DNA from: a candidate division WOR-3 bacterium
GTDB lineage: Bacteria > Hydrothermota > Hydrothermia > UBA1063
Length of the DNA: 64,000 nt
Direction of reading: 5' to 3'
Assembly (NCBI GenBank): GCA_039803545.1
Contig: JBDRYS010000001.1
Location: 437,866 to 501,865, forward strand
Made by a program: the position numbers and the translations under genes. The notes beneath the pieces were generated by a model, which did not search any database, was not told the DNA's origin, and worked only from the letters and a program-made list of their open reading frames with translations. Positions 1 to 64,000 of the stretch are shown here, in pieces. Within the stretch, counting starts at the first letter, position 1. Each line of letters starts with the position of its first letter.

Positions 1-1572
1 AGCCTTGATGCTGGTGCAAGACACATTAAGATCAGTATCTGGGGTGGTGGAATCGATGCTATTGAAGTTGAGGATGACGGGGTTGGAATGTCCCCAGAGG
101 AGATTCCAATAGCAGTTCAGCGTTTTACTACCAGTAAAATTTCATCTTTTGAAGATTTGAAACGCCTTAAAACCTTGGGATTTAGGGGCGAGGCCTTATA
201 CGCCATTGCTCAGGTTTCCGATCTCACGATTACATCGTGTACAAGTGATGATGCTACCCTCGGGTGGGAATGTAATTTTAATGCCGGAGAGCTTATCTCT
301 TCAAAACCTGCGCCGAGAAAGAAAGGCACTACTGTTATTGTTAAGGATTTGTTTTTCAATTTGCCTGTTCGAAGGAAATTTTTACTCTCTAAAAGAGAAG
401 AAGGCAAACGAGTTTTAGACGAGGTTATATCCTATTCCCTTTGGCATACAAATGTTTACTTTGAATATTATGAAGATGGGTCCAAAAAGCTGGATTTACC
501 ACCTGGAGATTTCGCTCAGAGGATTATGGCCATATTTGGCAGGGAATTCCTGGAAAAGTCGGTTTTTTTGGATTACAGGGACGACTACCTCAATTTTACG
601 GGCTTTGTTGAAAAGCCCGAAGTAGTTGATCAGAAGGGATACAAACAAATTTTGCTGATAAACGGAAGGAGGGTGAAAGGGGATCAACTGAAAAAAGTAA
701 TTTACAGAGCCTACGAAAAGCCTTATGGACAACCCGAGTTCATTTTGAAGGTCGAACTAGAGCCAGAATTTGTCGATTTTAATATCCACCCACAAAAGAG
801 GGAAGTAAGGATAGCACCATATGTTAGAATAACCGAGAAATTATTTAAGGCTTTAGATAGCAGATTTAAAGAATATTCAGAGGAAATTGTTGATTCAATG
901 AAGGTTTCCAGCGATTCATTAAAGGCTAACAAGACCTACGAGCAGGTCGTTACCGTAAAGCAGCTTGAATTTGGTGAGGCCTTCCGTTCGGAACCGGATA
1001 GAAATACCCCCAAGGAGGTACCAGTAGAATTTTTGAATGTATGGCAGGCTCACAAATCTTACATTTTTGTTCAGACCAGTAATGGAGTTATGGTTATCGA
1101 CCAGCATGCAGCTCATGAACGGATCCTTTACGATAAATTACGCAAAAAGGAATACTCGAGTCAGGCGCTGATGTTTCCAATACTTATAGAACTTTCTGCT
1201 AAAGAAAAGGCATTATTTGAGATGTATGAGGAACTTTTCAGCTCCTTTGGATTTGAATACAGGTTTTTGGGGTCAAATTCCCTTGTAATTGATAAGGTTC
1301 CAACTATTTTTAGAAGTGTAAGCAAAGAAGACATAAGGGATTTAATAGCATCTCTCGAAGAATCAGCAAGTTTGCCTGATAGGCTGGAGAACTTTCTAAA
1401 AACTGTTGCTTGCAAGTCTGCAATAAAATTTGGAGATGAGTTATCTAGGGAAGAAATGTCAAAGCTTGTGGATGAGCTTTTAGCCACGGATGTTCCCTTT
1501 TATTGCCCGCACGGAAGACCCACTATATACTTTATTGCCCTTGAGGAGCTGGCATCAAAATTTGAGAGGTGA
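1..1572 (+). CDS. mutL: DNA mismatch repair protein MutL (5' end outside window)
   Basis: The open frame runs in from the left edge, so the true start is upstream; the first in-frame ATG (88) lies inside the ATPase domain. Visible GHKL ATPase motifs are D-D-G-V-G-M near codons 25-30 and GFRGEAL at about nt 178-198. The transducer region follows, then a C-terminal dimerisation/endonuclease domain with DQHAAHE near nt 1099, ACKSAIK near 1408 and CPHGRP near 1504. These C-terminal motifs mark the nicking-competent MutL found in bacteria that lack MutH. The endonuclease motif DQHA-x2-E-x4-E ends in Asp instead of Glu here. It acts with MutS to nick the strand carrying a mismatch. The stop lies 3 nt before the next gene, so the two are probably cotranscribed. 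Confidence 0.96.
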   Translation, partial: SLDAGARHIKISIWGGGIDAIEVEDDGVGMSPEEIPIAVQRFTTSKISSFEDLKRLKTLGFRGEALYAIAQVSDLTITSCTSDDATLGWECNFNAGELISSKPAPRKKGTTVIVKDLFFNLPVRRKFLLSKREEGKRVLDEVISYSLWHTNVYFEYYEDGSKKLDLPPGDFAQRIMAIFGREFLEKSVFLDYRDDYLNFTGFVEKPEVVDQKGYKQILLINGRRVKGDQLKKVIYRAYEKPYGQPEFILKVELEPEFVDFNIHPQKREVRIAPYVRITEKLFKALDSRFKEYSEEIVDSMKVSSDSLKANKTYEQVVTVKQLEFGEAFRSEPDRNTPKEVPVEFLNVWQAHKSYIFVQTSNGVMVIDQHAAHERILYDKLRKKEYSSQALMFPILIELSAKEKALFEMYEELFSSFGFEYRFLGSNSLVIDKVPTIFRSVSKEDIRDLIASLEESASLPDRLENFLKTVACKSAIKFGDELSREEMSKLVDELLATDVPFYCPHGRPTIYFIALEELASKFER

Positions 1573-1575
1573 ACT

Positions 1576-3165
1576 ATGGGAAAGAAAGTATGGGATATGG
1601 TAAACAGGGTTTCTTATCCCTATACCGCATGCATAATTGATAATCAGCTTGTAGGGTTTGGAATGGAATTTCCAGAAAGTCCAAATATAAAATTGCTTAG
1701 CGTTACGGAAGGAGAGGGGCGGAGAACCTACGAAAGAACGCTGGCCTTTTTGAGTGATTATCTTCTTGCCAAAGCAGGTTATAAAAACGCACTGAAGATG
1801 GAGCATTCTCTTGGTGAAGCCCTTTACGGAGAAGCAAGGGGAGTGGATCCTGATTTAGCAGTTCAAATTATTGAAAAGGGGCTTTACGAATTGTCAAAGA
1901 AGGAAGTGCCCATCGAGATGGTTGACCTTACTAAGCAAGAAGCTATTAGATACCTGCGACAGGAGAAACTTTACTCACAGCTTAGATTAATTCAATACAT
2001 GTCCAAGAACATCTTTACTTTTTATAAGATAGATGATTATATGGCTTATATGGCTGGCCCCCTTGTTCCCCACACAGGTTTCATTAAAGTTTTCAAGCTA
2101 CAACGTTATAACCACGGATTTCTCCTATTCCTACCAGATGTTAACGATCCAATGAAACTCGCTGATCCTGTGAAGAGGGATAAATTATTTGAAACCTTTC
2201 AGGAGTCTAAATCCTGGGCAGAAATTCTCGGCGTAGAGGATGTAGGGCACCTCAACGAAGCAATTGAGGATGGCAGGATTTCGGACCTTATTAAAATACA
2301 GGAAGGTTTCCATGAGAAAAAGATAGCCCAAATCGCGGACTTAATAACTAAGCGTAAAGATGAAATTAAATTAGTTTTGATTGCCGGTCCTTCATCCTCA
2401 GGCAAAACTACCTTTTCAAAGAGACTCAAGATTCAGTTAATTGTCAATGGGCTTATCCCAAAGACGATTTCGTTGGATGACTATTTTGTCGATAGGGAGT
2501 TTACACCAGTAGATGAGAATGGCGAACCCGATTATGAGAGTTTTTATGCCTTGGACTACAAGTTATTTCGCGAGCACATAAGAAGACTAATCGCGGGTGA
2601 AAAGGTTCAAATACCGAAGTTCAGTTTTGCTAAAGGGAGAAGGGACGGAATCCGAGAAGAGATGACCCTGGGAGCAAATGATATAATCATTGTTGAAGGA
2701 ATCCATGGTCTGAATCCAGAGCTCACTGAAGGTATTTCTGAGAAAAATAAATTCAAAATATATGTGTCCAGTCTAACGCAACTTAACATTGACAGGCTAA
2801 ATAGAATACCCACAAGAGACGCCAGAATTATAAGAAGAATTGTAAGAGATTATAAATACAGGAATCATTCTGCGTCTGAAACTATTTCTATGTGGCCTAA
2901 GGTTGCGAGGGGAGAGGATTTGTATATTTTCCCCTATCAAGAAGAGGCAGATGTAATGTTCAACAGTGCTCTTACTTACGAACTTGCAGTCTTAAAGAAT
3001 TATGCCGAACCGCTTTTACGCTCTGTTAAGTGTGATGATGAAAGCTATAGTGAAGCTTTAAGGCTTTTAAATTTTCTGTTTCATTTTATGGGAGTTATGC
3101 CTTTTGAAATCCCACCAACGTCTATAATTCGCGAATTTATCGGTGGGAGTTCCTTTGAGTATTAA
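1576..3165 (+). CDS. Nucleoside (uridine) kinase with N-terminal synthetase-like domain
   Basis: The 529-residue protein has a C-terminal phosphoribulokinase/uridine kinase domain with P-loop GPSSSGKTT near residue 271, a following LDDYF segment and an IIVEGIHGL stretch typical of Udk. The N-terminal 250 residues contain MEHSLGEALYGE and GPLVPHTGFIKVF, resembling the TGS/second additional domain of threonyl-tRNA synthetases. This domain pair is known from Thermotoga-type nucleoside kinases. The likely reaction is phosphorylation of uridine/cytidine or a related nucleoside; the substrate cannot be read from the sequence. The gene starts 3 nt after mutL. Confidence 0.85.
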   Translation: MGKKVWDMVNRVSYPYTACIIDNQLVGFGMEFPESPNIKLLSVTEGEGRRTYERTLAFLSDYLLAKAGYKNALKMEHSLGEALYGEARGVDPDLAVQIIEKGLYELSKKEVPIEMVDLTKQEAIRYLRQEKLYSQLRLIQYMSKNIFTFYKIDDYMAYMAGPLVPHTGFIKVFKLQRYNHGFLLFLPDVNDPMKLADPVKRDKLFETFQESKSWAEILGVEDVGHLNEAIEDGRISDLIKIQEGFHEKKIAQIADLITKRKDEIKLVLIAGPSSSGKTTFSKRLKIQLIVNGLIPKTISLDDYFVDREFTPVDENGEPDYESFYALDYKLFREHIRRLIAGEKVQIPKFSFAKGRRDGIREEMTLGANDIIIVEGIHGLNPELTEGISEKNKFKIYVSSLTQLNIDRLNRIPTRDARIIRRIVRDYKYRNHSASETISMWPKVARGEDLYIFPYQEEADVMFNSALTYELAVLKNYAEPLLRSVKCDDESYSEALRLLNFLFHFMGVMPFEIPPTSIIREFIGGSSFEY

Positions 3166-3179
3166 GGAGGAGAGGGTAT

Positions 3180-3461
3180 ATGACAAAGTACAAAGTAAAG
3201 CTTAAAGTAGTTGAAATTCAGGGAAGTGGGAAGTGCCCCCTTGGGCACAAAGTGGGCGATGAATTTGTTTATCAGGGATGGCCCATCGCCAATCTCTGCC
3301 CTGCTGCCTTTAACACGCTATATCCTGTAATTAGGGTGCTTTCCTATGGTGGAAAGGTAGGCGATGGAGAAAATGAACATAGAATAAGACTCTGTTGCTA
3401 CGATCCCGCCAATCCAACGGTTTTCGAACTGGAGAGATTAAACGAAGAATACACTTATTAG
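3180..3461 (+). CDS. TIGR04076 family protein
   Basis: The 93-residue protein has the pattern of the TIGR04076 family of small proteins of unknown function: a GKCPLGHKVGDEF segment near residue 17, a central Cys (N-L-C-P-A) and a C-terminal R-L-C-C-Y-D motif. The spaced cysteines and the histidine suggest metal or cofactor binding, but no activity is established. AAGGAGGAG lies about 6 nt before the ATG. It closes the mutL-kinase run and faces mazG tail to tail across 21 bp. Confidence 0.82.
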   Translation: MTKYKVKLKVVEIQGSGKCPLGHKVGDEFVYQGWPIANLCPAAFNTLYPVIRVLSYGGKVGDGENEHRIRLCCYDPANPTVFELERLNEEYTY

Positions 3462-3482
3462 GTAAAATAAGGTTTTTAAGCT

Positions 3483-4118
3483 TTATTGGTCCTCAGAGTT
3501 GGAGTATTTATCGCTGAGAATTTTTTTGAGTTGGATTAAATAATTCCTTAGTTCTTTTTCTGCGTTTTGCCCTTTGCAGGTATATGTAGTTAATACCTCT
3601 AATATTTTCTTGATTTCTTCGGGAGCAGGGAGTTTTGCCTCTTCTAATTCTTTTCTCAATACAGATTCACATTGATTTCCTTTATTCAGCCTCTTTACTT
3701 TCTCGATTATTTTTTGCCCCATTAGTAAAGCCGGTAAAGAGTTTGGTATCGTGGTAAAGGGGTTCTTTTTAGATTTTTCCCAATTTTCGAGAACATCTGA
3801 AAGTGCTGAACTCTTATTACCAAAAACATGGGGATGCCTTAGAATCATTTTTTCTTTAACCCTTTTCAGGACTTCCTCTAAGGTGAATGCTCCCTCTTCT
3901 TCTTTTATACGGATATGCATAAGCACGAGGAATAAAAGGTCCCCTAATTCTTCAAGGATCTTTTCTTTTTCCTTTTGTTCTATGGCATCGTTGATTTCGT
4001 ATGCTTCTTCTATTAGGTCGAAGGCAATGGATTCTGAGGTCTGCTGTCTATCCCAGGGACAACCTTTATCAGACCTCAGATACTTTACTAATTCATATAA
4101 TTCATCAAACTCTTTCAT
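3483..4118 (-). CDS. mazG: MazG nucleoside triphosphate pyrophosphohydrolase
   Basis: The 211-residue protein carries the MazG fold: K-Y-L-R-S-D-K-G-C-P-W-D near residue 13, then an E-E-A-Y-E-I helix and an E-E-L-G-D-L-L-F helix that supply the Mg-binding acidic residues. MazG hydrolyses NTPs/dNTPs to NMP and pyrophosphate and removes damaged nucleotides. Two-domain MazG proteins are about 260 residues, so the second domain here is shortened or divergent. It overlaps the upstream NYN gene by 4 bp (ATGA) and is last in the pyrR-led operon. Confidence 0.92.
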   Translation of the reverse strand: MKEFDELYELVKYLRSDKGCPWDRQQTSESIAFDLIEEAYEINDAIEQKEKEKILEELGDLLFLVLMHIRIKEEEGAFTLEEVLKRVKEKMILRHPHVFGNKSSALSDVLENWEKSKKNPFTTIPNSLPALLMGQKIIEKVKRLNKGNQCESVLRKELEEAKLPAPEEIKKILEVLTTYTCKGQNAEKELRNYLIQLKKILSDKYSNSEDQ

Positions 4119-4585
4119 TTTGACTTTTCCTCTGAAATTCCAAATTCCTTTTCCCAGTTGTACTTTTTTAGTTTTTTACTTTTGATATCTAAAGATTTCT
4201 GGTCCGCTTTTACTTTCCTCGTTTCATTAAAAATTTCCTCTGGATCACAGGGTATTGCACCTCTTGACCTTGCCTTTTCTCTTAAACTTTTATCCCTGCT
4301 GTACACATAAACTACGTATTTTTTAGAATAATATCTGGATACGAGGTCTAATATGACCTCGTCGGCGGTTACTCCTTCTGAGGTAAATATTGTGTTGGGA
4401 TAATCGGAAGTTTTTCCTCCACGTTTGCCATCAAATACAACAATGAAAGAATTTTTGAATTTTTCAGCGCATTTCCTAACGATTTCCTCTCTCGCAAGTT
4501 TTATGCCTTCTTCCTTTGACAAAATTTTTGACAAGGCTTGTGAAGAGTGTATGGCGTTATAGCCGTCAATAATGTGTATTTTCAT
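4115..4585 (-). CDS. NYN/YacP-like PIN-fold nuclease domain protein
   Basis: I start the protein at the ATG at 4585, which gives the N terminus MKIHIIDGYNAI and an ATGA overlap with the upstream glycosyltransferase stop. A longer frame to 4645 exists but would run inside that gene. I-D-G-Y-N, the V-V-F-D-G-K-R-G-G segment, the T-A-D-E-V-I-L segment and V-Y-S-R-D-K-S-L match the NYN/YacP (Rae1-like) ribonuclease family, with acidic residues at the expected places. In Bacillus, YacP/Rae1 cuts mRNA on the ribosome; that role is not proven here, although lepA lies two genes upstream. Confidence 0.82.
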   Translation of the reverse strand: MKIHIIDGYNAIHSSQALSKILSKEEGIKLAREEIVRKCAEKFKNSFIVVFDGKRGGKTSDYPNTIFTSEGVTADEVILDLVSRYYSKKYVVYVYSRDKSLREKARSRGAIPCDPEEIFNETRKVKADQKSLDIKSKKLKKYNWEKEFGISEEKSK

Positions 4586-5727
4586 GCCTTCTTCTTTAAT
4601 GCATACTCGTAATAATCCAATACTTTCCTTGCTAATTTCGACCATGAATAGTTCAGGGCTTTAAGGCGTGCCGCTTCTCCCAGTTGTTTTCTTAAATCTG
4701 GATTTCTTATCAGTAATTCCAGCTTTTGTATAATGTCGGGAACATTTTTTCTTTCGAAAAGAAATCCATCTACCCCATCAGAGACCAATTCTCTATACCC
4801 CTCATTGTCAGATGCGACAGCAGGCTTACCCGAGGCCATGGCTTCCAATAAAACGATACCGAAGCTCTCACCGCCAATAGCTGGTGAGACAAATATGTCG
4901 CAGGTTCGGTAGAGAGCAGGTAATTGGTGGCTTGAGACAAAGCCCAAAAAATGGACCCTATCTGCAACGTCCGCGTCTACCATCTTCTCGAGTGACTTTC
5001 TCAAGGGTCCATCTCCGGCAATTATCAATCTGGTTTCGGGATATTTTTTACCGATGATGTTAAATGCTTGGATAAGATATTTTGTTCCTTTTCTTAGTTC
5101 GAGTCTTCCAACAAAGAGGATGTAAATTTCTCCGTTTCTCCTCCCAAAGGGAAAAGTAAATATATCACCGACTGGATTGAATTTTTCCACATCAATGCCA
5201 TTTGGGATTATTCTAAATTCGTCAACGGGGAAGTGTCTCGCAATAGCCTCTAAGGCGGGTTTCGAAACGAAAATTTTTCCATCAAGCTTATTATAAATAG
5301 GGAGGAGGAGGGGCTTAAAAAGTTCGTATCCTAAGGAGAATCCATGATAGGAATGGAAGGTAGCAAAATTAACTGATTTTGAGTATAAGAGGCTCAGGAA
5401 AGGTATTGTAGGAACAACGGAATTTTGAGAGTGCACAATATCGTAATTTCCATTCTCCACAATATTTCGTATTTGACTTGTGATTTTTCTCGAGAAAGAA
5501 AAACAGGTTTGTGATTTGTTTGCCCTTATGTAATAAGATCTCCCAACCCTGTAGACTTTAATGCTTTTCGCATCCGGAGGCTCTTCCACAAATTTATGGG
5601 GAAAATTGGAGGTCAAGATTTCAACCTCGATTCCCAGTTTTATGAGTTCCTTTGAGAGGTGATAGGTATGCTCTGTGATACCCCCAGGGTAAGGATAATA
5701 ATGGTCTGTTGCCATTAATACACGCAT
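4582..5727 (-). CDS. GT4 family glycosyltransferase
   Basis: The 381-residue protein has a GT-B fold of family GT4. The N terminus Y-P-Y-P-G-G-I-T-E-H-T-Y-H is the acceptor-side glycine-rich loop. The middle carries FVGRLELRKGTKYL, and the C-terminal half carries the GGESFGIVLLEA motif, an E-x7-E signature for nucleotide-sugar binding. PimA/WbaZ-like enzymes of this type transfer hexoses to lipid or polysaccharide acceptors at the inner membrane face. The acceptor cannot be read from sequence. It sits 3 bp after lepA and overlaps the NYN gene by 4 bp. Confidence 0.88.
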   Translation of the reverse strand: MRVLMATDHYYPYPGGITEHTYHLSKELIKLGIEVEILTSNFPHKFVEEPPDAKSIKVYRVGRSYYIRANKSQTCFSFSRKITSQIRNIVENGNYDIVHSQNSVVPTIPFLSLLYSKSVNFATFHSYHGFSLGYELFKPLLLPIYNKLDGKIFVSKPALEAIARHFPVDEFRIIPNGIDVEKFNPVGDIFTFPFGRRNGEIYILFVGRLELRKGTKYLIQAFNIIGKKYPETRLIIAGDGPLRKSLEKMVDADVADRVHFLGFVSSHQLPALYRTCDIFVSPAIGGESFGIVLLEAMASGKPAVASDNEGYRELVSDGVDGFLFERKNVPDIIQKLELLIRNPDLRKQLGEAARLKALNYSWSKLARKVLDYYEYALKKKA

Positions 5728-5730
5728 AAT

Positions 5731-7506
5731 TTATTCCTCAACTTTAACTATGTTTAAGAAGGCCTCTTGTGGAAGTTCCACCTTTCCGATTTTCTTTAGC
5801 TTTTTCTTACCTTCCTTTTGCTTTTCGAGAAGCTTTCTCTTTCTGGTAATGTCTCCGCCATAGCACTTTGCTGTAACATCTTTCCTTATGGGTGGAATCC
5901 TTTCCTTAGCTATTACCCTTTTGCCAATAGCGGCCTGAATAGTAACCTCAAAAAGTTGCCTTGGGATTTCCTTACGGAGTTTTTCGGCAATTTTTCTTCC
6001 TACATAGTAAGCATTGTCTTTATGGACTATTAAGGATAGGGCGTCTATTTTATCTCCCGCTACAAGGAAATCTAACCTGACAACATCTGATTCTCTATAA
6101 TCTATTATCTCGTAGTCGAAAGAGGCGTATCCTCTCGTGATGCTTTTAAGTTTGTCGTGAAAATCGAAAATTATTTCACTTAGAGGCATTTCAAATTCGA
6201 AGAAAACGGTATCTTCGTCGAGAAAGTTAAATTTGGTTTGTGTGCCACGGCGTGAGATACACAATTTTTGCACAGCTCCGAGGAACTCCTTTGGGGTAAT
6301 AATTTCTACTTTTGCATAAGGTTCTAAAGCTTTTTCAAAAACATCAGGAAAATCGGCAGGATTGTCAACCAGCATTTCCCTTCCATCTTCAAGTATCACT
6401 TTATATTCCACGTTAGGTGTCGTGATGACTATATCAACCCCGAACTCCCTCTTTAACCTTTCCTTAAAAATTTCCATATGTAGCATCCCTAAAAAACCGC
6501 ACCTAAACCCAGGGCCTAAAGCGGGAGAATATTCAGGGGTAAACTGGAGTGAGGCGTCATTCAATTTAAGTTTATTAATTGCTTTGGCTAATAGTTCGTA
6601 ATCTGAAGGGACTGTTGGATAAATACCAGCAAAAACTACGGGTTTAGGTTCTCTGTATCCAGGAAGGGCCGGAGTTTCGGGATAATTTGCATCTACTATT
6701 GTATCTCCAACTCGGGCCTCCGTTATCTCCCTTATTGCTGCGGTTAAATAGCCTACTTCACCTGCTTTTAATTCAGAGGTTTTAACCATATCGGGTTTTA
6801 AATAGCCAACTTCAACTACCTCGTAAGTTTTTCCCGATGATTTCATCATGATCTTCATTCCAGGCTTAATCACTCCATCAAAAACCCTTACAAATACAAT
6901 TACTCCTCTGTAATCTTCATATTTCGCGTCAAAGATTAAAGCCCTCGTTTTCCCTTCTGGATCCCCCTTTGGAGGCGGAATTCTTTTTACAATCTCTCTC
7001 ATCAGTTCGTCAATGCCCCAACCGAGCTTAGCTGAAATTCTAAGGGGAATTTCCCCAGTTAGGTCGTAAATTTGCTTCTCGACCTTTTCTATTTGTGCGT
7101 TGGGTAGGTCAATTTTGTTGATAACTGGTATTATTTCTAAATTTTGGGCTAATGCAAGGTAAAAGTTGGTGATGGTTTGTGCTTCAACGCCCTGTGAGGC
7201 GTCAACAAGTAATATTGCGCCTTCACAGGCTGCGAGGGATCGAGAGACTTCGTAATTGAAATCCACATGGCCAGGCGTATCGATGAGATTTAGAATGTAT
7301 CTTTCCCCGTCTAATTCCATCTCCATTCTAACGGGGTGCATTTTTATCGTAATTCCCTTTTCTCTTTCTAAATCCATAGAATCGAGGTATTGCTCCTGTA
7401 ATTTTTCTGGTCTAATAGTATGGGTATATTCGAGCATCCTATCTGCGAGAGTGGACTTACCGTGGTCTATGTGCGCAATAATCGAAAAATTTCTGATGTT
7501 TTTCAT
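5731..7506 (-). CDS. lepA: Elongation factor 4 (LepA)
   Basis: The 591-residue translational GTPase starts with N-F-S-I-I-A-H-I-D-H-G-K-S-T (G1), followed by D-T-P-G-H-V-D-F (G3) and N-K-I-D-L-P (G4). The C-terminal LepA-specific region has GGDITRKRKLLEKQKEGKKK, which is diagnostic against EF-G. LepA binds ribosomes and is linked to back-translocation and 30S assembly. Length matches the family (about 600). It overlaps the upstream phosphatase stop by 4 bp. Confidence 0.97.
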   Translation of the reverse strand: MKNIRNFSIIAHIDHGKSTLADRMLEYTHTIRPEKLQEQYLDSMDLEREKGITIKMHPVRMEMELDGERYILNLIDTPGHVDFNYEVSRSLAACEGAILLVDASQGVEAQTITNFYLALAQNLEIIPVINKIDLPNAQIEKVEKQIYDLTGEIPLRISAKLGWGIDELMREIVKRIPPPKGDPEGKTRALIFDAKYEDYRGVIVFVRVFDGVIKPGMKIMMKSSGKTYEVVEVGYLKPDMVKTSELKAGEVGYLTAAIREITEARVGDTIVDANYPETPALPGYREPKPVVFAGIYPTVPSDYELLAKAINKLKLNDASLQFTPEYSPALGPGFRCGFLGMLHMEIFKERLKREFGVDIVITTPNVEYKVILEDGREMLVDNPADFPDVFEKALEPYAKVEIITPKEFLGAVQKLCISRRGTQTKFNFLDEDTVFFEFEMPLSEIIFDFHDKLKSITRGYASFDYEIIDYRESDVVRLDFLVAGDKIDALSLIVHKDNAYYVGRKIAEKLRKEIPRQLFEVTIQAAIGKRVIAKERIPPIRKDVTAKCYGGDITRKRKLLEKQKEGKKKLKKIGKVELPQEAFLNIVKVEE

Positions 7507-9059
7507 TTCAAGATTGTTGTGTCTATGATCTCCTTATTCAGATTTTTTGCTGTAAGTTTTAAGTTGTCTCTTTTATCTTTTTCAAGGATCAAATAATTGA
7601 AGGTCTTTTTCCAGCTGTGTATTTTTAAAGAGGAGTCTTTTAACAGTTCTTCGTTAAGGTCGTACAATGGGGCACCCCCACCTGCACTAACTATTTGGGT
7701 AAGTCCATTATATAGGGTGCAACGGGCATAGAGGTGGTCATGTCCAGCAATGTAAAAGTTAAAGTTCAAGCTCTTTAGGAAAGATGCAAAGGAATCCACC
7801 TCTGTACTCTTAATGCCCCTTTCGTAAGAGCTTAAACCGACGAGTGGTTCATGAAACATTAAAACATGGTATTTTTTAGAACTATTTAATGTTTTCACCT
7901 TTGTCAACCATTTTCTCTGGTTTTGGTCTGGCAATCTTACAGAGGGATTGGGCTTATTTTTATATAGCACATAATTGTAGTCTGAGTTTAAAGCGTAAAT
8001 AGCAATATCTCCAAGGCTAATAAAATAGACATTCTCCCGGTATGGGGGCATCCCGCTATCTTCCTGAGGGCCATTTTGCGGGAGAACAAACACATTAGTC
8101 CACAAATTCTCTGCACTGTAGGGTGGAGGAGGATCGTATCTTTTTTCATCATCTTCCATTACCGGCGCAATCATATCGTGGTTTCCAGGGATTGGCATTA
8201 TGGGGATATAGGAGCTATACGGCCAGCAAGATTTGAGAAACGATTTATACTCTTCCTCAGCGTATTCAAAACTTTTCATTCGACCTGTTATTAGGTCGCC
8301 TAAAACGAAAACTATATTAGCATGCTCTTCATATAAGAGATGCATTATTTGTCTTGTTATTTCTTCATTCACGCCATCAACAAAGAAGACCGGATTTATG
8401 TTATTGGGATTTCCCCTTGTATCACCAAAGATTCCTATTTTCCAATTTTTGTGGGGTATATAGAAGTTAAAAACAAAACTGGCTGTGGTGTCGTACTCAT
8501 CAAAAATCTCCAAGTAATATTCGTACTTTTGCGGTTTTAGATTTTTAATGATAAATTCGTGCTTAAGGATTTTTAAGGTATCAAAAATTGTTTCTTTGCC
8601 CTTGACATAAAGCTTTGCTTTGCAAGGTCTGTTGGTGTAGAAGGATATTCCGATAGAATTGCTATCTACCATGGACAAATAAGGCCATACGTCATAAGTA
8701 AGACCCTCGGTAAATTCTTCACCATGTTTTTTGGGTTTTAGATAATATGTCTGAGTAGCATAAAAAATCTTGTTTACTGTGTCAAAAAAGGCAATTTTAA
8801 AAGCATACTGAGAGTTCTCTTTTAAGCCTGTGATTTTGAAAGTATGTATAGTGTCTGTGCTCCTTGACGTTCTATAATTTTCGAAGTTAAAATTTAAAGG
8901 ATCGCTGAGCTTCCCGTAAACCAGTTTCACCCCTGAAGAGGGATTTTGAGTTTTTACAGTAACTATTAGAGTATCTTTGTGAAATTGAAAAACCGGTTTT
9001 GTGTACCAGGAAGGAAAGTTAAGAAAAATTAACGTTATTAGTGTATAAAGCATATTCAT
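7503..9059 (-). CDS. Secreted purple-acid-phosphatase-like metallophosphoesterase
   Basis: The 518-residue protein begins with a short hydrophobic signal segment ([11 protein letters not shown]), followed by an Fn3-like beta region (about residues 20-200). The calcineurin-like domain has [24 protein letters not shown] and A-G-H-D-H-L-Y-A-R, which are the metal-binding motifs in family order. The layout is that of purple acid phosphatases (Fn3 plus metallophosphatase), and it probably acts outside the cytoplasm. The start overlaps the yjbQ stop (ATGA). The substrate is unknown. Confidence 0.87.
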
Positions 9060-9466
9060 TCCCCCAAAATTTTCACCAGGACTTTTCTGGTACGAGGTCC
9101 ATCAAATTCTGCAAAGAATATTCCTTGCCACGTTCCCAGCACAGGTTTTCCGTTTTCAACAGGAAGGGTCAATGAATTTCCAACCAACACTGACTTAATA
9201 TGGGCATCAGCATTACCTTCTAAGTGTTTGTAATGTTTATTTTCTGGAACGAGTGACGAAAGATGGCCCTCAATGTCAGTCTTAACGGAGGGATCAGCAT
9301 GCTCGTTGATAGTTATTCCCGCAGTGGTATGTGGCACGAAAAGTACTGCAATTCCGCTGTTTACATTAGAGTCTCTTATAACTTTTTCGATTTGTGATGT
9401 TATCTCTATAAACTCCTTTCTTCTTGATGACTTAACAATTATTTCAAAAGTTTTACTTACCATCAT
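9056..9466 (-). CDS. YjbQ family (UPF0047) protein
   Basis: The 136-residue protein matches the YjbQ/UPF0047 family: [13 protein letters not shown] near residue 44, an N-A-D-A-H-I-K segment and a C-terminal [16 protein letters not shown] motif. Members complement thiamine phosphate synthase mutants weakly and are often annotated as secondary thiamine-phosphate synthase; the physiological role is unresolved. It starts with two consecutive ATG codons and overlaps the end of pyrR by about 14 bp. Confidence 0.93.
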
Positions 9467-10004
9467 TTTTCTCGCAAATCACCACCTGATTTACACCATC
9501 AATTTCCTTGACCTTTACTTTAACGATTTCACTTTTTGTTGTGGTAATGTATTTCCCAACGAAATCGGGACAGATAGGAAGTTCCCTGTGCCCTCTATCG
9601 ATAAGTACACAAAGTTTCACTGAAGCGGGTCGACCATAGTCCATAATCTCATCCAGTGCAGCTCTTGTAGTTCTACCAGTGTACAAAACATCGTCTACCA
9701 AAATGACATCTTTATTGTCAACACTAAAGGGTAGGTCAGTGCCCTTTACCTGGGGTTTTTCACCCACCATTGAGAGATCATCTCGATAGAAAGTGATATC
9801 GACGGCGCCAAGGGGGATGTGTTTACCTGTAATAGCATCAATCTCCTCCTTTATTGTTCTTGCCAGAGGAACACCGCGGGTTTTAATGCCAATTATAACA
9901 AGATTGTCGATATTTTTGATCTTCTCAACGATTTCGTGGGCTATCCTTTTCAGGGTTTTCTTCATGTCTTCCTCTTCCATAAGGACGTACTTTTCAAATA
10001 CCAT
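9453..10004 (-). CDS. pyrR: Bifunctional pyr operon regulator / uracil phosphoribosyltransferase PyrR
   Basis: The 183-residue type I phosphoribosyltransferase has the PRPP loop [14 protein letters not shown] near residue 98 and the PyrR-type [11 protein letters not shown] segment. The D-R-G-H-R-E-L-P segment is also conserved in PyrR. PyrR binds pyr mRNA in response to UMP and has weak uracil phosphoribosyltransferase activity. No pyrimidine biosynthesis gene follows it here; it leads a lepA/mazG operon. AAGGAGGA precedes the ATG and a promoter lies just upstream (10027-10055). Confidence 0.93.
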
Positions 10005-10026
10005 ACTTCCTCCTTGGCTTTTCTTA

Positions 10027-10055
10027 ATTATGAGTTCAAAGGCTTATTTATTCAA
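10027..10055 (-). promoter_or_regulatory. Predicted sigma70 promoter of the pyrR-lepA-mazG operon
   Basis: Read on the minus strand, the -35 box TTGAAT (10055-10050) and the -10 box CATAAT (10032-10027) are separated by 17 bp. The -10 box ends 22 nt before the pyrR ATG and the predicted short leader carries AAGGAGGA. This is the leadered class of promoter in this window. It sits between pyrR and the divergent ispG promoter. Confidence 0.6.
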
Positions 10056-10073
10056 ATAAACCGCTTATTTTGC

Positions 10074-10102
10074 TTGAATTTACCACCTTCAAAGTTTAGA
10101 AT
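10074..10102 (+). promoter_or_regulatory. Predicted promoter of ispG, giving a leaderless mRNA
   Basis: The -35 box TTGAAT (10074-10079) and the -10 box TAGAAT (10097-10102) are 17 bp apart. The -10 box ends 8 nt before the ispG ATG, so transcription should begin at or within about 2 nt of the start codon. No Shine-Dalgarno sequence precedes the ATG. Confidence 0.65.
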
Positions 10103-10110
10103 CATCCACA

Positions 10111-11172
10111 ATGAGAAGAAAGACAAGAGTTGTAAAAGTGGGTTCGCTTCCCCTTGGTGGAGAGTTTCCCATAAGAGTACAATCTATGACATCAACTAAA
10201 ACTACTGATATTGATGCAACACTTAAGCAGATAGAAGCACTAATTAAAGAGGATTGCGAAATCGTTAGAATTTCAGTACCTGATCAAAAATCTTTAAAAG
10301 CTTTTAAAGAAATCAGAAAAGCCATTAGTATACCATTAGTTGCAGATATTCATTTTAACTATAGACTTGCTATTGGCGCTATAGAGGCGGGTGCGGATAA
10401 GGTTAGAATAAACCCCGGGAACATTGGAGAAAAAGAAAAGGTAAAAGAGATTATACAAGCCCTAAAATTAAACGGAAAAGCTTGCAGGATTGGAGTGAAT
10501 TCTGGTTCCTTGGAAGAAGATTTGATAAATAAATATGGTGGAGTTACACCGGAGGCCTTAGTGGAGAGTGCAATTCGATGGGTTGATTTTTTCGTAAATC
10601 ATGGGTTTTACGACATTGTTGTTTCCGTAAAATCCTCTTCGGTGAGGGACACCATAGAAGCTTATGAACTACTTTCCCAAAGGATTGATTTTCCCTTACA
10701 TTTAGGTGTTACGGAAGCAGGCCCCTTGATTCCGGGAACAGTAAAGTCTTCCATTGCGATGGGTTATCTCCTTTACAAGGGTATAGGCGACACGATAAGG
10801 GTCTCTCTTACTGAGGATCCTGTCTATGAAGTAAGGGTTGCCTGGGAAATACTTAAATCCCTTGATTTGAGGTATAACGGGCCCGTTATTATCTCCTGTC
10901 CAACCTGTGCAAGGACAAGGGTTAATTTAATGGAACTTGTTCACCAGGTAGAAGAAAGGTTAAGGGATGTTAAGAAACCGTTAAAAATTGCGATAATGGG
11001 TTGTGAAGTGAATGGCCCTGGTGAAGCTCGAGACGCTGACATTGGCGTGGCTGCAGAGCCGGGTAGAGGAGTGATATTTAAAAAAGGTGTTGTTGTAAAA
11101 AAAGTTCCTTATGAGCAAATTATTGAGGAGCTTTTAAATTTGATTCAATCGGAAGGAGGGACAAATGGTTAA
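10111..11172 (+). CDS. ispG: 4-hydroxy-3-methylbut-2-en-1-yl diphosphate synthase IspG
   Basis: The 353-residue protein is the bacterial short form of IspG (GcpE). It has a TIM barrel with V-Q-S-M-T-S-T-K-T near residue 24, and a C-terminal [4Fe-4S] domain with C-P-T-C-A-R-T and the M-G-C-E-V-N-G-P-G-E motif. It converts MEcPP to HMBPP in the methylerythritol phosphate isoprenoid pathway. A UbiA prenyltransferase that would use isoprenoid products lies 2 kb downstream. The ATG has no ribosome-binding site and lies right after a promoter, suggesting leaderless translation. Confidence 0.97.
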   Translation: MRRKTRVVKVGSLPLGGEFPIRVQSMTSTKTTDIDATLKQIEALIKEDCEIVRISVPDQKSLKAFKEIRKAISIPLVADIHFNYRLAIGAIEAGADKVRINPGNIGEKEKVKEIIQALKLNGKACRIGVNSGSLEEDLINKYGGVTPEALVESAIRWVDFFVNHGFYDIVVSVKSSSVRDTIEAYELLSQRIDFPLHLGVTEAGPLIPGTVKSSIAMGYLLYKGIGDTIRVSLTEDPVYEVRVAWEILKSLDLRYNGPVIISCPTCARTRVNLMELVHQVEERLRDVKKPLKIAIMGCEVNGPGEARDADIGVAAEPGRGVIFKKGVVVKKVPYEQIIEELLNLIQSEGGTNG

Positions 11173-12355
11173 ACTCGCAGTACTTCTTGTTTTGATATCG
11201 CAAGGAATTGGAGGACAGCAGAGCGGTGCTGAAAATATTCTTGCCTCGGAGCTTTTTTCTGAAGAGGAGTATCTTTTGGGGCCAGGCGACTCTTTGATGG
11301 TTGTACTAAAAGATTTGTCTTTGGGATATTTAACTGCCATTAACTTTGGTGGGGTAATGCCCTTGATGGTCCCATTTTTTGTTAAAGATTCGGTTCAATT
11401 TAGGCCAGTTGCTTTGAAACGGGTATATAATATTTCAATTAAGGAATTGAAAGATAGTTTGAGGATATGGTATAGTTCTCTTCTGAGGGTTAATGAAATC
11501 GATGTGATGGTCATCTCTCCACGATGGTTAACGGTCCTTGTTAAAGGTAATACGAATACCAATGGACCTGCTAATGTAAGGGCGTCTTCAAGATTAGCAA
11601 GTCTTCTCTCGATGGAAACTTATAGTTGTGGTTATGATGCCGATATAAATTCTATTTTGGTTGAGACTTCGAAGGGTGAGACACTTGAGGTCGATCTTGA
11701 GAAATATTATAAAACTGGAGAGCTTCGATATAATCCACTTCTTGCAAAGGTGAAGTCAATTTTTGTTCCGGAGATTAAAAAGGGCATTGTAATTTTTGGT
11801 GCAGTAAAAGGCTATCCGGTAAAAATGTTCCAGAAGCAAGTTATTCAAGCCCTTGGAGGTAATTTTACTGTCTCCTTTGAAGCAAATGTTATAAAAGTGC
11901 CAGCTTATGATAGCCTAAGGGTTAGAGATGCAATAAATGAAGCAGGTGGAGTAAAATCTTTTGCACTATTATCTGAACTTTACAGCAGTAAAAGAGGAAA
12001 AGTAACCCTATATGATTATCTCCCGGTTGGGGACACATTGTATGTGCCTCCTTTCACAGATAAAGTTTTCGTTGCAGGCGAAGTCAGGAATCCGGGATAT
12101 GTTCCTTATTTGCCAGGTGCTACGCTGGAAACCTATTTATCCTACTGCGGTGGCTTTACTAACCGTGCGGCTTCTCACAGGATTTATGTTATTAGAGCTA
12201 ACAGGAAGGTTCCTAAGGGGAAAATTGGGACTGTTCAGCCAGGTGATATAATTTTTGTCCCTGAAGTTAAATTAAAATGGTTTGAGGATTATTTAACATT
12301 GGCTCAGGTGGTTAGTTCCCTTTTAATCACATGGGTTACCCTTAAAAGACTTTAA
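11165..12355 (+). CDS. SLBB-domain polysaccharide export protein
   Basis: The 396-residue protein starts with a signal-like hydrophobic segment (L-A-V-L-L-V-L-I-S). A Poly_export segment near residue 36 (Y-L-L-G-P-G-D-S-L) is followed by SLBB repeats; the clearest runs from G-E-V-R-N-P-G-Y-V to I-Y-V-I-R-A-N. The C terminus ends with V-Q-P-G-D-I-I-F-V-P and one hydrophobic helix, similar to the Wza layout. It probably forms part of an outer-membrane polysaccharide export channel. It overlaps ispG by 8 bp and its 3' end overlaps the convergent polysaccharide deacetylase by 33 bp. Confidence 0.83.
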   Translation: MVKLAVLLVLISQGIGGQQSGAENILASELFSEEEYLLGPGDSLMVVLKDLSLGYLTAINFGGVMPLMVPFFVKDSVQFRPVALKRVYNISIKELKDSLRIWYSSLLRVNEIDVMVISPRWLTVLVKGNTNTNGPANVRASSRLASLLSMETYSCGYDADINSILVETSKGETLEVDLEKYYKTGELRYNPLLAKVKSIFVPEIKKGIVIFGAVKGYPVKMFQKQVIQALGGNFTVSFEANVIKVPAYDSLRVRDAINEAGGVKSFALLSELYSSKRGKVTLYDYLPVGDTLYVPPFTDKVFVAGEVRNPGYVPYLPGATLETYLSYCGGFTNRAASHRIYVIRANRKVPKGKIGTVQPGDIIFVPEVKLKWFEDYLTLAQVVSSLLITWVTLKRL

Positions 12356-13093
12356 TAATTTTAAAACAATAGGACTTAAGTAGGCAAGCTTATTGGAGAT
12401 AAGTTCCTTAGGATATTCAAAGAAGCTGTAGAAGGTATCAATTTTATAAGAGAGGTCGAGGTCGATAAGGTATATCGACCTTCGTGGAATCTCCAATGGA
12501 TCTAAAGGAGATTTTAACTTTCCACTGGATTTAAAAGCGAATTTGATTCCGTATTCCATTAACGTTTCCTTGACCCTTTGATTATACTTCCCGAAAGGAT
12601 AAGAGAAGGTATAAACCTTGTCTCCCAATATATCCTCGAGAGTTCCAATAGAGGCTCTTATTTCTTCTTTAAGTCGTGTAGTTGATAATGTTGTTAGGTC
12701 ATTATGGGTATGAGAGTGGGAACCTATAATCCAACCGCTCTTGTAAAGAGTCCTTATCTCATGCTGGCTAAGGTGCGGAAGCGAAGAGAGGAGTGGAACC
12801 TCCCAATCGCCTTTCTGACCAATATATTTGGTAACTATAAACACAATACCGGTGAATCCATAATTACTAAGAATAGGATATGCGTAATCGAAAACACTTT
12901 TGTACCCATCATCAAAGGTGAAGAGCACTTGCCTTTTAAGGTTATTCTTATCGAAACCTTTTTCTAAATTCAAATTGAAAAATCCATAGTTCTTCAATAA
13001 TTTAACGTGGTTCTCGAATATTCTTTTATGAACGGTTCCTGGATTAAAGGCGATATTTGGTGAAATGTGATGATACTGAAGTAGAAGCAACAT
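12323..13093 (-). CDS. Polysaccharide deacetylase family protein
   Basis: The 256-residue NodB-type carbohydrate esterase 4 domain has T-F-D-D-G (catalytic base and metal Asp) near residue 57, the metal site S-H-S-H-T-H-N-D-L, and S-Y-P-F-G-K-Y. It probably removes N- or O-acetyl groups from a surface polysaccharide, consistent with the neighbouring export gene. No clear signal peptide is visible at the N terminus (M-L-L-L-L-Q-Y-H). The ATG lacks a Shine-Dalgarno sequence and lies 10 nt after a predicted -10 box. Confidence 0.88.
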   Translation of the reverse strand: MLLLLQYHHISPNIAFNPGTVHKRIFENHVKLLKNYGFFNLNLEKGFDKNNLKRQVLFTFDDGYKSVFDYAYPILSNYGFTGIVFIVTKYIGQKGDWEVPLLSSLPHLSQHEIRTLYKSGWIIGSHSHTHNDLTTLSTTRLKEEIRASIGTLEDILGDKVYTFSYPFGKYNQRVKETLMEYGIKFAFKSSGKLKSPLDPLEIPRRSIYLIDLDLSYKIDTFYSFFEYPKELISNKLAYLSPIVLKLLKSFKGNPCD

Positions 13094-13103
13094 CCAAGAG
13101 TTT

Positions 13104-13132
13104 ATTTTATTGTCTTAAAACTGTTAAAACAA
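13104..13132 (-). promoter_or_regulatory. Predicted promoter of the polysaccharide deacetylase gene
   Basis: On the minus strand, TTGTTT (13132-13127) and TAAAAT (13109-13104) are 17 bp apart. The -10 box ends 10 nt before the ATG and there is no Shine-Dalgarno sequence, so the leader would be about 3-4 nt at most. Confidence 0.5.
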
Positions 13133-13350
13133 ATTAAGAATTTGTAATGCTTAGATTCTTTTTAATGATAATGGGATTAGAATGTTTATTTGCGAAATTT
13201 AAACAAAATAGTTATCTGCTTTTGAGGAGAGAGGTACATTTCAATATTTTACTAACATCTGATGCTGTGCGAACTTATATTAGTTAACATAAGATACATT
13301 ATGGGAAGTTTGGAAAAGTAATTGCGGGTTTGTTTGCGAAGATAACTCGC

Positions 13351-13379
13351 TTGAATATACGCCTTTTTTCAGTTATCTT
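13351..13379 (+). promoter_or_regulatory. Predicted promoter of the UbiA-aspS operon, giving a leaderless mRNA
   Basis: TTGAAT (13351-13356) and TATCTT (13374-13379) are 17 bp apart. The -10 box ends 6 nt before the ATG at 13386, so the first transcribed base should be close to the A of the ATG. No Shine-Dalgarno sequence is present. Confidence 0.55.
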
Positions 13380-13385
13380 TAAGCT

Positions 13386-14348
13386 ATGATTAAGGGTGAA
13401 AATATTGACTTAAAAACGAAGTGGTATGATTATTTTTTCCTGTTAAGGCCCATTTTATGGGTCCCGGTGTGGGTCTTCCTTTTCATAGGTTATATGTACG
13501 GTGCCAGACTTGAGCTTTTTTCGATTCATTTCGTTCTTCCTAAAAGATTCTGGTTGGTTTTGATTACTTATACTTTGCTTATGAGCTCTGTTTATGTTGT
13601 AAACCAGATTATTGACAAGGAGTCTGATAAAATTAACGAAAAGCTATTCTTACTTCCTTATGAAATAATTTCGGTAAGAAACGCTGTTATTGTTGCCGTT
13701 TTGCTAGCAGTTTTGAGTTTAATTCTCTCTTTTTTCCTGGGTGGATTTGTCTTATTCCTTTTATATTTACTTTCCTTAATTCTTGGCCTTCTTTATTCTC
13801 TGCCTCCTTTTCAACTTAAAGGCCGGCCTTTTTTGGATTTTGTTGTTAATGGACTCGGCTATGCCTGTATTGCCCTTCTTGTTGGTTGGTATACTGCAGA
13901 AAAATTAACGCTCCACACTTTGATTGTTTCTTTTGGTTATTTTATTCTTGTGTGCGCCATTTTTATAAACACAACTCTTCCCGATATACCCGGAGATAAA
14001 AAAACTGGGAAAATCACAACGGGCGTGTTTTTGGGTAACAAATTATCCTTGATTCTATCATCCTCTCTCTTTGTATTGGCACTTCTCTTTGCTTTTCTTG
14101 AGATGGACATTTTGCTCATTGTCCCATCCTTACTTGGAGCGATTTTTTCTGTCTTAGCTCTCTGGGATAATACGGATGATTTGATTATCACTAAACTCTC
14201 ATACCGTGTGCCAGCTTTCCTGTTCATATTATTAGTATCGATAAAATTCCCGATATTTTTGATAATAAATTTAATTTTGCTCTTCTTGTTAAGAAAATAT
14301 TACAAATCCCGCTTTGGATTAGATTATCCAGCAATGCTCGGAAGGTGA
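13386..14348 (+). CDS. UbiA family prenyltransferase
   Basis: The 320-residue integral membrane protein has eight or nine hydrophobic helices. The first Asp-rich motif is N-Q-I-I-D-K-E-S-D near residue 77 and the second is D-I-P-G-D-K-K-T-G near residue 200, the two Mg-diphosphate sites of UbiA enzymes. It transfers a prenyl chain to an aromatic or glycerophosphate acceptor, for example in quinone or membrane-lipid synthesis; the acceptor cannot be decided. aspS starts 4 nt after its stop. Confidence 0.87.
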   Translation: MIKGENIDLKTKWYDYFFLLRPILWVPVWVFLFIGYMYGARLELFSIHFVLPKRFWLVLITYTLLMSSVYVVNQIIDKESDKINEKLFLLPYEIISVRNAVIVAVLLAVLSLILSFFLGGFVLFLLYLLSLILGLLYSLPPFQLKGRPFLDFVVNGLGYACIALLVGWYTAEKLTLHTLIVSFGYFILVCAIFINTTLPDIPGDKKTGKITTGVFLGNKLSLILSSSLFVLALLFAFLEMDILLIVPSLLGAIFSVLALWDNTDDLIITKLSYRVPAFLFILLVSIKFPIFLIINLILLFLLRKYYKSRFGLDYPAMLGR

Positions 14349-14352
14349 AGTT

Positions 14353-16065
14353 ATGCTGAGAACACATACTTGTGGTGAATTAAATTTAAGCCACTGCGGT
14401 CAAAAGGTGACTTTAGCAGGTTGGGTTAGGCGTCTTAGAGACCTTGGTGGGGTTATTTTCATTGAATTACGAGATAGATACGGAAGTATTCAGGTCGTAA
14501 TTGAACCTGACAGAAAAGATTTAATAAAAAAAGCGAAAGATATTGGCTTGTATTATGTTATAAAAGTTTCTGGTATCGTAAGGAAAAGACCGCCGGAAAT
14601 GGTAAATCCATCAATGCCTACCGGCGATATTGAGGTTGAAGCGCACGATCTGGAGGTATTGAACACTACTCCGCCCTTACCTTTCCTGCCGGAAGACGAT
14701 ATCAAGGTGCAGGAAGAGACGAGATTATTGTGGAGATTTCTTGATCTCCGTAGACCATTTATGCAAAGGAATTTGATCTTTAGACATCAAATGCTTCAGC
14801 TTGTAAGAAACTACCTTTCCAGTAAGGGTTTCCTTGAAATAGAAACTCCCTTTTTAACCAAGAGTACTCCTGAAGGTGCAAGGGATTTTATAGTGCCTTC
14901 CAGGAACTTTCCGGGGAAGTTTTATGCATTGCCCCAATCCCCTCAAATGTATAAACAGATTCTAATGTCCGCTGGCTTTGATAGGTATTTCCAGATAGTG
15001 AGGTGTTTCAGAGATGAAGATTTACGGCAGGATAGGCAGCCAGAATTCACACAAATCGACTTGGAGATGAGTTTTCCAGAAGTAGAAGATATATTTTCTC
15101 TTATTGAAGGAATGTTTAAACTGATTTTTAAAGAACTTCTTAATTTTGACTTGCCAACTCCTTTTGAGAGAATGACTTATCATGAGGCAATGACTCGCTT
15201 CGGAAGCGATAAGCCCGACTTAAGAATTAAGGAGGAGATTAGGGATTTAACCGGTATTTTTAAGGGCACTTCAAACGAAATATTGAGGAAGACTATAGAA
15301 GATGGTGGAAAGGTACTTGCTATAAGGTCTGACAGGGATTTTAGCAGGAAAGAAATTGAGGATATTAGGCAATCCATGATCAAAGAGGGTGCGAAAGGTG
15401 TACTATATTTTAAGGTTCAAGATGGTCAATTTTCAGGGCAATTGGCAAAATTTATACCTGAAGGAATAAATCTCGAAAATGGTTTTTACTTCGTAATAGC
15501 AGGGCCTGATAATTACAGAACTTACAACTACTTAGGTAAATTGAGAAGTATGGTTTTAAAACCAGAAGAGACAGGGTTTAGATTTTTATGGATTTATGAT
15601 TTTCCACTCTTCGAGTGGAACGAGGAAGAACAGAGAATTGAACCTTGCCATCATATGTTTACCCAGCCAAAGGAAGAACATATACCGCTTTTGGATACAG
15701 ATCCTCTTAAAGTAATAGGAAAGCAATACGATCTTGTGTTGAATGGAGTTGAAATAGCCTCAGGGTCAATTAGAAACCATGATGTAAACTTGCAAAGAAA
15801 GATAATGCGGATAATAGGTTTGAGCGAGGAAAGGATTGAAAGAAATTTCGGTTTCCTCCTAAAGGCTCTTGAGTATGGTGCACCCCCACATGGAGGAATT
15901 GCTTTAGGGTTTGATAGAATTGTTGCCATGTTACTGGGCATTGAAAGTATTAGAGATTGTATAGCCTTTCCTAAAACGACCAGCGCTCAAGCACTCTTTG
16001 AGAACGCTCCCAGTGAAGTGGACAAAAAACAGCTCGAAGAATTACATATAAAAATCGAAGATTAA
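14353..16065 (+). CDS. aspS: Aspartate--tRNA ligase
   Basis: The 570-residue class IIb synthetase has an N-terminal OB anticodon-binding domain (V-T-L-A-G-W-V-R-R-L-R-D-L-G-G), then motif 2 with F-R-D-E-D-L-R near residue 219. A bacterial-type GAD insertion occupies about residues 285-420, and motif 3 is G-I-A-L-G-F-D-R-I-V near the C terminus. It charges tRNA-Asp; whether it also accepts tRNA-Asn is not visible from sequence. It is cotranscribed with the UbiA gene and ends 12 bp from the convergent xer gene. Confidence 0.97.
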   Translation: MLRTHTCGELNLSHCGQKVTLAGWVRRLRDLGGVIFIELRDRYGSIQVVIEPDRKDLIKKAKDIGLYYVIKVSGIVRKRPPEMVNPSMPTGDIEVEAHDLEVLNTTPPLPFLPEDDIKVQEETRLLWRFLDLRRPFMQRNLIFRHQMLQLVRNYLSSKGFLEIETPFLTKSTPEGARDFIVPSRNFPGKFYALPQSPQMYKQILMSAGFDRYFQIVRCFRDEDLRQDRQPEFTQIDLEMSFPEVEDIFSLIEGMFKLIFKELLNFDLPTPFERMTYHEAMTRFGSDKPDLRIKEEIRDLTGIFKGTSNEILRKTIEDGGKVLAIRSDRDFSRKEIEDIRQSMIKEGAKGVLYFKVQDGQFSGQLAKFIPEGINLENGFYFVIAGPDNYRTYNYLGKLRSMVLKPEETGFRFLWIYDFPLFEWNEEEQRIEPCHHMFTQPKEEHIPLLDTDPLKVIGKQYDLVLNGVEIASGSIRNHDVNLQRKIMRIIGLSEERIERNFGFLLKALEYGAPPHGGIALGFDRIVAMLLGIESIRDCIAFPKTTSAQALFENAPSEVDKKQLEELHIKIED

Positions 16066-16077
16066 TTAAACCGTTGC

Positions 16078-16962
16078 TTATCCCCTGGGATGATAGGTCT
16101 TGTGCACCTTTTTGAGGTAGTCTTTGTCAAGATGTGTATAAATCTGTGTTGTCATAAGTGATGAGTGCCCAAGAAAGATCTGGAGTGTTCTCAAATCGCA
16201 GCCATTCTTTAGCATATGGGTTGCAAAGGTGTGTCTTAAAATGTGAGGGTAGATCTTTTTATTTATTCCTGCCTTGATTGCGTATTCCTGAAGGATCTTC
16301 CATACTGAAATCCTGGAGATGGGTGTCCCTCTCAGGTTCAAAAAGACTCTATCCTCTCCTCTTTCCTTCAGTAATTTAGGTCTAACTTCGTAGAGGTATA
16401 TGGTTAGATATTTTTCCGTATAATCGTTAAAGGGGATTATTCTCTCTTTACTGCCTTTTCCTACAACTCTGACAATTTTCTCGTCTAACATAATATTTTG
16501 AACTTTTAAATTAGTTAACTCTGAAACTCTAACTCCTGTTGCATAAAGGAGTTCTAACATTGCTTTGTCTCTTAGCCCTTTGGGAGTTGAAGTATCTGGT
16601 GATTCCAGGAGTTTGGTTACTTCCTCGATGGTTAAAAATTCGGGGAGCTTGACTTCTTTTTTGGGTATCTGAATGTCAGAAGATATGGCGAGCTTTGTTT
16701 TTTCTTCTATTTCAAGAAAGGTACAGAAAGATTTTAGGGCCGAAAAGGTTCGCGAGCGGGTATTTTGCGAGTACTTTTGGTGGGATAAAAACTCTGCGAA
16801 AGCATCGATGTCTTCCAATGTAATTACACTTAGCTCTACATCGCCCCTGAATTCTAAAAATTTTTCAAGGTCACGTCTATATGCTTCTGCAGTATTTAAA
16901 GAAAGTCCCCTTTCCTCGAGAACATATGCTAAGAAACTACTTATGGCGTCACTAAGCTTCAT
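16078..16962 (-). CDS. Tyrosine recombinase XerC/XerD-type
   Basis: The 294-residue site-specific recombinase has an N-terminal SAM-like core-binding domain (about residues 1-90) and a catalytic domain. The catalytic Arg is in A-T-G-V-R-V-S-E-L, H-x-x-R is in H-I-L-R-H-T-F-A-T-H, and Y-T-H-L-D carries the nucleophile Tyr. The length and motifs match the chromosome dimer resolution recombinases. It overlaps tsaE by 11 bp and is last in the proS-infB operon, a housekeeping context rather than an integron or prophage. No dif-like site was recognised next to it. Confidence 0.9.
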   Translation of the reverse strand: MKLSDAISSFLAYVLEERGLSLNTAEAYRRDLEKFLEFRGDVELSVITLEDIDAFAEFLSHQKYSQNTRSRTFSALKSFCTFLEIEEKTKLAISSDIQIPKKEVKLPEFLTIEEVTKLLESPDTSTPKGLRDKAMLELLYATGVRVSELTNLKVQNIMLDEKIVRVVGKGSKERIIPFNDYTEKYLTIYLYEVRPKLLKERGEDRVFLNLRGTPISRISVWKILQEYAIKAGINKKIYPHILRHTFATHMLKNGCDLRTLQIFLGHSSLMTTQIYTHLDKDYLKKVHKTYHPRG

Positions 16963-17419
16963 CTTGGAAGATTTTATTACATATTTCGAAAGAGTTACAT
17001 TCTAAAGTGATAAGCCTTTGTCTTTCGCCAGTGACTTTTATGTCGAAAATTATAGAATTTTCCGATTTTATTAACTCTCTAATTATTTCTGGCCATTCAA
17101 TAAATCTAATTGAATCTGGCTCCGAAAGTAGGTCCAATATCCCTCTAACTTCAATCTCTTCCACGTCTTTTATTCGAAAAAGGTCAATATGGTGGACTGT
17201 ATAATTGGGTGTTTTAAAGGAATTTACCACGGTAAAGGAAGGGCTCCTCACGATCTTATGCCCGAAGTGGTTTAAAAACCCCCTCACGAGCTCGGTTTTA
17301 CCTGCACCTAACTCTCCTATAAGAAGTACATCGAAAGGTGGCAAAAGAACTCTGGCCAACCTACATCCGATTTCCCTTGTCTCCTCAGGAGAGTTCGTTA
17401 CAATTTCCCTTTTAATCAT
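16952..17419 (-). CDS. tsaE: tRNA t6A biosynthesis ATPase TsaE
   Basis: The 155-residue P-loop protein has Walker A G-E-L-G-A-G-K-T-E near residue 39, a V-H-H-I-D-L-F-R segment and the F-I-E-W-P-E motif, all diagnostic of TsaE (YjeE). It partners TsaB and TsaD in forming threonylcarbamoyl-adenosine at position 37 of ANN-decoding tRNAs. The other tsa genes are not in the window. It overlaps ptsI by 8 bp and xer by 11 bp. Confidence 0.94.
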   Translation of the reverse strand: MIKREIVTNSPEETREIGCRLARVLLPPFDVLLIGELGAGKTELVRGFLNHFGHKIVRSPSFTVVNSFKTPNYTVHHIDLFRIKDVEEIEVRGILDLLSEPDSIRFIEWPEIIRELIKSENSIIFDIKVTGERQRLITLECNSFEICNKIFQDEA

Positions 17420-19163
17420 AAAATTCGAGAAGCTCAGGCATAATTTTCTTTATATAATTTTTTATTGCGCTTTTCACTTCCTTTGAGCTGGAAAATTTTA
17501 TAACTTCTGAAGCAATATTTTCAGCATCTTGTAGGTTAATTCTCCTTATTAGTGATTTCACTTCTGGAATACGTGATGGGGGACAGGATAGCTCATCAAC
17601 TCCAAGCCCTACAAGGGCCACTACACCGTAAGGGTCGGAAGTTATTTCACCGCAGGATGCAACCATGATATTTTTTTCTCGACATACATCGGTAGTCATT
17701 TTAATTAGTTTTAAAACGGCTGGATTTAAGTGGTCAAAAATTTTAGAAACTCGCTGATTCTTCCTATCGACAGCTAAGGTGTACTGTGTAAGATCATTGG
17801 TGCCGATACTAACAAAATCCACTATGTCTGCTATGTGTTCCAGTAAAAGTACAGCAGATGGGATTTCAATCATAACACCAAAACGGGGCTGATTAACTTT
17901 TTGGTACTCTTTTTCCAACATCTTTTTGGCTTGAATAAACAATTTTTTGGCTTCTACAACTTCTTCGACGGTTGCGACCATGGGCAACATAAACCGTATA
18001 TTACTCAGTTCATTTGCCCTTATTACCGCTCGGATCTGTTTTTCAAAAATCGCCGGTTCATCAAGGAGTACTCTGATGCCTCTTAGTCCTAAGAAGGGAT
18101 TTTCCTCTTGGTAGTCGGAATATAATTTATCTCCACCAATGTCGAACGCCCTTATTGTAACGGAGTTTGGATAAATCTTCTTTGCAATTTCTAAATAGAT
18201 TTTATATTGTGCTTCTTCATTTTCTGCGTACTCCCTGAAAATCATTTCTGTTCTAAATAAACCTATTCCGTACTTCCCTGTTTTCAACAATTCATCGACT
18301 TCTTCCGGAACATCAATATTTGCAAAAAGACCAATTTCTTTCCCGTCGGTGGTTATAGCAGGTAGTTCTTTTTCACTAACAAGTTCAGACTCATATCTTT
18401 CGTAGCCCTCTTTTATTAGGTGATATCTCTGAAGGGTAGATTCCATTGGATTTACTATGACTACACCTCTACCACCGTCAAGGATCACGATGTCATTATC
18501 ATCAACTAACCTTGTAATTCTCTCAATTCCAAATACGGCTGGGATTTTAAAATTTCTGAGGATTATTGCTGAATGCTCTGTCCGTCCACCCTTTTCTGTA
18601 ATTACCCCTTTTACACTGCTTTTAATTATCCTAAGGGCCTCTTCGATGGAAAGGCTTTCAACGACTATTATTCCATCGAAATTATAATCAGCGATGGTAT
18701 AACTTTTGTTTATAACAGAGATTAAATCCCACGCTAATCTCTCTAATTCTCTTGCCCTTTCCGCAAAATAGGAAGATTCTTGTTTTGATAGAGCCTCTTT
18801 CTTTAAATTTAAAACGTATAAAATTGCACTTTCCGCATTTCTCCGTTTGTTGCGTATGTAGGTAATAACATCCCTTTGCATATCCTGGTCACTGAGAATG
18901 GCGATTTGCACATCGAGAAGTACCTTCAAATTCTGTTCCTGCGTTTCCCTCCTTAGGTCGAGCAAAACCCTTTTTAATTCTTCAATTCCGTTCAAAAACT
19001 TATTGATTTCTTCTTCTATTTCCGTATCACTTCTGAGAATTTTTTCCTTGATCTTTACTTTCTCTTTTCTAATTACTTTTACCGGGGCAATTAAAATTCC
19101 TGGTGATATAGGAATGCCTTTGAGTTTAAGTTCCTGGCTACTCTTCACCGAATCCTTCCTCAA
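17412..19163 (-). CDS. ptsI: Phosphoenolpyruvate--protein phosphotransferase (PTS enzyme I)
   Basis: The 583-residue protein has the full enzyme I layout. An HPr-binding N-terminal domain is followed by the phospho-His site G-G-R-T-E-H-S-A-I (His197) and the PEP-binding TIM barrel, with G-L-F-R-T-E-M, G-L-R-G-I-R and the active-site Cys near A-S-C-G-E-I. It moves phosphate from PEP to HPr. The first ATG overlaps the HPr gene by 26 bp; a GTG at 19148 is an alternative start. No enzyme II gene is in the window, so a regulatory role or a distant transporter is possible. Confidence 0.94.
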   Translation of the reverse strand: MRKDSVKSSQELKLKGIPISPGILIAPVKVIRKEKVKIKEKILRSDTEIEEEINKFLNGIEELKRVLLDLRRETQEQNLKVLLDVQIAILSDQDMQRDVITYIRNKRRNAESAILYVLNLKKEALSKQESSYFAERARELERLAWDLISVINKSYTIADYNFDGIIVVESLSIEEALRIIKSSVKGVITEKGGRTEHSAIILRNFKIPAVFGIERITRLVDDNDIVILDGGRGVVIVNPMESTLQRYHLIKEGYERYESELVSEKELPAITTDGKEIGLFANIDVPEEVDELLKTGKYGIGLFRTEMIFREYAENEEAQYKIYLEIAKKIYPNSVTIRAFDIGGDKLYSDYQEENPFLGLRGIRVLLDEPAIFEKQIRAVIRANELSNIRFMLPMVATVEEVVEAKKLFIQAKKMLEKEYQKVNQPRFGVMIEIPSAVLLLEHIADIVDFVSIGTNDLTQYTLAVDRKNQRVSKIFDHLNPAVLKLIKMTTDVCREKNIMVASCGEITSDPYGVVALVGLGVDELSCPPSRIPEVKSLIRRINLQDAENIASEVIKFSSSKEVKSAIKNYIKKIMPELLEFYD

Positions 19164-19404
19164 CGATTTTTGTAAGTGCTTTTATCGCTTCTTCTTCATC
19201 AGGGCCTTCGCATCTTATGGTTATCTCTGAACCTTGAGGAGCAACCAGCATCATAAGTCCGAGTACACTCTTACCGTTCACTTCAAGGTCATCCTTGGTT
19301 ACGTATACATCACTTTCAAATTGATTGGCGGTTTGAGCAAAAAGCATTGCAGGTCTTGCATGGATACCAAGTTTATTTTTGATTTGAAGCTTTACCTCTT
19401 TCAT
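19138..19404 (-). CDS. ptsH: Phosphocarrier protein HPr
   Basis: The 88-residue protein has L-G-I-H-A-R-P-A with the phospho-accepting His15, and N-G-K-S-V-L-G-L with Ser46. Ser46 is the position phosphorylated by HPr kinase in Firmicutes and some other bacteria, so this HPr keeps both the transport and the regulatory site. The gene follows the DUF503 gene with a 4-bp overlap and runs into ptsI. Confidence 0.94.
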   Translation of the reverse strand: MKEVKLQIKNKLGIHARPAMLFAQTANQFESDVYVTKDDLEVNGKSVLGLMMLVAPQGSEITIRCEGPDEEEAIKALTKIVEEGFGEE

Positions 19405-19682
19405 ACGAAGTTAATCTTGTAATCCAGGATTTCCGCAATTGCCTCAGATTCAATGAAATTGACCACTCTATTGAGAAGTTGATTGGCATCCTTTCCGTTG
19501 TTTGAAATGCAGGCAATACCAAGTTGTGCTCTTCTCCAGATATCCTGATCATCGATTTCGGATATTGAAACGTTGAAATTATTGCGAACTCGGTCCTTCA
19601 GGCGCTTCAAAATGCTCCTTTTTTCCTTCAGAGAATTGCAATTGGGTAAGTAAAGATCAACAACTAAGATACCTACCAACAT
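19401..19682 (-). CDS. DUF503 (YlxP-like) family protein
   Basis: The 93-residue protein matches DUF503/YlxP: N-terminal V-G-I-L-V-V-D-L-Y-L-P, then N-S-L-K-E-K-R-S-I-L-K-R-L and V-S-I-S-E-I-D-D-Q-D. In many bacteria this gene sits between infB and rbfA; here infB is its upstream neighbour but rbfA is missing and HPr follows. The function is not established, though the position suggests ribosome maturation. It starts 2 bp after the infB stop. Confidence 0.88.
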   Translation of the reverse strand: MLVGILVVDLYLPNCNSLKEKRSILKRLKDRVRNNFNVSISEIDDQDIWRRAQLGIACISNNGKDANQLLNRVVNFIESEAIAEILDYKINFV

Positions 19683-19684
19683 TT

Positions 19685-21805
19685 TTAGAACTCAAAGACT
19701 TGCTCTATATTGTAGCACTCGATTATATCGCCCTCTTTGATTTTGTCAAAGCCCTCTATCTTTATTCCACATTCAAAACCACTTTGGACCTCTTTAACAT
19801 CTTCTTGGAATCGCTTCAGACTTGCAATTTTTCCCTCAAATATAACTTCTCCATCTCTCAGCACTCTTACCCTTGCATTTCTTTGAATAACGCCATCTAT
19901 CACATAGCATCCTGCTACTATTCCAATTTTTGCGATTCTAAATAATTTTCGTACTTCCGCCTTACCGAGGACGACCTCCTTCACAACAGGTTCTACCATG
20001 CCTTTAAGCATTTTTTCTACGTCTTCCAATAGTTCATATATTAACTTGGTCATTTTGATGGTTACACCTAGTTCCTTAGCTTTTAGTTTCGCCTTAGGGT
20101 CTATAGCAGTATTAAAGCCAATTACCACACCTTGCGCTGTATGAGCAAGTTCGACGTCATTTTCAGTTATAGCTCCCACACCTGCAAATACTATCTCGGG
20201 TTTAACATCTTTAACGGACATTTTCGATAGACTATCCTGTATTGCCTCTACGGAGCCGTAACAGTCAGCCTTTATAACAAGTGGCAGTTCTTTTAGTTCG
20301 CCAGCCCTGATCTTTTCCTGGATGGATTTTAAAATAAGAGTGTATTCTCCCCTCTGAATTTGTTCTTTCTTAAGTTTTTTTCGCTCCTCAGCAATTCTTT
20401 TTGCTTCATCGTCGCTTGAAACAACCTCAAAAATGTCGCCTGCTTGGGGTAATTCTTCAAACCCCTGTACTTGAACGGGAACAGAGGGGCCTGCTTTTTC
20501 TACCTTTTCGCCCCATTCATTGAAAAGGGCCCTAACTCTTCCATAAGTAACTCCAGCAACGAAGAAATCCCTAACCTTTAATGTGCCTTTTTGTACAAGA
20601 ACCGTTGCAAGCGGTCCTTTTCCCTTATCAATACGTGATTCAATAACAACCCCTTTCGCTGGACCTTTTGAAGTGGATCTCAGTTTCAATTCTTCTGCTT
20701 TCAGAAGTATGCCCAAAAGCAGTTCATCCACGTTCTTGCCAGTTTTCGCTGATATTTCTACCATCAAAGTATCGCCACCCCACTCTTCCGGTATAAGTCC
20801 AAACTGGGTAAGTTCCCTTCTTACTCTCTCAGGATCAGCATTCGGTAAGTCGATCTTATTGATAGCCACTATTATAGGAACCCTTGCACTCTTCGCGTGG
20901 TTAATTGCCTCAATAGTTTGTTCCTTCACGCCTTCAACTGCAGAGACCACAAGTATAACGATATCCGTTACCTGGGCTCCTCTCGCCCTCATTGCCGAAA
21001 AAGCTTCGTGTCCCGGTGTATCTAAGAAGGTAATTTTCTTGCCTTGATACTCAATTTGGTATGCACCAATATGCTGCGTAATTTTGCCAACCTCTTTTTC
21101 TGCAACATTTGTATGTCGTATGTAATCAAGAAGAGTTGTTTTTCCGTGATCCACATGCCCCATCACTGCAACAACAGGTGGCCTTTCTTCGGTTAGTTCT
21201 TCTTCAGAGACCTCAACGAAGCTGGTAGATTCCTGAAACTCCACTTGGTACCCGTATTCGTCTGCAATGATATTTATAGTATCCTCATCCAGTGTGTGGT
21301 TTATAGTGACCATCATTCCCATTGAGAATAGTTTTTGAATAATCTCAGCAGGTGGAACTCCCAGCATTTTAGCAAGTTCTCCTACGGTGATAGATTTGGT
21401 GTAAAGGGCGAGTTTTTGCGCTGTTTCTTCTTCTGCTTCTTCCTGAGCCTCCGCTGGTCTCTTTTTGGTTTTTTCGTGCTTTTTGACCATCTTTGCCATT
21501 GTTTCTTTTAGCTTTTCTTCAGGCTTCAACTGGGTTTTTTGTCCCTGAAGGTGCTTCGCCTTTGGAATCTGAGTTTGTTGCTCTACTTCTCCCCATATTT
21601 GCTTTTTTCTTTCAAGCTCCTTTTGGGCTTCTTCTTTTTCTTTTTTAAGATATTCCCTTACCGCTTTTTCCATTTCAGGGGTCAATGGATCCCGAGGCGA
21701 AGTGACCTTGAAGTTCATTTCTGAAAGAATGGAAATGATCGTTTTCGCTGATAAGTCCAGCTCTTTTGCTAAATCTCCGACTTTTTTAGGCTCCTTATTG
21801 TCCAT
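19685..21805 (-). CDS. infB: Translation initiation factor IF-2
   Basis: The 706-residue protein has two IF2_N modules (about residues 6-55 and 135-185) joined by a charged linker rich in K/E. The GTPase domain begins with G-H-V-D-H-G-K-T-T (G1) near residue 216, with D-T-P-G-H-E-A-F (G3) and N-K-I-D-L-P (G4). Domains II-IV follow and end in G-D-I-I-E-C-Y. It recruits fMet-tRNA to the 30S subunit. It overlaps nusA by 11 bp in the usual rimP-nusA-infB order. Confidence 0.98.
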   Translation of the reverse strand: MDNKEPKKVGDLAKELDLSAKTIISILSEMNFKVTSPRDPLTPEMEKAVREYLKKEKEEAQKELERKKQIWGEVEQQTQIPKAKHLQGQKTQLKPEEKLKETMAKMVKKHEKTKKRPAEAQEEAEEETAQKLALYTKSITVGELAKMLGVPPAEIIQKLFSMGMMVTINHTLDEDTINIIADEYGYQVEFQESTSFVEVSEEELTEERPPVVAVMGHVDHGKTTLLDYIRHTNVAEKEVGKITQHIGAYQIEYQGKKITFLDTPGHEAFSAMRARGAQVTDIVILVVSAVEGVKEQTIEAINHAKSARVPIIVAINKIDLPNADPERVRRELTQFGLIPEEWGGDTLMVEISAKTGKNVDELLLGILLKAEELKLRSTSKGPAKGVVIESRIDKGKGPLATVLVQKGTLKVRDFFVAGVTYGRVRALFNEWGEKVEKAGPSVPVQVQGFEELPQAGDIFEVVSSDDEAKRIAEERKKLKKEQIQRGEYTLILKSIQEKIRAGELKELPLVIKADCYGSVEAIQDSLSKMSVKDVKPEIVFAGVGAITENDVELAHTAQGVVIGFNTAIDPKAKLKAKELGVTIKMTKLIYELLEDVEKMLKGMVEPVVKEVVLGKAEVRKLFRIAKIGIVAGCYVIDGVIQRNARVRVLRDGEVIFEGKIASLKRFQEDVKEVQSGFECGIKIEGFDKIKEGDIIECYNIEQVFEF

Positions 21806-23081
21806 CTTTCTCCTTTTCTGCTATTTTTGTTTCAAGGATTTCAAGTAGTTTTATTGCCTGGTCCTCCCTGAATCCAAGTCTTTTTAGTTCAGAGAGGGTA
21901 GGTAGAGACTTTAAATCCTTGAAATAGTAAAGTCCTGCTTCTCTTAACGTTGAAATAACACTTGAAGGAACCTCATCGCCGAGTTCGAGGATGGTGACGC
22001 CTTTCTTAGGTTTGACTTTATCGAATTCCTTTAACGGGTAAACTAAAACTTCTCTGCCCACTAATTTTGAAGCAAGAATTGCATTAATGGCGTCTTCACC
22101 CTTCGCCACTGGCAATTCAGAATCGGGCACGATGGCAATGTATTTATCATCTTCGTCGTAAACACACAGTACTTCTTTTGCTGGAGATAAAGCATTCGCT
22201 ACATGCTTATAGGGGTTCTCACTATATCTGATTATATCAATCTTTTCGCCGCCCAATTCCTCACTTATCGACTTTATAATTTGCCCTTTTATCCCGATAA
22301 TGGATCCAATATCAATATTCTCAGGCTTCTTTGGCTTTACTGAAACTTTAGCCCTTCTACCTGGTATTCGGGCTATTTGTTTTATCTCAATAAGTCCTGT
22401 GGCAATGTCGGGAATCTCATCTTCTAATAATTTCTTAAGAAAGTTTGGATGAGTCCTTGAAAGGATGATGGGTGAGGTATACCTCTTTTTATCCTTCTTT
22501 TCTTTCCAATCCTGTACCTCCAGGATTACCGCCTTTATTCTTTTTACGTTTTTCAGGTTAGCAACCTTGTCGCCAGGGAGAAGTTCAGTGAAAGGCAAAG
22601 ATGCTTCTACATTACCAAGACTTACAACGACTTCGTCTCTTTCGATTCTGAGTACATTTCCCTCAACCTTTTCACCTATTTTCTTCGCCAGGATTTCATA
22701 TTCTTTTCTCTTGGTCTCCTCCGTCAGTTTTCTCAGAAAGGCTTCGGATATGAGGTTAATAAAACGTTTACCAATTGTTTTAAAATCTTCTTTTATCTCG
22801 ATTTTTTGTTCAGGCTTAGCATCTGGATTTATCTGCTTCGCCTCTTCAAGACTGATTTCTGTAGATGGATCGGTCACCTTTTCCTTAACAGTCTTTTCCG
22901 TTATGATTGTAAAACCTTCCTTCGGATCGTAATTCACTCTAAAGGCAAAATTTGGTCCCTTCTTCTTTTTAAGCACCTCGACCACTGCCTCTTTGAACTT
23001 CTCAATAACAAATTCCTTTGGTAATTTTCTGCTTGATGCAACCTGAAGGATCAATTGATCTATACTCTCTTTCCTTTGCAT
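21795..23081 (-). CDS. nusA: Transcription termination/antitermination factor NusA
   Basis: The 428-residue protein has the NusA N-terminal RNAP-binding domain, an S1 domain (around residues 130-200) and two KH domains. KH1 contains G-S-I-I-G-I-K-G followed by G-G-E-K-I-D-I-I and N-A-L-S-P-A. A helix-hairpin-helix-like C-terminal segment (A-G-L-Y-Y-F-K-D-L) is present. It modulates pausing and termination and couples to the ribosome genes around it. One base separates it from rimP. Confidence 0.97.
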   Translation of the reverse strand: MQRKESIDQLILQVASSRKLPKEFVIEKFKEAVVEVLKKKKGPNFAFRVNYDPKEGFTIITEKTVKEKVTDPSTEISLEEAKQINPDAKPEQKIEIKEDFKTIGKRFINLISEAFLRKLTEETKRKEYEILAKKIGEKVEGNVLRIERDEVVVSLGNVEASLPFTELLPGDKVANLKNVKRIKAVILEVQDWKEKKDKKRYTSPIILSRTHPNFLKKLLEDEIPDIATGLIEIKQIARIPGRRAKVSVKPKKPENIDIGSIIGIKGQIIKSISEELGGEKIDIIRYSENPYKHVANALSPAKEVLCVYDEDDKYIAIVPDSELPVAKGEDAINAILASKLVGREVLVYPLKEFDKVKPKKGVTILELGDEVPSSVISTLREAGLYYFKDLKSLPTLSELKRLGFREDQAIKLLEILETKIAEKEKDGQ

Positions 23082-23082
23082 T

Positions 23083-23526
23083 TTACACCTCGTTCAGTTT
23101 TATTTTTTTTACCTCTTTTCTTGAAATTTTTATTTCTGGCTCAATAAAAAGCGTATCTTCATCAAAATCTTTCAAAATACCCTTATATTCTCCGCTCTCA
23201 GTGTACACGATAACCTTTTTACCCTTTCCCCAACTAAGCTCCCTATCAGTTTTCAAAACTCTGTCCAGTCCAGGACTTGTGACTTCTAGAATATAAGGCC
23301 CTGTTATAAAATCTTCTGCGTCCAGCATCAGAGAAATTTCATTGGAAATCTTTTCACAATCGTCCAGTGTTATTCCTCCTGGTTTGTCAAGGGCTATTTC
23401 CAGTTTTTTCCTTCCTCCTATACCTTTAAAAGAGACATCAACAAGAATGTAATTCGTATTTTTAATAAGCTTCTCTACGATATTCGTTACTTTTTCCTCT
23501 ATTTTCTTGACATCCTCTTCCTTCAT
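23083..23526 (-). CDS. rimP: Ribosome maturation factor RimP
   Basis: The 147-residue protein has the RimP pattern: an N-terminal V-D-V-S-F region, then L-D-D-C-E-K-I-S-N-E-I near residue 76 and Y-I-L-E-V-T-S-P-G-L-D-R, followed by an SH3-like C-terminal barrel. It assists 30S subunit assembly. The ATG overlaps the proS stop by 4 bp and nusA follows, the canonical order. Confidence 0.95.
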   Translation of the reverse strand: MKEEDVKKIEEKVTNIVEKLIKNTNYILVDVSFKGIGGRKKLEIALDKPGGITLDDCEKISNEISLMLDAEDFITGPYILEVTSPGLDRVLKTDRELSWGKGKKVIVYTESGEYKGILKDFDEDTLFIEPEIKISRKEVKKIKLNEV

Positions 23527-25226
23527 AGCTCTTTATCCTTTACAACACTTTCGATGGTTTCCCGCAATACTTCTAATTTCGTGTTGAATTTAGAGCCATC
23601 TTTTCTAACCTGTATTTCAACTTCGCCTCTACTTAAGTTGTTCTCACTCACCACAATATTAATTGGAATCCCAATTAATTCAGCGTCCTTGAATTTAACC
23701 CCAGCAGAAATATTTCTATCATCCCATAACGTTTCAAATTTGCTCTCTTTTAGTTCTCTGTAAATTTTTTCCGTTGTTTCTGCGGTTTTTTGGGGATTGA
23801 TTTCAACAATGTTGATGTGATAGGGTGCGATGGAGAAAGGCCAGATTATGCCCTTCTCATCGTGATAAAGTTCAACGGCGGCTGCCATTACTCTCCCTAC
23901 TCCGATACCATAGCTGCCCATTATTATAGGTTTCAACGTTCCATCGGCATCTGCATATTTGACATCAAGGCTATCAGAATATTTCGTTCCCAACTGGAAA
24001 ATGTGACCTACTTCAAGGGCATTTTTTACCTTTAACGGAGCACCACATCTTTCACATAGTTCTCCATCTTTCACTATTCTAAGATCAGCGAACTCGTCGA
24101 TCTTTAGATCAGAAATTTTGACACCCACAATGTGATGGTCACTTTTATTAGCACCGATCACAAAGTTGTCGATGAGTCTGACGCTTTCATCGGCAATTAT
24201 TTTGTCAACATTTATTCCGATTGGCCCAACAAAACCTACTTCTACTCCAAACTTTTGCATTACAAAATCGGGGGAGGCAAGCTCGTAACCATCTCCTAAT
24301 ACTTGCTTCAATTTGGCTTCGTTTATTTCGTAGTCTCCTCTTATTAGGACCAGTGTTGTTCTTCCTTCGGCGTTATTAAAAAGAATACTCTTAACAATTA
24401 AAGATGGTTCCACACCTAAAAATGCCGAAACTTCTTCAACACTTTTAACGTTAGGTGTATGAACCATTTCCTTTGTTTTGAATGGCCCCGTTTTAACATT
24501 ATTAGGCAATTTAGCTTTCGCTACTTCAACGTTAGCATGATAACCACAATTCTCGCAGACCGCAATGGCATCCTCACCAGCCTCAGTAATGACCATGAAC
24601 TCCTCAGACTTTTTACCTCCCATAAGTCCAGAAGAGGCTTCAACAACTACAAACTTTAAACCACACCTCTGGAAAATTTTAGTATAGGCTTCTTTATGCT
24701 TTTGGTAGCTAACTTCCAACCCCTCCCAATCTCTATCAAAGCTATAAGAATCTTTCATTATGAATTCTCTGACCCTTAGAATCCCTCCACGAGGGCGAGG
24801 TTCATCTCTGAATTTGGTTTGCAATTGATACCAGATTTGTGGTAAATCCCTATAAGACTTGATATAGTCCTTTGCCAATAGACTGATAATTTCTTCGTGA
24901 GTTGGTGCGAGGGCTATATCCTTACCTTTCCGGTCTTTCAATTTGAACATATCTTTCCCAAAACTTTCCCATCTACCAGATTGTTTCCAAACATCGCCCG
25001 TAGTGAGAGCCGGCATCAATAACTCCTGAGCCCCGATAGCATCCATTTCTTCTCTAATAATATTCTGGATTTTTAACATTACTTTCCAACCGAGAGGAAG
25101 GAATGTATAAACTCCTGATTGATGCTGGGTAATAAAACCACCCCTTAAAAGAAGCCTATGCGAAGGAGTTTCCGCTTCCCTCGGATTTTCTTTCAATGTT
25201 GGTATTAACGCCCTACTCCATCTCAT
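23523..25226 (-). CDS. proS: Proline--tRNA ligase (bacterial editing type)
   Basis: The 567-residue class IIa synthetase has A-P-T-H-E-E (motif 2 region), F-R-D-E-P-R-P-R-G-G and a C-terminal anticodon domain. Between motifs 2 and 3 it holds an editing (YbaK-like INS) insertion of about 170 residues, with S-L-I-V-K-S-I-L-F and E-L-A-S-P. It charges tRNA-Pro and clears Ala-tRNA-Pro. It leads the rimP-nusA-infB operon and its ATG lies 9 nt after a predicted -10 box without a Shine-Dalgarno sequence. Confidence 0.97.
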   Translation of the reverse strand: MRWSRALIPTLKENPREAETPSHRLLLRGGFITQHQSGVYTFLPLGWKVMLKIQNIIREEMDAIGAQELLMPALTTGDVWKQSGRWESFGKDMFKLKDRKGKDIALAPTHEEIISLLAKDYIKSYRDLPQIWYQLQTKFRDEPRPRGGILRVREFIMKDSYSFDRDWEGLEVSYQKHKEAYTKIFQRCGLKFVVVEASSGLMGGKKSEEFMVITEAGEDAIAVCENCGYHANVEVAKAKLPNNVKTGPFKTKEMVHTPNVKSVEEVSAFLGVEPSLIVKSILFNNAEGRTTLVLIRGDYEINEAKLKQVLGDGYELASPDFVMQKFGVEVGFVGPIGINVDKIIADESVRLIDNFVIGANKSDHHIVGVKISDLKIDEFADLRIVKDGELCERCGAPLKVKNALEVGHIFQLGTKYSDSLDVKYADADGTLKPIIMGSYGIGVGRVMAAAVELYHDEKGIIWPFSIAPYHINIVEINPQKTAETTEKIYRELKESKFETLWDDRNISAGVKFKDAELIGIPINIVVSENNLSRGEVEIQVRKDGSKFNTKLEVLRETIESVVKDKEL

Positions 25227-25235
25227 AGTTATAGA

Positions 25236-25264
25236 ATTTTAAAGGATTTAGGCCTTACTATCAA
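25236..25264 (-). promoter_or_regulatory. Predicted promoter of the proS-rimP-nusA-infB operon, leaderless or nearly so
   Basis: On the minus strand, TTGATA (25264-25259) and TAAAAT (25241-25236) are 17 bp apart. The -10 box ends 9 nt before the proS ATG. The -35 box lies inside the loop and arm of a short inverted repeat (25252-25271). Confidence 0.6.
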
Positions 25265-25271
25265 ATAAGGC
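25252..25271. repeat. Short inverted repeat between the esterase and proS genes
   Basis: GCCTTA (25252-25257) and TAAGGC (25266-25271) form a perfect 6-bp stem with an 8-nt loop. It could be the weak end of the glgA operon transcript or a protein site, since it covers the proS -35 box. On the minus strand no clean U-tract follows, so a normal intrinsic terminator is unlikely. Confidence 0.35.
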
Positions 25272-25281
25272 TTTTCAAAAT

Positions 25282-26427
25282 TCAATTTTTGAATAAAAAT
25301 TCGACAGCTTTCTTAAATCTTTTGCTCCAGGAGGATTCGTGATGAATACCTTCCTTGTCCTCAATTACTAAAAATTGTGGTTTTTTATGCCATTTCTTTT
25401 CCATAATCGCCTTTACTACTTTCTCGTTTTCTCCAATGTATTTTTGTGGATCCTCGCTTTCCCGTTCTCCGTAGTCCAAGTAAATTTTCTCTGGAGATTG
25501 TTTTGCTCTTTTTATAAAATCGACAATTTCTGGATTAAACCAGAAAGCCCCACTCATCGACCCCACTTTTTTAAAAATTTCAGGGTATTTGAATCCCGCG
25601 TAAATTGATACAAGTCCTCCTAAGGAAGAGCCCAGTAAAGCGGTATTATCTTTTAATGTTCTATAAGTTGAATCAATATAAGGTTTTAATTCTTCAACGA
25701 GGAATTTGAGATAAGAATCCGCCTCACCTCCCCGCTTATATTCCTTGTTTAAAAATGGGGTATATTCATCCATACGGTGTTCTCTGGCATTTTCAATGCC
25801 TACTACTATTATGCCGAAATTACTTTCTCTATACATTGCTTCGAGTGTTTCGTCCACATTCCATTCTCCTGCAAAGGATTCTGCTTCGTCAAAAAGGTTC
25901 TGCCCATCATGCATGTAAAGAACAGGATATTTTTTATTAGTGGAATCGTAGTCAGGTGGAAGATAAATCCATATCGTTCTGGGATTATAATACTTCAAAT
26001 ATTTGGACGACAGGGTGAAAGTTTTCACATTGCCAATTACAGTGTGCTTTTTGCTTTTAACATTTTCGACAAAATCGCGCCAATTGTATATTTTAGTATA
26101 AATTACCGTGTCTTTTGTAATTTTAAGTGCTCTATTGGGAATTTCCTCGCCTCTTTCCCCCTTTTCAACGTAATCCCAGGACCCCCTTGTGAACTTGTAT
26201 TCAATTTGTGATCCTTCTGGAAATTCTAGCGTAATTGTGTACCTGTTTGTATCTTCTTTTTCTAAAAGGTAATTGGGGTCGCCGGGATTCCATCCATTAA
26301 AAGTTCCCGCGATATAAATCCTTGAGTTTACAGGTATATAGGAAGGCACTTCAACATCAAATCTAATTGTTACTTTCTTCACCTTATAGCTCTGCTCAAG
26401 AACGAGTAAGAGAAGGAATGCATTCAA
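25282..26427 (-). CDS. Secreted esterase with N-terminal carbohydrate-binding-like domain
   Basis: The 381-residue protein has a short N-terminal hydrophobic signal. A starch-binding-like domain (about residues 20-115) contains I-A-G-T-F-N-G-W-N-P and Y-K-F-T-R-G-S-W, resembling CBM20/CBM48. An esterase D/Fes-type alpha/beta hydrolase follows, with V-L-Y-M-H-D-G-Q-N-L-F, the nucleophile elbow G-S-S-L-G-G and a late His in G-I-H-H-E-S-S-W. It probably cleaves esters on polysaccharides or siderophore-like substrates. Its place at the end of a glgA operon suggests a glucan link, which is inference. Confidence 0.82.
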   Translation of the reverse strand: MNAFLLLLVLEQSYKVKKVTIRFDVEVPSYIPVNSRIYIAGTFNGWNPGDPNYLLEKEDTNRYTITLEFPEGSQIEYKFTRGSWDYVEKGERGEEIPNRALKITKDTVIYTKIYNWRDFVENVKSKKHTVIGNVKTFTLSSKYLKYYNPRTIWIYLPPDYDSTNKKYPVLYMHDGQNLFDEAESFAGEWNVDETLEAMYRESNFGIIVVGIENAREHRMDEYTPFLNKEYKRGGEADSYLKFLVEELKPYIDSTYRTLKDNTALLGSSLGGLVSIYAGFKYPEIFKKVGSMSGAFWFNPEIVDFIKRAKQSPEKIYLDYGERESEDPQKYIGENEKVVKAIMEKKWHKKPQFLVIEDKEGIHHESSWSKRFKKAVEFLFKN

Positions 26428-27215
26428 CCTGTAATATCCTCTCCTCCATCTACGTTTATAACGTTACCAGTCATCCAATAGAGGTCATTATTACTGAGAG
26501 CAACTATTGCCTTTGCTACATCTTCCGGAGTTGTTAATCTCTTGTGGGGATTCCTTCTAAGGGCTAGCTCGATTAATTCCTCGTGCCCAGGGATTTTTCT
26601 CAGGGCTGGAGTATCTGTAACTCCTGCTTTAATTGCGTTTGCAGTAATTCCATATGGGGCAAGTTCAAGGGCTAACTGCCTTATATAGGATTCGATAGCC
26701 GCCTTTGCTGCTGAGACTGCCCCATAATAAGGCATAACTCTTTGGTCGCCTGAACTGGTCATAGCAAATATTCTTGCGTTATTTCCGAAAAGTTTTCTTT
26801 TGAAACATCCTTGGACCCAATAGACGAGGGTGTTAGCCATCACATCAAGGGTCATTTCAAGCTGATTTTTATTTATCATTTCATTCTCATCTTCAGAGAT
26901 AAACTTTTTTAGAGTACCAAAAGCAAGGGAATGTAGCAAGACCTTAATATAATCGCCTTTTTGCTCACTCTCAAAGAAGCTCTTTACATCATCTAATACT
27001 TTGTTCATTGAGTCGGGGTCAGCTGCATTTATGTTGTAGAATCTGGCCATTACACCATTTTTTTGAATATTAGAAATGAGTTCTTCAACATCCTTCATCG
27101 TTTGCTTTCGATCGAGGTGAATTCCTATGATATTTACACTATTTTTTGAAAACTCGAGGGCGGTTGCCTTGCCAAATCCACTGGAGGCACCGAGTATTAA
27201 AGCCCATGGTCTCAT
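26424..27215 (-). CDS. SDR family oxidoreductase, enoyl-ACP reductase-like
   Basis: The 263-residue short-chain dehydrogenase has the NAD(P) loop G-A-S-S-G-F-G-K near residue 9, and Y-G-A-V-S-A-A-K, which places Tyr and Lys in the Y-x6-K spacing of enoyl-ACP reductases (FabI/FabL) rather than the Y-x3-K of most SDRs. The C-terminal [12 protein letters not shown] is typical of the family. It probably performs the final reduction in fatty acid elongation. It overlaps pyrG by 4 bp and the esterase by 4 bp. Confidence 0.8.
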
Positions 27216-28819
27216 AATAGACCTCCTTTATGTTTTTTCATCGCTTCAACAAAACTTAAAAATAAAGGATGGGGTCTTAAAGGCCTCGACTTAAACTCTG
27301 GATGGAACTGGACCCCGATGAAAAATGGATGCTCTTTATATTCAAAAATTTCCACTAATCTTCCGTCAGGGGACATTCCCGCTGGAACAAAACCATTTTT
27401 TTCAAAAAGGTCCAAGTACTCAGGATTAAATTCGTATCTATGTCTGTGTCTTTCGTAGATTTCCCGAGCATTATAAATTTTGAAAGTAAGGGTGTTCTCC
27501 TTGATTATACAGGGGTATGCCCCTCTTCTCAATGTTCCCCCAATTGCGGTAACGTTGCTCTTTTCTGGTAGTATGGTGATCACTGGGTGTGGGGTGTTTG
27601 GATCAAATTCCGTTGAATGGGCCTTTTTAAGGTTCAATACATTGCGAGCAAATTCTATAACTGCGATTTGCATGCCGAGACAGATTCCGAAGTAGGGAAT
27701 CTTTCGCTCGCGTGCATATTTTGCAGCTATGATCTTGCCTTCAATGCCCCTTTCTCCAAAGCCAGGCCCTACAAGTATACCGTTTACACCTGAAAATATT
27801 ACGTCAGGGCTACCCCTCTCAAGATCTTCCGATTCAATGAAGTTTATTTTTATCCTTATCCTTGAGTGAGACGATGCATGGTTCAAGGCTTCTATAATTG
27901 ACTTGTATGCGTCTTTTAGCTTAACGTATTTACCAATGAAAGCCAGAGTAACTTCTTCTGTTGGGTTATCGAACCTTTTAATAAAATCGATCCACTCTCT
28001 CAGGTCAGGTTCCTTACCCTGCAAGTGGAGTTTTGACATGATCTCCACATCCAGGTTCTGATTGTACAACATAATCGGGACTTCGTAAATTATGTTGGTG
28101 TCTCTGGCTTCAATTACATCTTTCTCTGGAACATTTGAAAAAAGTGCGATCTTTTTTATCACATCTTCTCCTAAAGGCTTCTCTGTTCGGCAAATGATTA
28201 TGTCGGGCTGAATTCCTATTTCCCTTAATTTTTGGACGCTGTGTTGAGTGGGCTTGGTTTTAAGCTCCTCTGACGATTTTAAGAAAGGAACGAGAGTTAC
28301 ATGGATAAAGAGGGTATTGTAAGGTCCTTCTTCCAATCTCATTTGCCTTATGGCTTCAAGAAATGGAAGGCTTTCAATGTCTCCAACGGTTCCTCCAATT
28401 TCGACGATGACGATATCTACGTTTTCCTTTGCTAATTTCTTGATTCTTTTTTTGATTTCGTCCGTTAAGTGGGGAACAACTTGAACGGTACCGCCAAGGT
28501 ATTTACCTTCCCTCTCGTTTTCTATTATTGAGTAATATAACTGACCTGCTGTGACGTTATTTTCTCTTGTTAGGTTTTCGTCGAGGAATCTTTCGTAATG
28601 GCCCAGGTCCAGGTCGGTTTCTGCCCCGTCATCCGTTACAAATACTTCACCATGCTGGAAAGGGCTCATAGTTCCGGGGTCCACGTTAAGATAAGGGTCA
28701 AATTTTAAGGGTTGAATCCTGAATCCCCTCGCCTTAAGTAGCATCCCTATAGATGCTGTTGTGATCCCCTTTCCCAGCCCGGAAACAACACCACCGGTTA
28801 CAAAGATATATTTAACCAT
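27212..28819 (-). CDS. pyrG: CTP synthase
   Basis: The 535-residue protein has the amidoligase domain, with [13 protein letters not shown] at the N terminus and [11 protein letters not shown] near residue 41. The C-terminal glutamine amidotransferase domain has the nucleophile in G-I-C-L-G-M-Q and a late H-P-E. It makes CTP from UTP, ATP and glutamine. It overlaps glgA by 8 bp. Confidence 0.98.
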
Positions 28820-30236
28820 TTCTCACTTTCTCGTACAATTTTATGTACTCTTTTGCTGAACTCTCCCAGGAAAAATCAAGTCTCGAAACATAATTTACAG
28901 CCTTAATGAAGGCGGATTTATCGGAATAAAAAGCAATTGCTCTATCTATCGCGTTAAGCAATTCAGTAGGCTCGTATTCCTTGAATACAATTCCGTATCC
29001 ACCTTCATTAATATCTTTTACTGTGTCTTTCAAACCGCCTGTCTCTCTAACAACGGGAATAGTTCCATATCTCATAGCAATCAGTTGTCCAAGGCCGCAA
29101 GGCTCATATTTCGATGGCATAAGGAAGAAATCTGACGAAGCATAAATCCTTTTAGCCAGTATGGGGTCAAAGCCAATTTTCACATAAATATTATTGTATC
29201 TTTTAGCTATGTTAATAAACATGTCTTGATAAACTTTGTCGCCCGCACCAAGGACAACTAAATTTATGTTTCTTCTGGCTATTTCTTCGATAATCGTTGG
29301 GAAAAGATCAAAGCCTTTTTGTTCGGCAAGTCGCGATACAATTCCGAAAAGTGGCTTCTCTTCACCCACAAGCCCTATTTCATCTAAAAGCCTATTCTTG
29401 TTTGCTTTTTTGCCTTCAATTACATAGTCTTCGCTAAAGTTCACGTATAACTCTTTGTCAGTAGATGGATTCCATACCTCGTAATCGATCCCATTCAATA
29501 TGCCCTTGAGGTAGTCTTTTCTTTTTCTCAGAACTCCATCAAGACCATAGCCGAACTCTGGAGTTTGGATTTCCTCAGCGTAAGTTGGGCTTACCGTAGT
29601 AATAAAGTCAGAATAAATAATCCCGGCCTTCAAGAAGTTCACTTTGCCGTAGTACTCAAGACCTTCCATGGTAAAATCTTCTATGCCGATCCCGAGCTTC
29701 GGAAGTATATCTTTTTCGAAAAGCCCCTGGTAGGCTAAGTTATGGATGGTTATTATGGTTTTAGTTTGCATCAATTCGGGATATTTCCTTAATTTCAGAA
29801 GGGGTACAAGTCCAGTTTGCCAGTCATTGATGTGAATTATATCTATATTCCCGAGCAATTTTGCGAGTTCTAAAACGGCGTAAGCGAAATAACCAAACCT
29901 TTTCCAGTTGTCGGGGTAATCACCCTCCGGCGTTCCGTACAACTGTTCTCGATCGTATAGATCATCCTTTTCAATTAAAAAAACCTCTACACCGTGTAAT
30001 ACTGTCTTATAAATTCTCGAAATCACTTTTTCATTTTCAATATTCGCGGTAATTGAGTAATCAGTTGGGTTGACAGATGCACCGCTTTTAGCGACAAATT
30101 TTTTGTAGTAGGGCATTATCAAAAATATTTCGATTCCCGCTTTTTTCAAAGCCTTTGGTAAAGAAGACGCAACGTCAGCCAGTCCACCAGTTTTTGCCAA
30201 TGGGTCAATTTCTGATGAAGCGAACAAAACACGCAT
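28812..30236 (-). CDS. glgA: Glycogen (starch) synthase
   Basis: The 474-residue GT5 enzyme has the ADP-glucose-binding loop K-T-G-G-L-A-D-V near residue 15, H-I-N-D-W-Q-T-G, and a C-terminal [11 protein letters not shown] motif with the retaining-enzyme Glu. It elongates alpha-1,4-glucan from ADP-glucose. It leads an operon with pyrG, an SDR and a secreted esterase. AAGGAGTG precedes the ATG. Confidence 0.96.
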
Positions 30237-30260
30237 ACAACACTCCTTTTTACAGACTAA

Positions 30261-30289
30261 ATTATATTGAAGATTCGAAAAAATTGCAA
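30261..30289 (-). promoter_or_regulatory. Predicted promoter of the glgA-pyrG operon
   Basis: On the minus strand, TTGCAA (30289-30284) and the consensus -10 box TATAAT (30266-30261) are 17 bp apart. The -10 box ends 24 nt before the glgA ATG, leaving room for the AAGGAGTG Shine-Dalgarno sequence. Confidence 0.65.
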
Positions 30290-30331
30290 TTTACGGTTCT
30301 TTTTAGTATAAAAATGCACTCTATGAAAAAG

Positions 30332-30360
30332 TTGAAGCTCGACAAGTATGGAGTTAAAAT
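30332..30360 (+). promoter_or_regulatory. Predicted promoter of the binding-protein/histidine-kinase operon, giving a leaderless mRNA
   Basis: TTGAAG (30332-30337) and TAAAAT (30355-30360) are 17 bp apart. The -10 box ends 7 nt before the ATG at 30368 and no Shine-Dalgarno sequence is present. Confidence 0.6.
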
Positions 30361-30367
30361 TTAGACT

Positions 30368-31828
30368 ATGAATAAGATGAAAATGTTGGTGCCATTAATA
30401 GTTATGATTTTAATTAGTTGTCAGGCTCCCCAGAAAAAAATAGTAATTGCACTTGCATCCACGCCTCGCAGTTTAAACCCCCTTAGATACAAAGAATTGG
30501 CGAGTCTGACGATACTTTGCAATATTTATGAACCACTTGTGACAGAAGATGAAGCCTATAATATACGCCCGCTTCTTGCAAAATTTTGGGAAAGAAAAGA
30601 TGAGACCACATGGCTGTTTTATATCAGAAAAGGGGTTAAATTTCACAATGGGGAACCCCTTACAGCTTTCGATGTTGCTTATTCCTTTTACTATCTGAGG
30701 TTACTTGATAAATCAGACTTTCGAGGAATTGAAGTCTTCGTTGATACTGTTTACGCTTTGAACGATTCTGTTGTGGTTTTTAAAACGAAGTTTCCATATG
30801 AATATCTCCTTGTCGATTTAATAAGTTATTTCATAATCCCCCAGGGATTCAACCCCGATACTGGTCTTCCTTGTGGTACAGGACCTTACAGAGTTATTGC
30901 ATCAGGTGAGAGTTTTGTTACTGTAAAAAGATGGGAAAAATATTGGGGCGAAAGACCTTATATTGATGAAGCGAAAATTATTTTTGTTGAAAACCTGGAA
31001 GAGCGCATTAGAAAATTCATCGCTGGGGAAGTCGATATTATTGATTATGTCCCTTTACAACTTTCGGATACTATAATAAAATATGGGAAACTCGTTTATA
31101 CACCCGAATCTTCAGTAAGAGGTATTACCTTCAATCTTGAAACGTATCCCTTTGATCGACTCGAATTTCGCCATGCAGTTTCAATGGCCATAAACAGGGA
31201 AGAACTCATCAAGGATTACTATAAAAACCTTGCTTCATCAGCAAATCAGATATTTCCACCAAGTATAGTAGAACATATTGGGAATCTTCCCCCCTTGGAA
31301 TACGATACAGTCAAAGCAAGAAAAATCTTTCAGAAGTACAACAATCAAACCCCTTACCTTTTGTCTTATGGACGTGCAGTTAAACCTTTGGGGGATAGGA
31401 TTGTAAGTCAACTGCAAGAGGCGGGGTTGAATGTTAGAGGTAATCCCCTCCCCTCTCCTGAATTCTGGGAGAAGGTAAAGGCTAAAAAATTTCAATTTTA
31501 CCTTGCTGCTGTAGTTTTTGAGAGCCGTATAGGATTTTCACACTTGCTGAACTACTATCACAGTCCGAAGGAGGCAACATCCTTTGGAATCTCTAACAGA
31601 TCTTCCTATGCTAATAGTGTTGCTGATTCTTTGGTCGAGATGGCTATGAGAACAGCAGATTCCAGAGTCAGGGTTCAAATGGTGAGTGAGGCTGTGGGCA
31701 TCATAATGAGAGATATGCCCTTCTGCCCAATAACGTTCGAGCGCACTTACTTTGGAACGAAAAGAGATATTGAATGGACACCGTCGATAGACGGCCGAAT
31801 ATATCTTAGTAGGATAAAACGGAAATGA
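30368..31828 (+). CDS. Family 5 solute-binding lipoprotein (peptide/nickel type)
   Basis: The 486-residue protein starts with a lipoprotein signal ending L-I-S-C (Cys about residue 18). It is an SBP_bac_5 domain protein: S-T-P-R-S-L-N-P, the Y-E-P-L-V segment, F-H-N-G-E-P-L-T-A-F-D-V and R-H-A-V-S-M-A-I-N-R-E. Such proteins capture peptides, sugars or nickel for ABC importers. No ABC permease or ATPase gene is next to it; a histidine kinase follows with an ATGA overlap. A role as extracytoplasmic sensor for that kinase is therefore plausible (inference). Confidence 0.88.
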   Translation: MNKMKMLVPLIVMILISCQAPQKKIVIALASTPRSLNPLRYKELASLTILCNIYEPLVTEDEAYNIRPLLAKFWERKDETTWLFYIRKGVKFHNGEPLTAFDVAYSFYYLRLLDKSDFRGIEVFVDTVYALNDSVVVFKTKFPYEYLLVDLISYFIIPQGFNPDTGLPCGTGPYRVIASGESFVTVKRWEKYWGERPYIDEAKIIFVENLEERIRKFIAGEVDIIDYVPLQLSDTIIKYGKLVYTPESSVRGITFNLETYPFDRLEFRHAVSMAINREELIKDYYKNLASSANQIFPPSIVEHIGNLPPLEYDTVKARKIFQKYNNQTPYLLSYGRAVKPLGDRIVSQLQEAGLNVRGNPLPSPEFWEKVKAKKFQFYLAAVVFESRIGFSHLLNYYHSPKEATSFGISNRSSYANSVADSLVEMAMRTADSRVRVQMVSEAVGIIMRDMPFCPITFERTYFGTKRDIEWTPSIDGRIYLSRIKRK

Positions 31829-33309
31829 AATACCGTTCCATAAGGGTAAAATTGCTTTCATCCTTTGGTATAACCTTTTCTGTTCTTTATGCCCTACTGA
31901 TTTCGATTTTGTTCCTATTGGCAAGTAGATTTTTTAGTCAAAATATGAAAAGAAATGCCCTTTCCTTTGTGAAGTTAACCTTTAAAGAGGTTTCCGAAAC
32001 TTATCTTGATTATTATTCTACAAATCCCTTACGATTTGCTGAAAAAATCAACCTTGTTTTAAATTCTATACCGGACTTATCTAAAATCGTTATTTTTGAT
32101 TCACTTGGAAATATGGTCTTCTCAACCACCCAATTGTTTTCCAAGGAGAGGGAAAATGAAGACTTGCCCCTATCACCGCGCCTTATTAAAAGCTATGAAA
32201 TCAAAGATAAACTGGACAAAGAATATTATGTTCTCGTTCCTGTTCTAAACGAAACCGGGCGAAATGTCCATAGCATCCTATATAGTTTTTCACGGGAAAA
32301 GGAATTTCAATTTAGAAGATTAATTGCTATTTTTGGATTTTTAATTTACTCGATATTGTTTTTGATCACTTTACTTATCGATAATCTTCTGATGGGGCGG
32401 TTTGTAAGTAACATTGAAAAATTAAAACAAGTCGCTGAGTCCGTGCAAAGCGGTAATTATTCGGTCAGAGCTTTTATAAATTCAGGCGATGAAATCATGT
32501 ACCTTTCCGATACGATGAATTCGATGCTTGAATCAATCAACACCTATATTTATAATTTAAAAGCGATGGTTGAAGAGCTCGAAGCAAGGGATAGGGCTCG
32601 CAATGAAATATTAGCAAATATTTCACATGAACTGAGGACTCCTCTCACAGCGAGTAAGGGTTATGTAGAACTTTTGCTTTCTGGAAATATGGGACCTTTG
32701 TCCGAAGAGCAATTGAGGGCTCTTGAGATTATCTCCAGAAATTTAAATAGACTCGAAGAGGAGACAAAAAAACTGCTATATAGTTCTAAAATAGCAATCG
32801 AAAATATAAAGATCAACCTCTCAAAAATCGAAATAGAAAAAGTGTTTGCAGAAGTGAAAGAAATCTTTCATAATGAGATCAAGAAAAAAAACCTGAGGTT
32901 AATTAACGAATTTGAAGCTAAAGAAGTTTGTGCTGATTATGATCAGTTTCGTTCAATCATCGAAAATTTGATCTCTAACGCCATAAAATTTACGCCTGAT
33001 GGCGGTCTAATAGAAGTTAAAACCAATTCTGAAAATATTGGAGATAAAGGTTACTTCAAAATAAGTTTATTTAACACAAGCCCTAAGATCCCAGAATCGG
33101 ACTTAAATAAAATATTTGAGCCCTTCTACCAGGTAAATCACGGGACTAAAAAGGAAAAAAGTGGCGTTGGACTTGGGCTATACATTGTAAAAAGAGCCGT
33201 TGAGCTCCACAAAGGATTTGTTAGAGCTTTGAATTGCGAGAATGGCGTTAAATTTGAGGTCTATTTACCATTAATGGAGGCCTGTGATGAGGAAGATTCT
33301 CGTGGTTGA
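31825..33309 (+). CDS. Membrane sensor histidine kinase
   Basis: The 494-residue kinase has a transmembrane helix near residues 10-33, an extracytoplasmic region to about 168, a second helix near 170-192, then HAMP. The dimerisation/phospho-acceptor helix has S-H-E-L-R-T-P-L-T with His268. The ATPase domain has N-L-I-S-N-A-I-K-F-T-P-D-G-G (N box) and G-V-G-L-G-L-Y-I-V-K (G2). The G1 box, usually D-x-G-x-G, reads N-T-S-P-K here. The upstream binding protein and the downstream response regulator are its likely partners. Confidence 0.93.
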   Translation: MKYRSIRVKLLSSFGITFSVLYALLISILFLLASRFFSQNMKRNALSFVKLTFKEVSETYLDYYSTNPLRFAEKINLVLNSIPDLSKIVIFDSLGNMVFSTTQLFSKERENEDLPLSPRLIKSYEIKDKLDKEYYVLVPVLNETGRNVHSILYSFSREKEFQFRRLIAIFGFLIYSILFLITLLIDNLLMGRFVSNIEKLKQVAESVQSGNYSVRAFINSGDEIMYLSDTMNSMLESINTYIYNLKAMVEELEARDRARNEILANISHELRTPLTASKGYVELLLSGNMGPLSEEQLRALEIISRNLNRLEEETKKLLYSSKIAIENIKINLSKIEIEKVFAEVKEIFHNEIKKKNLRLINEFEAKEVCADYDQFRSIIENLISNAIKFTPDGGLIEVKTNSENIGDKGYFKISLFNTSPKIPESDLNKIFEPFYQVNHGTKKEKSGVGLGLYIVKRAVELHKGFVRALNCENGVKFEVYLPLMEACDEEDSRG

Positions 33310-33658
33310 TGACGAACCCGATATTCTTGAATTGATCAAAGATATCCTAAAGAGCAAATACGAGGTATACACTGCTAAAAATGTAAAAGAGGCGGTTTCA
33401 ACTCTCGAGAAGATAAAAATTGACCTTATAATACTCGACATTATGATGCCCCAAATTGATGGATGGGATTTTCTTTGGATGATAAGAGGTAGCGAAAAAT
33501 ACCGAGAGATCCCAGTTATAATTGTAACCGCAAGGGCTGATGCAGAAGATAAGCTCATTGGCTTGAAAGAAGGCGTCAAGGACTACATTGTAAAGCCTTT
33601 TTTGCCGAATGAGCTTATAAACAGAGTTGAGGAAATTCTGAAAGAAAGGGCAAAATGA
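33287..33658 (+). CDS. Single-domain response regulator
   Basis: I use the ATG at 33287, 6 nt after GGAGG; a GTG directly before it is an alternative start. The receiver domain is complete and stands alone (123 residues). V-D-D-E gives the acidic pocket, Asp51 in L-D-I-M-M-P is the phosphorylation site, Thr81 the switch residue, and Lys103 in V-K-P-F the conserved Lys. Lacking an output domain, it must act through protein contacts. It overlaps the kinase gene by 23 bp and the EAL gene by 4 bp. Confidence 0.94.
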   Translation: MRKILVVDDEPDILELIKDILKSKYEVYTAKNVKEAVSTLEKIKIDLIILDIMMPQIDGWDFLWMIRGSEKYREIPVIIVTARADAEDKLIGLKEGVKDYIVKPFLPNELINRVEEILKERAK

Positions 33659-34974
33659 ACCCTAAGTTAAATGTGGATCTGAACGTAGAATATTTGAAGC
33701 TAAAAAGTGCCCTCTATGATCATGTGAATGGTTTGCCATTGATTGATCTTTTTTACAAAGATATATCAAAAATTTTGGATCGAAGGCTCCCTGTAGCCTT
33801 TTATTACATCACCATACTGAATGGGGAAGAATTGGAGAAGATATTAACCTTTCAGCATCTCGATCAGCTTCTTTATGAAGCTGCTTCTAAATTAAGGCTT
33901 CTGTTAAGCAAAATTGGAATCGAAGAGTACATCCTGGCCTCTCTATCACCGGGAGGTGAAGCCCTTGCCCTCCTTGTATACGATACAAAAGGTCAAATAA
34001 GGATTGATAAAGAGTTTTTGGAGAGGAACAGAGAAATAATAAGAGAGGAGTTGCAACAGAGGCTTAATAATTACATCAGGAGGGAAAAACTAAATGCTCC
34101 AAATCCCATTGTTTTGGTCATTGAAAGGATAATAGAATCTGCACCAACTATAAGGAGTGAAAGGCAAGTTGCAAGAGAAATGGATAAATTAAAATATGAG
34201 GCTAGAAAAATCTTGGAAAGAGAAGATTACGACAAGAGATCTGCTCTTGTTAGGATGATTGAGCAAAGGAACATTAGTTTTGTTTTCCAACCTATTGTAA
34301 ATGTTAAGGAAAAACTGATATTTGGCTTTGAAGCCCTTGCGAGGGGGTCTCTGGGTTCGGGATACAATGAACCGGAAGCACTTTTTGCTTTGGCAGAAAG
34401 TCTTAACTTATTAAAAGATCTGGAAAAGGTTTGTGCTTTAAATGCCATCGATATGTTCTTTAATTTTGCCCAGAAAAGTAAAAAGTTGGATAATAAAAAG
34501 CTCTTTATTAATCTTTCGCCGCCATCTTTTACGGTGCTTCTGTCAGATGAATTTTTGGATAAGATAAATAATTACAAAATTTCTCCAAACTTTGTAGTCA
34601 TAGAGTTGACAGAAAAATTCTTATCATACAGCTCAGAAGAGAACGAGGCTTATTTTGATATCCTTAAGAGGGTAGTAAAACAACTGGGGTTTGAGATCGC
34701 TGTAGATGATGTTGGTACAGGGTATTCTACCCTTGAAAGGGTAGCTTCCCTGAATCCACATTATATCAAATATGACAGAGTTTTATTTAAAAACATACAT
34801 AAAGATCCGGTGAAACAGGAACTTTTGAAGACAATTTTTGATTTTTCAAAAAAGATAAACTCTAAGTTAATCGTAGAAGGTGTGGAAAATAACGAAGACT
34901 ATGAATTTGCTTTGAAACTTGGAATCGAATTTATGCAGGGTTTCCTATTCGGTAGGCCCTTAAAGTTTGGCTAA
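33655..34974 (+). CDS. EAL-domain cyclic-di-GMP phosphodiesterase
   Basis: The 439-residue protein has an uncharacterised N-terminal half (about residues 1-195, helical and charged) and a C-terminal EAL domain. Catalytic motifs look intact: E-A-L at 226-228, the Asn in I-N-L-S-P, E-L-T-E, V-D-D-V-G-T-G-Y-S, I-K-Y-D, V-E-G-V-E and the Gln in M-Q-G-F. It should hydrolyse c-di-GMP to pGpG. No GGDEF domain is in the protein. The stand-alone receiver gene directly before it is a likely input. Confidence 0.9.
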   Translation: MNPKLNVDLNVEYLKLKSALYDHVNGLPLIDLFYKDISKILDRRLPVAFYYITILNGEELEKILTFQHLDQLLYEAASKLRLLLSKIGIEEYILASLSPGGEALALLVYDTKGQIRIDKEFLERNREIIREELQQRLNNYIRREKLNAPNPIVLVIERIIESAPTIRSERQVAREMDKLKYEARKILEREDYDKRSALVRMIEQRNISFVFQPIVNVKEKLIFGFEALARGSLGSGYNEPEALFALAESLNLLKDLEKVCALNAIDMFFNFAQKSKKLDNKKLFINLSPPSFTVLLSDEFLDKINNYKISPNFVVIELTEKFLSYSSEENEAYFDILKRVVKQLGFEIAVDDVGTGYSTLERVASLNPHYIKYDRVLFKNIHKDPVKQELLKTIFDFSKKINSKLIVEGVENNEDYEFALKLGIEFMQGFLFGRPLKFG

Positions 34975-34987
34975 AAAGGAGGATTTT

Positions 34988-35095
34988 ATGGTTTCAAAAC
35001 ACATCATTAACTTTGTGCTCGTGTTTTTACTTCCCTCTTTGCTCATGTGGGCGATCATTCTAATATCCTACCTAAAGGAGGATACCAATGAATAG
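34988..35095 (+). CDS. Symporter small accessory protein, 35 residues
   Basis: A 35-codon frame begins at ATG 34988 with AAGGAGGA about 4 nt upstream, and overlaps the symporter start by 8 bp in another frame. The peptide is a single membrane helix: M-V-S-K-H at the start, hydrophobic residues from about 6 to 28 including L-L-P-S-L-L-M-W, and a charged tail ending K-E-D-T-N-E. Small helical partners of this kind are known directly upstream of sodium:solute symporters. Its own ribosome-binding site and translational overlap support that it is real. Confidence 0.72.
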   Translation: MVSKHIINFVLVFLLPSLLMWAIILISYLKEDTNE

Positions 35096-36527
35096 CCTCG
35101 TAGTTTTAATAGTTTTTATTATCTACCTTGTTGTTCTCCTTGTCATAGGGTACATTGCAGATCTCAAGTATTCGAAAAAATTTGAAGATTTTATTGCAGC
35201 GGGTAAAGGCTTAGGTGCTCTCGTGACCGCGATTTCTGCCTCAGCTTCCGCTGAAAGTGCCTGGGTAATGCTTGGCCTTTCAGGTTATGGTTATATTCAC
35301 GGGATGAGAGCCCTCTGGGCTGCTCTTGGTTGCCTTCTCGGCTATTTTCTGAGCGCCGTCCTGGTTATCAAGAAATTGCGCAAAGAATCTGGTGAACTGG
35401 GTTCTTATACCGTTTCTGACTTCCTTGCTGATAAGGTTGGTGATAATACTTTTTTGATAAGAGGAATTGCCTCGGTGATCATAATCATCTTTTTTACCTC
35501 ATATGTGATAGCTCAGTTTGTGGGTTCGGGAAAAACTATGGATAGTATGGGGATAGCCTCTTATAAAATGGGCGTACTTATAGGGGGAATCATCGTAGGT
35601 GCTTATGTTCTTATGGGTGGGTATGCATCAGTATGCTGGACAGATTTGCTACAAGGCCTTTTAATGACTGCCTTGTTTATAATTCTTCCAATATGGGGCG
35701 TCATTAAAGCAGGCGGCTTTTCAGGGCTTGCTTCAAAACTTTATGGCACCGGGCTGGGTAATCCATGGATAGATAATACAGGACACTTTGCTTTGGGATT
35801 TATTATCGGCGAACTCGGCATTTCCTTAGGATATATAGGAATGCCGCATTACGTTGTAAGATACATTACGGTAAAAAATGTAAAAGAGGCTAAAAAGGCC
35901 GCTCTGATAGCCTTCACCTGGGGGATAATAACCTTTTTTGGCTCTGTTATAATTGGTATCATCGCAAGGGCCTTAATTCCCAATTTGAATGATCCCGAAC
36001 AAGCAATGCCTACTTTCGTAAGAATATATACACATCCTATAATAGCCGGTATAGCCCTTTCTGCGATTACTGCCGCCATTATGTCCACTGCAGATTCCCA
36101 GTTAATGTACAGTGCAACAGCCTTTGTTAACGACCTTTTGAAAAAATTTCTGGAGAAACGCGGAATTAAGCTGGAAGACAAAAAGATGGTCCTAATTATC
36201 CGAATTATAATTGCTATAATTGCAGTTATAGCAATTGTTTTTGCTCTTCTAAAGGTCCAATTTATCTACCGATACGTACTCGATTATGCCTGGTGTGCCC
36301 TTGGTGCTTCCTTTGGGCCAGCCATCTTACTGGCACTGCATTATAAAAAGTTTAATAAATGGGGTGTGATCACCTCCTTAGTTTCTGGCTCGCTTTTGAC
36401 CTATCTGTGGGGCCTATTTAAGCTTTCTAATTACATTAAGGTTTACAACCTCGTACCCATCTTTTTCGTAACGCTATTTCTTGCCTGGCTCGTATCTGAA
36501 TTGACGAGTAACGTGAAAAAGAGCTGA
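35088..36527 (+). CDS. Sodium:solute symporter (SSS family)
   Basis: The 479-residue protein has about 13 predicted transmembrane helices. SSS motifs include the N-terminal F-I-A-A-G-K-G-L-G near residue 35, S-A-S-A-S-A-E-S-A-W, G-G-Y-A-S-V-C-W-T-D near 173 and the helix 8 A-I-M-S-T-A-D-S-Q-L-M that holds sodium-site Ser residues. The relatives are PutP/PanF-like; the substrate is not decidable. AAAGGAGGA precedes the ATG. It ends the sensing operon. Confidence 0.92.
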   Translation: MNSLVVLIVFIIYLVVLLVIGYIADLKYSKKFEDFIAAGKGLGALVTAISASASAESAWVMLGLSGYGYIHGMRALWAALGCLLGYFLSAVLVIKKLRKESGELGSYTVSDFLADKVGDNTFLIRGIASVIIIIFFTSYVIAQFVGSGKTMDSMGIASYKMGVLIGGIIVGAYVLMGGYASVCWTDLLQGLLMTALFIILPIWGVIKAGGFSGLASKLYGTGLGNPWIDNTGHFALGFIIGELGISLGYIGMPHYVVRYITVKNVKEAKKAALIAFTWGIITFFGSVIIGIIARALIPNLNDPEQAMPTFVRIYTHPIIAGIALSAITAAIMSTADSQLMYSATAFVNDLLKKFLEKRGIKLEDKKMVLIIRIIIAIIAVIAIVFALLKVQFIYRYVLDYAWCALGASFGPAILLALHYKKFNKWGVITSLVSGSLLTYLWGLFKLSNYIKVYNLVPIFFVTLFLAWLVSELTSNVKKS

Positions 36528-36898
36528 AAACTTAAGGAATCTAATTCTGCGGCATTTATAGTATTGCTAAGAGTTTAATTTTGCTAAAGTTGGAGATTTA
36601 TCACTGCAAAATCTGCAAAAATAAGAAAGAAGCAAGTCTTCGAGAAAGCGAAGTTTATCAAGGTTGGCGCCTTTCAAGACTTTATTTTGAGAAGGATTTG
36701 AGCTATAAAGGTTTACCTCCGAGCTTCTATTATTCTCTCTTTAATTGCGTTAGTTTGTATAATTAATCCATTCTAAGCTTTTTATTGTGTTCTTAAAGGG
36801 GGTGCTTGTTTACTTTGTGACATGAATTGAAGTTTGTCTTGAGATGTATACCTTTACTGGGACTTTCAGGAAGAAAATATGATAACTTTAACAAGCAA
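36528..36898. other. Intergenic region between convergent operons, 371 bp
   Basis: This gap lies between the symporter (+) and the hypothetical gene (-). It holds a 61-codon TTG-initiated frame (36581-36766) with no ribosome-binding site and no recognisable domain. I saw no intrinsic terminator, tRNA or repeat. Confidence 0.5.
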
Positions 36899-37438
36899 TT
36901 AATTTCCTTTAATTACCCTCAGATACCCTGAGGCGATTTCGCTGTAAGGAGTTTGAGGGTAATTTTTTATCAGTTCGTTTAATAGATTTATGCATTCATC
37001 CTTGTTGTAACTTTTAAATCTTTTGGCCGTCAGGAAGGCCCCGTGAAACAATAAAAGGGTGTCACTCATCGTGTCGAGAAGTTTTTTGCAAGTTTGGAAA
37101 CTTACATCTTTTTGAGACAGGTTATCAAGAAGCTTCAAATAATTTAGAAAATCACTTGTATTTCCTTCTGACTTTTCAGGCAACTGGCTTTTAATAGTGT
37201 ATGCAAAATAAAATCTCAAGTAGTATTCTGCAAGCCTTTTTACCTCATCGGAGCTTCTATACCTCGTCAGGATTTCCTTTATAAAGAGGATGTCATTTTT
37301 TAAAAGGCTGTCCGATTCAAAAAAGGCAACGTTTAAAAGGCTATCGCCCTTTCCAAAATCCAGATTTCTAAAAGAGAGAAGGCTGTTCTTAAAACTTTCA
37401 CTGTAGAGAATAAATATTAGGCCTACTATGTGCATCAT
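36899..37438 (-). CDS. Hypothetical protein, TPR-like C terminus
   Basis: I do not recognise the 179-residue protein. The N terminus is hydrophobic (I-V-G-L-I-F-I-L-Y) and may be a signal sequence. The rest is helical and charged, and the end L-L-N-E-L-I-K-N-Y-P-Q-T-P-Y resembles a tetratricopeptide repeat of the kind in outer-membrane assembly lipoproteins such as BamD. The ATG overlaps the stop of the HD gene (TAATG), so it is translationally coupled and last in the folP operon. Confidence 0.65.
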   Translation of the reverse strand: MMHIVGLIFILYSESFKNSLLSFRNLDFGKGDSLLNVAFFESDSLLKNDILFIKEILTRYRSSDEVKRLAEYYLRFYFAYTIKSQLPEKSEGNTSDFLNYLKLLDNLSQKDVSFQTCKKLLDTMSDTLLLFHGAFLTAKRFKSYNKDECINLLNELIKNYPQTPYSEIASGYLRVIKGN

Positions 37439-37995
37439 TAAAGCTCAAGCTCGTTCTTGATTGATCGCATTGCTTCAAGGCAAATTTCTAAAAATTCTTC
37501 AAGGGAGATTCCAAGGGATTCAATGCTTTTCATTTGCTCGCGGGAAGCACCCGCTGCAAATCTTTTTTCTTTGAATCTCTTTATCATAAAATCTAAATCG
37601 AGACCATCCAGTGATTTTGAAGGATGCATTAGAGCGCATGCTACGATAAATCCTGTTGTGGGATCAACAGCGTATATGGCTTTCTCAATATTCTTTTCTA
37701 AAGGCTTTTTATTGCAATGGGCCAAAATGGCATCGAAGATAATCTGGTTATCAAGTCCTTTGTCTTTTAAAATTTCTAAGCTAATGTAGCCATGGCGCTC
37801 CGGATTGTCAACGGTTTTTTCATAATCAATGTCGTGTAAAAGGCCGGCAAGTTCCCAGAGATTTTCATCTTCGTTGAATTTTCTTGCAAGGGCTTTCATG
37901 CAAGCCCCTGTAGCGAGCATATGTTTAATAAGATTTTTCTTACTTATGTATTCCTCGATCCACTTTATCGCCTCATCTCTTGAAATCACGTTCAT
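37438..37995 (-). CDS. HD-domain phosphohydrolase
   Basis: The 185-residue protein has the HD fold of small predicted hydrolases. An N-terminal H-M-L-A-T-G-A helix is followed by L-L-H-D-I-D-Y-E-K-T near residue 51, then R-H-G-Y-I-S and A-H-C-N-K-K. These His/Asp residues form the metal site. Such proteins usually hydrolyse nucleotides or related phosphoesters; the substrate is unknown. It overlaps the upstream small gene by 23 bp. Confidence 0.87.
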   Translation of the reverse strand: MNVISRDEAIKWIEEYISKKNLIKHMLATGACMKALARKFNEDENLWELAGLLHDIDYEKTVDNPERHGYISLEILKDKGLDNQIIFDAILAHCNKKPLEKNIEKAIYAVDPTTGFIVACALMHPSKSLDGLDLDFMIKRFKEKRFAAGASREQMKSIESLGISLEEFLEICLEAMRSIKNELEL

Positions 37996-38374
37996 TTCCC
38001 CGCGCCTCCTTTAAGATCTTTTCAACATCCTTTTCCAACGCTTTCAGTTTATTGTACTCCTCTGCACTCTTTGCTTCCTTGAAATAAAGTTCTAAATAGG
38101 CTTTTAAAATCTGAATATTCTCTCTTTTAGGCTCCTTTAACTTTTTGCTAATGGAGTCAAGGTAAGGGATAATTCTTGTTTTTACCGATTCCTTAGCCTG
38201 AGCATTAATGTATTGCAGCTGGTGTATAGATGCTGAATTTTTAGTTAAAGAATCATAAAAGGCTAAAAAGTCTTTGACCCTTAAAAGGGCTTTTTGATAT
38301 TCATTATCTCTTGGTCTGGTACAGCTGTCTACAATAATAACTGAAAATAGAAACACGCAAAGGTATTTCAACAT
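37973..38374 (-). CDS. Putative small lipoprotein
   Basis: The 133-residue protein has an N-terminal hydrophobic stretch ending V-D-S-C, an imperfect lipobox that would put the lipidated Cys at about residue 18. The mature part is helical and rich in Lys/Glu, with no recognised domain. It overlaps folP by 7 bp and the HD gene by 23 bp, which supports expression. Confidence 0.65.
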   Translation of the reverse strand: MLKYLCVFLFSVIIVDSCTRPRDNEYQKALLRVKDFLAFYDSLTKNSASIHQLQYINAQAKESVKTRIIPYLDSISKKLKEPKRENIQILKAYLELYFKEAKSAEEYNKLKALEKDVEKILKEARGNERDFKR

Positions 38375-39177
38375 TTTAACGCTTCAATGACTCTCCTTAA
38401 CTCCACATGAGGTCTAACATCATGGACCCTAATAATATCAACACCTCTCATTATAAGATAGGCGCTCACCCCAAGAGTACCGTAAAGCCGCTCCCCAGGC
38501 GGAATATTGCCTAATAACATCCCGATCATCGACTTCCTCGAATGTCCTACGAGTAGTGGGAATCCGATTTTTTTGAACTCGTCGATATTTTTTAGGATTT
38601 CCAGATTGTGTTCTAAAGTTTTACCAAAGCCAATACCAGGGTCAATGATTATTTTATCCCTTGGTATGCCGTTAGATAGAGCGTAATTCGATTGCTTAAT
38701 AAGGAACTCCCTTATTTCTCCAACTACATCTGAGTAAGTGGGATTTAACTGCATATTTTTGGGAGTACCTTTCATGTGCATGATGATCACATAAGCGCCG
38801 TATTTTCTTGCAACTTCAACCATTTTTTCATCGGCGGTTAGCCCTGAAATGTCATTGATAATGGAGGCACCTTGTTTACATGCTTCCTCTGCCACCTCGG
38901 ATTTATAGGTGTCAATGGATATAGGAATTGGAAATCCTTTTAACTTCTCGATTACAGGGATTATCCTATCCAGTTCTTCCTGTAAAGTTACAGGATCAGC
39001 GCCGGGCCGTGTCGATTCGCCTCCTATATCGATTATGTCTGCCCCTTCTTTTAGTATCTCCTCTGCTCTCTTTACCGCTAATTCAGTGAGGTTATACCTT
39101 CCTCCGTCGTAAAAGGAGTCAGGCGTTACATTCAAAATGCCCATTATTAAAGTGCGGACACCAAATTCAATTTTCAT
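38368..39177 (-). CDS. folP: Dihydropteroate synthase
   Basis: The 269-residue TIM barrel has the family motifs in order: G-I-L-N-V-T-P-D-S-F, D-I-G-G-E-S-T-R-P-G-A, N-D-I-S-G-L, I-M-H-M-K-G-T-P, D-P-G-I-G-F-G-K and V-G-H-S-R-K-S. It condenses p-aminobenzoate with the pterin diphosphate in folate synthesis. It leads a four-gene operon. An AAGGG stretch 8 nt before the ATG is a weak ribosome-binding site. Confidence 0.97.
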   Translation of the reverse strand: MKIEFGVRTLIMGILNVTPDSFYDGGRYNLTELAVKRAEEILKEGADIIDIGGESTRPGADPVTLQEELDRIIPVIEKLKGFPIPISIDTYKSEVAEEACKQGASIINDISGLTADEKMVEVARKYGAYVIIMHMKGTPKNMQLNPTYSDVVGEIREFLIKQSNYALSNGIPRDKIIIDPGIGFGKTLEHNLEILKNIDEFKKIGFPLLVGHSRKSMIGMLLGNIPPGERLYGTLGVSAYLIMRGVDIIRVHDVRPHVELRRVIEALKC

Positions 39178-39203
39178 ATTTCGCCCTTAACTCAAGTGTG
39201 TTA

Positions 39204-39232
39204 ATTTTAAAAGTTTTGCTGCGGATAATAAA
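39204..39232 (-). promoter_or_regulatory. Possible promoter of the folP operon
   Basis: On the minus strand, a weak -35 box TTTATT (39232-39227) and TAAAAT (39209-39204) are 17 bp apart. The -10 box ends 26 nt before the folP ATG. The -35 match is poor, so this is tentative. Confidence 0.4.
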
Positions 39233-39302
39233 ATTACTATACAATTTAGTTGTGTTAAGTGTCGCAATAAAAGTGGAAAATTGGTTGAGTTCGTAGAGCT
39301 AT

Positions 39303-39331
39303 TTGGCAATTTCGTTGCTCAGGAATATAAT
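39303..39331 (+). promoter_or_regulatory. Predicted promoter of the CDP-alcohol transferase gene, leaderless or nearly so
   Basis: TTGGCA (39303-39308) and the consensus TATAAT (39326-39331) are 17 bp apart. The -10 box ends 9 nt before the ATG at 39341 and no Shine-Dalgarno sequence is present. This promoter decides the start of the gene: an upstream TTG at 39281 would not be in the transcript. Confidence 0.65.
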
Positions 39332-39340
39332 AAAAAAAAG

Positions 39341-39886
39341 ATGAATTTTTTATACGAGTTCGGTTATAAAGTTGCCGATTTTCTCACGTTCTTAAGACTG
39401 ATATTCGTTCTTCTTATGCTATCACTTATTCCCGAAGGGGGATCATCCCTTAATACCTTTATGTTTTTTGTTTTTGGGTCTTGGTTAACGGATATCCTTG
39501 ATGGATTTTTTGCCCGTAAGAGTAAAAGGCTTGGTTATCTTGGTAAGTGGGACGGATGGGTGGATAGTGCTTTTTATGTAACTACCCTTTTGTATAGTAC
39601 TTCATTAGGGCTATACTCCTTCAGGTTATTCTTCATTATTCTTGTGATCAATTTCTTAGCGGTTTTCCTTACCAAGAACCTGGAAGTTAACCAGGCTTTT
39701 CACTTCCTTTACATCCTTATGGGTTTTAGAGCCCTTTATATAATAGACAGAGGGTGGTTTCTTCGGGTTCTTATATGGACATTAGTAGTCATTGTTTTAA
39801 AGTGGTCTCGGCTTAAAGAACAGATAAAGATTTTCATCAATAGCTGGAAAAATCTACTCTTTGGAAAAAAGAGCCCTTCTCATTGA
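39341..39886 (+). CDS. CDP-alcohol phosphatidyltransferase family protein
   Basis: I start at ATG 39341 because a strong promoter lies directly before it; an in-frame TTG at 39281 is upstream of that promoter. The 181-residue membrane protein has the family core D-I-L-D-G-F-F-A-R followed by G-K-W-D-G-W-V-D. In the canonical motif the Gly and third Asp are separated by three residues; here there are two, or five if the earlier Gly is used. Enzymes of this family make phosphatidylglycerophosphate or related lipids. The 3' end overlaps the convergent UPF0282 gene by 33 bp. Confidence 0.8.
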   Translation: MNFLYEFGYKVADFLTFLRLIFVLLMLSLIPEGGSSLNTFMFFVFGSWLTDILDGFFARKSKRLGYLGKWDGWVDSAFYVTTLLYSTSLGLYSFRLFFIILVINFLAVFLTKNLEVNQAFHFLYILMGFRALYIIDRGWFLRVLIWTLVVIVLKWSRLKEQIKIFINSWKNLLFGKKSPSH

Positions 39887-40702
39887 CTCTAAATATTTTG
39901 GTTCAGTTCTATAGAACTCCGCAGCGGTTCCTGCAAAGGAAAGTCCTCGATGGTTTAAAATTTTTTCGTAAAACTTTTTCCAGTCTGAAATCCGGGATGA
40001 ATGATGGTCAATAATTAAATTTTTTATTCCGCATATGTCAATAAGGTGCTCTAGTCTCTTTAAAGATTCAACAAACCATTTGTTCTTTAACACTGAACCT
40101 TTTAAATACAGTGGAAATCCATCGAAAATAAGGGTCGATATCTGCCTTCTCTTCAAAAAGCCAAATAACGAATCCTCTATTACACCGGAAATGTCGGATG
40201 TGTGAAATACACTTTCGTCGTCTTCCTTAATATAAACTCCAATGACCTTTATATCCTCTCTCCCATAACCGTGAGACAAGGCAGGGGTAAATTGAATTTC
40301 AGTTTCTCCAAACCGGAAGCTTTTGCCGTCAGCAGGTATTATTGATTTTGGACTTTTTAATTCCTTTATGAACTTTTCAGCCCTCCGCCTCTGCATTGTG
40401 TTTATATTTGAAAAATCCTTCACAAGGAGAATCTTGTCTTCATAAAGATAAGCATTGCAGTAGTGGTGATGATCGTAATGGTAGTGAGTTATAATGGCAA
40501 TATCTGATTCTTTTAAGTGTTCATTTATTTTTTGCCAACATTCCCAGAGGGATTCGACCTCAAGTCTATGAGGCGGCAAATTGAATCTATCTGGCCCCAA
40601 TGCACAACCGGGGTCTATTATGATCTTAACGTCCTTTGTCTTCACGAAGGTGCAGAACGATCTAACACCGAAACTCTCCGTTGCAAGAATTCTAATGTCC
40701 AT
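39854..40702 (-). CDS. UPF0282-type metallo-beta-lactamase-fold hydrolase
   Basis: The 282-residue protein begins with E-S-F-G-V-R-S-F-C-T-F-V and D-P-G-C-A-L-G-P-D-R, then T-H-Y-H-Y-D-H-H-H, which gives metal ligands His73, His75, Asp77 and His78. Later ligands are in T-S-D-I-S-G and I-D-H-H. This matches UPF0282, a family mainly annotated in archaea. The function is unknown. The ATG has no Shine-Dalgarno sequence and lies 6 nt after a TAAAAT box. Confidence 0.85.
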   Translation of the reverse strand: MDIRILATESFGVRSFCTFVKTKDVKIIIDPGCALGPDRFNLPPHRLEVESLWECWQKINEHLKESDIAIITHYHYDHHHYCNAYLYEDKILLVKDFSNINTMQRRRAEKFIKELKSPKSIIPADGKSFRFGETEIQFTPALSHGYGREDIKVIGVYIKEDDESVFHTSDISGVIEDSLFGFLKRRQISTLIFDGFPLYLKGSVLKNKWFVESLKRLEHLIDICGIKNLIIDHHSSRISDWKKFYEKILNHRGLSFAGTAAEFYRTEPKYLESMRRALFSKE

Positions 40703-40708
40703 AACTAT

Positions 40709-40737
40709 ATTTTAAGATGCGAACAGTTTGTTGTATA
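40709..40737 (-). promoter_or_regulatory. Predicted promoter of the UPF0282 hydrolase gene, giving a leaderless mRNA
   Basis: On the minus strand, TATACA (40737-40732) and TAAAAT (40714-40709) are 17 bp apart. The -10 box ends 6 nt before the ATG. It lies almost entirely on top of the opposite-facing efflux promoter. Confidence 0.5.
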
Positions 40738-40739
40738 AT
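40711..40739 (+). promoter_or_regulatory. Predicted promoter of the MacAB-TolC-like efflux operon
   Basis: A weak -35 box TTTAAG (40711-40716) and a consensus TATAAT (40734-40739) are 17 bp apart. The -10 box ends 24 nt before the ATG and GGAGGT precedes the start codon. The -10 box overlaps the -35 box of the opposite promoter, so RNA polymerase cannot occupy both. Confidence 0.55.
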
Positions 40740-40763
40740 TTCGTCTAATAGTATGGAGGTTTT

Positions 40764-42020
40764 ATGAATGGAATTCTTGAATTATTGAAATCGGCATGGT
40801 TAACTTTTAATAGCAATAAACTTCGTTCCCTTCTCACGACGTTGGGAGTTGTTGTGGGTGTCTCAACGGTTATCGCTATGGTTTCTGTAATCGATGGTAT
40901 TAATAAGTATGTCTATAAAGTGCTTGGAGGTTTGGGAACTTCAACGGTGTATGTTCAGAAATATAAATGGATTCTTACTGGTAGATTAACACCGGAAGAG
41001 TTAAGAAAGCTTATGAATACACCGGATTTAACCATTGAGGATGCTAAAGCCATAAGGAGTTTAGATGAGGTCGAACTCGTCTCCGCTGTTCAGCCTGTAA
41101 GGGGTGTCACTGCAAGGTATAGGGAAAGAACAGTTGATGCAGACCCATCCGGAGTGGAGCCGGATTACTTAGCTATTACAGGTTACGAGTTAGCCTCAGG
41201 AAGGCCATTCATCGAGAATGACGTGCTCTATAAAACTAACAATGTGATCATTGGCGATTTTATTAAGCAAAGGCTCTTTCCCGATGAGGATCCCGTCGGC
41301 AAGGAAATCTGGATTGATCGATATAAGTTCACCGTCATAGGTGTTTTAAAACCAAAGGGACAACTCCTTGGGCAAAATATGGATAATGTTTTATTAATAC
41401 CTATCACAACAGCACTAAAATATTTTCCTGTGCGTGGCAGATTTGGTCCTTACAGAATATTCCGAAGTCTTCAAATCGTTGCCAAAATAAGGGATGACGT
41501 TCCGCTTGAAAAGGGGATGAGCGCCATTGAAAGTCTTATGAGGGCAAGAAGAGGCATAAGGTTTACGGAGGACAATAATTTCTTCCTTAACACTTCAGAG
41601 ATGCTGATTTCTGCCTATAAGCAGATAACAGGTGGAATATTTATCGCAATGGTTGCAATTGCTTCAATGGCTCTGATTGTAGGTGGTATTGGAATTATGA
41701 ATATTATGCTGGTTTCGGTAACAGAGAGGACAAGAGAAATCGGGGTGAGGAAGGCTGTTGGCGCAACACCTAAAGACATAATGCTCTTGTTTCTTATAGA
41801 GGCTATTTTATTAACCACTATTGGGGGGCTTATTGGCGTTGTACTTGGGTTCATTTTTGGTAAGGTTGTTTCCTTACTTACTCCTCTACCCGCTTCTATA
41901 CCCCTATGGAGTGTAATTGTGGGGTTAGGTTTTTCATCAGCTGTTGGTTTATTTTTTGGTATTTATCCTGCGAGAAAAGCCTCAAAACTCAATCCTGTTG
42001 AGGCTTTAAGGTACGAGTAA
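40764..42020 (+). CDS. MacB-like ABC transporter permease (FtsX domain)
   Basis: The 418-residue permease has a first helix with L-T-T-L-G-V-V-V-G-V, a large periplasmic MacB_PCD domain (about residues 45-270) and three C-terminal helices with the coupling motif R-E-I-G-V-R-K-A-V-G-A. MacB in E. coli carries its ATPase in the same chain; here the ATPase is a separate gene at 45106. It drives export of a peptide, lipid or drug across the envelope with the TolC and HlyD proteins of this operon. Confidence 0.92.
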   Translation: MNGILELLKSAWLTFNSNKLRSLLTTLGVVVGVSTVIAMVSVIDGINKYVYKVLGGLGTSTVYVQKYKWILTGRLTPEELRKLMNTPDLTIEDAKAIRSLDEVELVSAVQPVRGVTARYRERTVDADPSGVEPDYLAITGYELASGRPFIENDVLYKTNNVIIGDFIKQRLFPDEDPVGKEIWIDRYKFTVIGVLKPKGQLLGQNMDNVLLIPITTALKYFPVRGRFGPYRIFRSLQIVAKIRDDVPLEKGMSAIESLMRARRGIRFTEDNNFFLNTSEMLISAYKQITGGIFIAMVAIASMALIVGGIGIMNIMLVSVTERTREIGVRKAVGATPKDIMLLFLIEAILLTTIGGLIGVVLGFIFGKVVSLLTPLPASIPLWSVIVGLGFSSAVGLFFGIYPARKASKLNPVEALRYE

Positions 42021-42033
42021 AAAGGGTGGAATT

Positions 42034-42687
42034 ATGAAGAATCTACTATGGGTAATATATGCACCTGAAAAGGTTTTTGAAGAGGAGCAAAAGCCCTGGA
42101 CTCCGCTCATTGTCGGCTTGCTTATTAGCATTCTGTTTTTCATCGCAATACAAATATTTCTAAAACAGGAAATTCTCTCAAGCGCTTTAGAACGCATTGC
42201 AGAGCTTCCGGAGGAGCAACAGTCGCGGGCACTTAAGATATTGTATTCCCCGAGACGTGTCATCATTGGATCAGCCTCAATTCTTATTGTTTATCCAATA
42301 AAAATTGCATTGCTTGCGCTGATTTACAACATTGCTGCTCCCATTCTTGGAGGGGAATTGCCATACTTTAAAGCCTTTACAATTTTCTCTTTCTCCCGTT
42401 ACATATCCTCCCTTTCTGCTATCATAAAACTCCCTGTTGCGATTCTAACAAGAAATCCTTTTGTAAGAACTGATTTGGGCATATTTTTCTCTGATAAGAC
42501 AAGTTATATAGCAAACGTTGCCAGTCAGGTTGACCTCTTCACGATCTGGTCCCTTGTAGTGGCTGCCATTGGTCTGGAAAAGTATGCAAAAATGAAAAGA
42601 GAGAATGCTATAGCATTAGTAGGCATTCTATGGCTCGCATACATTTTCGTGGTACATCCGCTAATGATGATAAGGAGGTTAAGATGA
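42034..42687 (+). CDS. Yip1-family membrane protein
   Basis: The 217-residue protein has a short charged N terminus starting W-V-I-Y-A-P-E-K-V-F followed by about five hydrophobic helices, the layout of bacterial YIP1 domain proteins. The P-E-K-V-F-E-E opening is common in that family. The function is unknown. It sits between the permease and the TolC gene and its stop overlaps the TolC start (ATGA), so it is part of the efflux operon. Confidence 0.75.
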   Translation: MKNLLWVIYAPEKVFEEEQKPWTPLIVGLLISILFFIAIQIFLKQEILSSALERIAELPEEQQSRALKILYSPRRVIIGSASILIVYPIKIALLALIYNIAAPILGGELPYFKAFTIFSFSRYISSLSAIIKLPVAILTRNPFVRTDLGIFFSDKTSYIANVASQVDLFTIWSLVVAAIGLEKYAKMKRENAIALVGILWLAYIFVVHPLMMIRRLR

Positions 42688-43940
42688 TACTCTTCTTATT
42701 TTCTCTCTTTTTTTTGATTAATACGCCCGATACCATCGTAGTTAGGTATGAAAATCTTTCAGAACTTGCTGAAAAATTTTCACCGACATATAAAGAGATA
42801 AAGTTTAACCAGAATGCTTCCGCCATCGGCTTTGCAGCTAACATTGCCAGTGCTATTGGAAGTGCAGATTTCTCAATTAACAAGAATGAAATTACTTACC
42901 AGAATCCCCCTGCTCCAATTTTGTCCCCACAATATGGGTCTACCCTTTCTTTAACTACCAGCATACTTGCTACAAATAACCTCTTTAGAGTGGTGGGCTC
43001 TTATCTCGATTTCAAAAATAGCATGTCTTCTCAAGAAGATGCAAAGCTCCAGTTCTTGCTGAATTTAAAAACCTTGTTTTTAAACACTCTAAAGTTGAAA
43101 AAGACCGTGGAAGCTTATGGGAAGGCGTTAGAGAGAAGCAAACTTTATTACGAACTTATTGTTGAACGGTATAAACTGGGAATGGTGTCCAAAACTGACT
43201 CTCTTAAGGGTGAAATAGAAATAAAAAACGCTGAGATAAATCTTCTAAATGCACAGAATGCCTATCAGAAAAGCCTCGAACAGCTAAAATCTTTGCTCGG
43301 TCTAAAGGACGATAGTTTTATTATTTTAGCGGATTACGAACCATCCCTGGACAGCTTCCAGGTTAGAGAGAGAGGATTTTACATAGAGAATGCATTGAAA
43401 AACAATCTCACAGTCAAAACCCTTTCGGCAATTATGAATTCAAGTCGAGTTAATTTGTTGTATTCAACTCTTTCCTTTGTTCCACAGATCTCCTTTGGAA
43501 AGACCTGGTATTACAGCGGTAAGGATTTGCCCAAAAGCCTCGAAGATTATAGTGAAAAAGAACAGTGGACAATACAGGCCTATATAAACCTTGTGAATTA
43601 TCCCTTTGCTGTAGCTCAGAAGTCACAGCTTGAAAGGGCCTACACTTATAGGTACAAAAAGACGATACTGGACATAACAGCAAAGGTTAAGAGTGCCTAC
43701 GAAGACCTCCTTTACAACGCAAAAACCTTTGAACTTGCAAGATTAAGGCTTGAACAGGCTAAGGCAGCCTATTCTCTTGCAAGTGAACAATACAAAGAGG
43801 GTTTAATTTCCCTTTTGCAATTAATGGACGCAGAGACAAGTTATCTGCAAAGTGAAGTTGGTCTTATAGAAGCAAAGTACAATTATTTAATAGCAATTGA
43901 AAACTTATCTTACCTTACAGGAATGGAGGTTGGTAAATGA
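42684..43940 (+). CDS. TolC-family outer membrane efflux protein
   Basis: I start at ATG 42684, 5 nt after AAGGAGG and in ATGA overlap with the Yip1 gene; a longer frame to 42630 has no ribosome-binding site. The 418-residue protein has a signal-like start (I-L-F-L-F-S-L-F-F-L) and two outer-membrane efflux repeats of long coiled-coil helices. Each repeat has an L-x-Y-E/A-x-x-Y-x-x-G motif: Y-Y-E-L-I-V-E-R-Y-K-L-G-M-V, and Y-S-L-A-S-E-Q-Y-K-E-G-L-I. It forms the outer-membrane channel. Confidence 0.88.
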   Translation: MILFLFSLFFLINTPDTIVVRYENLSELAEKFSPTYKEIKFNQNASAIGFAANIASAIGSADFSINKNEITYQNPPAPILSPQYGSTLSLTTSILATNNLFRVVGSYLDFKNSMSSQEDAKLQFLLNLKTLFLNTLKLKKTVEAYGKALERSKLYYELIVERYKLGMVSKTDSLKGEIEIKNAEINLLNAQNAYQKSLEQLKSLLGLKDDSFIILADYEPSLDSFQVRERGFYIENALKNNLTVKTLSAIMNSSRVNLLYSTLSFVPQISFGKTWYYSGKDLPKSLEDYSEKEQWTIQAYINLVNYPFAVAQKSQLERAYTYRYKKTILDITAKVKSAYEDLLYNAKTFELARLRLEQAKAAYSLASEQYKEGLISLLQLMDAETSYLQSEVGLIEAKYNYLIAIENLSYLTGMEVGK

Positions 43941-45109
43941 AAACAAAAAGAATAGTTATTATTGCTGCAGTAATCACTGTGCTGGGAATTATAGTTGCTG
44001 CTAATATTATAAAAGCTGGCAAAAATACACCTACTGTTGAAGCTCAAATTGTAACAAGAGGACGAATTCAGGAAGTTGTCCGGGCAGATGGTGAAATTAA
44101 AGCAGAAAAACAGGTAGATATCGGGTCCGATATAATGGGGAGGATTGAGAAGATTTATGTTAAATTAGGCGATTACGTGAAAAAGGGGGATACCCTTTGC
44201 CTTATTGATAGGCAGTCTTACGAAGCAAAGGTCAACAGTTTAAAAATGAGTTTGAACGATTTACAAAATAAACTTGACAAAGCCCAAAAGGATTTTGAAC
44301 GGATTAAGAGTCTATATGATAAGGGTCTTGTAGCCGAAACAGATTATGAAAACTCCAGACTTCAACTCGAAAGTTTAAAGGCCCAATATCAATCGACCTA
44401 TTACTCTTTAAAAGACGCCGAATATCAACTAAGTAAGACAGTTATTACATCACCAATTACTGGAAAAGTGGTAAGCTTAAACAAAGAAGCAGGTGAAATA
44501 GTAGTGATGGGAACCGTTAACAATCCTGCAACCGTTATTATGACGATCGCTGAACTTTCGAAAATGAAGGTCAATGCCTATGTAGATGAGTCAGAAATTG
44601 TTAAAGTGAAAGAGGGACAACCCGTCAATATAAATGTTACTGCTTACCCTGATAAAAACTTCAAAGGAATTGTGCGGGCAATATCTGCCGCCCCTTATCA
44701 AGGGACCACTACATCTTCCGCGACCGGTGGAGTCCAGTATTCTGTTGAAATTGCCATAGTAGATACTGGAATATTGTACCCTGGAATGACTGCAACCTGT
44801 GAAATAATCACAAACAGAAGGGATTCAGTCCTTAAAGTACCTGTTCAGGCTCTTGGAAAAGAAAAAACTGGAGAAGATTATCTTTTTGTAATAAGAGGTG
44901 GAAAAGTTTATAAAACCCCTGTTAAACTCGGAATAATAGCATCTAACGAAGCGGAGATTGTAGAAGGACTTGCGGAGGGAGATACCATTGCCACGGGACC
45001 TTACACTGTTTTGCGGACTTTAAAAGATGGCCAAAAAGTTAAATTTGAAATAAGGGAAAAGTCTTTCGAAGGTAAAAAGCCTGGCAGAAGATTCGAGAGA
45101 AGACCATGA
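43937..45109 (+). CDS. Periplasmic adaptor (HlyD/MacA-type membrane fusion protein)
   Basis: The 390-residue protein has an N-terminal membrane anchor (I-V-I-I-A-A-V-I-T-V-L-G). A lipoyl half-motif near residue 70 contains V-K-L-G-D-Y-V-K-K-G-D-T-L, followed by a coiled-coil hairpin (about residues 95-165) and the second lipoyl half I-T-S-P-I-T-G-K-V. Beta-barrel and C-terminal domains follow. It bridges the inner-membrane permease and TolC. The ATG overlaps the TolC gene by 4 bp and its stop overlaps the ATPase start by 4 bp. Confidence 0.93.
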   Translation: MKTKRIVIIAAVITVLGIIVAANIIKAGKNTPTVEAQIVTRGRIQEVVRADGEIKAEKQVDIGSDIMGRIEKIYVKLGDYVKKGDTLCLIDRQSYEAKVNSLKMSLNDLQNKLDKAQKDFERIKSLYDKGLVAETDYENSRLQLESLKAQYQSTYYSLKDAEYQLSKTVITSPITGKVVSLNKEAGEIVVMGTVNNPATVIMTIAELSKMKVNAYVDESEIVKVKEGQPVNINVTAYPDKNFKGIVRAISAAPYQGTTTSSATGGVQYSVEIAIVDTGILYPGMTATCEIITNRRDSVLKVPVQALGKEKTGEDYLFVIRGGKVYKTPVKLGIIASNEAEIVEGLAEGDTIATGPYTVLRTLKDGQKVKFEIREKSFEGKKPGRRFERRP

Positions 45110-45780
45110 AGCCTTTAATAGAGCTAATTGACATTAAGAAAACCTATTTTCTTGACGAAGTGCCCGTTGAAGTTTTAAGGGGAATTTCTTTGGAAATAAA
45201 GGAAGGGGAATATATTTCCATAATGGGACCGTCTGGTTCTGGTAAATCCACTTTGATGCATATAATTGGTTGTCTTGATACCCCTACTTCGGGAATATAT
45301 AATTTCGAAGGTGTTCCAGTCCATACCCTCGATGAGGACAAACTGGCTGAAATAAGAAAAAGAAAGGTTGGATTTGTATTTCAGAACTTCAATTTACTAC
45401 CCAGATTTACTGCCGTCGAGAATGTCGAACTTCCAATGATATATGCAAAAGTTCCGCCGGCCGAAAGAAGGGCCAGAGCAATAAAATTGTTAGAAAGATT
45501 AGGTATAGGCCACAGGATTAATCACAAGCCCACAGAACTCTCAGGGGGCGAAAGGCAAAGGGTTGCTATTGCGAGGGCCTTAGCTAATGACCCCAAAATA
45601 ATCCTTGCTGATGAGCCAACGGGAAACCTTGATTCAGTATCCGCTACTGAAATTCTGAATATTTTTGACGAATTACATAAAGATGGAAGAACAATCGTAG
45701 TTGTAACCCACGACTCTGAAGTGGCCAAAAGGGCCCAAAAAATAATAAGAATCCGTGACGGATTAATCGTAAAGGATTGA
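45106..45780 (+). CDS. ABC transporter ATP-binding protein (MacB/LolD type)
   Basis: The 224-residue ATPase has Walker A G-P-S-G-S-G-K-S-T near residue 42, the Q loop in F-V-F-Q-N-F-N-L-L, signature L-S-G-G-E-R-Q-R-V, Walker B I-I-L-A-D-E-P-T-G-N-L-D and the switch His in V-T-H-D. This is the MacB/LolD/FtsE subclass. It powers the permease encoded at 40764 and completes the tripartite pump. Confidence 0.95.
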   Translation: MKPLIELIDIKKTYFLDEVPVEVLRGISLEIKEGEYISIMGPSGSGKSTLMHIIGCLDTPTSGIYNFEGVPVHTLDEDKLAEIRKRKVGFVFQNFNLLPRFTAVENVELPMIYAKVPPAERRARAIKLLERLGIGHRINHKPTELSGGERQRVAIARALANDPKIILADEPTGNLDSVSATEILNIFDELHKDGRTIVVVTHDSEVAKRAQKIIRIRDGLIVKD

Positions 45781-46038
45781 TTCATTAAATTAAAAAGCCT
45801 TTAAACAGAGAGTTTTACCTTTCAAATTAGATGGACTAAGTTTGATTCTTATTCCAATTAGTTGTCAGATTGAACTTTTATGTGAAACACTGGGGCTTGG
45901 GATTCGTGGGAATACGTACTCTATCAAAATTAAGTTTACTTAAACGATCTTTTACTTTTGTTTTGATACCCATTTTAGGCTTTTTTCTTGTTGTAAGCCC
46001 TGTCGAGCTCCCTTTGTAACCTAATTGCGACCTGTGTT

Positions 46039-46136
46039 CATTTTATTACCTTTATATTACCTCTCAGACTTACTTACCTACTTTTTCCCTTTTAGCTTAC
46101 ACCCCAACTCTTAACACCCTGCCCACCACCTTCATC
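46039..46136 (+). terminator. Possible Rho-utilisation (rut) region after the efflux operon
   Basis: In these 98 nt I count 36 C and 3 G on the plus strand, with the rest A and T. Such C>G bubbles of about 80-100 nt, unstructured and untranslated, define Rho-binding sites. It lies about 260 nt after the ATPase stop. No hairpin with a U-tract is near. The assignment is by composition only. Confidence 0.4.
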
Positions 46137-46240
46137 TGCGTCGATTTTGAAGAATAAAAAATGCAATTTGGTCTCCGTTTTATTGTTTTTCAAGAAGCTA
46201 TCCCATTTCGAGTAGATTAATTTTGAGGAACGCCGAATTC

Positions 46241-46269
46241 TTGACTTATCAGATTTTCTCCGCTATTAT
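46241..46269 (+). promoter_or_regulatory. Predicted promoter of the KaiC/near-KaiC operon
   Basis: TTGACT (46241-46246) and TATTAT (46264-46269) are 17 bp apart. The -10 box ends 20 nt before the ATG at 46290 and AAAGGAG precedes the start codon. Confidence 0.65.
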
Positions 46270-46289
46270 TAAATAAAAGGAGTAAGATT

Positions 46290-47162
46290 ATGCCTGAAGA
46301 TTATCAGGAGGAACAAAGGATTGAGCCCGATTTATCAGCGGTGTATACTGGTACGGAGGCGCTGGAAAAGGCACCCGAAATTTATGGTGTAGAAACGGGT
46401 ATTGAGGGGCTTGATGATCTATTTTATATAGTTGAATCCAGAAAGAATCGGCTGGAAAAGAAGTCTTTAAAAGGTATACCTGCTTACTCGGTAATGAATA
46501 TCACAGGGGTTTCGGACACAGGAAAATCGCTTATAGTTGAGCAATTTACAGTATACAGAGCAAGCAAGGGCGACAAAGTGGCCTTCATAACAGTAGAATC
46601 TCCGGCAAATTTTGTTGTTGCCTCACTGAAATTAAGGGCTATGGCAATGGGGTTGAATTTTGACCAGTTTCAAGATAACATAATATTGATTGATGCTGCC
46701 TCTTCTACTCGAATCAGAGAGAATATACCAGACTTACTTGCAACTCTAACCTACGTGATAAAGACTTATAAAGTTAAGTTCACTGTTGTAGATTCAATTA
46801 CCGGACTCTTTGAGAATAAGGAAATGATGGCTCGTGCAGTGGTGAGAAGAATGTATAACTACATGAAAAAGTGGTATCAAACTGCCCTTTTTGTATCGCA
46901 GAAAAGAAGTGGACATGAGGAACTGACGGCTGAGGCAGCTGGGGGATATGCTGTGGGGCACATAGTAGATGGAACGATGGTACTGGCAAAGGAATTAGTG
47001 GATTCGGTCTATAAAGCACGGTTATATAGAAAACCATTGGGTGACATTGTTAGATTATTTAGAATCGATGGATGCAGAATGTCGGGACATGATACAAGAA
47101 CCCATTTTTTAGAAATTACAGATACAGGTTTGCTTATAATTAAGGAACCAATAGGAGGGTAA
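46290..47162 (+). CDS. KaiC-domain ATPase of the archaeal/thermophile type
   Basis: The 290-residue RecA-fold ATPase has V-E-T-G-I-E-G-L-D-D-L near residue 35, Walker A G-V-S-D-T-G-K-S at 73-80, T-V-E-S-P after strand 2 and Walker B-like F-T-V-V-D-S-I-T. It resembles the single-domain KaiC-like families seen in archaea and thermophilic bacteria (the TIGR03878 group in my reading), not the double-domain clock protein. The function is unknown; a signalling ATPase role is usual. Its partner gene follows 2 nt after the stop. Confidence 0.85.
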   Translation: MPEDYQEEQRIEPDLSAVYTGTEALEKAPEIYGVETGIEGLDDLFYIVESRKNRLEKKSLKGIPAYSVMNITGVSDTGKSLIVEQFTVYRASKGDKVAFITVESPANFVVASLKLRAMAMGLNFDQFQDNIILIDAASSTRIRENIPDLLATLTYVIKTYKVKFTVVDSITGLFENKEMMARAVVRRMYNYMKKWYQTALFVSQKRSGHEELTAEAAGGYAVGHIVDGTMVLAKELVDSVYKARLYRKPLGDIVRLFRIDGCRMSGHDTRTHFLEITDTGLLIIKEPIGG

Positions 47163-47164
47163 CA

Positions 47165-47830
47165 ATGGTGATAGAAATTACGGGGTTACCACAAGCAGAA
47201 ATGAATGAAAAGGACCTTGAGTATCTTGTCAGTAGGGTCTTTTTCAAGTCTATAGACCTTCTTGGTGGACTAAATAAACTTGCGGAATTCAGGACTCTTA
47301 CATGGCTTCCAAGCTTAGCAAGAGCAGCATACGTAATAGTTCTAAGAGATGAATATCTAAGAACGGAAGACGAAATAGCAAAAAGGGTTGGGCTTACGAG
47401 AAATACCGTTAGGAATATACTAAGAGCCGATCCAACCCTTGCCATGGAGAAGATCAAAAAGCTTGAAGAACTTGCCAAGGAAGAGATCAGGGAGATGAAG
47501 GTGCACACTGCTGGTGGGATAGCAAAACTCGCTTACAAGATGGTAAAAGAAGGGAATGATGCAGAAACTCTCGTTCAATATTATGGGTTGGCTGCTGAAG
47601 ATGTGGCAAAGGCCCTTGATATACCGTGGGCATATGCTGTTCTTAAATGCACAAAAGGAATAAAATACCCAATCGAAGAAGGCTCTGTCCTCAAAGAGAG
47701 ACTAACGGGCTTGAAGATTAAGAATCTTCCTTCTGAAGAGGTCATTGAAAAATTGCATTTCCCAATCAAAAATCCCGCGCACCTTTTACATGAGATAAAG
47801 CTTGTAATAAGCAGTATCGAAGGCAATTAA
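47165..47830 (+). CDS. Near-KaiC regulatory domain protein with HTH
   Basis: The 221-residue protein matches the near_KaiC (TIGR03879-type) partner of KaiC-like ATPases. The N-terminal half ends in a helix-turn-helix, E-D-E-I-A-K-R-V-G-L-T-R-N-T-V-R-N-I near residue 75. The C-terminal half is helical, with H-T-A-G-G-I-A-K-L-A. Members are predicted regulators encoded directly beside their KaiC partner, as here. DNA binding is inferred from the HTH only. Confidence 0.8.
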   Translation: MVIEITGLPQAEMNEKDLEYLVSRVFFKSIDLLGGLNKLAEFRTLTWLPSLARAAYVIVLRDEYLRTEDEIAKRVGLTRNTVRNILRADPTLAMEKIKKLEELAKEEIREMKVHTAGGIAKLAYKMVKEGNDAETLVQYYGLAAEDVAKALDIPWAYAVLKCTKGIKYPIEEGSVLKERLTGLKIKNLPSEEVIEKLHFPIKNPAHLLHEIKLVISSIEGN

Positions 47831-47913
47831 TTAGAGCAGATTCTACAATTTGTAAGCTTTATAGATTTGTAAAAGTGTGACTAGTATTTATAACTTTGGC
47901 TTCTGTTTAAATG

Positions 47914-49653
47914 CTATTTTTTCTTAGTATCTCTATACTGTTGCTGGAATAGATAACGCTTTATCTTCATCGATGTTGTTTTGGGAAATTCTTCTTCACG
48001 AATAGTAAACTTCTTTACCCGTTTGTACTCAGCCAGATCATTGCAGTAGGTGTCAATTTCTCTGTCAATAAGTTTGTAAATATCGTCGATAGTTGGATTT
48101 TTGATGCCCTGCTCTTCGAAGTATTGCTGGACTGCTTCAAAGTTCGGGTATACTATAGCGTGAACCTCTTCTTTTTTGGTGTCGGGGTCGTAGGCACCAA
48201 GTACCAGAACCTCGGCAATGTATGGTGAGCGTAGAAGTGCAGTTTCAACCTCCTCAGGGTATACATTCTTTCCGCCAGCGGTTACGATTACATTTTTCCT
48301 CCTACCCGTAATATATACATAGCCATCCTTGTCGATATAGCCCAGGTCACCCGTAAGGAACCATCCGTCCTCGGTAAATACTTCTTTAGTGGCTTCCTCG
48401 TTTTTATAATATCCAGCCATTACCATAGGCCCCTTAACGGCGATTTCGCCGACTCCTTCTTCATTAGGTTCATAAATCTTAATCTCTGCATAAGGGACAG
48501 GTAAGCCTGCGCTATCGTTCTTAGGACAACAGATGGGATTCAGAGTTATAACAGGAGAAGTTTCAGAAAGACCATATCCCTGGAGAATCGGGAATCCCAT
48601 TTCTTCGAGGGCCCTCGATACCCACCTGGGGAGGGCTGCACCACCAGAAATAAGATATCTCAAATTATCCATCCCAAGTTTTGCTCTAACACTTTTAAAC
48701 AGTGCTTTGGAAGCTTTGCCTTTGAGAAAGGTATCCAGCGCCTTTGAAGTCCCTCTCAATCCGTTAAAGACAGCTTTTGTTAAAATGCCTGATTTCTCAA
48801 TATTTTTGAAAATTCCTTCCACAATTTTCTCAAGCAGTAAAGGAACAACTAACATCGCGGTAGGTTTAACATACTTCATTTCTTCTATCATTACTTTAGA
48901 CTTGAGTGAACTTGCGTATGCAATTGCGGCTCCTCCAGCTATTGGAACCACCAGTCCGCAAGTCTGTTCGTAGACGTGGTGAATTGGTAAAACAGAGAAG
49001 AAGGTATCGCCAGGCCCGTACTCAAGGCACTGATATAGAGAATCTACATCGGACATAATGTTTTTGTGTAAAAGCATTACACCCTTAGAAACTCCAGTTG
49101 TTCCTGATGTGTAAAGGATAACTGCAAGGTCTTCAAAGGCGACGTTTTCTTTAGGAATTCCAGTTTTGACTTTCTGAAAGATATCTTTAAGAGACACAAT
49201 GTTAAATTTGTTGGGCTGTTTAGAAATAATGTATTTCAATGTCGGAACTTCTTTCTGTATTTCCAAGAGGTCCTCAAGGAATCTGTCCTGAGCGGTTATA
49301 AGCACTGCCTCTGAATCCTTCAAAATATATTTAATTTCAGGGGTTTTAAGGCGAGCGTCAACAGGAATAACCGTTAAACCCAACCAATGGTAAGCAAAAT
49401 AAGTAATAGCCCAATAGGGAGAGTTATCTCCAATAATCGCTGCTTTGTTGCCTTTTTTAAGCCCAAGCTCTTCTTTTAAGTATTTAGCAAGACGGGTAAC
49501 ATGATCATACATCTCATCATATGTAAAAGTAATCCATTCATCCCCTTCCCTCATCATGAGAGCCATCCGGTCTTTATAAAGCCTATGAGACCTCTCAAAC
49601 ATTTCGGGGATGGTAAACCATCCGATACCCGGTCTAACAGTCGGAAATGCCAT
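47914..49653 (-). CDS. AMP-binding long-chain acyl-CoA synthetase
   Basis: I start at ATG 49653, just after GAGGAGGTGAGT; a TTG at 49671 would run through that ribosome-binding site. The 579-residue enzyme has the P-loop Y-T-S-G-T-T-G-V-S-K-G near residue 180, Q-G-Y-G-L-S-E-T-S-P, and T-G-D-L-G-Y-I-D-K-D-G followed by G-R-R-K-N-V-I-V. This is the ANL superfamily pattern of fatty acid activation to acyl-CoA. It stands alone between two divergent or convergent neighbours. Confidence 0.9.
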   Translation of the reverse strand: MAFPTVRPGIGWFTIPEMFERSHRLYKDRMALMMREGDEWITFTYDEMYDHVTRLAKYLKEELGLKKGNKAAIIGDNSPYWAITYFAYHWLGLTVIPVDARLKTPEIKYILKDSEAVLITAQDRFLEDLLEIQKEVPTLKYIISKQPNKFNIVSLKDIFQKVKTGIPKENVAFEDLAVILYTSGTTGVSKGVMLLHKNIMSDVDSLYQCLEYGPGDTFFSVLPIHHVYEQTCGLVVPIAGGAAIAYASSLKSKVMIEEMKYVKPTAMLVVPLLLEKIVEGIFKNIEKSGILTKAVFNGLRGTSKALDTFLKGKASKALFKSVRAKLGMDNLRYLISGGAALPRWVSRALEEMGFPILQGYGLSETSPVITLNPICCPKNDSAGLPVPYAEIKIYEPNEEGVGEIAVKGPMVMAGYYKNEEATKEVFTEDGWFLTGDLGYIDKDGYVYITGRRKNVIVTAGGKNVYPEEVETALLRSPYIAEVLVLGAYDPDTKKEEVHAIVYPNFEAVQQYFEEQGIKNPTIDDIYKLIDREIDTYCNDLAEYKRVKKFTIREEEFPKTTSMKIKRYLFQQQYRDTKKK

Positions 49654-49677
49654 ACTCACCTCCTCTATCAATTCTGA

Positions 49678-49706
49678 ATTTTAAACGTCAAGTTTTAAAA
49701 TGTCAA
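49678..49706 (-). promoter_or_regulatory. Predicted promoter of the acyl-CoA synthetase gene
   Basis: On the minus strand, the consensus -35 box TTGACA (49706-49701) and TAAAAT (49683-49678) are 17 bp apart. The -10 box ends 24 nt before ATG 49653, leaving a short leader with GAGGAGGTG. This is the closest match to the sigma70 consensus in the window. Confidence 0.7.
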
Positions 49707-49765
49707 ACATAGAGACGGAAATAGAATAAACAAGTAAATTGCCTTAAAATAGACAAATAATAAAG

Positions 49766-50182
49766 ATGGTTGAGAAAATCCTTAAAGAGATAAGGAATCG
49801 ATTTGGAATACCTGAAGAAGTTTTTTCTAAGTGGAAAATAGTTGAAGCTGGGGATTTGTGGATAATGTCTGAAGAGGCGTTCAAGTTTCCTATAAAGAAT
49901 TTCTCCAGGAAAGGTATTAGGTTGGTGAGAGTATACCGTGATGGATACAAGCTAACGACAGCGGGAATACAGATTTTTGGTAAATATGCTACAAAAAATG
50001 TAATGGAAATAAGTGCTGAGCAGGTCAAAGACTATCTTGAGGGGAAAGACCTCTCAGTAGGTTCTTGCAATGCGGAAAATGGTCAAGTAATTATAAAATG
50101 CGGAGATGATTATTTGGGAAGCGGTCTATATGTCAACGGCAAGGTTAAAAATCAGTTACCAAAAGGGAGAAGGTGGTATTGA
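49766..50182 (+). CDS. Small PUA-like RNA-binding protein
   Basis: The 138-residue protein has no catalytic motif. The C-terminal half looks like the PUA-type domain at the end of rRNA m5C methyltransferases: [19 protein letters not shown], with the K-N-x-x-P-K-G-x-R signature. The N-terminal half carries W-I-M-S-E-E-A-F and G-I-R-L-V-R, also seen next to such domains. It probably binds RNA, but there is no methyltransferase in the chain. A weak TAAAAT box lies 15 nt upstream. It overlaps guaA by 10 bp. Confidence 0.65.
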
Positions 50183-51708
50183 AAGAGAAGATAGTAATTC
50201 TTGATTTTGGGTCTCAGTATACTCAACTAATTGCCCGAAGAATAAGGGAAATCGGGACATATTCGGAAATTTTACCTTACTGGCTAACACCAAAGGATTT
50301 GGGTGACAACGTAAAGGGAATTATTCTTTCTGGGGGCCCTTCCAGTGTTTACGACGAAAATGCTCCGTTACCCTGCGAAGAGATATTTCGTTTAGGTATA
50401 CCGATCCTTGGTATTTGCTATGGGCTTCAAGTAATAGCTCACCTTTTTGGTGGGAAGGTCGAGCCTGCTGAGAACAGAGAATATGGATTTCAGAAGTTGA
50501 AAATTATTAAAAATTCAGAACTTTTAGAAAATGTGAGAGACGGCGGCACAGTGTGGATGTCCCATGGAGATATAGTAAAGCAAATCCCAGAAGGTTTTGT
50601 TGTTACAGCATCCACAGAAAATTCCCCCTTCGCTGTTATAGAAAATCCCGAAAAGAAAATCTTTGGGGTTCAATTCCATCCAGAAGTAGCACACACTGAA
50701 GATGGCCTTGTCCTGCTTAGCAATTTTGTGAAAAAGATATGCGGTACATCGGCTACCTGGAACTTAGAGGATTACCTAACTTTACAGATCAAGAAAATCA
50801 GAGAGGAAGTCGGAGATTCCAAAGTACTCTTAGCCTTGTCGGGTGGGGTTGATTCCTCTGTCGTTGCCTATATGCTTTACAAGGCTATTGGCAATAACTA
50901 TTACCCCATATTTGTCGATACAGGGCTTCTCAAAAAGGGAGAAAAAGAACGTATCCACAGATATTTTGGCCATAATCCCAATCTCAGAATTGTTGACGCA
51001 TCTCACGAATTTTTCAACGCCCTCAAAGGTATTGAAGATCCTGAAAGAAAAAGGAAAATCATCGGTAAAAAGTTTATCGAAGTATTCGAAAATGAAGCTA
51101 AAAAGATAGGGATAAAATTCGAATACCTGGCTCAAGGCACCCTCTATCCTGATGTTATAGAATCCACATCGGTGGTAGGTCCCTCCGAGGTAATAAAGTC
51201 TCATCATAATGTGGGTGGGCTCCCTGAAAAGTTGCACCTTAAGCTAATTGAACCGCTTAGAGAGCTCTTTAAAGACGAAGTCAGAAAAATAGGCAAACTT
51301 TTGAATGTCCCCGACGAAATTTTACAGAGGCACCCTTTCCCAGGCCCTGGAATGGCCGTAAGGATTATCGGCGAAGTAACACCTGAGAAAGTAAAAATAC
51401 TACAAGAAGCCGATTACTTGGTAGAAAGTATCATAAAGAAACACAAACTTTATAATGAAATCTGGCAAGCTTTCCCGGTTCTACTACCGGTAAAAACCGT
51501 TGGCGTCAAAGGAGACAAGAGAAGTTATGAAAACGTAATAGCTATAAGAGCGGTTGTCAGCGTTGATGGCATGACTGCCGATTGGTACAGGATGCCCTAC
51601 AAAGTGCTTGCTGAAATTTCAACTAGCATCCTGAATAGTGTGCAGGGCGTAAATAGAGTTGTATATGATATTTCTACAAAGCCTCCTGCAACCATAGAAT
51701 GGGAGTAG
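50173..51708 (+). CDS. guaA: GMP synthase (glutamine-hydrolysing)
   Basis: The 511-residue enzyme has an N-terminal glutamine amidotransferase domain, with I-L-D-F-G-S-Q-Y-T and the nucleophile in G-I-C-Y-G-L-Q near residue 81, then the ATP-pyrophosphatase loop L-S-G-G-V-D-S-S near residue 222. It ends with the canonical P-P-A-T-I-E-W-E. It converts XMP to GMP. The start is GTG 50173 or TTG 50179, both after GGGAGAAGG; no ATG is available. Confidence 0.97.
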
Positions 51709-51710
51709 AA

Positions 51711-52406
51711 ATGAGAATACTTATAATATCCGATATCCACGGAAATATTTATCCCCTTCAAAAGGTTTTAAAAACAGAAACTTATGACCTTATGATTTGT
51801 CTCGGGGATCTTGTGGATTATGGACCTTTTCCCGATGAAGTAACATCCATAATCAGAGAAAAGGCAAATTATTGTGTACTGGGGAACCACGATTACAGCT
51901 TTGCCTTTGACGACGATTGCCCCGGTACCACACCTGAGTTTCGCAAAATTACATATGAGATAAGAAATTACTTTAAATATAGACTTTCGCCAGAAAATAT
52001 AGCCTTTCTTAAAACTCTTCCACTTACTAAGGAGGTTATGATTGAAGGCCAGTCTTTCCTATTGCTCCATTCTTCTGCCGAAGACCCCCTTGGTGACTAT
52101 GTGACGTTTGATCAGGATCCAGAGATTATAAAAAAGAGGATGCTCCCAGATAAACTTGTAAATGTAATTCTTTACGGACACACCCACCAGTCTGGCATGT
52201 TAAAGATAAATAACGTTACAATCTTTAACCCCGGTAGTCTGGGTTTTCCAAGGGGAAAAGATAGGTACCCAAGCTATGCGATCTTAGAAAATGGGCAGTT
52301 TAAAATCCAATATGTTGAATATGATGTTTCAAAGATTGTCAGCGAATACAAGAAACATTCTGTTCCAGAGGAAATTATTCATAAGCTTATAGGAGCGAGA
52401 ATATGA
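51711..52406 (+). CDS. Metallophosphoesterase (YfcE/calcineurin-like)
   Basis: I start at ATG 51711, 5 nt after GGGAG at the end of guaA. The 231-residue protein has the full motif set: I-S-D-I-H-G-N, C-L-G-D-L-V-D-Y-G, L-G-N-H-D-Y, L-H-S-S-A-E, Y-G-H-T-H-Q and F-N-P-G-S-L-G. It resembles YfcE-like and predicted phosphodiesterases of this length; the substrate is unknown. It overlaps kdsA by 4 bp. Confidence 0.88.
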   Translation: MRILIISDIHGNIYPLQKVLKTETYDLMICLGDLVDYGPFPDEVTSIIREKANYCVLGNHDYSFAFDDDCPGTTPEFRKITYEIRNYFKYRLSPENIAFLKTLPLTKEVMIEGQSFLLLHSSAEDPLGDYVTFDQDPEIIKKRMLPDKLVNVILYGHTHQSGMLKINNVTIFNPGSLGFPRGKDRYPSYAILENGQFKIQYVEYDVSKIVSEYKKHSVPEEIIHKLIGARI

Positions 52407-53248
52407 CAAAAGTCATTGAGGTTGGTAATGTAAAAATAGGCGGAAACAATCCAATTGTCTTGATAGCAGGACCATGTGTGATTGAAAGCGAAGAGATAAC
52501 TCTCAAGACCGCAGAGAGGATCAAAAAAATCACCGAGAAATTAAAAATACCATTCATATTCAAGTCCTCGTACGCTAAGGACAACAGATCCTCTGTAGAA
52601 TACTACTATGGTCCTGGTGTCGAAAAGGGCATAAAAATCCTCGAAAAAGTAAAAAAAGAATTTAACATCCCCGTTTTATCTGATGTGCATTACCCTGATG
52701 AGGTACCGGTTGCTGCTGAAGTCCTTGATGTTATCCAGATTCCCGCCTTTCTATGCATGCAGACGAGGTTAACCTTAGAAATCGCAAAGACGGGAAAAGT
52801 GGTCAATGTGAAAAAGGGTCAATTTCTTGCTCCACAGGATATAAAAAATGTGGTAAAAAAAATTGAAAGTACGGGAAATACAAAAATCTTACTTACCGAA
52901 AGAGGAACCTTTTTTGGCTATCACAATCTCATTGTAGATATGCGATCAATGAAGATAATGCGGGATACCGGCTATCCGGTTATCTTTGACGTCACTCATA
53001 CTGTAAGAGTTTATGGAATCCCCTCTAAGGACCCGAGAGGTGGAAATCCCGAATTTATATTCCCCCTTGCACGGGCAGGGGTTTCCATAGGCATTGACGG
53101 GATATTTATTGAAACACACCCAGAACCTCAGAATGCTTTATCAGATGCTTCAAGTATGCTGCCCCTTAATCAACTTGAATCGCTCCTCATACAGATCAAA
53201 CGGATCGACGAGATGGTTAAGGAGTTTCTCCGCGAGGATTATCGCTGA
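52403..53248 (+). CDS. kdsA: 3-deoxy-8-phosphooctulonate synthase (KDO-8-P synthase)
   Basis: The 281-residue TIM barrel has I-A-G-P-C-V-I-E-S-E near residue 22, F-K-S-S-Y-A-K-D-N-R-S-S, V-N-V-K-K-G-Q-F-L-A-P, T-E-R-G-T-F-F-G-Y-H-N-L and E-T-H-P-E-P-Q-N-A-L-S-D. Cys25 in G-P-C, with later His, Glu and Asp, marks the metal-dependent class as in Aquifex aeolicus. It condenses PEP with arabinose 5-phosphate for KDO, so the organism probably makes LPS. The 3' end overlaps the convergent PASTA gene by 32 bp. Confidence 0.95.
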   Translation: MTKVIEVGNVKIGGNNPIVLIAGPCVIESEEITLKTAERIKKITEKLKIPFIFKSSYAKDNRSSVEYYYGPGVEKGIKILEKVKKEFNIPVLSDVHYPDEVPVAAEVLDVIQIPAFLCMQTRLTLEIAKTGKVVNVKKGQFLAPQDIKNVVKKIESTGNTKILLTERGTFFGYHNLIVDMRSMKIMRDTGYPVIFDVTHTVRVYGIPSKDPRGGNPEFIFPLARAGVSIGIDGIFIETHPEPQNALSDASSMLPLNQLESLLIQIKRIDEMVKEFLREDYR

Positions 53249-53573
53249 GATAAAGGTGAATTATCCGGCCTTCTTTGACGAGCATCCCTGAGGGAGGCTC
53301 CGTTTTCCAAACATACTTACCTGAACCAACCATATTCCATTTAAGTTTTCTCTCACTCAGTATTTTTATGCTTTCTTCTACCTTAAGACCTGCTAAATAT
53401 GGCACTTCAGTAGTTTTCCGCGAACCCACATATTTTTCAAGAATTACCCGGTCAACAAAAATAGCAAGTATTAGCGAATAAATTAGCAGGAATAGACCAG
53501 TAAAAAGGATCGTAAAAAAGATCTTGCCCACTTTGCTACTTTCGAATTTCTTAAAGGCTTCTTTAAATTTCAT
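53217..53573 (-). CDS. Membrane-anchored PASTA domain protein
   Basis: I use ATG 53573 (11-bp overlap with the upstream PSP1 gene); a GTG at 53591 would add six residues. The 118-residue protein has a short cytoplasmic segment, one transmembrane helix (I-F-F-T-I-L-F-T-G-L-F-L-L-I) and a single PASTA domain with V-P-Y-L-A-G-L-K-V-E-E-S and E-P-P-S-G-M-L-V-K. PASTA domains bind peptidoglycan or beta-lactams, usually as repeats on kinases or penicillin-binding proteins. Here there is one repeat and no enzyme domain. Confidence 0.82.
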   Translation of the reverse strand: MKFKEAFKKFESSKVGKIFFTILFTGLFLLIYSLILAIFVDRVILEKYVGSRKTTEVPYLAGLKVEESIKILSERKLKWNMVGSGKYVWKTEPPSGMLVKEGRIIHLYLSDNPRGETP

Positions 53574-54378
53574 CCTCTTCTTCCTCACCACTCTCTACTT
53601 CCGTAGGTATCCAGTACATTTCTTCCTCAGTTTCATCCTCAAAAACAAGCTTTATTTTCTTTGTAATGTAGTTTACTTCCGTTACTATGCCAGGTCCTTT
53701 GTCAGTTTCAATAACGCTTCCCACCTCTGGAAATCTTGATTTAAGATCTCGATAGTATTCGAGTTCGTACCTTAAACAACATCTTAACCTTCCGCATATA
53801 CCCGAAATCCTGTCGGGGGAGGCAAAGATGAACTGTTCCTTTGCAGTCTCGAGTGTGATCGAGGGGAGTTTATTTAGAAACCTTTTACAGCATATCTCAA
53901 ATCCACAAACACCAACCCCACCCATAACCCTTGCAAGATCCCGCGCGCCTATCTGCTGAAATTCCACACGAACATGCAAAATTTTTGAAAGCGCTGCTGC
54001 GACCTTATCGAGTTTAACTTTTCTTTCAGCTGTATATGTGAAGGTGATTATCCCCTTGCCTACGTCGAAGTCTTCTTTAACAATCTTGATATCCCTTAGA
54101 TTGTTCTCAAAAAGGAATCCTTTCGTTATTTTTTTCATTGTCGAGATAACTTCGTCGTTACCAGCAATCCTGAACCTATCCAATATTTTATCCGCAACCT
54201 TTTTGGAGAACCCCCTCACTTTTACCAAAATCTCCTCTTCTATTTCTGGATATTTCAAAAAGATATAGCTACCCGGGGAAAAATCCACATGATACGGCAA
54301 TGCAACCACGTCAAATCCACCGCCAACTATCGAAATTTCAATAGAATTATTTTGTTCCCCTTTTCGAAGCTTTTGCAA
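53563..54378 (-). CDS. PSP1/RicT-family protein
   Basis: The 271-residue protein matches the PSP1 C-terminal family, with [14 protein letters not shown] and, in a Cys-rich core, E-I-C-C-K-R-F-L and [13 protein letters not shown]. These cysteines bind an Fe-S cluster in Bacillus RicT, which acts with RicA and RicF in mRNA processing. No RicA or RicF gene is in the window. The N-terminal extension is low in recognisable motifs and the C terminus is acidic (G-E-E-E-E-D-E-I). It overlaps uvrB by 32 bp. Confidence 0.87.
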
Positions 54379-56389
54379 CTTTTTTCTCCTTCTTCTCTAA
54401 CTCGTTTTTTATCTGCTTTATTGTATCTCTATATTTTGCAGCCTTTTCGAAGTCCAATAAACTGGCAGCCTTGAACATACGTCTTTCGAGTTCCTCTATG
54501 ACCTCATATATGGTGAACATCGAGCGCAATTCAGCTACCTCTTTTTCGATATCATCTTCTTCCGTTCTCTTCATAATCCTCTCATCCGCCACAATGGTTG
54601 TCCTCATAATCTCTTCCGGAGTTTTCTTAATCGTTTGAGGTATAATATTATGTTCACGATTGTACGCCATTTGTATTTCCCTTCTTCGATTAGTCTCCTT
54701 AATTGCCCGCTCCATTGCTTCCGTCACCACATCAGCGTAAAGAACTACTCTACCGCAGGCATTTCGCGCTGCTCTTCCTGCCATTTGTATGAGTGCCGTC
54801 TCCGACCTTAAAAATCCCGTCTTATCTGCATCTGTAATAAGAACGAGGGATACCTCTGGGAGGTCAAGACCTTCCCTGAGCAGGTTTACACCTACAAGTA
54901 CATCAAATTCTCCCAATCTTAGTCCCCTGATTATTTCTACTCTTTCTAAGGCATCAATCTCTGAGTGAAGGTATTTTACCCTAAACCCCAGCGAAGTAAG
55001 ATACTCTGCGAGATCTTCTGCTGTTCTTTTTGTGATTGTCGATATCAATACCCTTTCTCCACGTTCTACCACATTCCTAATCTCTTCGATCATGTCCTCT
55101 ACTTGATTGGATGATGGCTTTACTACTATTTCCGGATCTACGAGGCCAGTGGGTCTGATAATTTGTTCAACTACTATCCCGTTGGATTTCTTAATTTCGT
55201 ACTCAGCGGGGGTTGCGGAAACAAATAAGACCTTATCCCAAAGCTCTTCAATTTCTTCAAACTTTAATGGTCTGTTGTCCAGGGCACTGGGCAGTCTGAA
55301 TCCATACTCAACGAGGGTTTCTTTCCTCGATCTATCACCATTGTACATAGCCATAAGCTGAGGTATTGTAACATGGGATTCGTCAATTATTGTTAAATAC
55401 TCGTCAGGGAAGTAATCAATAAGACAGAAAGGTCTTTCACCTGGTTTTCTGCCTGATAAGTGCCTGGAATAGTTTTCAATCCCCGGACAATACCCAACCT
55501 CTCTCAGCATCTCAAGGTCAAACTTCGTTCTCCTTTCCAATCTCTGAGCTTCCAGTATCTTTCCCTGCCTGTAAAGTTCTTCAAGCCTTTCTTCAAGTTC
55601 TTGCTTTATTGACTCAATTGCCCTCTCAAGCTTGCTTTTGGTTGTAACCCAATGTCCTGCAGGATAAATGACGATTTTATCCCTTACTTCCAGTACCTTG
55701 TTGGTCAGGATATCAACTATTTTTATGGAATCAATGGTCTTTTCAGGAACTTCAATCCTCACAATATAATCTTCGTATGCCGGCACAATATCTATCCTTC
55801 CACCCCTCACTCTAAAGTTTCCTCTCCTCAAATCTACGTCGTTTCGTGTATATTGAAGGTCTATAAGCCTTTCGACCAGGTCCCTTATGTTAATCTCCTG
55901 TCCTTTCTCTAAAACCAGGTAAAGTTCTAACACATCTTCAGGATCACCAAGTCCATAAATCGCCGAAACACTGGCTACTACGATCACATCGTCTCTGGAA
56001 AGCAAAGAAGAAGTTGTTCTCAATCTTAAACGTTCAATGTCTTCATTGATATCAGCCTCTTTTTCAATATAGGTGTCGGTTTCTGGGATATACGCCTCAG
56101 GTAGGTAATAGTCATAATAAGAGATGAAATATTCAACGGCATTGTGAGGGAACAAGCTTTTAAATTCTCCGAATAATTGTGCTGCGAGTGTTTTATTGTG
56201 TGAAATCACAAGAGTTGGAAGGCCCAACTCTTTTATGACATGAGCCATGGTAAAGGTTTTACCAGAACCCGTTACTCCTAAAAGAACTTGATACTTTGCC
56301 CCTTGTCTAAAATTTTCGACAATCTCCTTTATGGCCTTCGGCTGATCACCCTTCGGCACCAGGTTCGTAACAAGTTCAAACTTTGCCAT
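54347..56389 (-). CDS. uvrB: Excinuclease ABC subunit UvrB
   Basis: The 680-residue helicase has Walker A G-V-T-G-S-G-K-T near residue 39 and the beta-hairpin [12 protein letters not shown] that inserts into damaged DNA. D-E-S-H-V-T (motif II) and Q-M-A-G-R-A-A-R-N (motif VI) follow, and a C-terminal UVR motif ([11 protein letters not shown]) binds UvrC. It loads on damaged DNA in nucleotide excision repair. The ATG lies 6 nt after a -10 box without a Shine-Dalgarno sequence. Confidence 0.97.
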
Positions 56390-56395
56390 ATTAAA

Positions 56396-56424
56396 ATTTT
56401 AAGGCATTTTCCTCTAAAAATCAA
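56396..56424 (-). promoter_or_regulatory. Predicted promoter of the uvrB operon, giving a leaderless mRNA
   Basis: On the minus strand, TTGATT (56424-56419) and TAAAAT (56401-56396) are 17 bp apart. The -10 box ends 6 nt before the ATG. The divergent protease promoter begins 13 bp away. Confidence 0.6.
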
Positions 56425-56437
56425 TGGTTTTGAAGTT

Positions 56438-56465
56438 TTGAATTACAGGCAAAGTGAGTTAAAAT
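56438..56465 (+). promoter_or_regulatory. Predicted promoter of the secreted protease gene
   Basis: TTGAAT (56438-56443) and TAAAAT (56460-56465) are 16 bp apart. The -10 box ends 23 nt before ATG 56489, leaving a short leader that holds an AAGGGGG Shine-Dalgarno sequence. Confidence 0.55.
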
Positions 56466-56488
56466 TAAGTTTTAAAAAGGGGGATTTG

Positions 56489-59400
56489 ATGCTTTTGCTA
56501 CTTCTTATTGCAAACTATTGGTTTATGCCTCACAAGAACTATGACCTTTATCGGGAAGTAAGGCTTTTACCAAACTTTTATCAAAAAGAGGCCAGAGTTC
56601 AAAGTGTATTTTCAAGATTTAGATTAACAAATCCTGAATTTCATCCCCAGCTTCAGAAGGTAAAAAAATATGCTAAATTCCGCAAAGATAAACAGCAAAT
56701 TGTAATGAGGGTTCTGGCTCTAAGAGTCGAATTTGAAGAGGAAAATCCAGATGATCCAAGGACTACAGGTAATGGCCTTTTTAGAAATAATTCGAATGGA
56801 CAAGATCCTATTCTTGGTTTAGATTGTAATGGACGACCCTATTACAATCCCTATTACGATCCGCCACACGATTGGACCTATTTCAATAATCAGATGCGGG
56901 CCCTTGCCTCTTATGTATACGCAGCCACCTACGGCAAGGTAAGGCTTGAATGGATAGTGAAACCCGATTCGGGCTTGCCTCCTTATAAAGTGCCCCATCC
57001 CATTTCTTATTATGGGGACCCCAATAATATGGAGCTCGGTCTCGTGACCTTCGTGAGGGATGCTTTTAGAAGTGCAGACGAAGACCCCTCTATTTCTTTT
57101 GAAGACCTCGATAGAAACGGTGTTAAAGATTACCTCGAAGGTGTATGGGTTAGATATATAATCTTTCACGCAGGTTCTGCATGGCAAACCGATATCCTTG
57201 GAGACTCCCCTTACGACCTTGCTGCGGTAACCATACCGCCCGGGGCACTGGAGTATTACTTCGGGAGGGGCTATCTTGTGCTTAACGGGGGAGTTGATAC
57301 AGTTTACGATGCCTGTATATTACCTGAAACTATGTCACAGGACGGGTTGGAAATTAGGTTGCAGGGCACCTTATTCCACGAAAGTGGGCATAATCTATTT
57401 TTATTACCCGACCTTTATGACACCTATGGAAGGGGCGCAGGCATTGGTGCCTTTGGAATAATGACAACGGGGCCTTACCTTGAAGCAGAAGGGGTCCCTT
57501 CAGGGATCATACCTCCTCTCCCCAACGCATGGGAGAGAACATTCATGGATTTCATTCTGAAGGTTATCTATGGAGAGGGCTTCCTAGATAATAATGTAGT
57601 GGTTACGGTAGAACCGGGACAAGTATTTCAGGAAGTAAGCCTCTATCCCCTTCAGATACCTGTTGATTCCTTTGTAATGGAGAAACAGCGCTCAGGTCTC
57701 TACTACGTTTATGGGAACTTTTTAGAAAATCCATACTCAAAGCCGAGGATTGTAAAAATCCCAATAAATTCAAAAGAGTACTTTTTAATACAAAATTTGG
57801 AGACCAACATTGGGTCTAATGATTTTGTAAACTGTGGGGACACCATAAAGGTATCTGGAAGATGGAGTAACGGCGTTGTCGTTGATTTCAGGGGTGAAAA
57901 TGATTATCTATTACCAGGTGATGGACTCCTGGTCTTTCACATTGATGATCAGATTATCTGGAATAACTACGCAACAAACACTGTGAATGCAGTTAGACCT
58001 ATGGGGGTATATATTCTCGAGGCTGATCATGTCCAGGATTTTCAGCGATTCAACTGGGACTTCACTCCTTATTCTTACTGCTGGTTTGGAAGCCCTTACG
58101 ACCTGTATTTTGAAGGAAACAATACCCTAATTTCCTCTACAACACTCCCCTCCTCTGTTGACAACCAGGGCAATAAAACATATATCGAAATCTTTGACAT
58201 TTCCCCCAAAGGATACGAGATGAAGTTTAAAGTGAGGCTTGAAAAAAACCTTCCACCCTTCCCTGTTAGAATTGGATACAGTGTTGTGGATTCCAACTCT
58301 TCCCGAATGGTTATCGATGAACCTTATGAAAGTTACCTCGAAGGGAAGGATACTTTGCTCATCGCTTTGCAAAATATATACAGAAAATCAATTAACCTTT
58401 CTACCCTTGACACCACTGTAATAGATTCCTTTGGATTGGTTTCTGTTGTTAACTACAGTGGTCTCGTGATCCAGACGGACACTTTGAAAAATACGCGCTT
58501 TATAAAAGAGCCGGCCATCGGAGATATTAACGACGATGGATATTTAGATTTTCTTTGTGCAGCGGATAAACGAAGATTAATTCTTTACACTACAAAAGAT
58601 GCTGATGGCAATGGAAGACCTGATATGTTGTTTAGCAAGGTATTGCCCGAAGAAATAGTTAGCGTGCCATCATTTTTTACCTTCAATGGCCAGAAAGTCT
58701 TAGGTGTTGGGCTCTTTGACAACAAATACTATATTCTTCGTTCCAATGGTGATACCCTTTTTGTTTTGAATACAGGTGCCCCCGCTCAAAATGTACCAGC
58801 CACGAATGGTTCGATTCTATTCTACCAATCTGTAGATGGTAGGCTGCTTATCCTAACTGACAGATTTGATGTTTACACAGTCGGTACTTCTAATTTGACT
58901 TCTTCGGCATGCTCGCCCGTTTTAGTTTACGATTCTACAAGCGGAGGTTATAAAGTAATATCTGTAAACGGTCTCGGCTATCTTACTATCTATAATGAAC
59001 GGGGTGCCACTATCAATACACGCAAAATCGCCGAAAAACCCCTCCATGGCATTGCAATTGGAGACATTGATGCCGATGGAAATGAGGATATCGTTTATGT
59101 AACGGAAAAGTATCTTGTGGCTACTAACAAAGAGCTGGCGCTCATTAGTAAGTTCCCAGTTAGAATCGACTCTACAACAACTTTTCAACCGTTATTGGCG
59201 GACGTAGATGGTGATGGTTTCGAGGAAATTATATTGCCCACAGATAAAGGTATACACCTTTATGGTTACTTGCAAAGTGATTCTTTGAACTACTATCCTG
59301 TCTCAAAGGGGCTTAACTCTTCGCCATTCATAGAAGACATAAATAAAGACAATAAACCTGAGCTCATGTACATCACTGCAGATGGCTATATCTATGCCTA

Positions 59401-59794
59401 TCCATTACCCACCCTGCGGAGCTCATGGAGACATTATGGTCACACATCGGAACATAATCCATTTATATCCTTACCTACTGAGGCCAATCTGCCTCCCGCC
59501 GAAAACGAGCTGGTTTCCCTTATTTACGTTTACCCTAATCCTGTTTTTGTTCCATACATTACTTTCCGATTTAAAGCGCTAAAAGGTGGGAAAGTTGATG
59601 TCAAGATCTATGACTTCTCCGGGAAAAAGGTCAAGGAAGCAAGTTTTGTTTTTAATGGCGAGGTTGTTGAAGAAAAACCCATTTATGTGGGAGACCTTGG
59701 AACTGACATTTATACATTAAAGGCGATTTTTGATATCAATGGTAAATCTGTGACCAAAAAGATAAGGTTTATTGTAGGTAAGAAAAAGGAGTGA
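56489..59794 (+). CDS. Secreted M6-like metalloprotease with FG-GAP repeats and YPNP sorting-like domain
   Basis: I start at ATG 56489, after AAGGGGGAT and a promoter; a longer frame back to 56288 lies inside uvrB. The 1101-residue protein has an N-terminal signal (L-L-L-L-L-I-A-N). An immune-inhibitor-A/M6-type protease domain has the zinc motif H-E-S-G-H at 297-301, then L-L-P-D-L-Y-D. Several FG-GAP/VCBS-like repeats follow (G-D-I-N-D-D-G, G-D-I-D-A-D-G, A-D-V-D-G-D-G). A C-terminal domain starts V-Y-P-N-P and ends K-K-I-R-F, like type IX secretion sorting or FlgD-like domains of the FCB group. It is probably exported and cell-surface or secreted. Confidence 0.88.
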   Translation: MLLLLLIANYWFMPHKNYDLYREVRLLPNFYQKEARVQSVFSRFRLTNPEFHPQLQKVKKYAKFRKDKQQIVMRVLALRVEFEEENPDDPRTTGNGLFRNNSNGQDPILGLDCNGRPYYNPYYDPPHDWTYFNNQMRALASYVYAATYGKVRLEWIVKPDSGLPPYKVPHPISYYGDPNNMELGLVTFVRDAFRSADEDPSISFEDLDRNGVKDYLEGVWVRYIIFHAGSAWQTDILGDSPYDLAAVTIPPGALEYYFGRGYLVLNGGVDTVYDACILPETMSQDGLEIRLQGTLFHESGHNLFLLPDLYDTYGRGAGIGAFGIMTTGPYLEAEGVPSGIIPPLPNAWERTFMDFILKVIYGEGFLDNNVVVTVEPGQVFQEVSLYPLQIPVDSFVMEKQRSGLYYVYGNFLENPYSKPRIVKIPINSKEYFLIQNLETNIGSNDFVNCGDTIKVSGRWSNGVVVDFRGENDYLLPGDGLLVFHIDDQIIWNNYATNTVNAVRPMGVYILEADHVQDFQRFNWDFTPYSYCWFGSPYDLYFEGNNTLISSTTLPSSVDNQGNKTYIEIFDISPKGYEMKFKVRLEKNLPPFPVRIGYSVVDSNSSRMVIDEPYESYLEGKDTLLIALQNIYRKSINLSTLDTTVIDSFGLVSVVNYSGLVIQTDTLKNTRFIKEPAIGDINDDGYLDFLCAADKRRLILYTTKDADGNGRPDMLFSKVLPEEIVSVPSFFTFNGQKVLGVGLFDNKYYILRSNGDTLFVLNTGAPAQNVPATNGSILFYQSVDGRLLILTDRFDVYTVGTSNLTSSACSPVLVYDSTSGGYKVISVNGLGYLTIYNERGATINTRKIAEKPLHGIAIGDIDADGNEDIVYVTEKYLVATNKELALISKFPVRIDSTTTFQPLLADVDGDGFEEIILPTDKGIHLYGYLQSDSLNYYPVSKGLNSSPFIEDINKDNKPELMYITADGYIYAYPLPTLRSSWRHYGHTSEHNPFISLPTEANLPPAENELVSLIYVYPNPVFVPYITFRFKALKGGKVDVKIYDFSGKKVKEASFVFNGEVVEEKPIYVGDLGTDIYTLKAIFDINGKSVTKKIRFIVGKKKE

Positions 59795-59800
59795 AAGAGA

Positions 59801-60775
59801 ATGGCCATAAAGAAAGTAGGTCTATTAACTGGGGGCGGTGATGCTCCCGGCATGAATGCGTGCCTTAGATTTTTAATCAAAGGCCTTATTGACGAGAACT
59901 ACGAGGTTTTTGGCATCTACAAGGGCTTCAAAGGTATAATTGAAAAGAATTACCAGAAACTCTCTAAAAAAGATGCGGGTGGTATAATTCAAAAAGGTGG
60001 GACTATTCTTGGTACTTCGAGATATCCTGATTTCGTAAAGAAAGAAGTTCAAAAGATGGCGGTAAAAAATCTCGAGGAAATGGGAATAGATGCAATCATA
60101 ATTGTTGGCGGAGAAGGTTCTATGCACGGAGCACACGCGCTAAGTCAAATGGGTATGAAGGTCATCGGGATACCTGCCTCAATTGATAATGACATCTATG
60201 GAACCGATGAGACCATCGGCGCAGACACAGCACTAAATACCATTGTAAAATCCGTTGATATAATAAAGGATACCGCGTCTTCCCTTGACCGAGCTTTTAT
60301 CATAGAGGTAATGGGGCACACTTCAGGCTACTTGGCTCTAAATTCCTCTGTTACAACCGGAGCAGAGGCTTGCTTCATACCGGAATACGAAACAGATATT
60401 GATGAAGTAGTAAAGAGGTTGAACCAGAGATTCATTGAAGGTAGATCCAATTCCATTATCATTGTAGCTGAAGGATACAGCTCAGGTTACAAGGTCAAGG
60501 AATTGCTTGAAAAGAAAGGGGTAAAATATGAGTTGAGGGTCACCGTTTTAGGCCACCTGCAAAGGGGAGGTTCTCCTACTTTCAGAGATAGGAAGCTTGC
60601 TCTTGAATTTGCAGCTCACGCCATCGAGTTAATTAAAAAAGAAAAATTTGGGGTTATGGTCGCGAAAAAGGATAGCTTAGTTACTGAAATTCCACTCGAA
60701 GAAGTGGTCTCTCATAAGAAAACCCTCGACGAATCCCTGCTAAAAATGATGGATACTATAAAGTGGGAGGATTAA
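59801..60775 (+). CDS. pfkA: 6-phosphofructokinase
   Basis: The 324-residue protein has G-G-G-D-A-P-G-M-N near residue 11, L-G-T-S-R with Arg74, G-G-E-G-S at 103-107 and P-A-S-I-D-N-D with catalytic Asp129. Gly at the E. coli Gly104 position and Ala at the Gly124 position predict use of ATP rather than pyrophosphate. Two changes stand out: Glu105 for the Mg-binding Asp103, and His173 (E-V-M-G-H) for Arg162, a fructose-6-phosphate ligand. It starts 6 nt after the protease gene and the aldolase gene follows after 1 bp. Confidence 0.9.
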   Translation: MAIKKVGLLTGGGDAPGMNACLRFLIKGLIDENYEVFGIYKGFKGIIEKNYQKLSKKDAGGIIQKGGTILGTSRYPDFVKKEVQKMAVKNLEEMGIDAIIIVGGEGSMHGAHALSQMGMKVIGIPASIDNDIYGTDETIGADTALNTIVKSVDIIKDTASSLDRAFIIEVMGHTSGYLALNSSVTTGAEACFIPEYETDIDEVVKRLNQRFIEGRSNSIIIVAEGYSSGYKVKELLEKKGVKYELRVTVLGHLQRGGSPTFRDRKLALEFAAHAIELIKKEKFGVMVAKKDSLVTEIPLEEVVSHKKTLDESLLKMMDTIKWED

Positions 60776-60776
60776 A

Positions 60777-61694
60777 ATGCCACTTTTATCAATGAAAGAC
60801 CTTCTTTTAGAAGCAGACAGACAGGGTTATGCCGTTGGGGCTTTCAACATAAATAACATGGAGTTTTTCCAAGCAATCATGGAAGCTGCTGAAGAAGAGA
60901 GATCACCGGTTATTATCGCCGTTTCTGAGGGCGCTATTAATTATGCGGGGATAGAGTTCATTGAGGCCATTGTAAATGCAGGGGTGAAAAGGTATAAAGT
61001 ACCCTTTGCTCTCCATCTTGACCACGGTAAGGATTTTCAAAAAATCCTTCTTGCAATCAGGCATGGTTTTACATCAATTATGATTGATGCTTCTGACAAG
61101 CCCTTCGAAGAAAATGTTAGAATTACCCAGGAAGTAATTAAAATTGCAAGACCACTCAATATTACTGTTGAAGCAGAACTCGGGCGCCTACTGGGAAAGG
61201 AGGAAGAGGTCGAAAGTAAAGTAGCAATTTACACCGAACCTGAAGATGCAGTTAAATTTGTTGAACTGACAAATTGTGATGCCCTTGCCATCGCTTGTGG
61301 AACATCCCATGGGGCCTATAAATTTAAAGGTGAACCTAAGCTGGATATTGAAAGAATCAAAAAAATCAAAGAGCTCGTGAAGATCCCTTTAGTTTTACAT
61401 GGCGCCTCTGGAGTATCTGAGGAAATGGTAAATGAGGCCAATTCCCTCGGTTTTAACCTTTCAGGAGCGAAGGGCGTACCGGATCACGAAATAAAGCTCG
61501 CCATTACAGCGGGGATAAGAAAAATTAACATCGATACCGACCTAAGAATCAGCTACCTCATAGGATTTATGAAAAAGATCAAAGAAAATCCTTCGGATAT
61601 TGACCCAAGAACTCATCTAAAAGAGGCAAGGCTAAGAGTTAAAGAAAAAGTTAAAGAAAAAATCAGGTTGTTTGGCTCTCAGGGAAAGGCTTAA
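60777..61694 (+). CDS. fba: Class II fructose-bisphosphate aldolase
   Basis: The 305-residue zinc enzyme has L-H-L-D-H-G-K near residue 80 with the catalytic Asp and a zinc His. E-A-E-L-G comes after that, then the zinc and substrate residues in C-G-T-S-H-G and V-L-H-G-A-S-G-V. The N-terminal A-F-N-I-N-N-M-E is the usual sugar-binding start. It cleaves fructose 1,6-bisphosphate, the product of the enzyme encoded just upstream, so the two form a glycolysis pair. Confidence 0.95.
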   Translation: MPLLSMKDLLLEADRQGYAVGAFNINNMEFFQAIMEAAEEERSPVIIAVSEGAINYAGIEFIEAIVNAGVKRYKVPFALHLDHGKDFQKILLAIRHGFTSIMIDASDKPFEENVRITQEVIKIARPLNITVEAELGRLLGKEEEVESKVAIYTEPEDAVKFVELTNCDALAIACGTSHGAYKFKGEPKLDIERIKKIKELVKIPLVLHGASGVSEEMVNEANSLGFNLSGAKGVPDHEIKLAITAGIRKINIDTDLRISYLIGFMKKIKENPSDIDPRTHLKEARLRVKEKVKEKIRLFGSQGKA

Positions 61695-61701
61695 ATCTGT
61701 C

Positions 61702-63777
61702 ATGGATTTATTCCTTGGATTAAATGAAAAACAAAGAGAAGCTGTTACCGTTGAAGGTGGACCAGTTCTTGTAATTGCAGGTGCAGGCTCGGGTAAAACG
61801 AAAGTTCTAACACATAGGGTCGCCTATTTAATAGGCGTTAAGGGAATTCCTCCTCATAGGATATTTGTTGCTACCTTTACCAATAAAGCGGCTGATGAGA
61901 TGAAGGAAAGAATAAGAAACCTTATTGGCTCCGATATAAGAGACCTTTGGATAGGTACTTTTCATTCGCTTTGTGCACGCATTCTTAGGCAGGAGATTGA
62001 GAGACTTGGAACTTACACACGATACTTTACAATCTTGGATCGAGAAGATCAGAAGAAGATTTTAAAAGAGGTCCTGGGCGAGATCGGCGAAGAAAGCTCG
62101 AAACTCGAAAGTTTAGCAGAAAGCATCTCCCGTTATAAGACAGGTTTATTTGAAGCGGAAGATCAATATTTTTTAACCCTCTTCAAACACTATTCGAGAA
62201 AATTACTGGAATACAATGCCCTTGATTTCGATGACCTTCTCCTTCTTCCCTTGAGGATCTTTAAGGAATTTCCAGAAGTTCTTGAATACTACTCAACTAA
62301 ATTTCAGCATGTTCTGGTAGATGAGTACCAGGATACAAACCATTTGCAGTATTTACTCATAAAGGCCCTATCTCATATTCACAGAAACGTTTTTGTTGTC
62401 GGAGATGAAGACCAGTCTATTTACTCCTTCAGAGGAGCAGACATACAAAATATTCTCAATTTTGAAAAGGATTTCCCTGATTGCAAAATTATAAAACTGG
62501 AACAAAACTACCGAAGCACTCAAAAAATATTACACGCAGCCTCCACCGTGATTAAAAACAATAGATACAGAATCGGAAAAACCTTATGGACTTCAAACCC
62601 ACCAGGAGAAAATCTTGTTATAATAGAGACAGAAGACGAGGATGAGGAGGCACAAAAAGTGGTTGAAATAATTAGGGCTTCAAAACGTCCTTTTGGTGAC
62701 TTTCTTATCCTTTACAGAATAAATGCCCAATCAAGGTCACTGGAATCTGCACTTCAGAGAAACGGAATTAATTATAAGATCGTTGGTGGAATAAAGTTCT
62801 ACGAAAGAAAAGAGATAAAAGATATACTCGCATACCTAAAATTTCTTGTCAACCCAAAGGACGATATCTCCCTCGAGAGAATATTAAACGTTCCACCACG
62901 GGGAATAGGTCCGGAGACCATTAAAGTTCTAAAGGAAAAATCTCATGAACTCGGCTTACCACTCTTTGAAATTATTAAAAACCATCAGGAAATTTCACTG
63001 AATTCGAGGATTCACAGGGCTTTAGACAATTTTCTTGGCTTAATCACCGCCCTGGAGTCAAAGGTTTCGGAACTTAGTGCTTACGAAATGGTTACCTTTC
63101 TGGTGGACGAAATTCGTTATTATGATTACCTTCTTAGATCTACCGAACCTGAAAAGGCTCAGGAAAAGATAGAAAATGTTAGGGAACTAATTGGGGAGAT
63201 TAAGAAGTTTTCTGAAGAAAACTCAAAGAGTGTAATGGATTACGTGCTTCAGATCTCCCTGCGCTCCGATATCGATGATTATAATGCATCCCCTGATTTT
63301 GTTACGTTAATGACGGTACACAATGCAAAAGGTTTAGAATTTCCAGTAGTTATAATTACCGGATTAGAAGAGTCAATTTTCCCTCACTATAGATCAAAAG
63401 ATAACCCCCTCGAACTTGAAGAAGAAAGGAGGCTTTTTCATGTTGCCTTGACAAGGGCTAAAGAAAAGGTATATATTACCTTTACAAAGAATAGATACTT
63501 GCGCAAGGGTTTCCTCGAACCATCAAGGTTTATTTATGAACTGCCAGAAGAAGTAATTGATTACGTCGGAAAGTCAGAGGCTGAAACTGTCATAGAAAAA
63601 TACCATTTTAAAGAAAAAAAGAGAGGTGAATTTGAACCTGGTGACTTAGTGCATCATCAAGTTTTTGGCATGGGTAAGGTAGTAGAAGTCTATGAGGATA
63701 AAATCAAAGTGAACTTTTTTAAGGTTGGTTTAAAAACATTGGTGATCGAGTATGCAAAACTTGAGAGAGTGGAATAA
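61702..63777 (+). CDS. UvrD/PcrA-type superfamily 1 DNA helicase
   Basis: I start at ATG 61702 (M-D-L-F-L-G-L-N-E-K-Q); an in-frame TTG at 61672 lies inside fba and has no ribosome-binding site. The 691-residue helicase has Q motif E-K-Q-R-E-A-V, Walker A A-G-A-G-S-G-K-T, D-E-Y-Q-D-T-N (motif II), D-E-D-Q-S-I-Y (III) and V-A-L-T-R-A-K-E (VI). The C-terminal segment V-H-H-Q-V-F-G-M-G-K-V is the tudor-like domain by which PcrA binds RNA polymerase. It serves in repair and in clearing replication conflicts. Confidence 0.94.
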   Translation: MDLFLGLNEKQREAVTVEGGPVLVIAGAGSGKTKVLTHRVAYLIGVKGIPPHRIFVATFTNKAADEMKERIRNLIGSDIRDLWIGTFHSLCARILRQEIERLGTYTRYFTILDREDQKKILKEVLGEIGEESSKLESLAESISRYKTGLFEAEDQYFLTLFKHYSRKLLEYNALDFDDLLLLPLRIFKEFPEVLEYYSTKFQHVLVDEYQDTNHLQYLLIKALSHIHRNVFVVGDEDQSIYSFRGADIQNILNFEKDFPDCKIIKLEQNYRSTQKILHAASTVIKNNRYRIGKTLWTSNPPGENLVIIETEDEDEEAQKVVEIIRASKRPFGDFLILYRINAQSRSLESALQRNGINYKIVGGIKFYERKEIKDILAYLKFLVNPKDDISLERILNVPPRGIGPETIKVLKEKSHELGLPLFEIIKNHQEISLNSRIHRALDNFLGLITALESKVSELSAYEMVTFLVDEIRYYDYLLRSTEPEKAQEKIENVRELIGEIKKFSEENSKSVMDYVLQISLRSDIDDYNASPDFVTLMTVHNAKGLEFPVVIITGLEESIFPHYRSKDNPLELEEERRLFHVALTRAKEKVYITFTKNRYLRKGFLEPSRFIYELPEEVIDYVGKSEAETVIEKYHFKEKKRGEFEPGDLVHHQVFGMGKVVEVYEDKIKVNFFKVGLKTLVIEYAKLERVE

Positions 63778-64000
63778 AAGTCTATTTCTGAAAATAAACT
63801 GGGCGGATGTCGCCGTCATTACCCTCGGGACACTCATTACCTCCGTTGGGATCGTTCTATTCCTGGCACCTAACAAGATCGCAGCAGGTGGGGTGTCAGG
63901 TATAAGCATTATATTATTTCACCTTTTCCACTTTCCAATAGGACTCACAATGCTCATAATAAATGCTATTCTGTTTGTAATCGCCTTTGTACTCCTTGGA
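63752..64000 (+). CDS. YitT family (DUF161) membrane protein, cut by right edge
   Basis: The frame starts at ATG 63752, overlapping the helicase gene by 26 bp, and runs off the window. After a cytoplasmic start (M-Q-N-L-R-E-W-N), the visible 83 residues show I-N-W-A-D-V-A-V-I-T-L-G and F-L-A-P-N-K-I-A-A-G-G-V-S-G-I-S, the opening of YitT-type proteins, followed by a second membrane helix. The family is of unknown function. The ribosome-binding site is weak. Confidence 0.8.
   Translation, partial: MQNLREWNKSLFLKINWADVAVITLGTLITSVGIVLFLAPNKIAAGGVSGISIILFHLFHFPIGLTMLIINAILFVIAFVLLG

Follow-up and report, generated by a model that had tools for sequence, protein, structure and literature searches.

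Family-5 solute-binding proteins (SBPs) are normally parts of importers, and those for dipeptides and nickel, DppA and NikA, double as co-sensors with the chemoreceptors Tap and Tar. In LuxP-LuxQ and TorT-TorS, the histidine kinase has a periplasmic domain on which a free SBP-type protein acts. In NspS-MbaA (Vibrio cholerae, Sinorhizobium), a separate, non-transport SBP-like protein and a membrane sensor bring about a change in c-di-GMP (PMC9993111, PMC8967002), and in the Roc system of Pseudomonas aeruginosa (RocS1-RocR), an EAL phosphodiesterase answers, via a receiver, to a kinase with SBP-type sensing (PMC12051241). It is also a recognised pattern for an SBP gene to lie next to that of the kinase which the SBP activates (PMC11113362, PMC9602780). 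According to a 2022 review, work on c-di-GMP networks had dealt with only one of the 27 families in the binding-protein clan, SBP_bac_3, and direct links between stimulus and kinase are exceptionally rare in these networks (PMC8846402).

The locus described here belongs to the little-known, uncultured phylum WOR-3 (Caldifarciminota in NCBI) and lies in a genome of 1.67 Mb that is 99% complete. It encodes a family-5 SBP, a membrane histidine kinase, a stand-alone receiver and an EAL protein. We consider it rather probable that the four form an SBP-dependent two-component system setting c-di-GMP, in which the SBP is a dedicated co-sensor.

Layout of the locus and its proteins

The window is the whole stretch of DNA that was analysed, 64,000 nucleotides long; no RNA elements were found in these 64 kb. 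The SBP, kinase, receiver and EAL genes occupy positions 30368-34974 of the + strand (Table 1), and all overlap: by 4 bp between SBP and kinase, by 26 bp between kinase and receiver with the GTG start of the latter (23 bp with ATG), and by 4 bp between receiver and EAL gene. Gene calls and Pfam agree with the first-pass annotation, made from the sequence alone, on the four overlapping genes, their families and the first 4-bp overlap. That annotation had begun the SBP at 30332; the frame from this position meets a TAG at 30362, and because this in-frame stop lies between, the start is the ATG at 30368. Two features go beyond it: the EAL protein carries a degenerate GGDEF domain at its N-terminus, and the operon probably continues into a 35-aa membrane ORF and, as its last gene, a PutP-like sodium/solute symporter. 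The symporter scores 348 bits against TIGR02121 (PutP proline symporter), below the family cut-off; it is found in the same place in the related genomes G001 and G002 and is absent there in G003. The 35-aa ORF has no match in NCBIfam and is probably a symporter accessory peptide.

Table 1. Coordinates of the features at the locus (window positions) and of related genes in other genomes
Feature	Coordinates	Strand	Basis or remark
glgA	28812-30236	minus	divergent from the SBP start at 30368
Intergenic region	30237..30367	.	glgA divergent; operon promoter would be here
Family-5 solute-binding lipoprotein (SBP_bac_5), orphan, 486 aa	30368..31828	+	PF00496, E 3.4e-59
Membrane sensor histidine kinase, 494 aa	31825..33309	+	HAMP, HisKA and HATPase_c (Pfam)
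Kinase extracytoplasmic sensor domain, residues 35-170	31927..32334	+	alignment, model, Foldseek
Stand-alone receiver (REC)	33284..33658	+	PF00072, E 1.4e-29; without output domain
Degenerate-GGDEF/EAL protein, predicted c-di-GMP phosphodiesterase, 439 aa	33655..34974	+	PF00563, E 6e-49
Degenerate GGDEF domain of the EAL protein	33745..34134	+	model, Foldseek and alignment
35-aa single-TM ORF	34988..35095	+	conserved in G001 and G002
Sodium/solute symporter, closest to PutP	35088..36527	+	PF00474, E 4e-66
SBP_bac_5 and TM-sensor-TM-HAMP-SpoIIE genes, CPR (Peribacteria, Peregrinibacteria)	L179:7914-10998, L191:7872-11026		
Urocanase gene overlapping SBP gene by 4 bp	L035:6201-7886, L082:4700-6382		two families

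The SBP matches PF00496 (SBP_bac_5) with 201 bits (curated cut-off 32.4), and its lipoprotein cysteine, residue 18, is invariant in 13 relatives. It is the sole PF00496 protein of the genome. No Opp/Dpp permease was found at the locus or anywhere in the 99% complete genome, so that the absence of an ABC permease, which had been proposed for the locus, holds genome-wide: the genome offers the SBP no Opp/Dpp partner because its seven ABC permeases (BPD_transp_1) are two UgpAE/GlcTU-type pairs, PstCA and one WtpB-like protein. At the position that we take to be that of the dipeptide-anchoring Asp of DppA, the residue is not conserved in the SBP, nor is it in several ABC-linked SBPs, so that the pocket residues give no pointer to the ligand.

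The kinase consists of a TM segment, an sCache-like domain, a second TM segment, HAMP, HisKA (with H268) and HATPase_c. H268, N385 and the G2 box are invariant in the alignment. In the G1 box, NTSPK takes the place of DxGxG, both in the window and in G002, and the change may alter ATP binding. The outside domain matches no Pfam family (faint matches to sCache_like and sCache_3_2 appear in no more than 3 of the 19 members), and a sequence search of the PDB with the sensor profile found no relative. Its model (pLDDT 85) is closest in Foldseek to the extracellular domain of WalK (7dud/4ywz, E 2e-4, TM 0.57-0.63), and the predicted fold resembles an sCache domain.

In the receiver, D9, D10, D52, T82 and K104 are intact, and the H, N and G2 boxes of the kinase (G1 being altered) together with the phosphorylatable D52 are those of a two-component pair. 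All eight active-site residues of the EAL protein (E226, N286, E317, D351, D352, K372, E408 and Q428) are present and invariant in relatives, as is the DDxGTGYS loop; they correspond to RocR E175, N233, E265, D295, D296, K316, E352 and Q372. No TM segment is predicted for the protein, which matches the GGDEF-EAL structure 5m3c over its full length (E 3e-22). The motif SPGGEA stands in place of RxGGDEF, and the degenerate GGDEF domain is presumed to be regulatory. Degenerate GGDEF-EAL proteins are often receptors, and LapD (3pjw) is also among the structural matches, as would be expected if the protein were a c-di-GMP receptor or scaffold of the LapD or FimX kind and the circuit read c-di-GMP rather than lowered it. 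We regard this as highly improbable in view of the invariant catalytic residues and loop, and because the best full-length matches, PA0575 and DosP among them, are GGDEF-EAL hybrids. The intact catalytic residues of the EAL protein and the receiver point instead to c-di-GMP degradation as the likely output of the locus, as the first-pass annotation had supposed. With 12 GGDEF matches in its genome, the host is likely to make c-di-GMP. A search of the genome for a PilZ protein found none.

Conservation of gene order and phylogeny of the SBP

The first-pass annotation had suggested a search for the four-gene order in related lineages. The order SBP-HK-REC-EAL was found in the WOR-3 families f1, f2 and f34 and in one Edwardsbacteria genome, and this conservation supports its reading of a ligand-sensing circuit made of binding protein, kinase, receiver and EAL protein. 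Within the genus of the host, the order is complete in G001 and G003, and the same four genes are divided between two contig ends in G002. A second family has it in G005 and G008, with G007 lacking the EAL gene. In a distant family (G098, G099 and G109), the order is urocanase-SBP-SBP-HK-REC-EAL, and G112 (TA06 DG_78) carries urocanase-SBP-HK-REC without an EAL gene. The urocanase and SBP genes overlap by 4 bp in f34 and in G112, a possible link to histidine use. Family f26 has SBP-HK alone and REC-EAL elsewhere, ahead of mutL; with f26 and G112, the adjacency of SBP and kinase extends to five WOR-3 families. A receiver gene stands directly upstream of the EAL gene in all 30 EAL loci, including those of genomes without a kinase nearby, and only one of these receivers, in L116, is degenerate. 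Chance adjacency of the four genes was rejected on the conservation of their order. As a separate observation, HK-REC-EAL or REC-EAL lies directly before mutL, often with miaA, in many WOR-3 families (L088, L087, L089, L091 and others).

Outside WOR-3, the Edwardsbacteria locus L167 encodes two SBPs, a kinase-less sensor protein, HK, REC and EAL. The kinase-less protein (L167:9457-10098, 213 aa) is a TM-sensor-TM protein with the same outside domain, placed between SBP and kinase, and is possibly a second subunit or a decoy. L154 has SBP-SBP-HK-REC, followed after 230 bp by a REC-PAS-GGDEF-HD-GYP protein. In the CPR genomes L179 and L191, an SBP_bac_5 gene directly precedes that of a TM-sensor-TM-HAMP-SpoIIE phosphatase protein, with no kinase. 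The CPR sensors score weakly against a WOR-3-only profile (24 and 35 bits); two kinases whose sensors are unrelated reach 5 bits at most. Here the SBP adjoins a homologous sensor on a SpoIIE phosphatase, so SBP and sensor appear to be the shared unit.

A maximum likelihood tree of 43 SBPs, of which eleven are ABC-linked (a small sample), contains a split with support 97/96. All sensor-linked SBPs, two trpS-linked SBPs and several orphans lie on one side; all eleven ABC-linked SBPs lie on the other, together with the WOR-3 SBPs fused to MCP or TonB domains. SBP homologues with their own permease, which had been named beforehand as the finding that would speak against the circuit, do occur (OppBCDF-linked, in G027, G035 and G037), but they fall on the ABC side of the split and their genomes lack the sensor domain. 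These homologues, and the usual role of the family, would suit an ordinary importer component with a permease encoded elsewhere, its site before the kinase being accidental or only regulatory. Such a reading is largely refuted and we hold it to be most improbable: the genome has no Opp/Dpp permease, the SBP clade is separate from ABC-linked SBPs, and the adjacency is kept in Edwardsbacteria as well as in the five WOR-3 families, while CPR genomes have it with SpoIIE partners. The ordinary importer SBP was ruled out as a candidate by the genome-wide lack of such a permease and by the tree.

Two kinds of fusion protein were seen alongside. Many WOR-3 genomes (among them L046:7754-10963 and L047:7240-10350) have proteins of ~1040-1140 aa that join an MCP signalling domain at the N-terminus to SBP_bac_5 at the C-terminus. 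No TM segment is predicted in the two that were examined, which may therefore be chemoreceptors that are soluble in the cytoplasm and carry an OppA-type domain; the genes that follow in L046 look chemotaxis-like and include a CheY-like receiver. L049:7840-9960 and L050:5054-7102 encode ~700 aa proteins in which SBP_bac_5 is joined to a C-terminal TonB domain, and ORFs of ~700 aa with SBP matches recur across WOR-3.

The sensor profile was searched against 147 WOR-3 genomes, a strong match being at least 58 bits. The sensor domain occurs in 21 of them, essentially once per genome. In fifteen of these, from five families, the SBP gene immediately precedes the kinase gene, mostly overlapping it by 4 bp. 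G059 and G084 have the sensor and carry the SBP elsewhere, beside trpS. In the remaining four, all of family f16 and some of them incomplete assemblies, no SBP of the clade was found. Conversely, every WOR-3 genome with an SBP of the clade has the sensor (17/17), and none of the 147 has the SBP alone. Counted by family, seven have both, one has the sensor only and none the SBP only (Fisher p about 1e-6).

The sCache-like domain might bind the signal itself, with the SBP only concentrating or delivering substrate (for example, to the symporter) or tuning the kinase weakly. sCache domains usually bind small ligands directly, the four f16 genomes have the sensor without the SBP, and a PutP-like symporter comes next in the operon. 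We nevertheless think this unlikely, since the SBP clade never occurs without the sensor among the 147 genomes, the symporter is absent from the G003 operon and is not beside the EAL gene in f2 and f34, and SSF symporters are not known to require an SBP.

Proposed relay

The orphan SBP has no transporter and travels with kinase, relay and EAL genes, which suggests a role as outside sensor rather than as importer part. In the proposed co-sensor relay, the lipoprotein would bind an external solute and, loaded (or empty), would dock on the sCache-like domain and alter kinase activity. Phosphate would then pass from the kinase to the lone receiver. The phosphorylated receiver would bind the degenerate-GGDEF/EAL protein, probably at its dead GGDEF domain, and switch c-di-GMP hydrolysis. 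We infer every step, from solute to EAL protein, from the families and the gene order, and the sign of control likewise; the simplest outcome would be lower c-di-GMP. As a guess, the cue could be an amino acid or peptide, as hinted by the links to urocanase and the PutP-like symporter. In favour of the relay are the conserved adjacency of SBP and kinase, the co-occurrence of SBP clade and sensor (also beside SpoIIE in CPR), the split in the tree, the missing Opp/Dpp permease, the constant pairing of receiver and EAL genes, the complete EAL and receiver active sites and the GGDEF matches of the genome. Counting against the relay are the f16 sensors without SBP, the separate SBPs of G059 and G084, the NTSPK sequence of the G1 box, the lack of PilZ and the weak CPR match.

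On a wider view, the SBP clade may have abandoned ABC transport and, with its sCache-like partner, become a portable extracellular sensing unit with different outputs in different candidate phyla, namely HK-REC-EAL (WOR-3, Edwardsbacteria), HK-REC with GGDEF/HD-GYP (L154) and SpoIIE (CPR). For us, the chances for and against this are evenly balanced.

Comparison with known systems

That binding proteins serve as co-sensors elsewhere had been mentioned in the first-pass annotation, and LuxPQ, TorT-TorS and NspS-MbaA bear it out. NspS senses polyamines and acts directly on a GGDEF-EAL enzyme in the membrane, whereas in the WOR-3 locus the SBP belongs to family 5, its membrane partner is a histidine kinase, a separate receiver also stands before the EAL protein, and no TM segment is predicted in the latter. 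In Roc, the kinase itself contains fused SBP_bac_3 domains, and receiver and EAL domain are one protein; here, SBP, kinase, receiver and EAL protein are all separate, the last two being encoded by overlapping genes. DppA and NikA share the co-sensor role of family-5 SBPs, but their targets are chemoreceptors and they work for an ABC importer as well, whereas the locus SBP has no importer. LuxP-LuxQ and TorT-TorS (cited in PMC9602780 and PMC11113362) share a free SBP-type protein acting on the periplasmic domain of a kinase; they differ in their hybrid kinases, phosphorelays to DNA-binding regulators, other SBP folds and lack of a linked EAL gene.

The literature search found no paper joining WOR-3 and c-di-GMP and no description of the order SBP-kinase-receiver-EAL. 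Free SBPs that act on kinases or c-di-GMP enzymes are already known; the papers searched contained no family-5 SBP combined with a kinase-receiver-EAL relay of split components. The locus would offer a self-contained case whose free family-5 SBP, kinase, receiver and phosphodiesterase are distinct proteins that can each be tested. As for the split receiver/EAL pair, it would exemplify control of a phosphodiesterase by a lone receiver via a dead GGDEF domain, and the idea of an importer part turned stand-alone sensor could be traced across poorly known phyla. By analogy, the locus would resemble NspS-MbaA or LuxPQ in its working while belonging to neither.

Follow-up and report, generated by a model that had tools for sequence, protein, structure and literature searches.

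ATPases of the KaiC type assemble into rings and relay signals by way of partner proteins. The cyanobacterial circadian KaiC (TIGR02655) consists of two domains, whereas Pyrococcus PH0284, of the TIGR03877 (thermo_KaiC_1) family, has a single-domain KaiC fold; PF1931 of P. furiosus is presumably of the same TIGR03877 type. The TIGR03878 (thermo_KaiC_2) family is, to our knowledge and according to its family description, confined to thermophiles. NCBIfam pairs it with TIGR03879, a helix-turn-helix (HTH) protein encoded second by the adjacent gene, and the descriptions of the two families state no function; that the pair has no assigned role had been said in an earlier note on this DNA. Among the best 80 of 314 genome matches, many titles of named TIGR03878-type matches refer to hot-spring and vent genera. 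In P. furiosus, the KaiC-domain gene PF1931 and the predicted regulator PF1932 are members of the heat-shock regulon, and a KaiC-domain gene is a target of Phr (PMC10746257). Of all proteins, reverse gyrase is described as having the closest association with life at the upper temperature extreme (PMC6878951), and that of Nautilia is induced more than 100-fold by heat (PMC2628731). No regulator of a bacterial reverse gyrase is named in the literature covered by a non-exhaustive search. A link between KaiC and reverse gyrase is absent from the available part of PMC10746257; the search was limited, so a published link may exist elsewhere.

A 64,000-nucleotide stretch of DNA from a candidate division WOR-3 bacterium, here called the window, carries a pair of this kind (Table 1). 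The window KaiC scores 446.1 bits against TIGR03878 (cut-off, 232.2), covers positions 1-258 of the 259 in the profile, and matches Pfam KaiC PF06745 with an E value of 2e-52. Assignment to TIGR03879 (near_KaiC_dom) takes both a score above the cut-off and a gene adjoining a KaiC-family gene; the window HTH protein reaches 127.9 bits (cut-off, 65.1) and its gene adjoins kaiC. Both proteins thus lie far above the curated cut-offs, in agreement with the family names originally proposed. The window KaiC shares the RecA-type fold, the ATP motifs and a match to the CI domain with circadian KaiC but has one domain instead of two and scores only 29.5 bits against TIGR02655 (cut-off, 546). With 57.7 bits against a cut-off of 307 it also belongs to a different family from TIGR03877, and it fails TIGR03880 (39.4 versus 249 bits) and TIGR03881 (59.9 versus 248 bits). 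Both open reading frames were confirmed 2 nt apart, from the kaiC stop to the start of the HTH gene, with the GGAGG-type ribosome site of the HTH gene read within the 3' end of kaiC. The ATPase gene followed by the HTH gene is a two-gene unit. The unit stands alone, with a macB-like gene on its 5' side and, 83 bp downstream of the HTH gene, a convergent gene for an acyl-CoA synthetase. No RNA family reached its gathering score in the window.

Table 1. Features in and around the kaiC-hth pair (window coordinates).
Feature	Position	Strand	Remark
macB-like ABC transporter ATPase gene	45106..45780	+	Left border of the insertion site; outside the unit
Intergenic stretch 5' of the pair	45781..46289	+	509 bp; no convincing match among the loci compared
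Sigma-70-like promoter candidate, TTGACT-17-TATTAT	46241..46269	+	10/12 matches
kaiC-like single-domain RecA-family ATPase gene (TIGR03878, thermo_KaiC_2)	46290..47162	+	290 aa
near_KaiC HTH protein gene (TIGR03879)	47165..47830	+	221 aa
AMP-binding (acyl-CoA synthetase) gene	47914..49671	-	Right border of the insertion site; outside the unit

The pair had also been credited with its own near-consensus promoter. The arrangement TTGACN-spacer-TATTAT is seen a single time in the 64 kb (0.49 expected); despite this, the candidate at 46241, though plausible, falls short of significance relative to the local chance level, because nine promoter-like sites are found in 2.3 kb against 6.1 +- 2.7 in shuffled sequences. 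The site is also not conserved in the sister species, where the gap 5' of kaiC is about 175 bp long and does not align with the corresponding stretch of the window. The matches to that stretch among the loci compared are all short and at chance level. A search for an operator shared by the upstream regions of kaiC and reverse gyrase found none; between the two sister species the upstream DNA could not be aligned.

The window KaiC contains a Walker A motif at residues 72-82, a catalytic-type Glu103 and a Walker B Asp168. Residues G73, D76, T77, G78, K79, E103 and D168 are kept in all 53 aligned KaiC rows and S80 in 48 of them; as read from the sequence, the motifs for ATP binding and hydrolysis are intact. 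Residues 260-268 read Asp-Gly-Cys-Arg-x-x-Gly-His-Asp, the named residues again being present in 53/53 rows. The AF2 model of KaiC (pLDDT 90) finds its best fold matches in PH0284, the nearest solved structure, and in the CI domain of KaiC. The model of the HTH protein (pLDDT 89) is all-helical with HTH-like helices, the predicted HTH comprising residues 68-86 and the C-terminal part being all-helical as well. It has no PDB fold relative at E <= 0.001; weak VIA matches point to DeoR, TFIIB, sigma region 4 and ParB (best Z, 6.6), and Pfam Sigma70_r4 and HTH_3 are barely at their cut-offs.

The genus of the window is represented by four genomes (G000, the window genome; G002, its sister; G001 and G003, the other congeners), and the pair is found in G000 and G002 only. 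In G002 it occupies the same place between both flanking genes. In G001 the macB-like gene is followed by the acyl-CoA synthetase gene with 53 bp between them, and so the site is empty. The window KaiC is 91% identical to that of G002, 54-60% to the 18 remaining rows of its phylum in alignment A1 and 85.1% to that of Sulfurihydrogenibium yellowstonense (Aquificota); the corresponding values for the HTH protein are 90%, 40-50% (own phylum beyond the genus) and 75.5%. GuaA, encoded by a neighbouring gene and used as a control, is 85% identical to G002, 66% to G004 and 60% to S. yellowstonense. In the KaiC tree (105 rows, the partial L126 and L139 left out) and in the HTH tree (87 rows, without L126), neither of which contains archaeal rows, the window and G002 group with Sulfurihydrogenibium, Thermocrinis and Caldimicrobium apart from their own class, nested among Aquificota and Thermodesulfobacteriota rows. 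A grouping of the window with the rows of its own phylum is rejected (AU test, p = 0.008). The AU test, both trees and the empty site in G001 bear out the suggestion that the pair was transferred horizontally. The pair descends from a Sulfurihydrogenibium-like Aquificota source, and its acquisition by transfer from Aquificota-like bacteria is almost certain.

The source of the transfer implied by the original label, "archaeal-type", is another matter. Import from archaea would accord with the fact that homologous KaiC families are common in archaea and with the archaeal source of the closest solved fold, PH0284. However, the TIGR03878 cut-off is passed in none of four archaeal control genomes, as against one of ten bacterial ones (Thermus composti), so that the label itself is not supported; the best 80 of the 314 genome matches carry bacterial titles throughout, and the identities to Sulfurihydrogenibium and the bacterial nesting in both trees, built without archaeal rows, speak against such an import as well. 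Archaeal origin was consequently rejected on the identities, trees and control genomes, and we consider it very unlikely. It is even harder to believe that the pair is ancestral in the genus, passed on vertically within the class and lost in two species without any recent transfer: other class members do carry a pair, but their KaiC proteins group apart at the low identities given above, and a clade with them is what the AU test rejects. The earlier note had treated a position deep inside a bacterial clade together with vertical inheritance as the outcome that would count against it; the position within a bacterial clade was indeed found, but the descent is horizontal and not vertical by the same test. 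Phage carriage was also considered and rejected, there being no match to the pair among the viral contigs and phages searched. The plasmid collection gave one match only, on the 918-kb megaplasmid of Thermomicrobium roseum, where a 55% identical KaiC is followed by a 127-aa near_KaiC protein (L162:14995-16274). The T. roseum pair adjoins a gene for FAD-dependent thymidylate synthase.

The reverse gyrase gene of the window genome (G000:C1:924916-928332) lies 440 kb from the pair (kaiC, 484155-485024). Its product is 83% identical to that of G002, 71.9% to that of S. yellowstonense, 62% to that of Thermocrinis and at most 60% to those of its own class, and the reverse gyrase tree joins the window and G002 to S. 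yellowstonense with an SH-aLRT value of 100. In G003 the genes that flank the window's reverse gyrase directly adjoin each other, leaving an empty site. Neither the pair nor reverse gyrase is present in G001 or G003. As a background control, a comparison of 440 kb from the window genome against 537 kb from S. yellowstonense yielded 57 reciprocal best pairs with a median identity of 35%. The top four are KaiC (85.1), the HTH protein (75.5), EF-Tu (74.8) and reverse gyrase (71.9). Since EF-Tu evolves slowly everywhere, it is the pair and reverse gyrase that stand out. These comparisons show two unlinked imports from one Sulfurihydrogenibium-like donor lineage. What the analysis of the window adds to the NCBIfam description is the transfer route and the association with reverse gyrase.

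The HTH gene adjoins kaiC in 59 of the 80 named loci and lies 1.4 kb off in one more, and the gene order and near-zero spacing of the two genes are kept across loci. Clustering of the neighbours in these 80 loci gave reverse gyrase as one informative recurrent neighbour; the other recurrent ones, ABC ATPases (8 loci) and GGDEF/EAL proteins (6 loci), belong to large promiscuous families. By tblastn, reverse gyrase adjoins the pair in 17/80 loci, all 17 being among the 60 in which the HTH gene is present and the sequence continues for 300 nt or more past it; in the other 63, some with short flanks, there is no reverse gyrase beside the pair. The 17 loci belong to Campylobacterota (10) and Aquificota (7), and reverse gyrase is downstream in 16 and divergent upstream in one (L072). 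In all six Campylobacterota loci read, the stop of the HTH gene and the GTG or TTG start of the reverse gyrase gene overlap by 4 nt, and in all four Persephonella-type loci read there is a terminator-like hairpin between the two genes. The reverse gyrases of Persephonella and Campylobacterota are sisters in the tree, and therefore the arrangement common to both may have arisen once and spread by transfer. The cluster of Nitratiruptor and its kin has the same two genes in the same order as the window, but its reverse gyrase is adjacent whereas that of the window genome is at another site.

The two also co-occur across genomes, as counted in three phyla with Fisher tests that ignore kinship. In 397 Campylobacterota genomes, evenly drawn from a larger group, reverse gyrase is present in 16/16 KaiC-positive and 3/381 KaiC-negative genomes (KaiC, 16; reverse gyrase, 19; both, 16; neither, 378). 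In 136 Aquificota genomes, with reverse gyrase counted at E <= 1e-130, it is found in 109 of 114 with KaiC and 15 of 22 without (both, 109; KaiC alone, 5; reverse gyrase alone, 15; neither, 7). Among 147 genomes of the window's own phylum, KaiC and reverse gyrase each exceed the cut-off in 29 and both do so in 22; when either gene of the pair is counted, reverse gyrase is present in 23/31 carriers and 6/116 others. Within the window's own class, 25 genomes with completeness of at least 90% and contamination of at most 5% comprise 11 with both, 5 with KaiC alone, 2 with reverse gyrase alone and 7 with neither (p = 0.04), and the 18 at 95% completeness comprise 7, 3, 2 and 6, respectively (p = 0.15), so that the link is weaker inside the class; in such counts missing contigs can mimic joint absence of the pair and reverse gyrase. 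Each also occurs alone, which, like the negative search for a common operator, is opposed to a strict bond. The coupling is further weakened by the hairpin in Persephonella, by the 440 kb between the two loci of the window genome and by Thermus thermophilus, whose plasmids carry reverse gyrase, whereas the pair was not found on the Thermus plasmids of the plasmid collection. Growth temperature is the chief confounder: the co-occurrence may be indirect because the pair and reverse gyrase both mark high growth temperature.

These observations lead to a best explanation, held with moderate confidence, in which the pair is a horizontally acquired two-gene regulatory module that is heat-linked and has reverse gyrase as its likeliest partner or target. 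KaiC and the HTH protein probably constitute a regulatory pair, and most likely they act as a heat-linked switch of transcription that is driven by ATP and has a functional coupling to reverse gyrase, although the case for the coupling itself is evenly balanced. The KaiC-like ATPase would form a ring whose nucleotide state may change with heat or energy charge; this state could control DNA binding by the HTH partner, which would in turn switch genes needed at high temperature, reverse gyrase first. The earlier suggestion of a thermophile-specific signalling unit is a reasonable reading in this heat-linked version. It is doubtful that regulation of bacterial reverse gyrase is the dedicated task of the pair. 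In that case the ring would sense heat or nucleotide charge and release or recruit the HTH protein at the reverse gyrase promoter, and the two loci, linked or not, would be selected together and spread as a heat-tolerance kit; reverse gyrase as the sole target is the less likely case. A general thermophile stress regulator with a broad heat or energy response, tied to reverse gyrase by shared ecology only, is possible at best: KaiC occurs without reverse gyrase in 5/25 near-complete genomes of the own class, the P. furiosus KaiC-domain gene is under Phr, and most named loci have no adjacent reverse gyrase, but this would leave unexplained the operon-type overlap in six Campylobacterota loci, the divergent arrangement in L072 and the import of two unlinked loci from a single donor lineage. 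The pair might instead act as a protein partner on DNA or on reverse gyrase itself, in topology or repair, with the HTH protein as an adaptor that loads a RecA-fold ATPase. The place of KaiC in the RecA/RadA superfamily and the physical linkage with a topoisomerase gene are consistent with this; we nevertheless regard it as improbable, since family and Pfam profile searches detect no nuclease or helicase domain in either protein and the family description of TIGR03879 speaks of a probable regulatory domain. Under the favoured reading, the reading-frame overlap in one phylum, the co-occurrence in three and the shared donor lineage make the pair a candidate regulator module. The pair itself is of a known kind; what is new here is that it tracks reverse gyrase, and this association offers an initial clue to what single-domain KaiC ATPases with HTH partners do.

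Several minor observations were made on the proteins and loci compared. Cys262 (codon 262) of the DGCRxxGHD stretch is invariant in 53/53 KaiC rows, and a redox or metal role is possible. A separate Aquificaceae-type KaiC set (L112, L113, L115, L119, L121-L124, L127-L129, L133-L137 and L140) has a near_KaiC gene beside kaiC in 0/17 loci, some of them with short flanks. The six loci with GGDEF/EAL cyclic-di-GMP genes near the pair (L066:2484-5834 and L075:2667-5816 are two of the six scanned) belong to Aquificota and Thermodesulfobacteriota, possibly by chance in genomes rich in such genes. In the congener G001, open reading frames near a DUF2089 gene (L202:10974-14000) contain a repeated SIPHRKAEI-type motif and resemble a CRISPR array. 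An AIM24-family gene lies between kaiC and hth in one class member (L211:1640-2314), and a 1.4-kb gap separates the two genes in L094 (Aquificota). In the Nitrospirota loci L114, L125 and L141 the order is reversed, with the HTH gene first and overlapping or touching kaiC.
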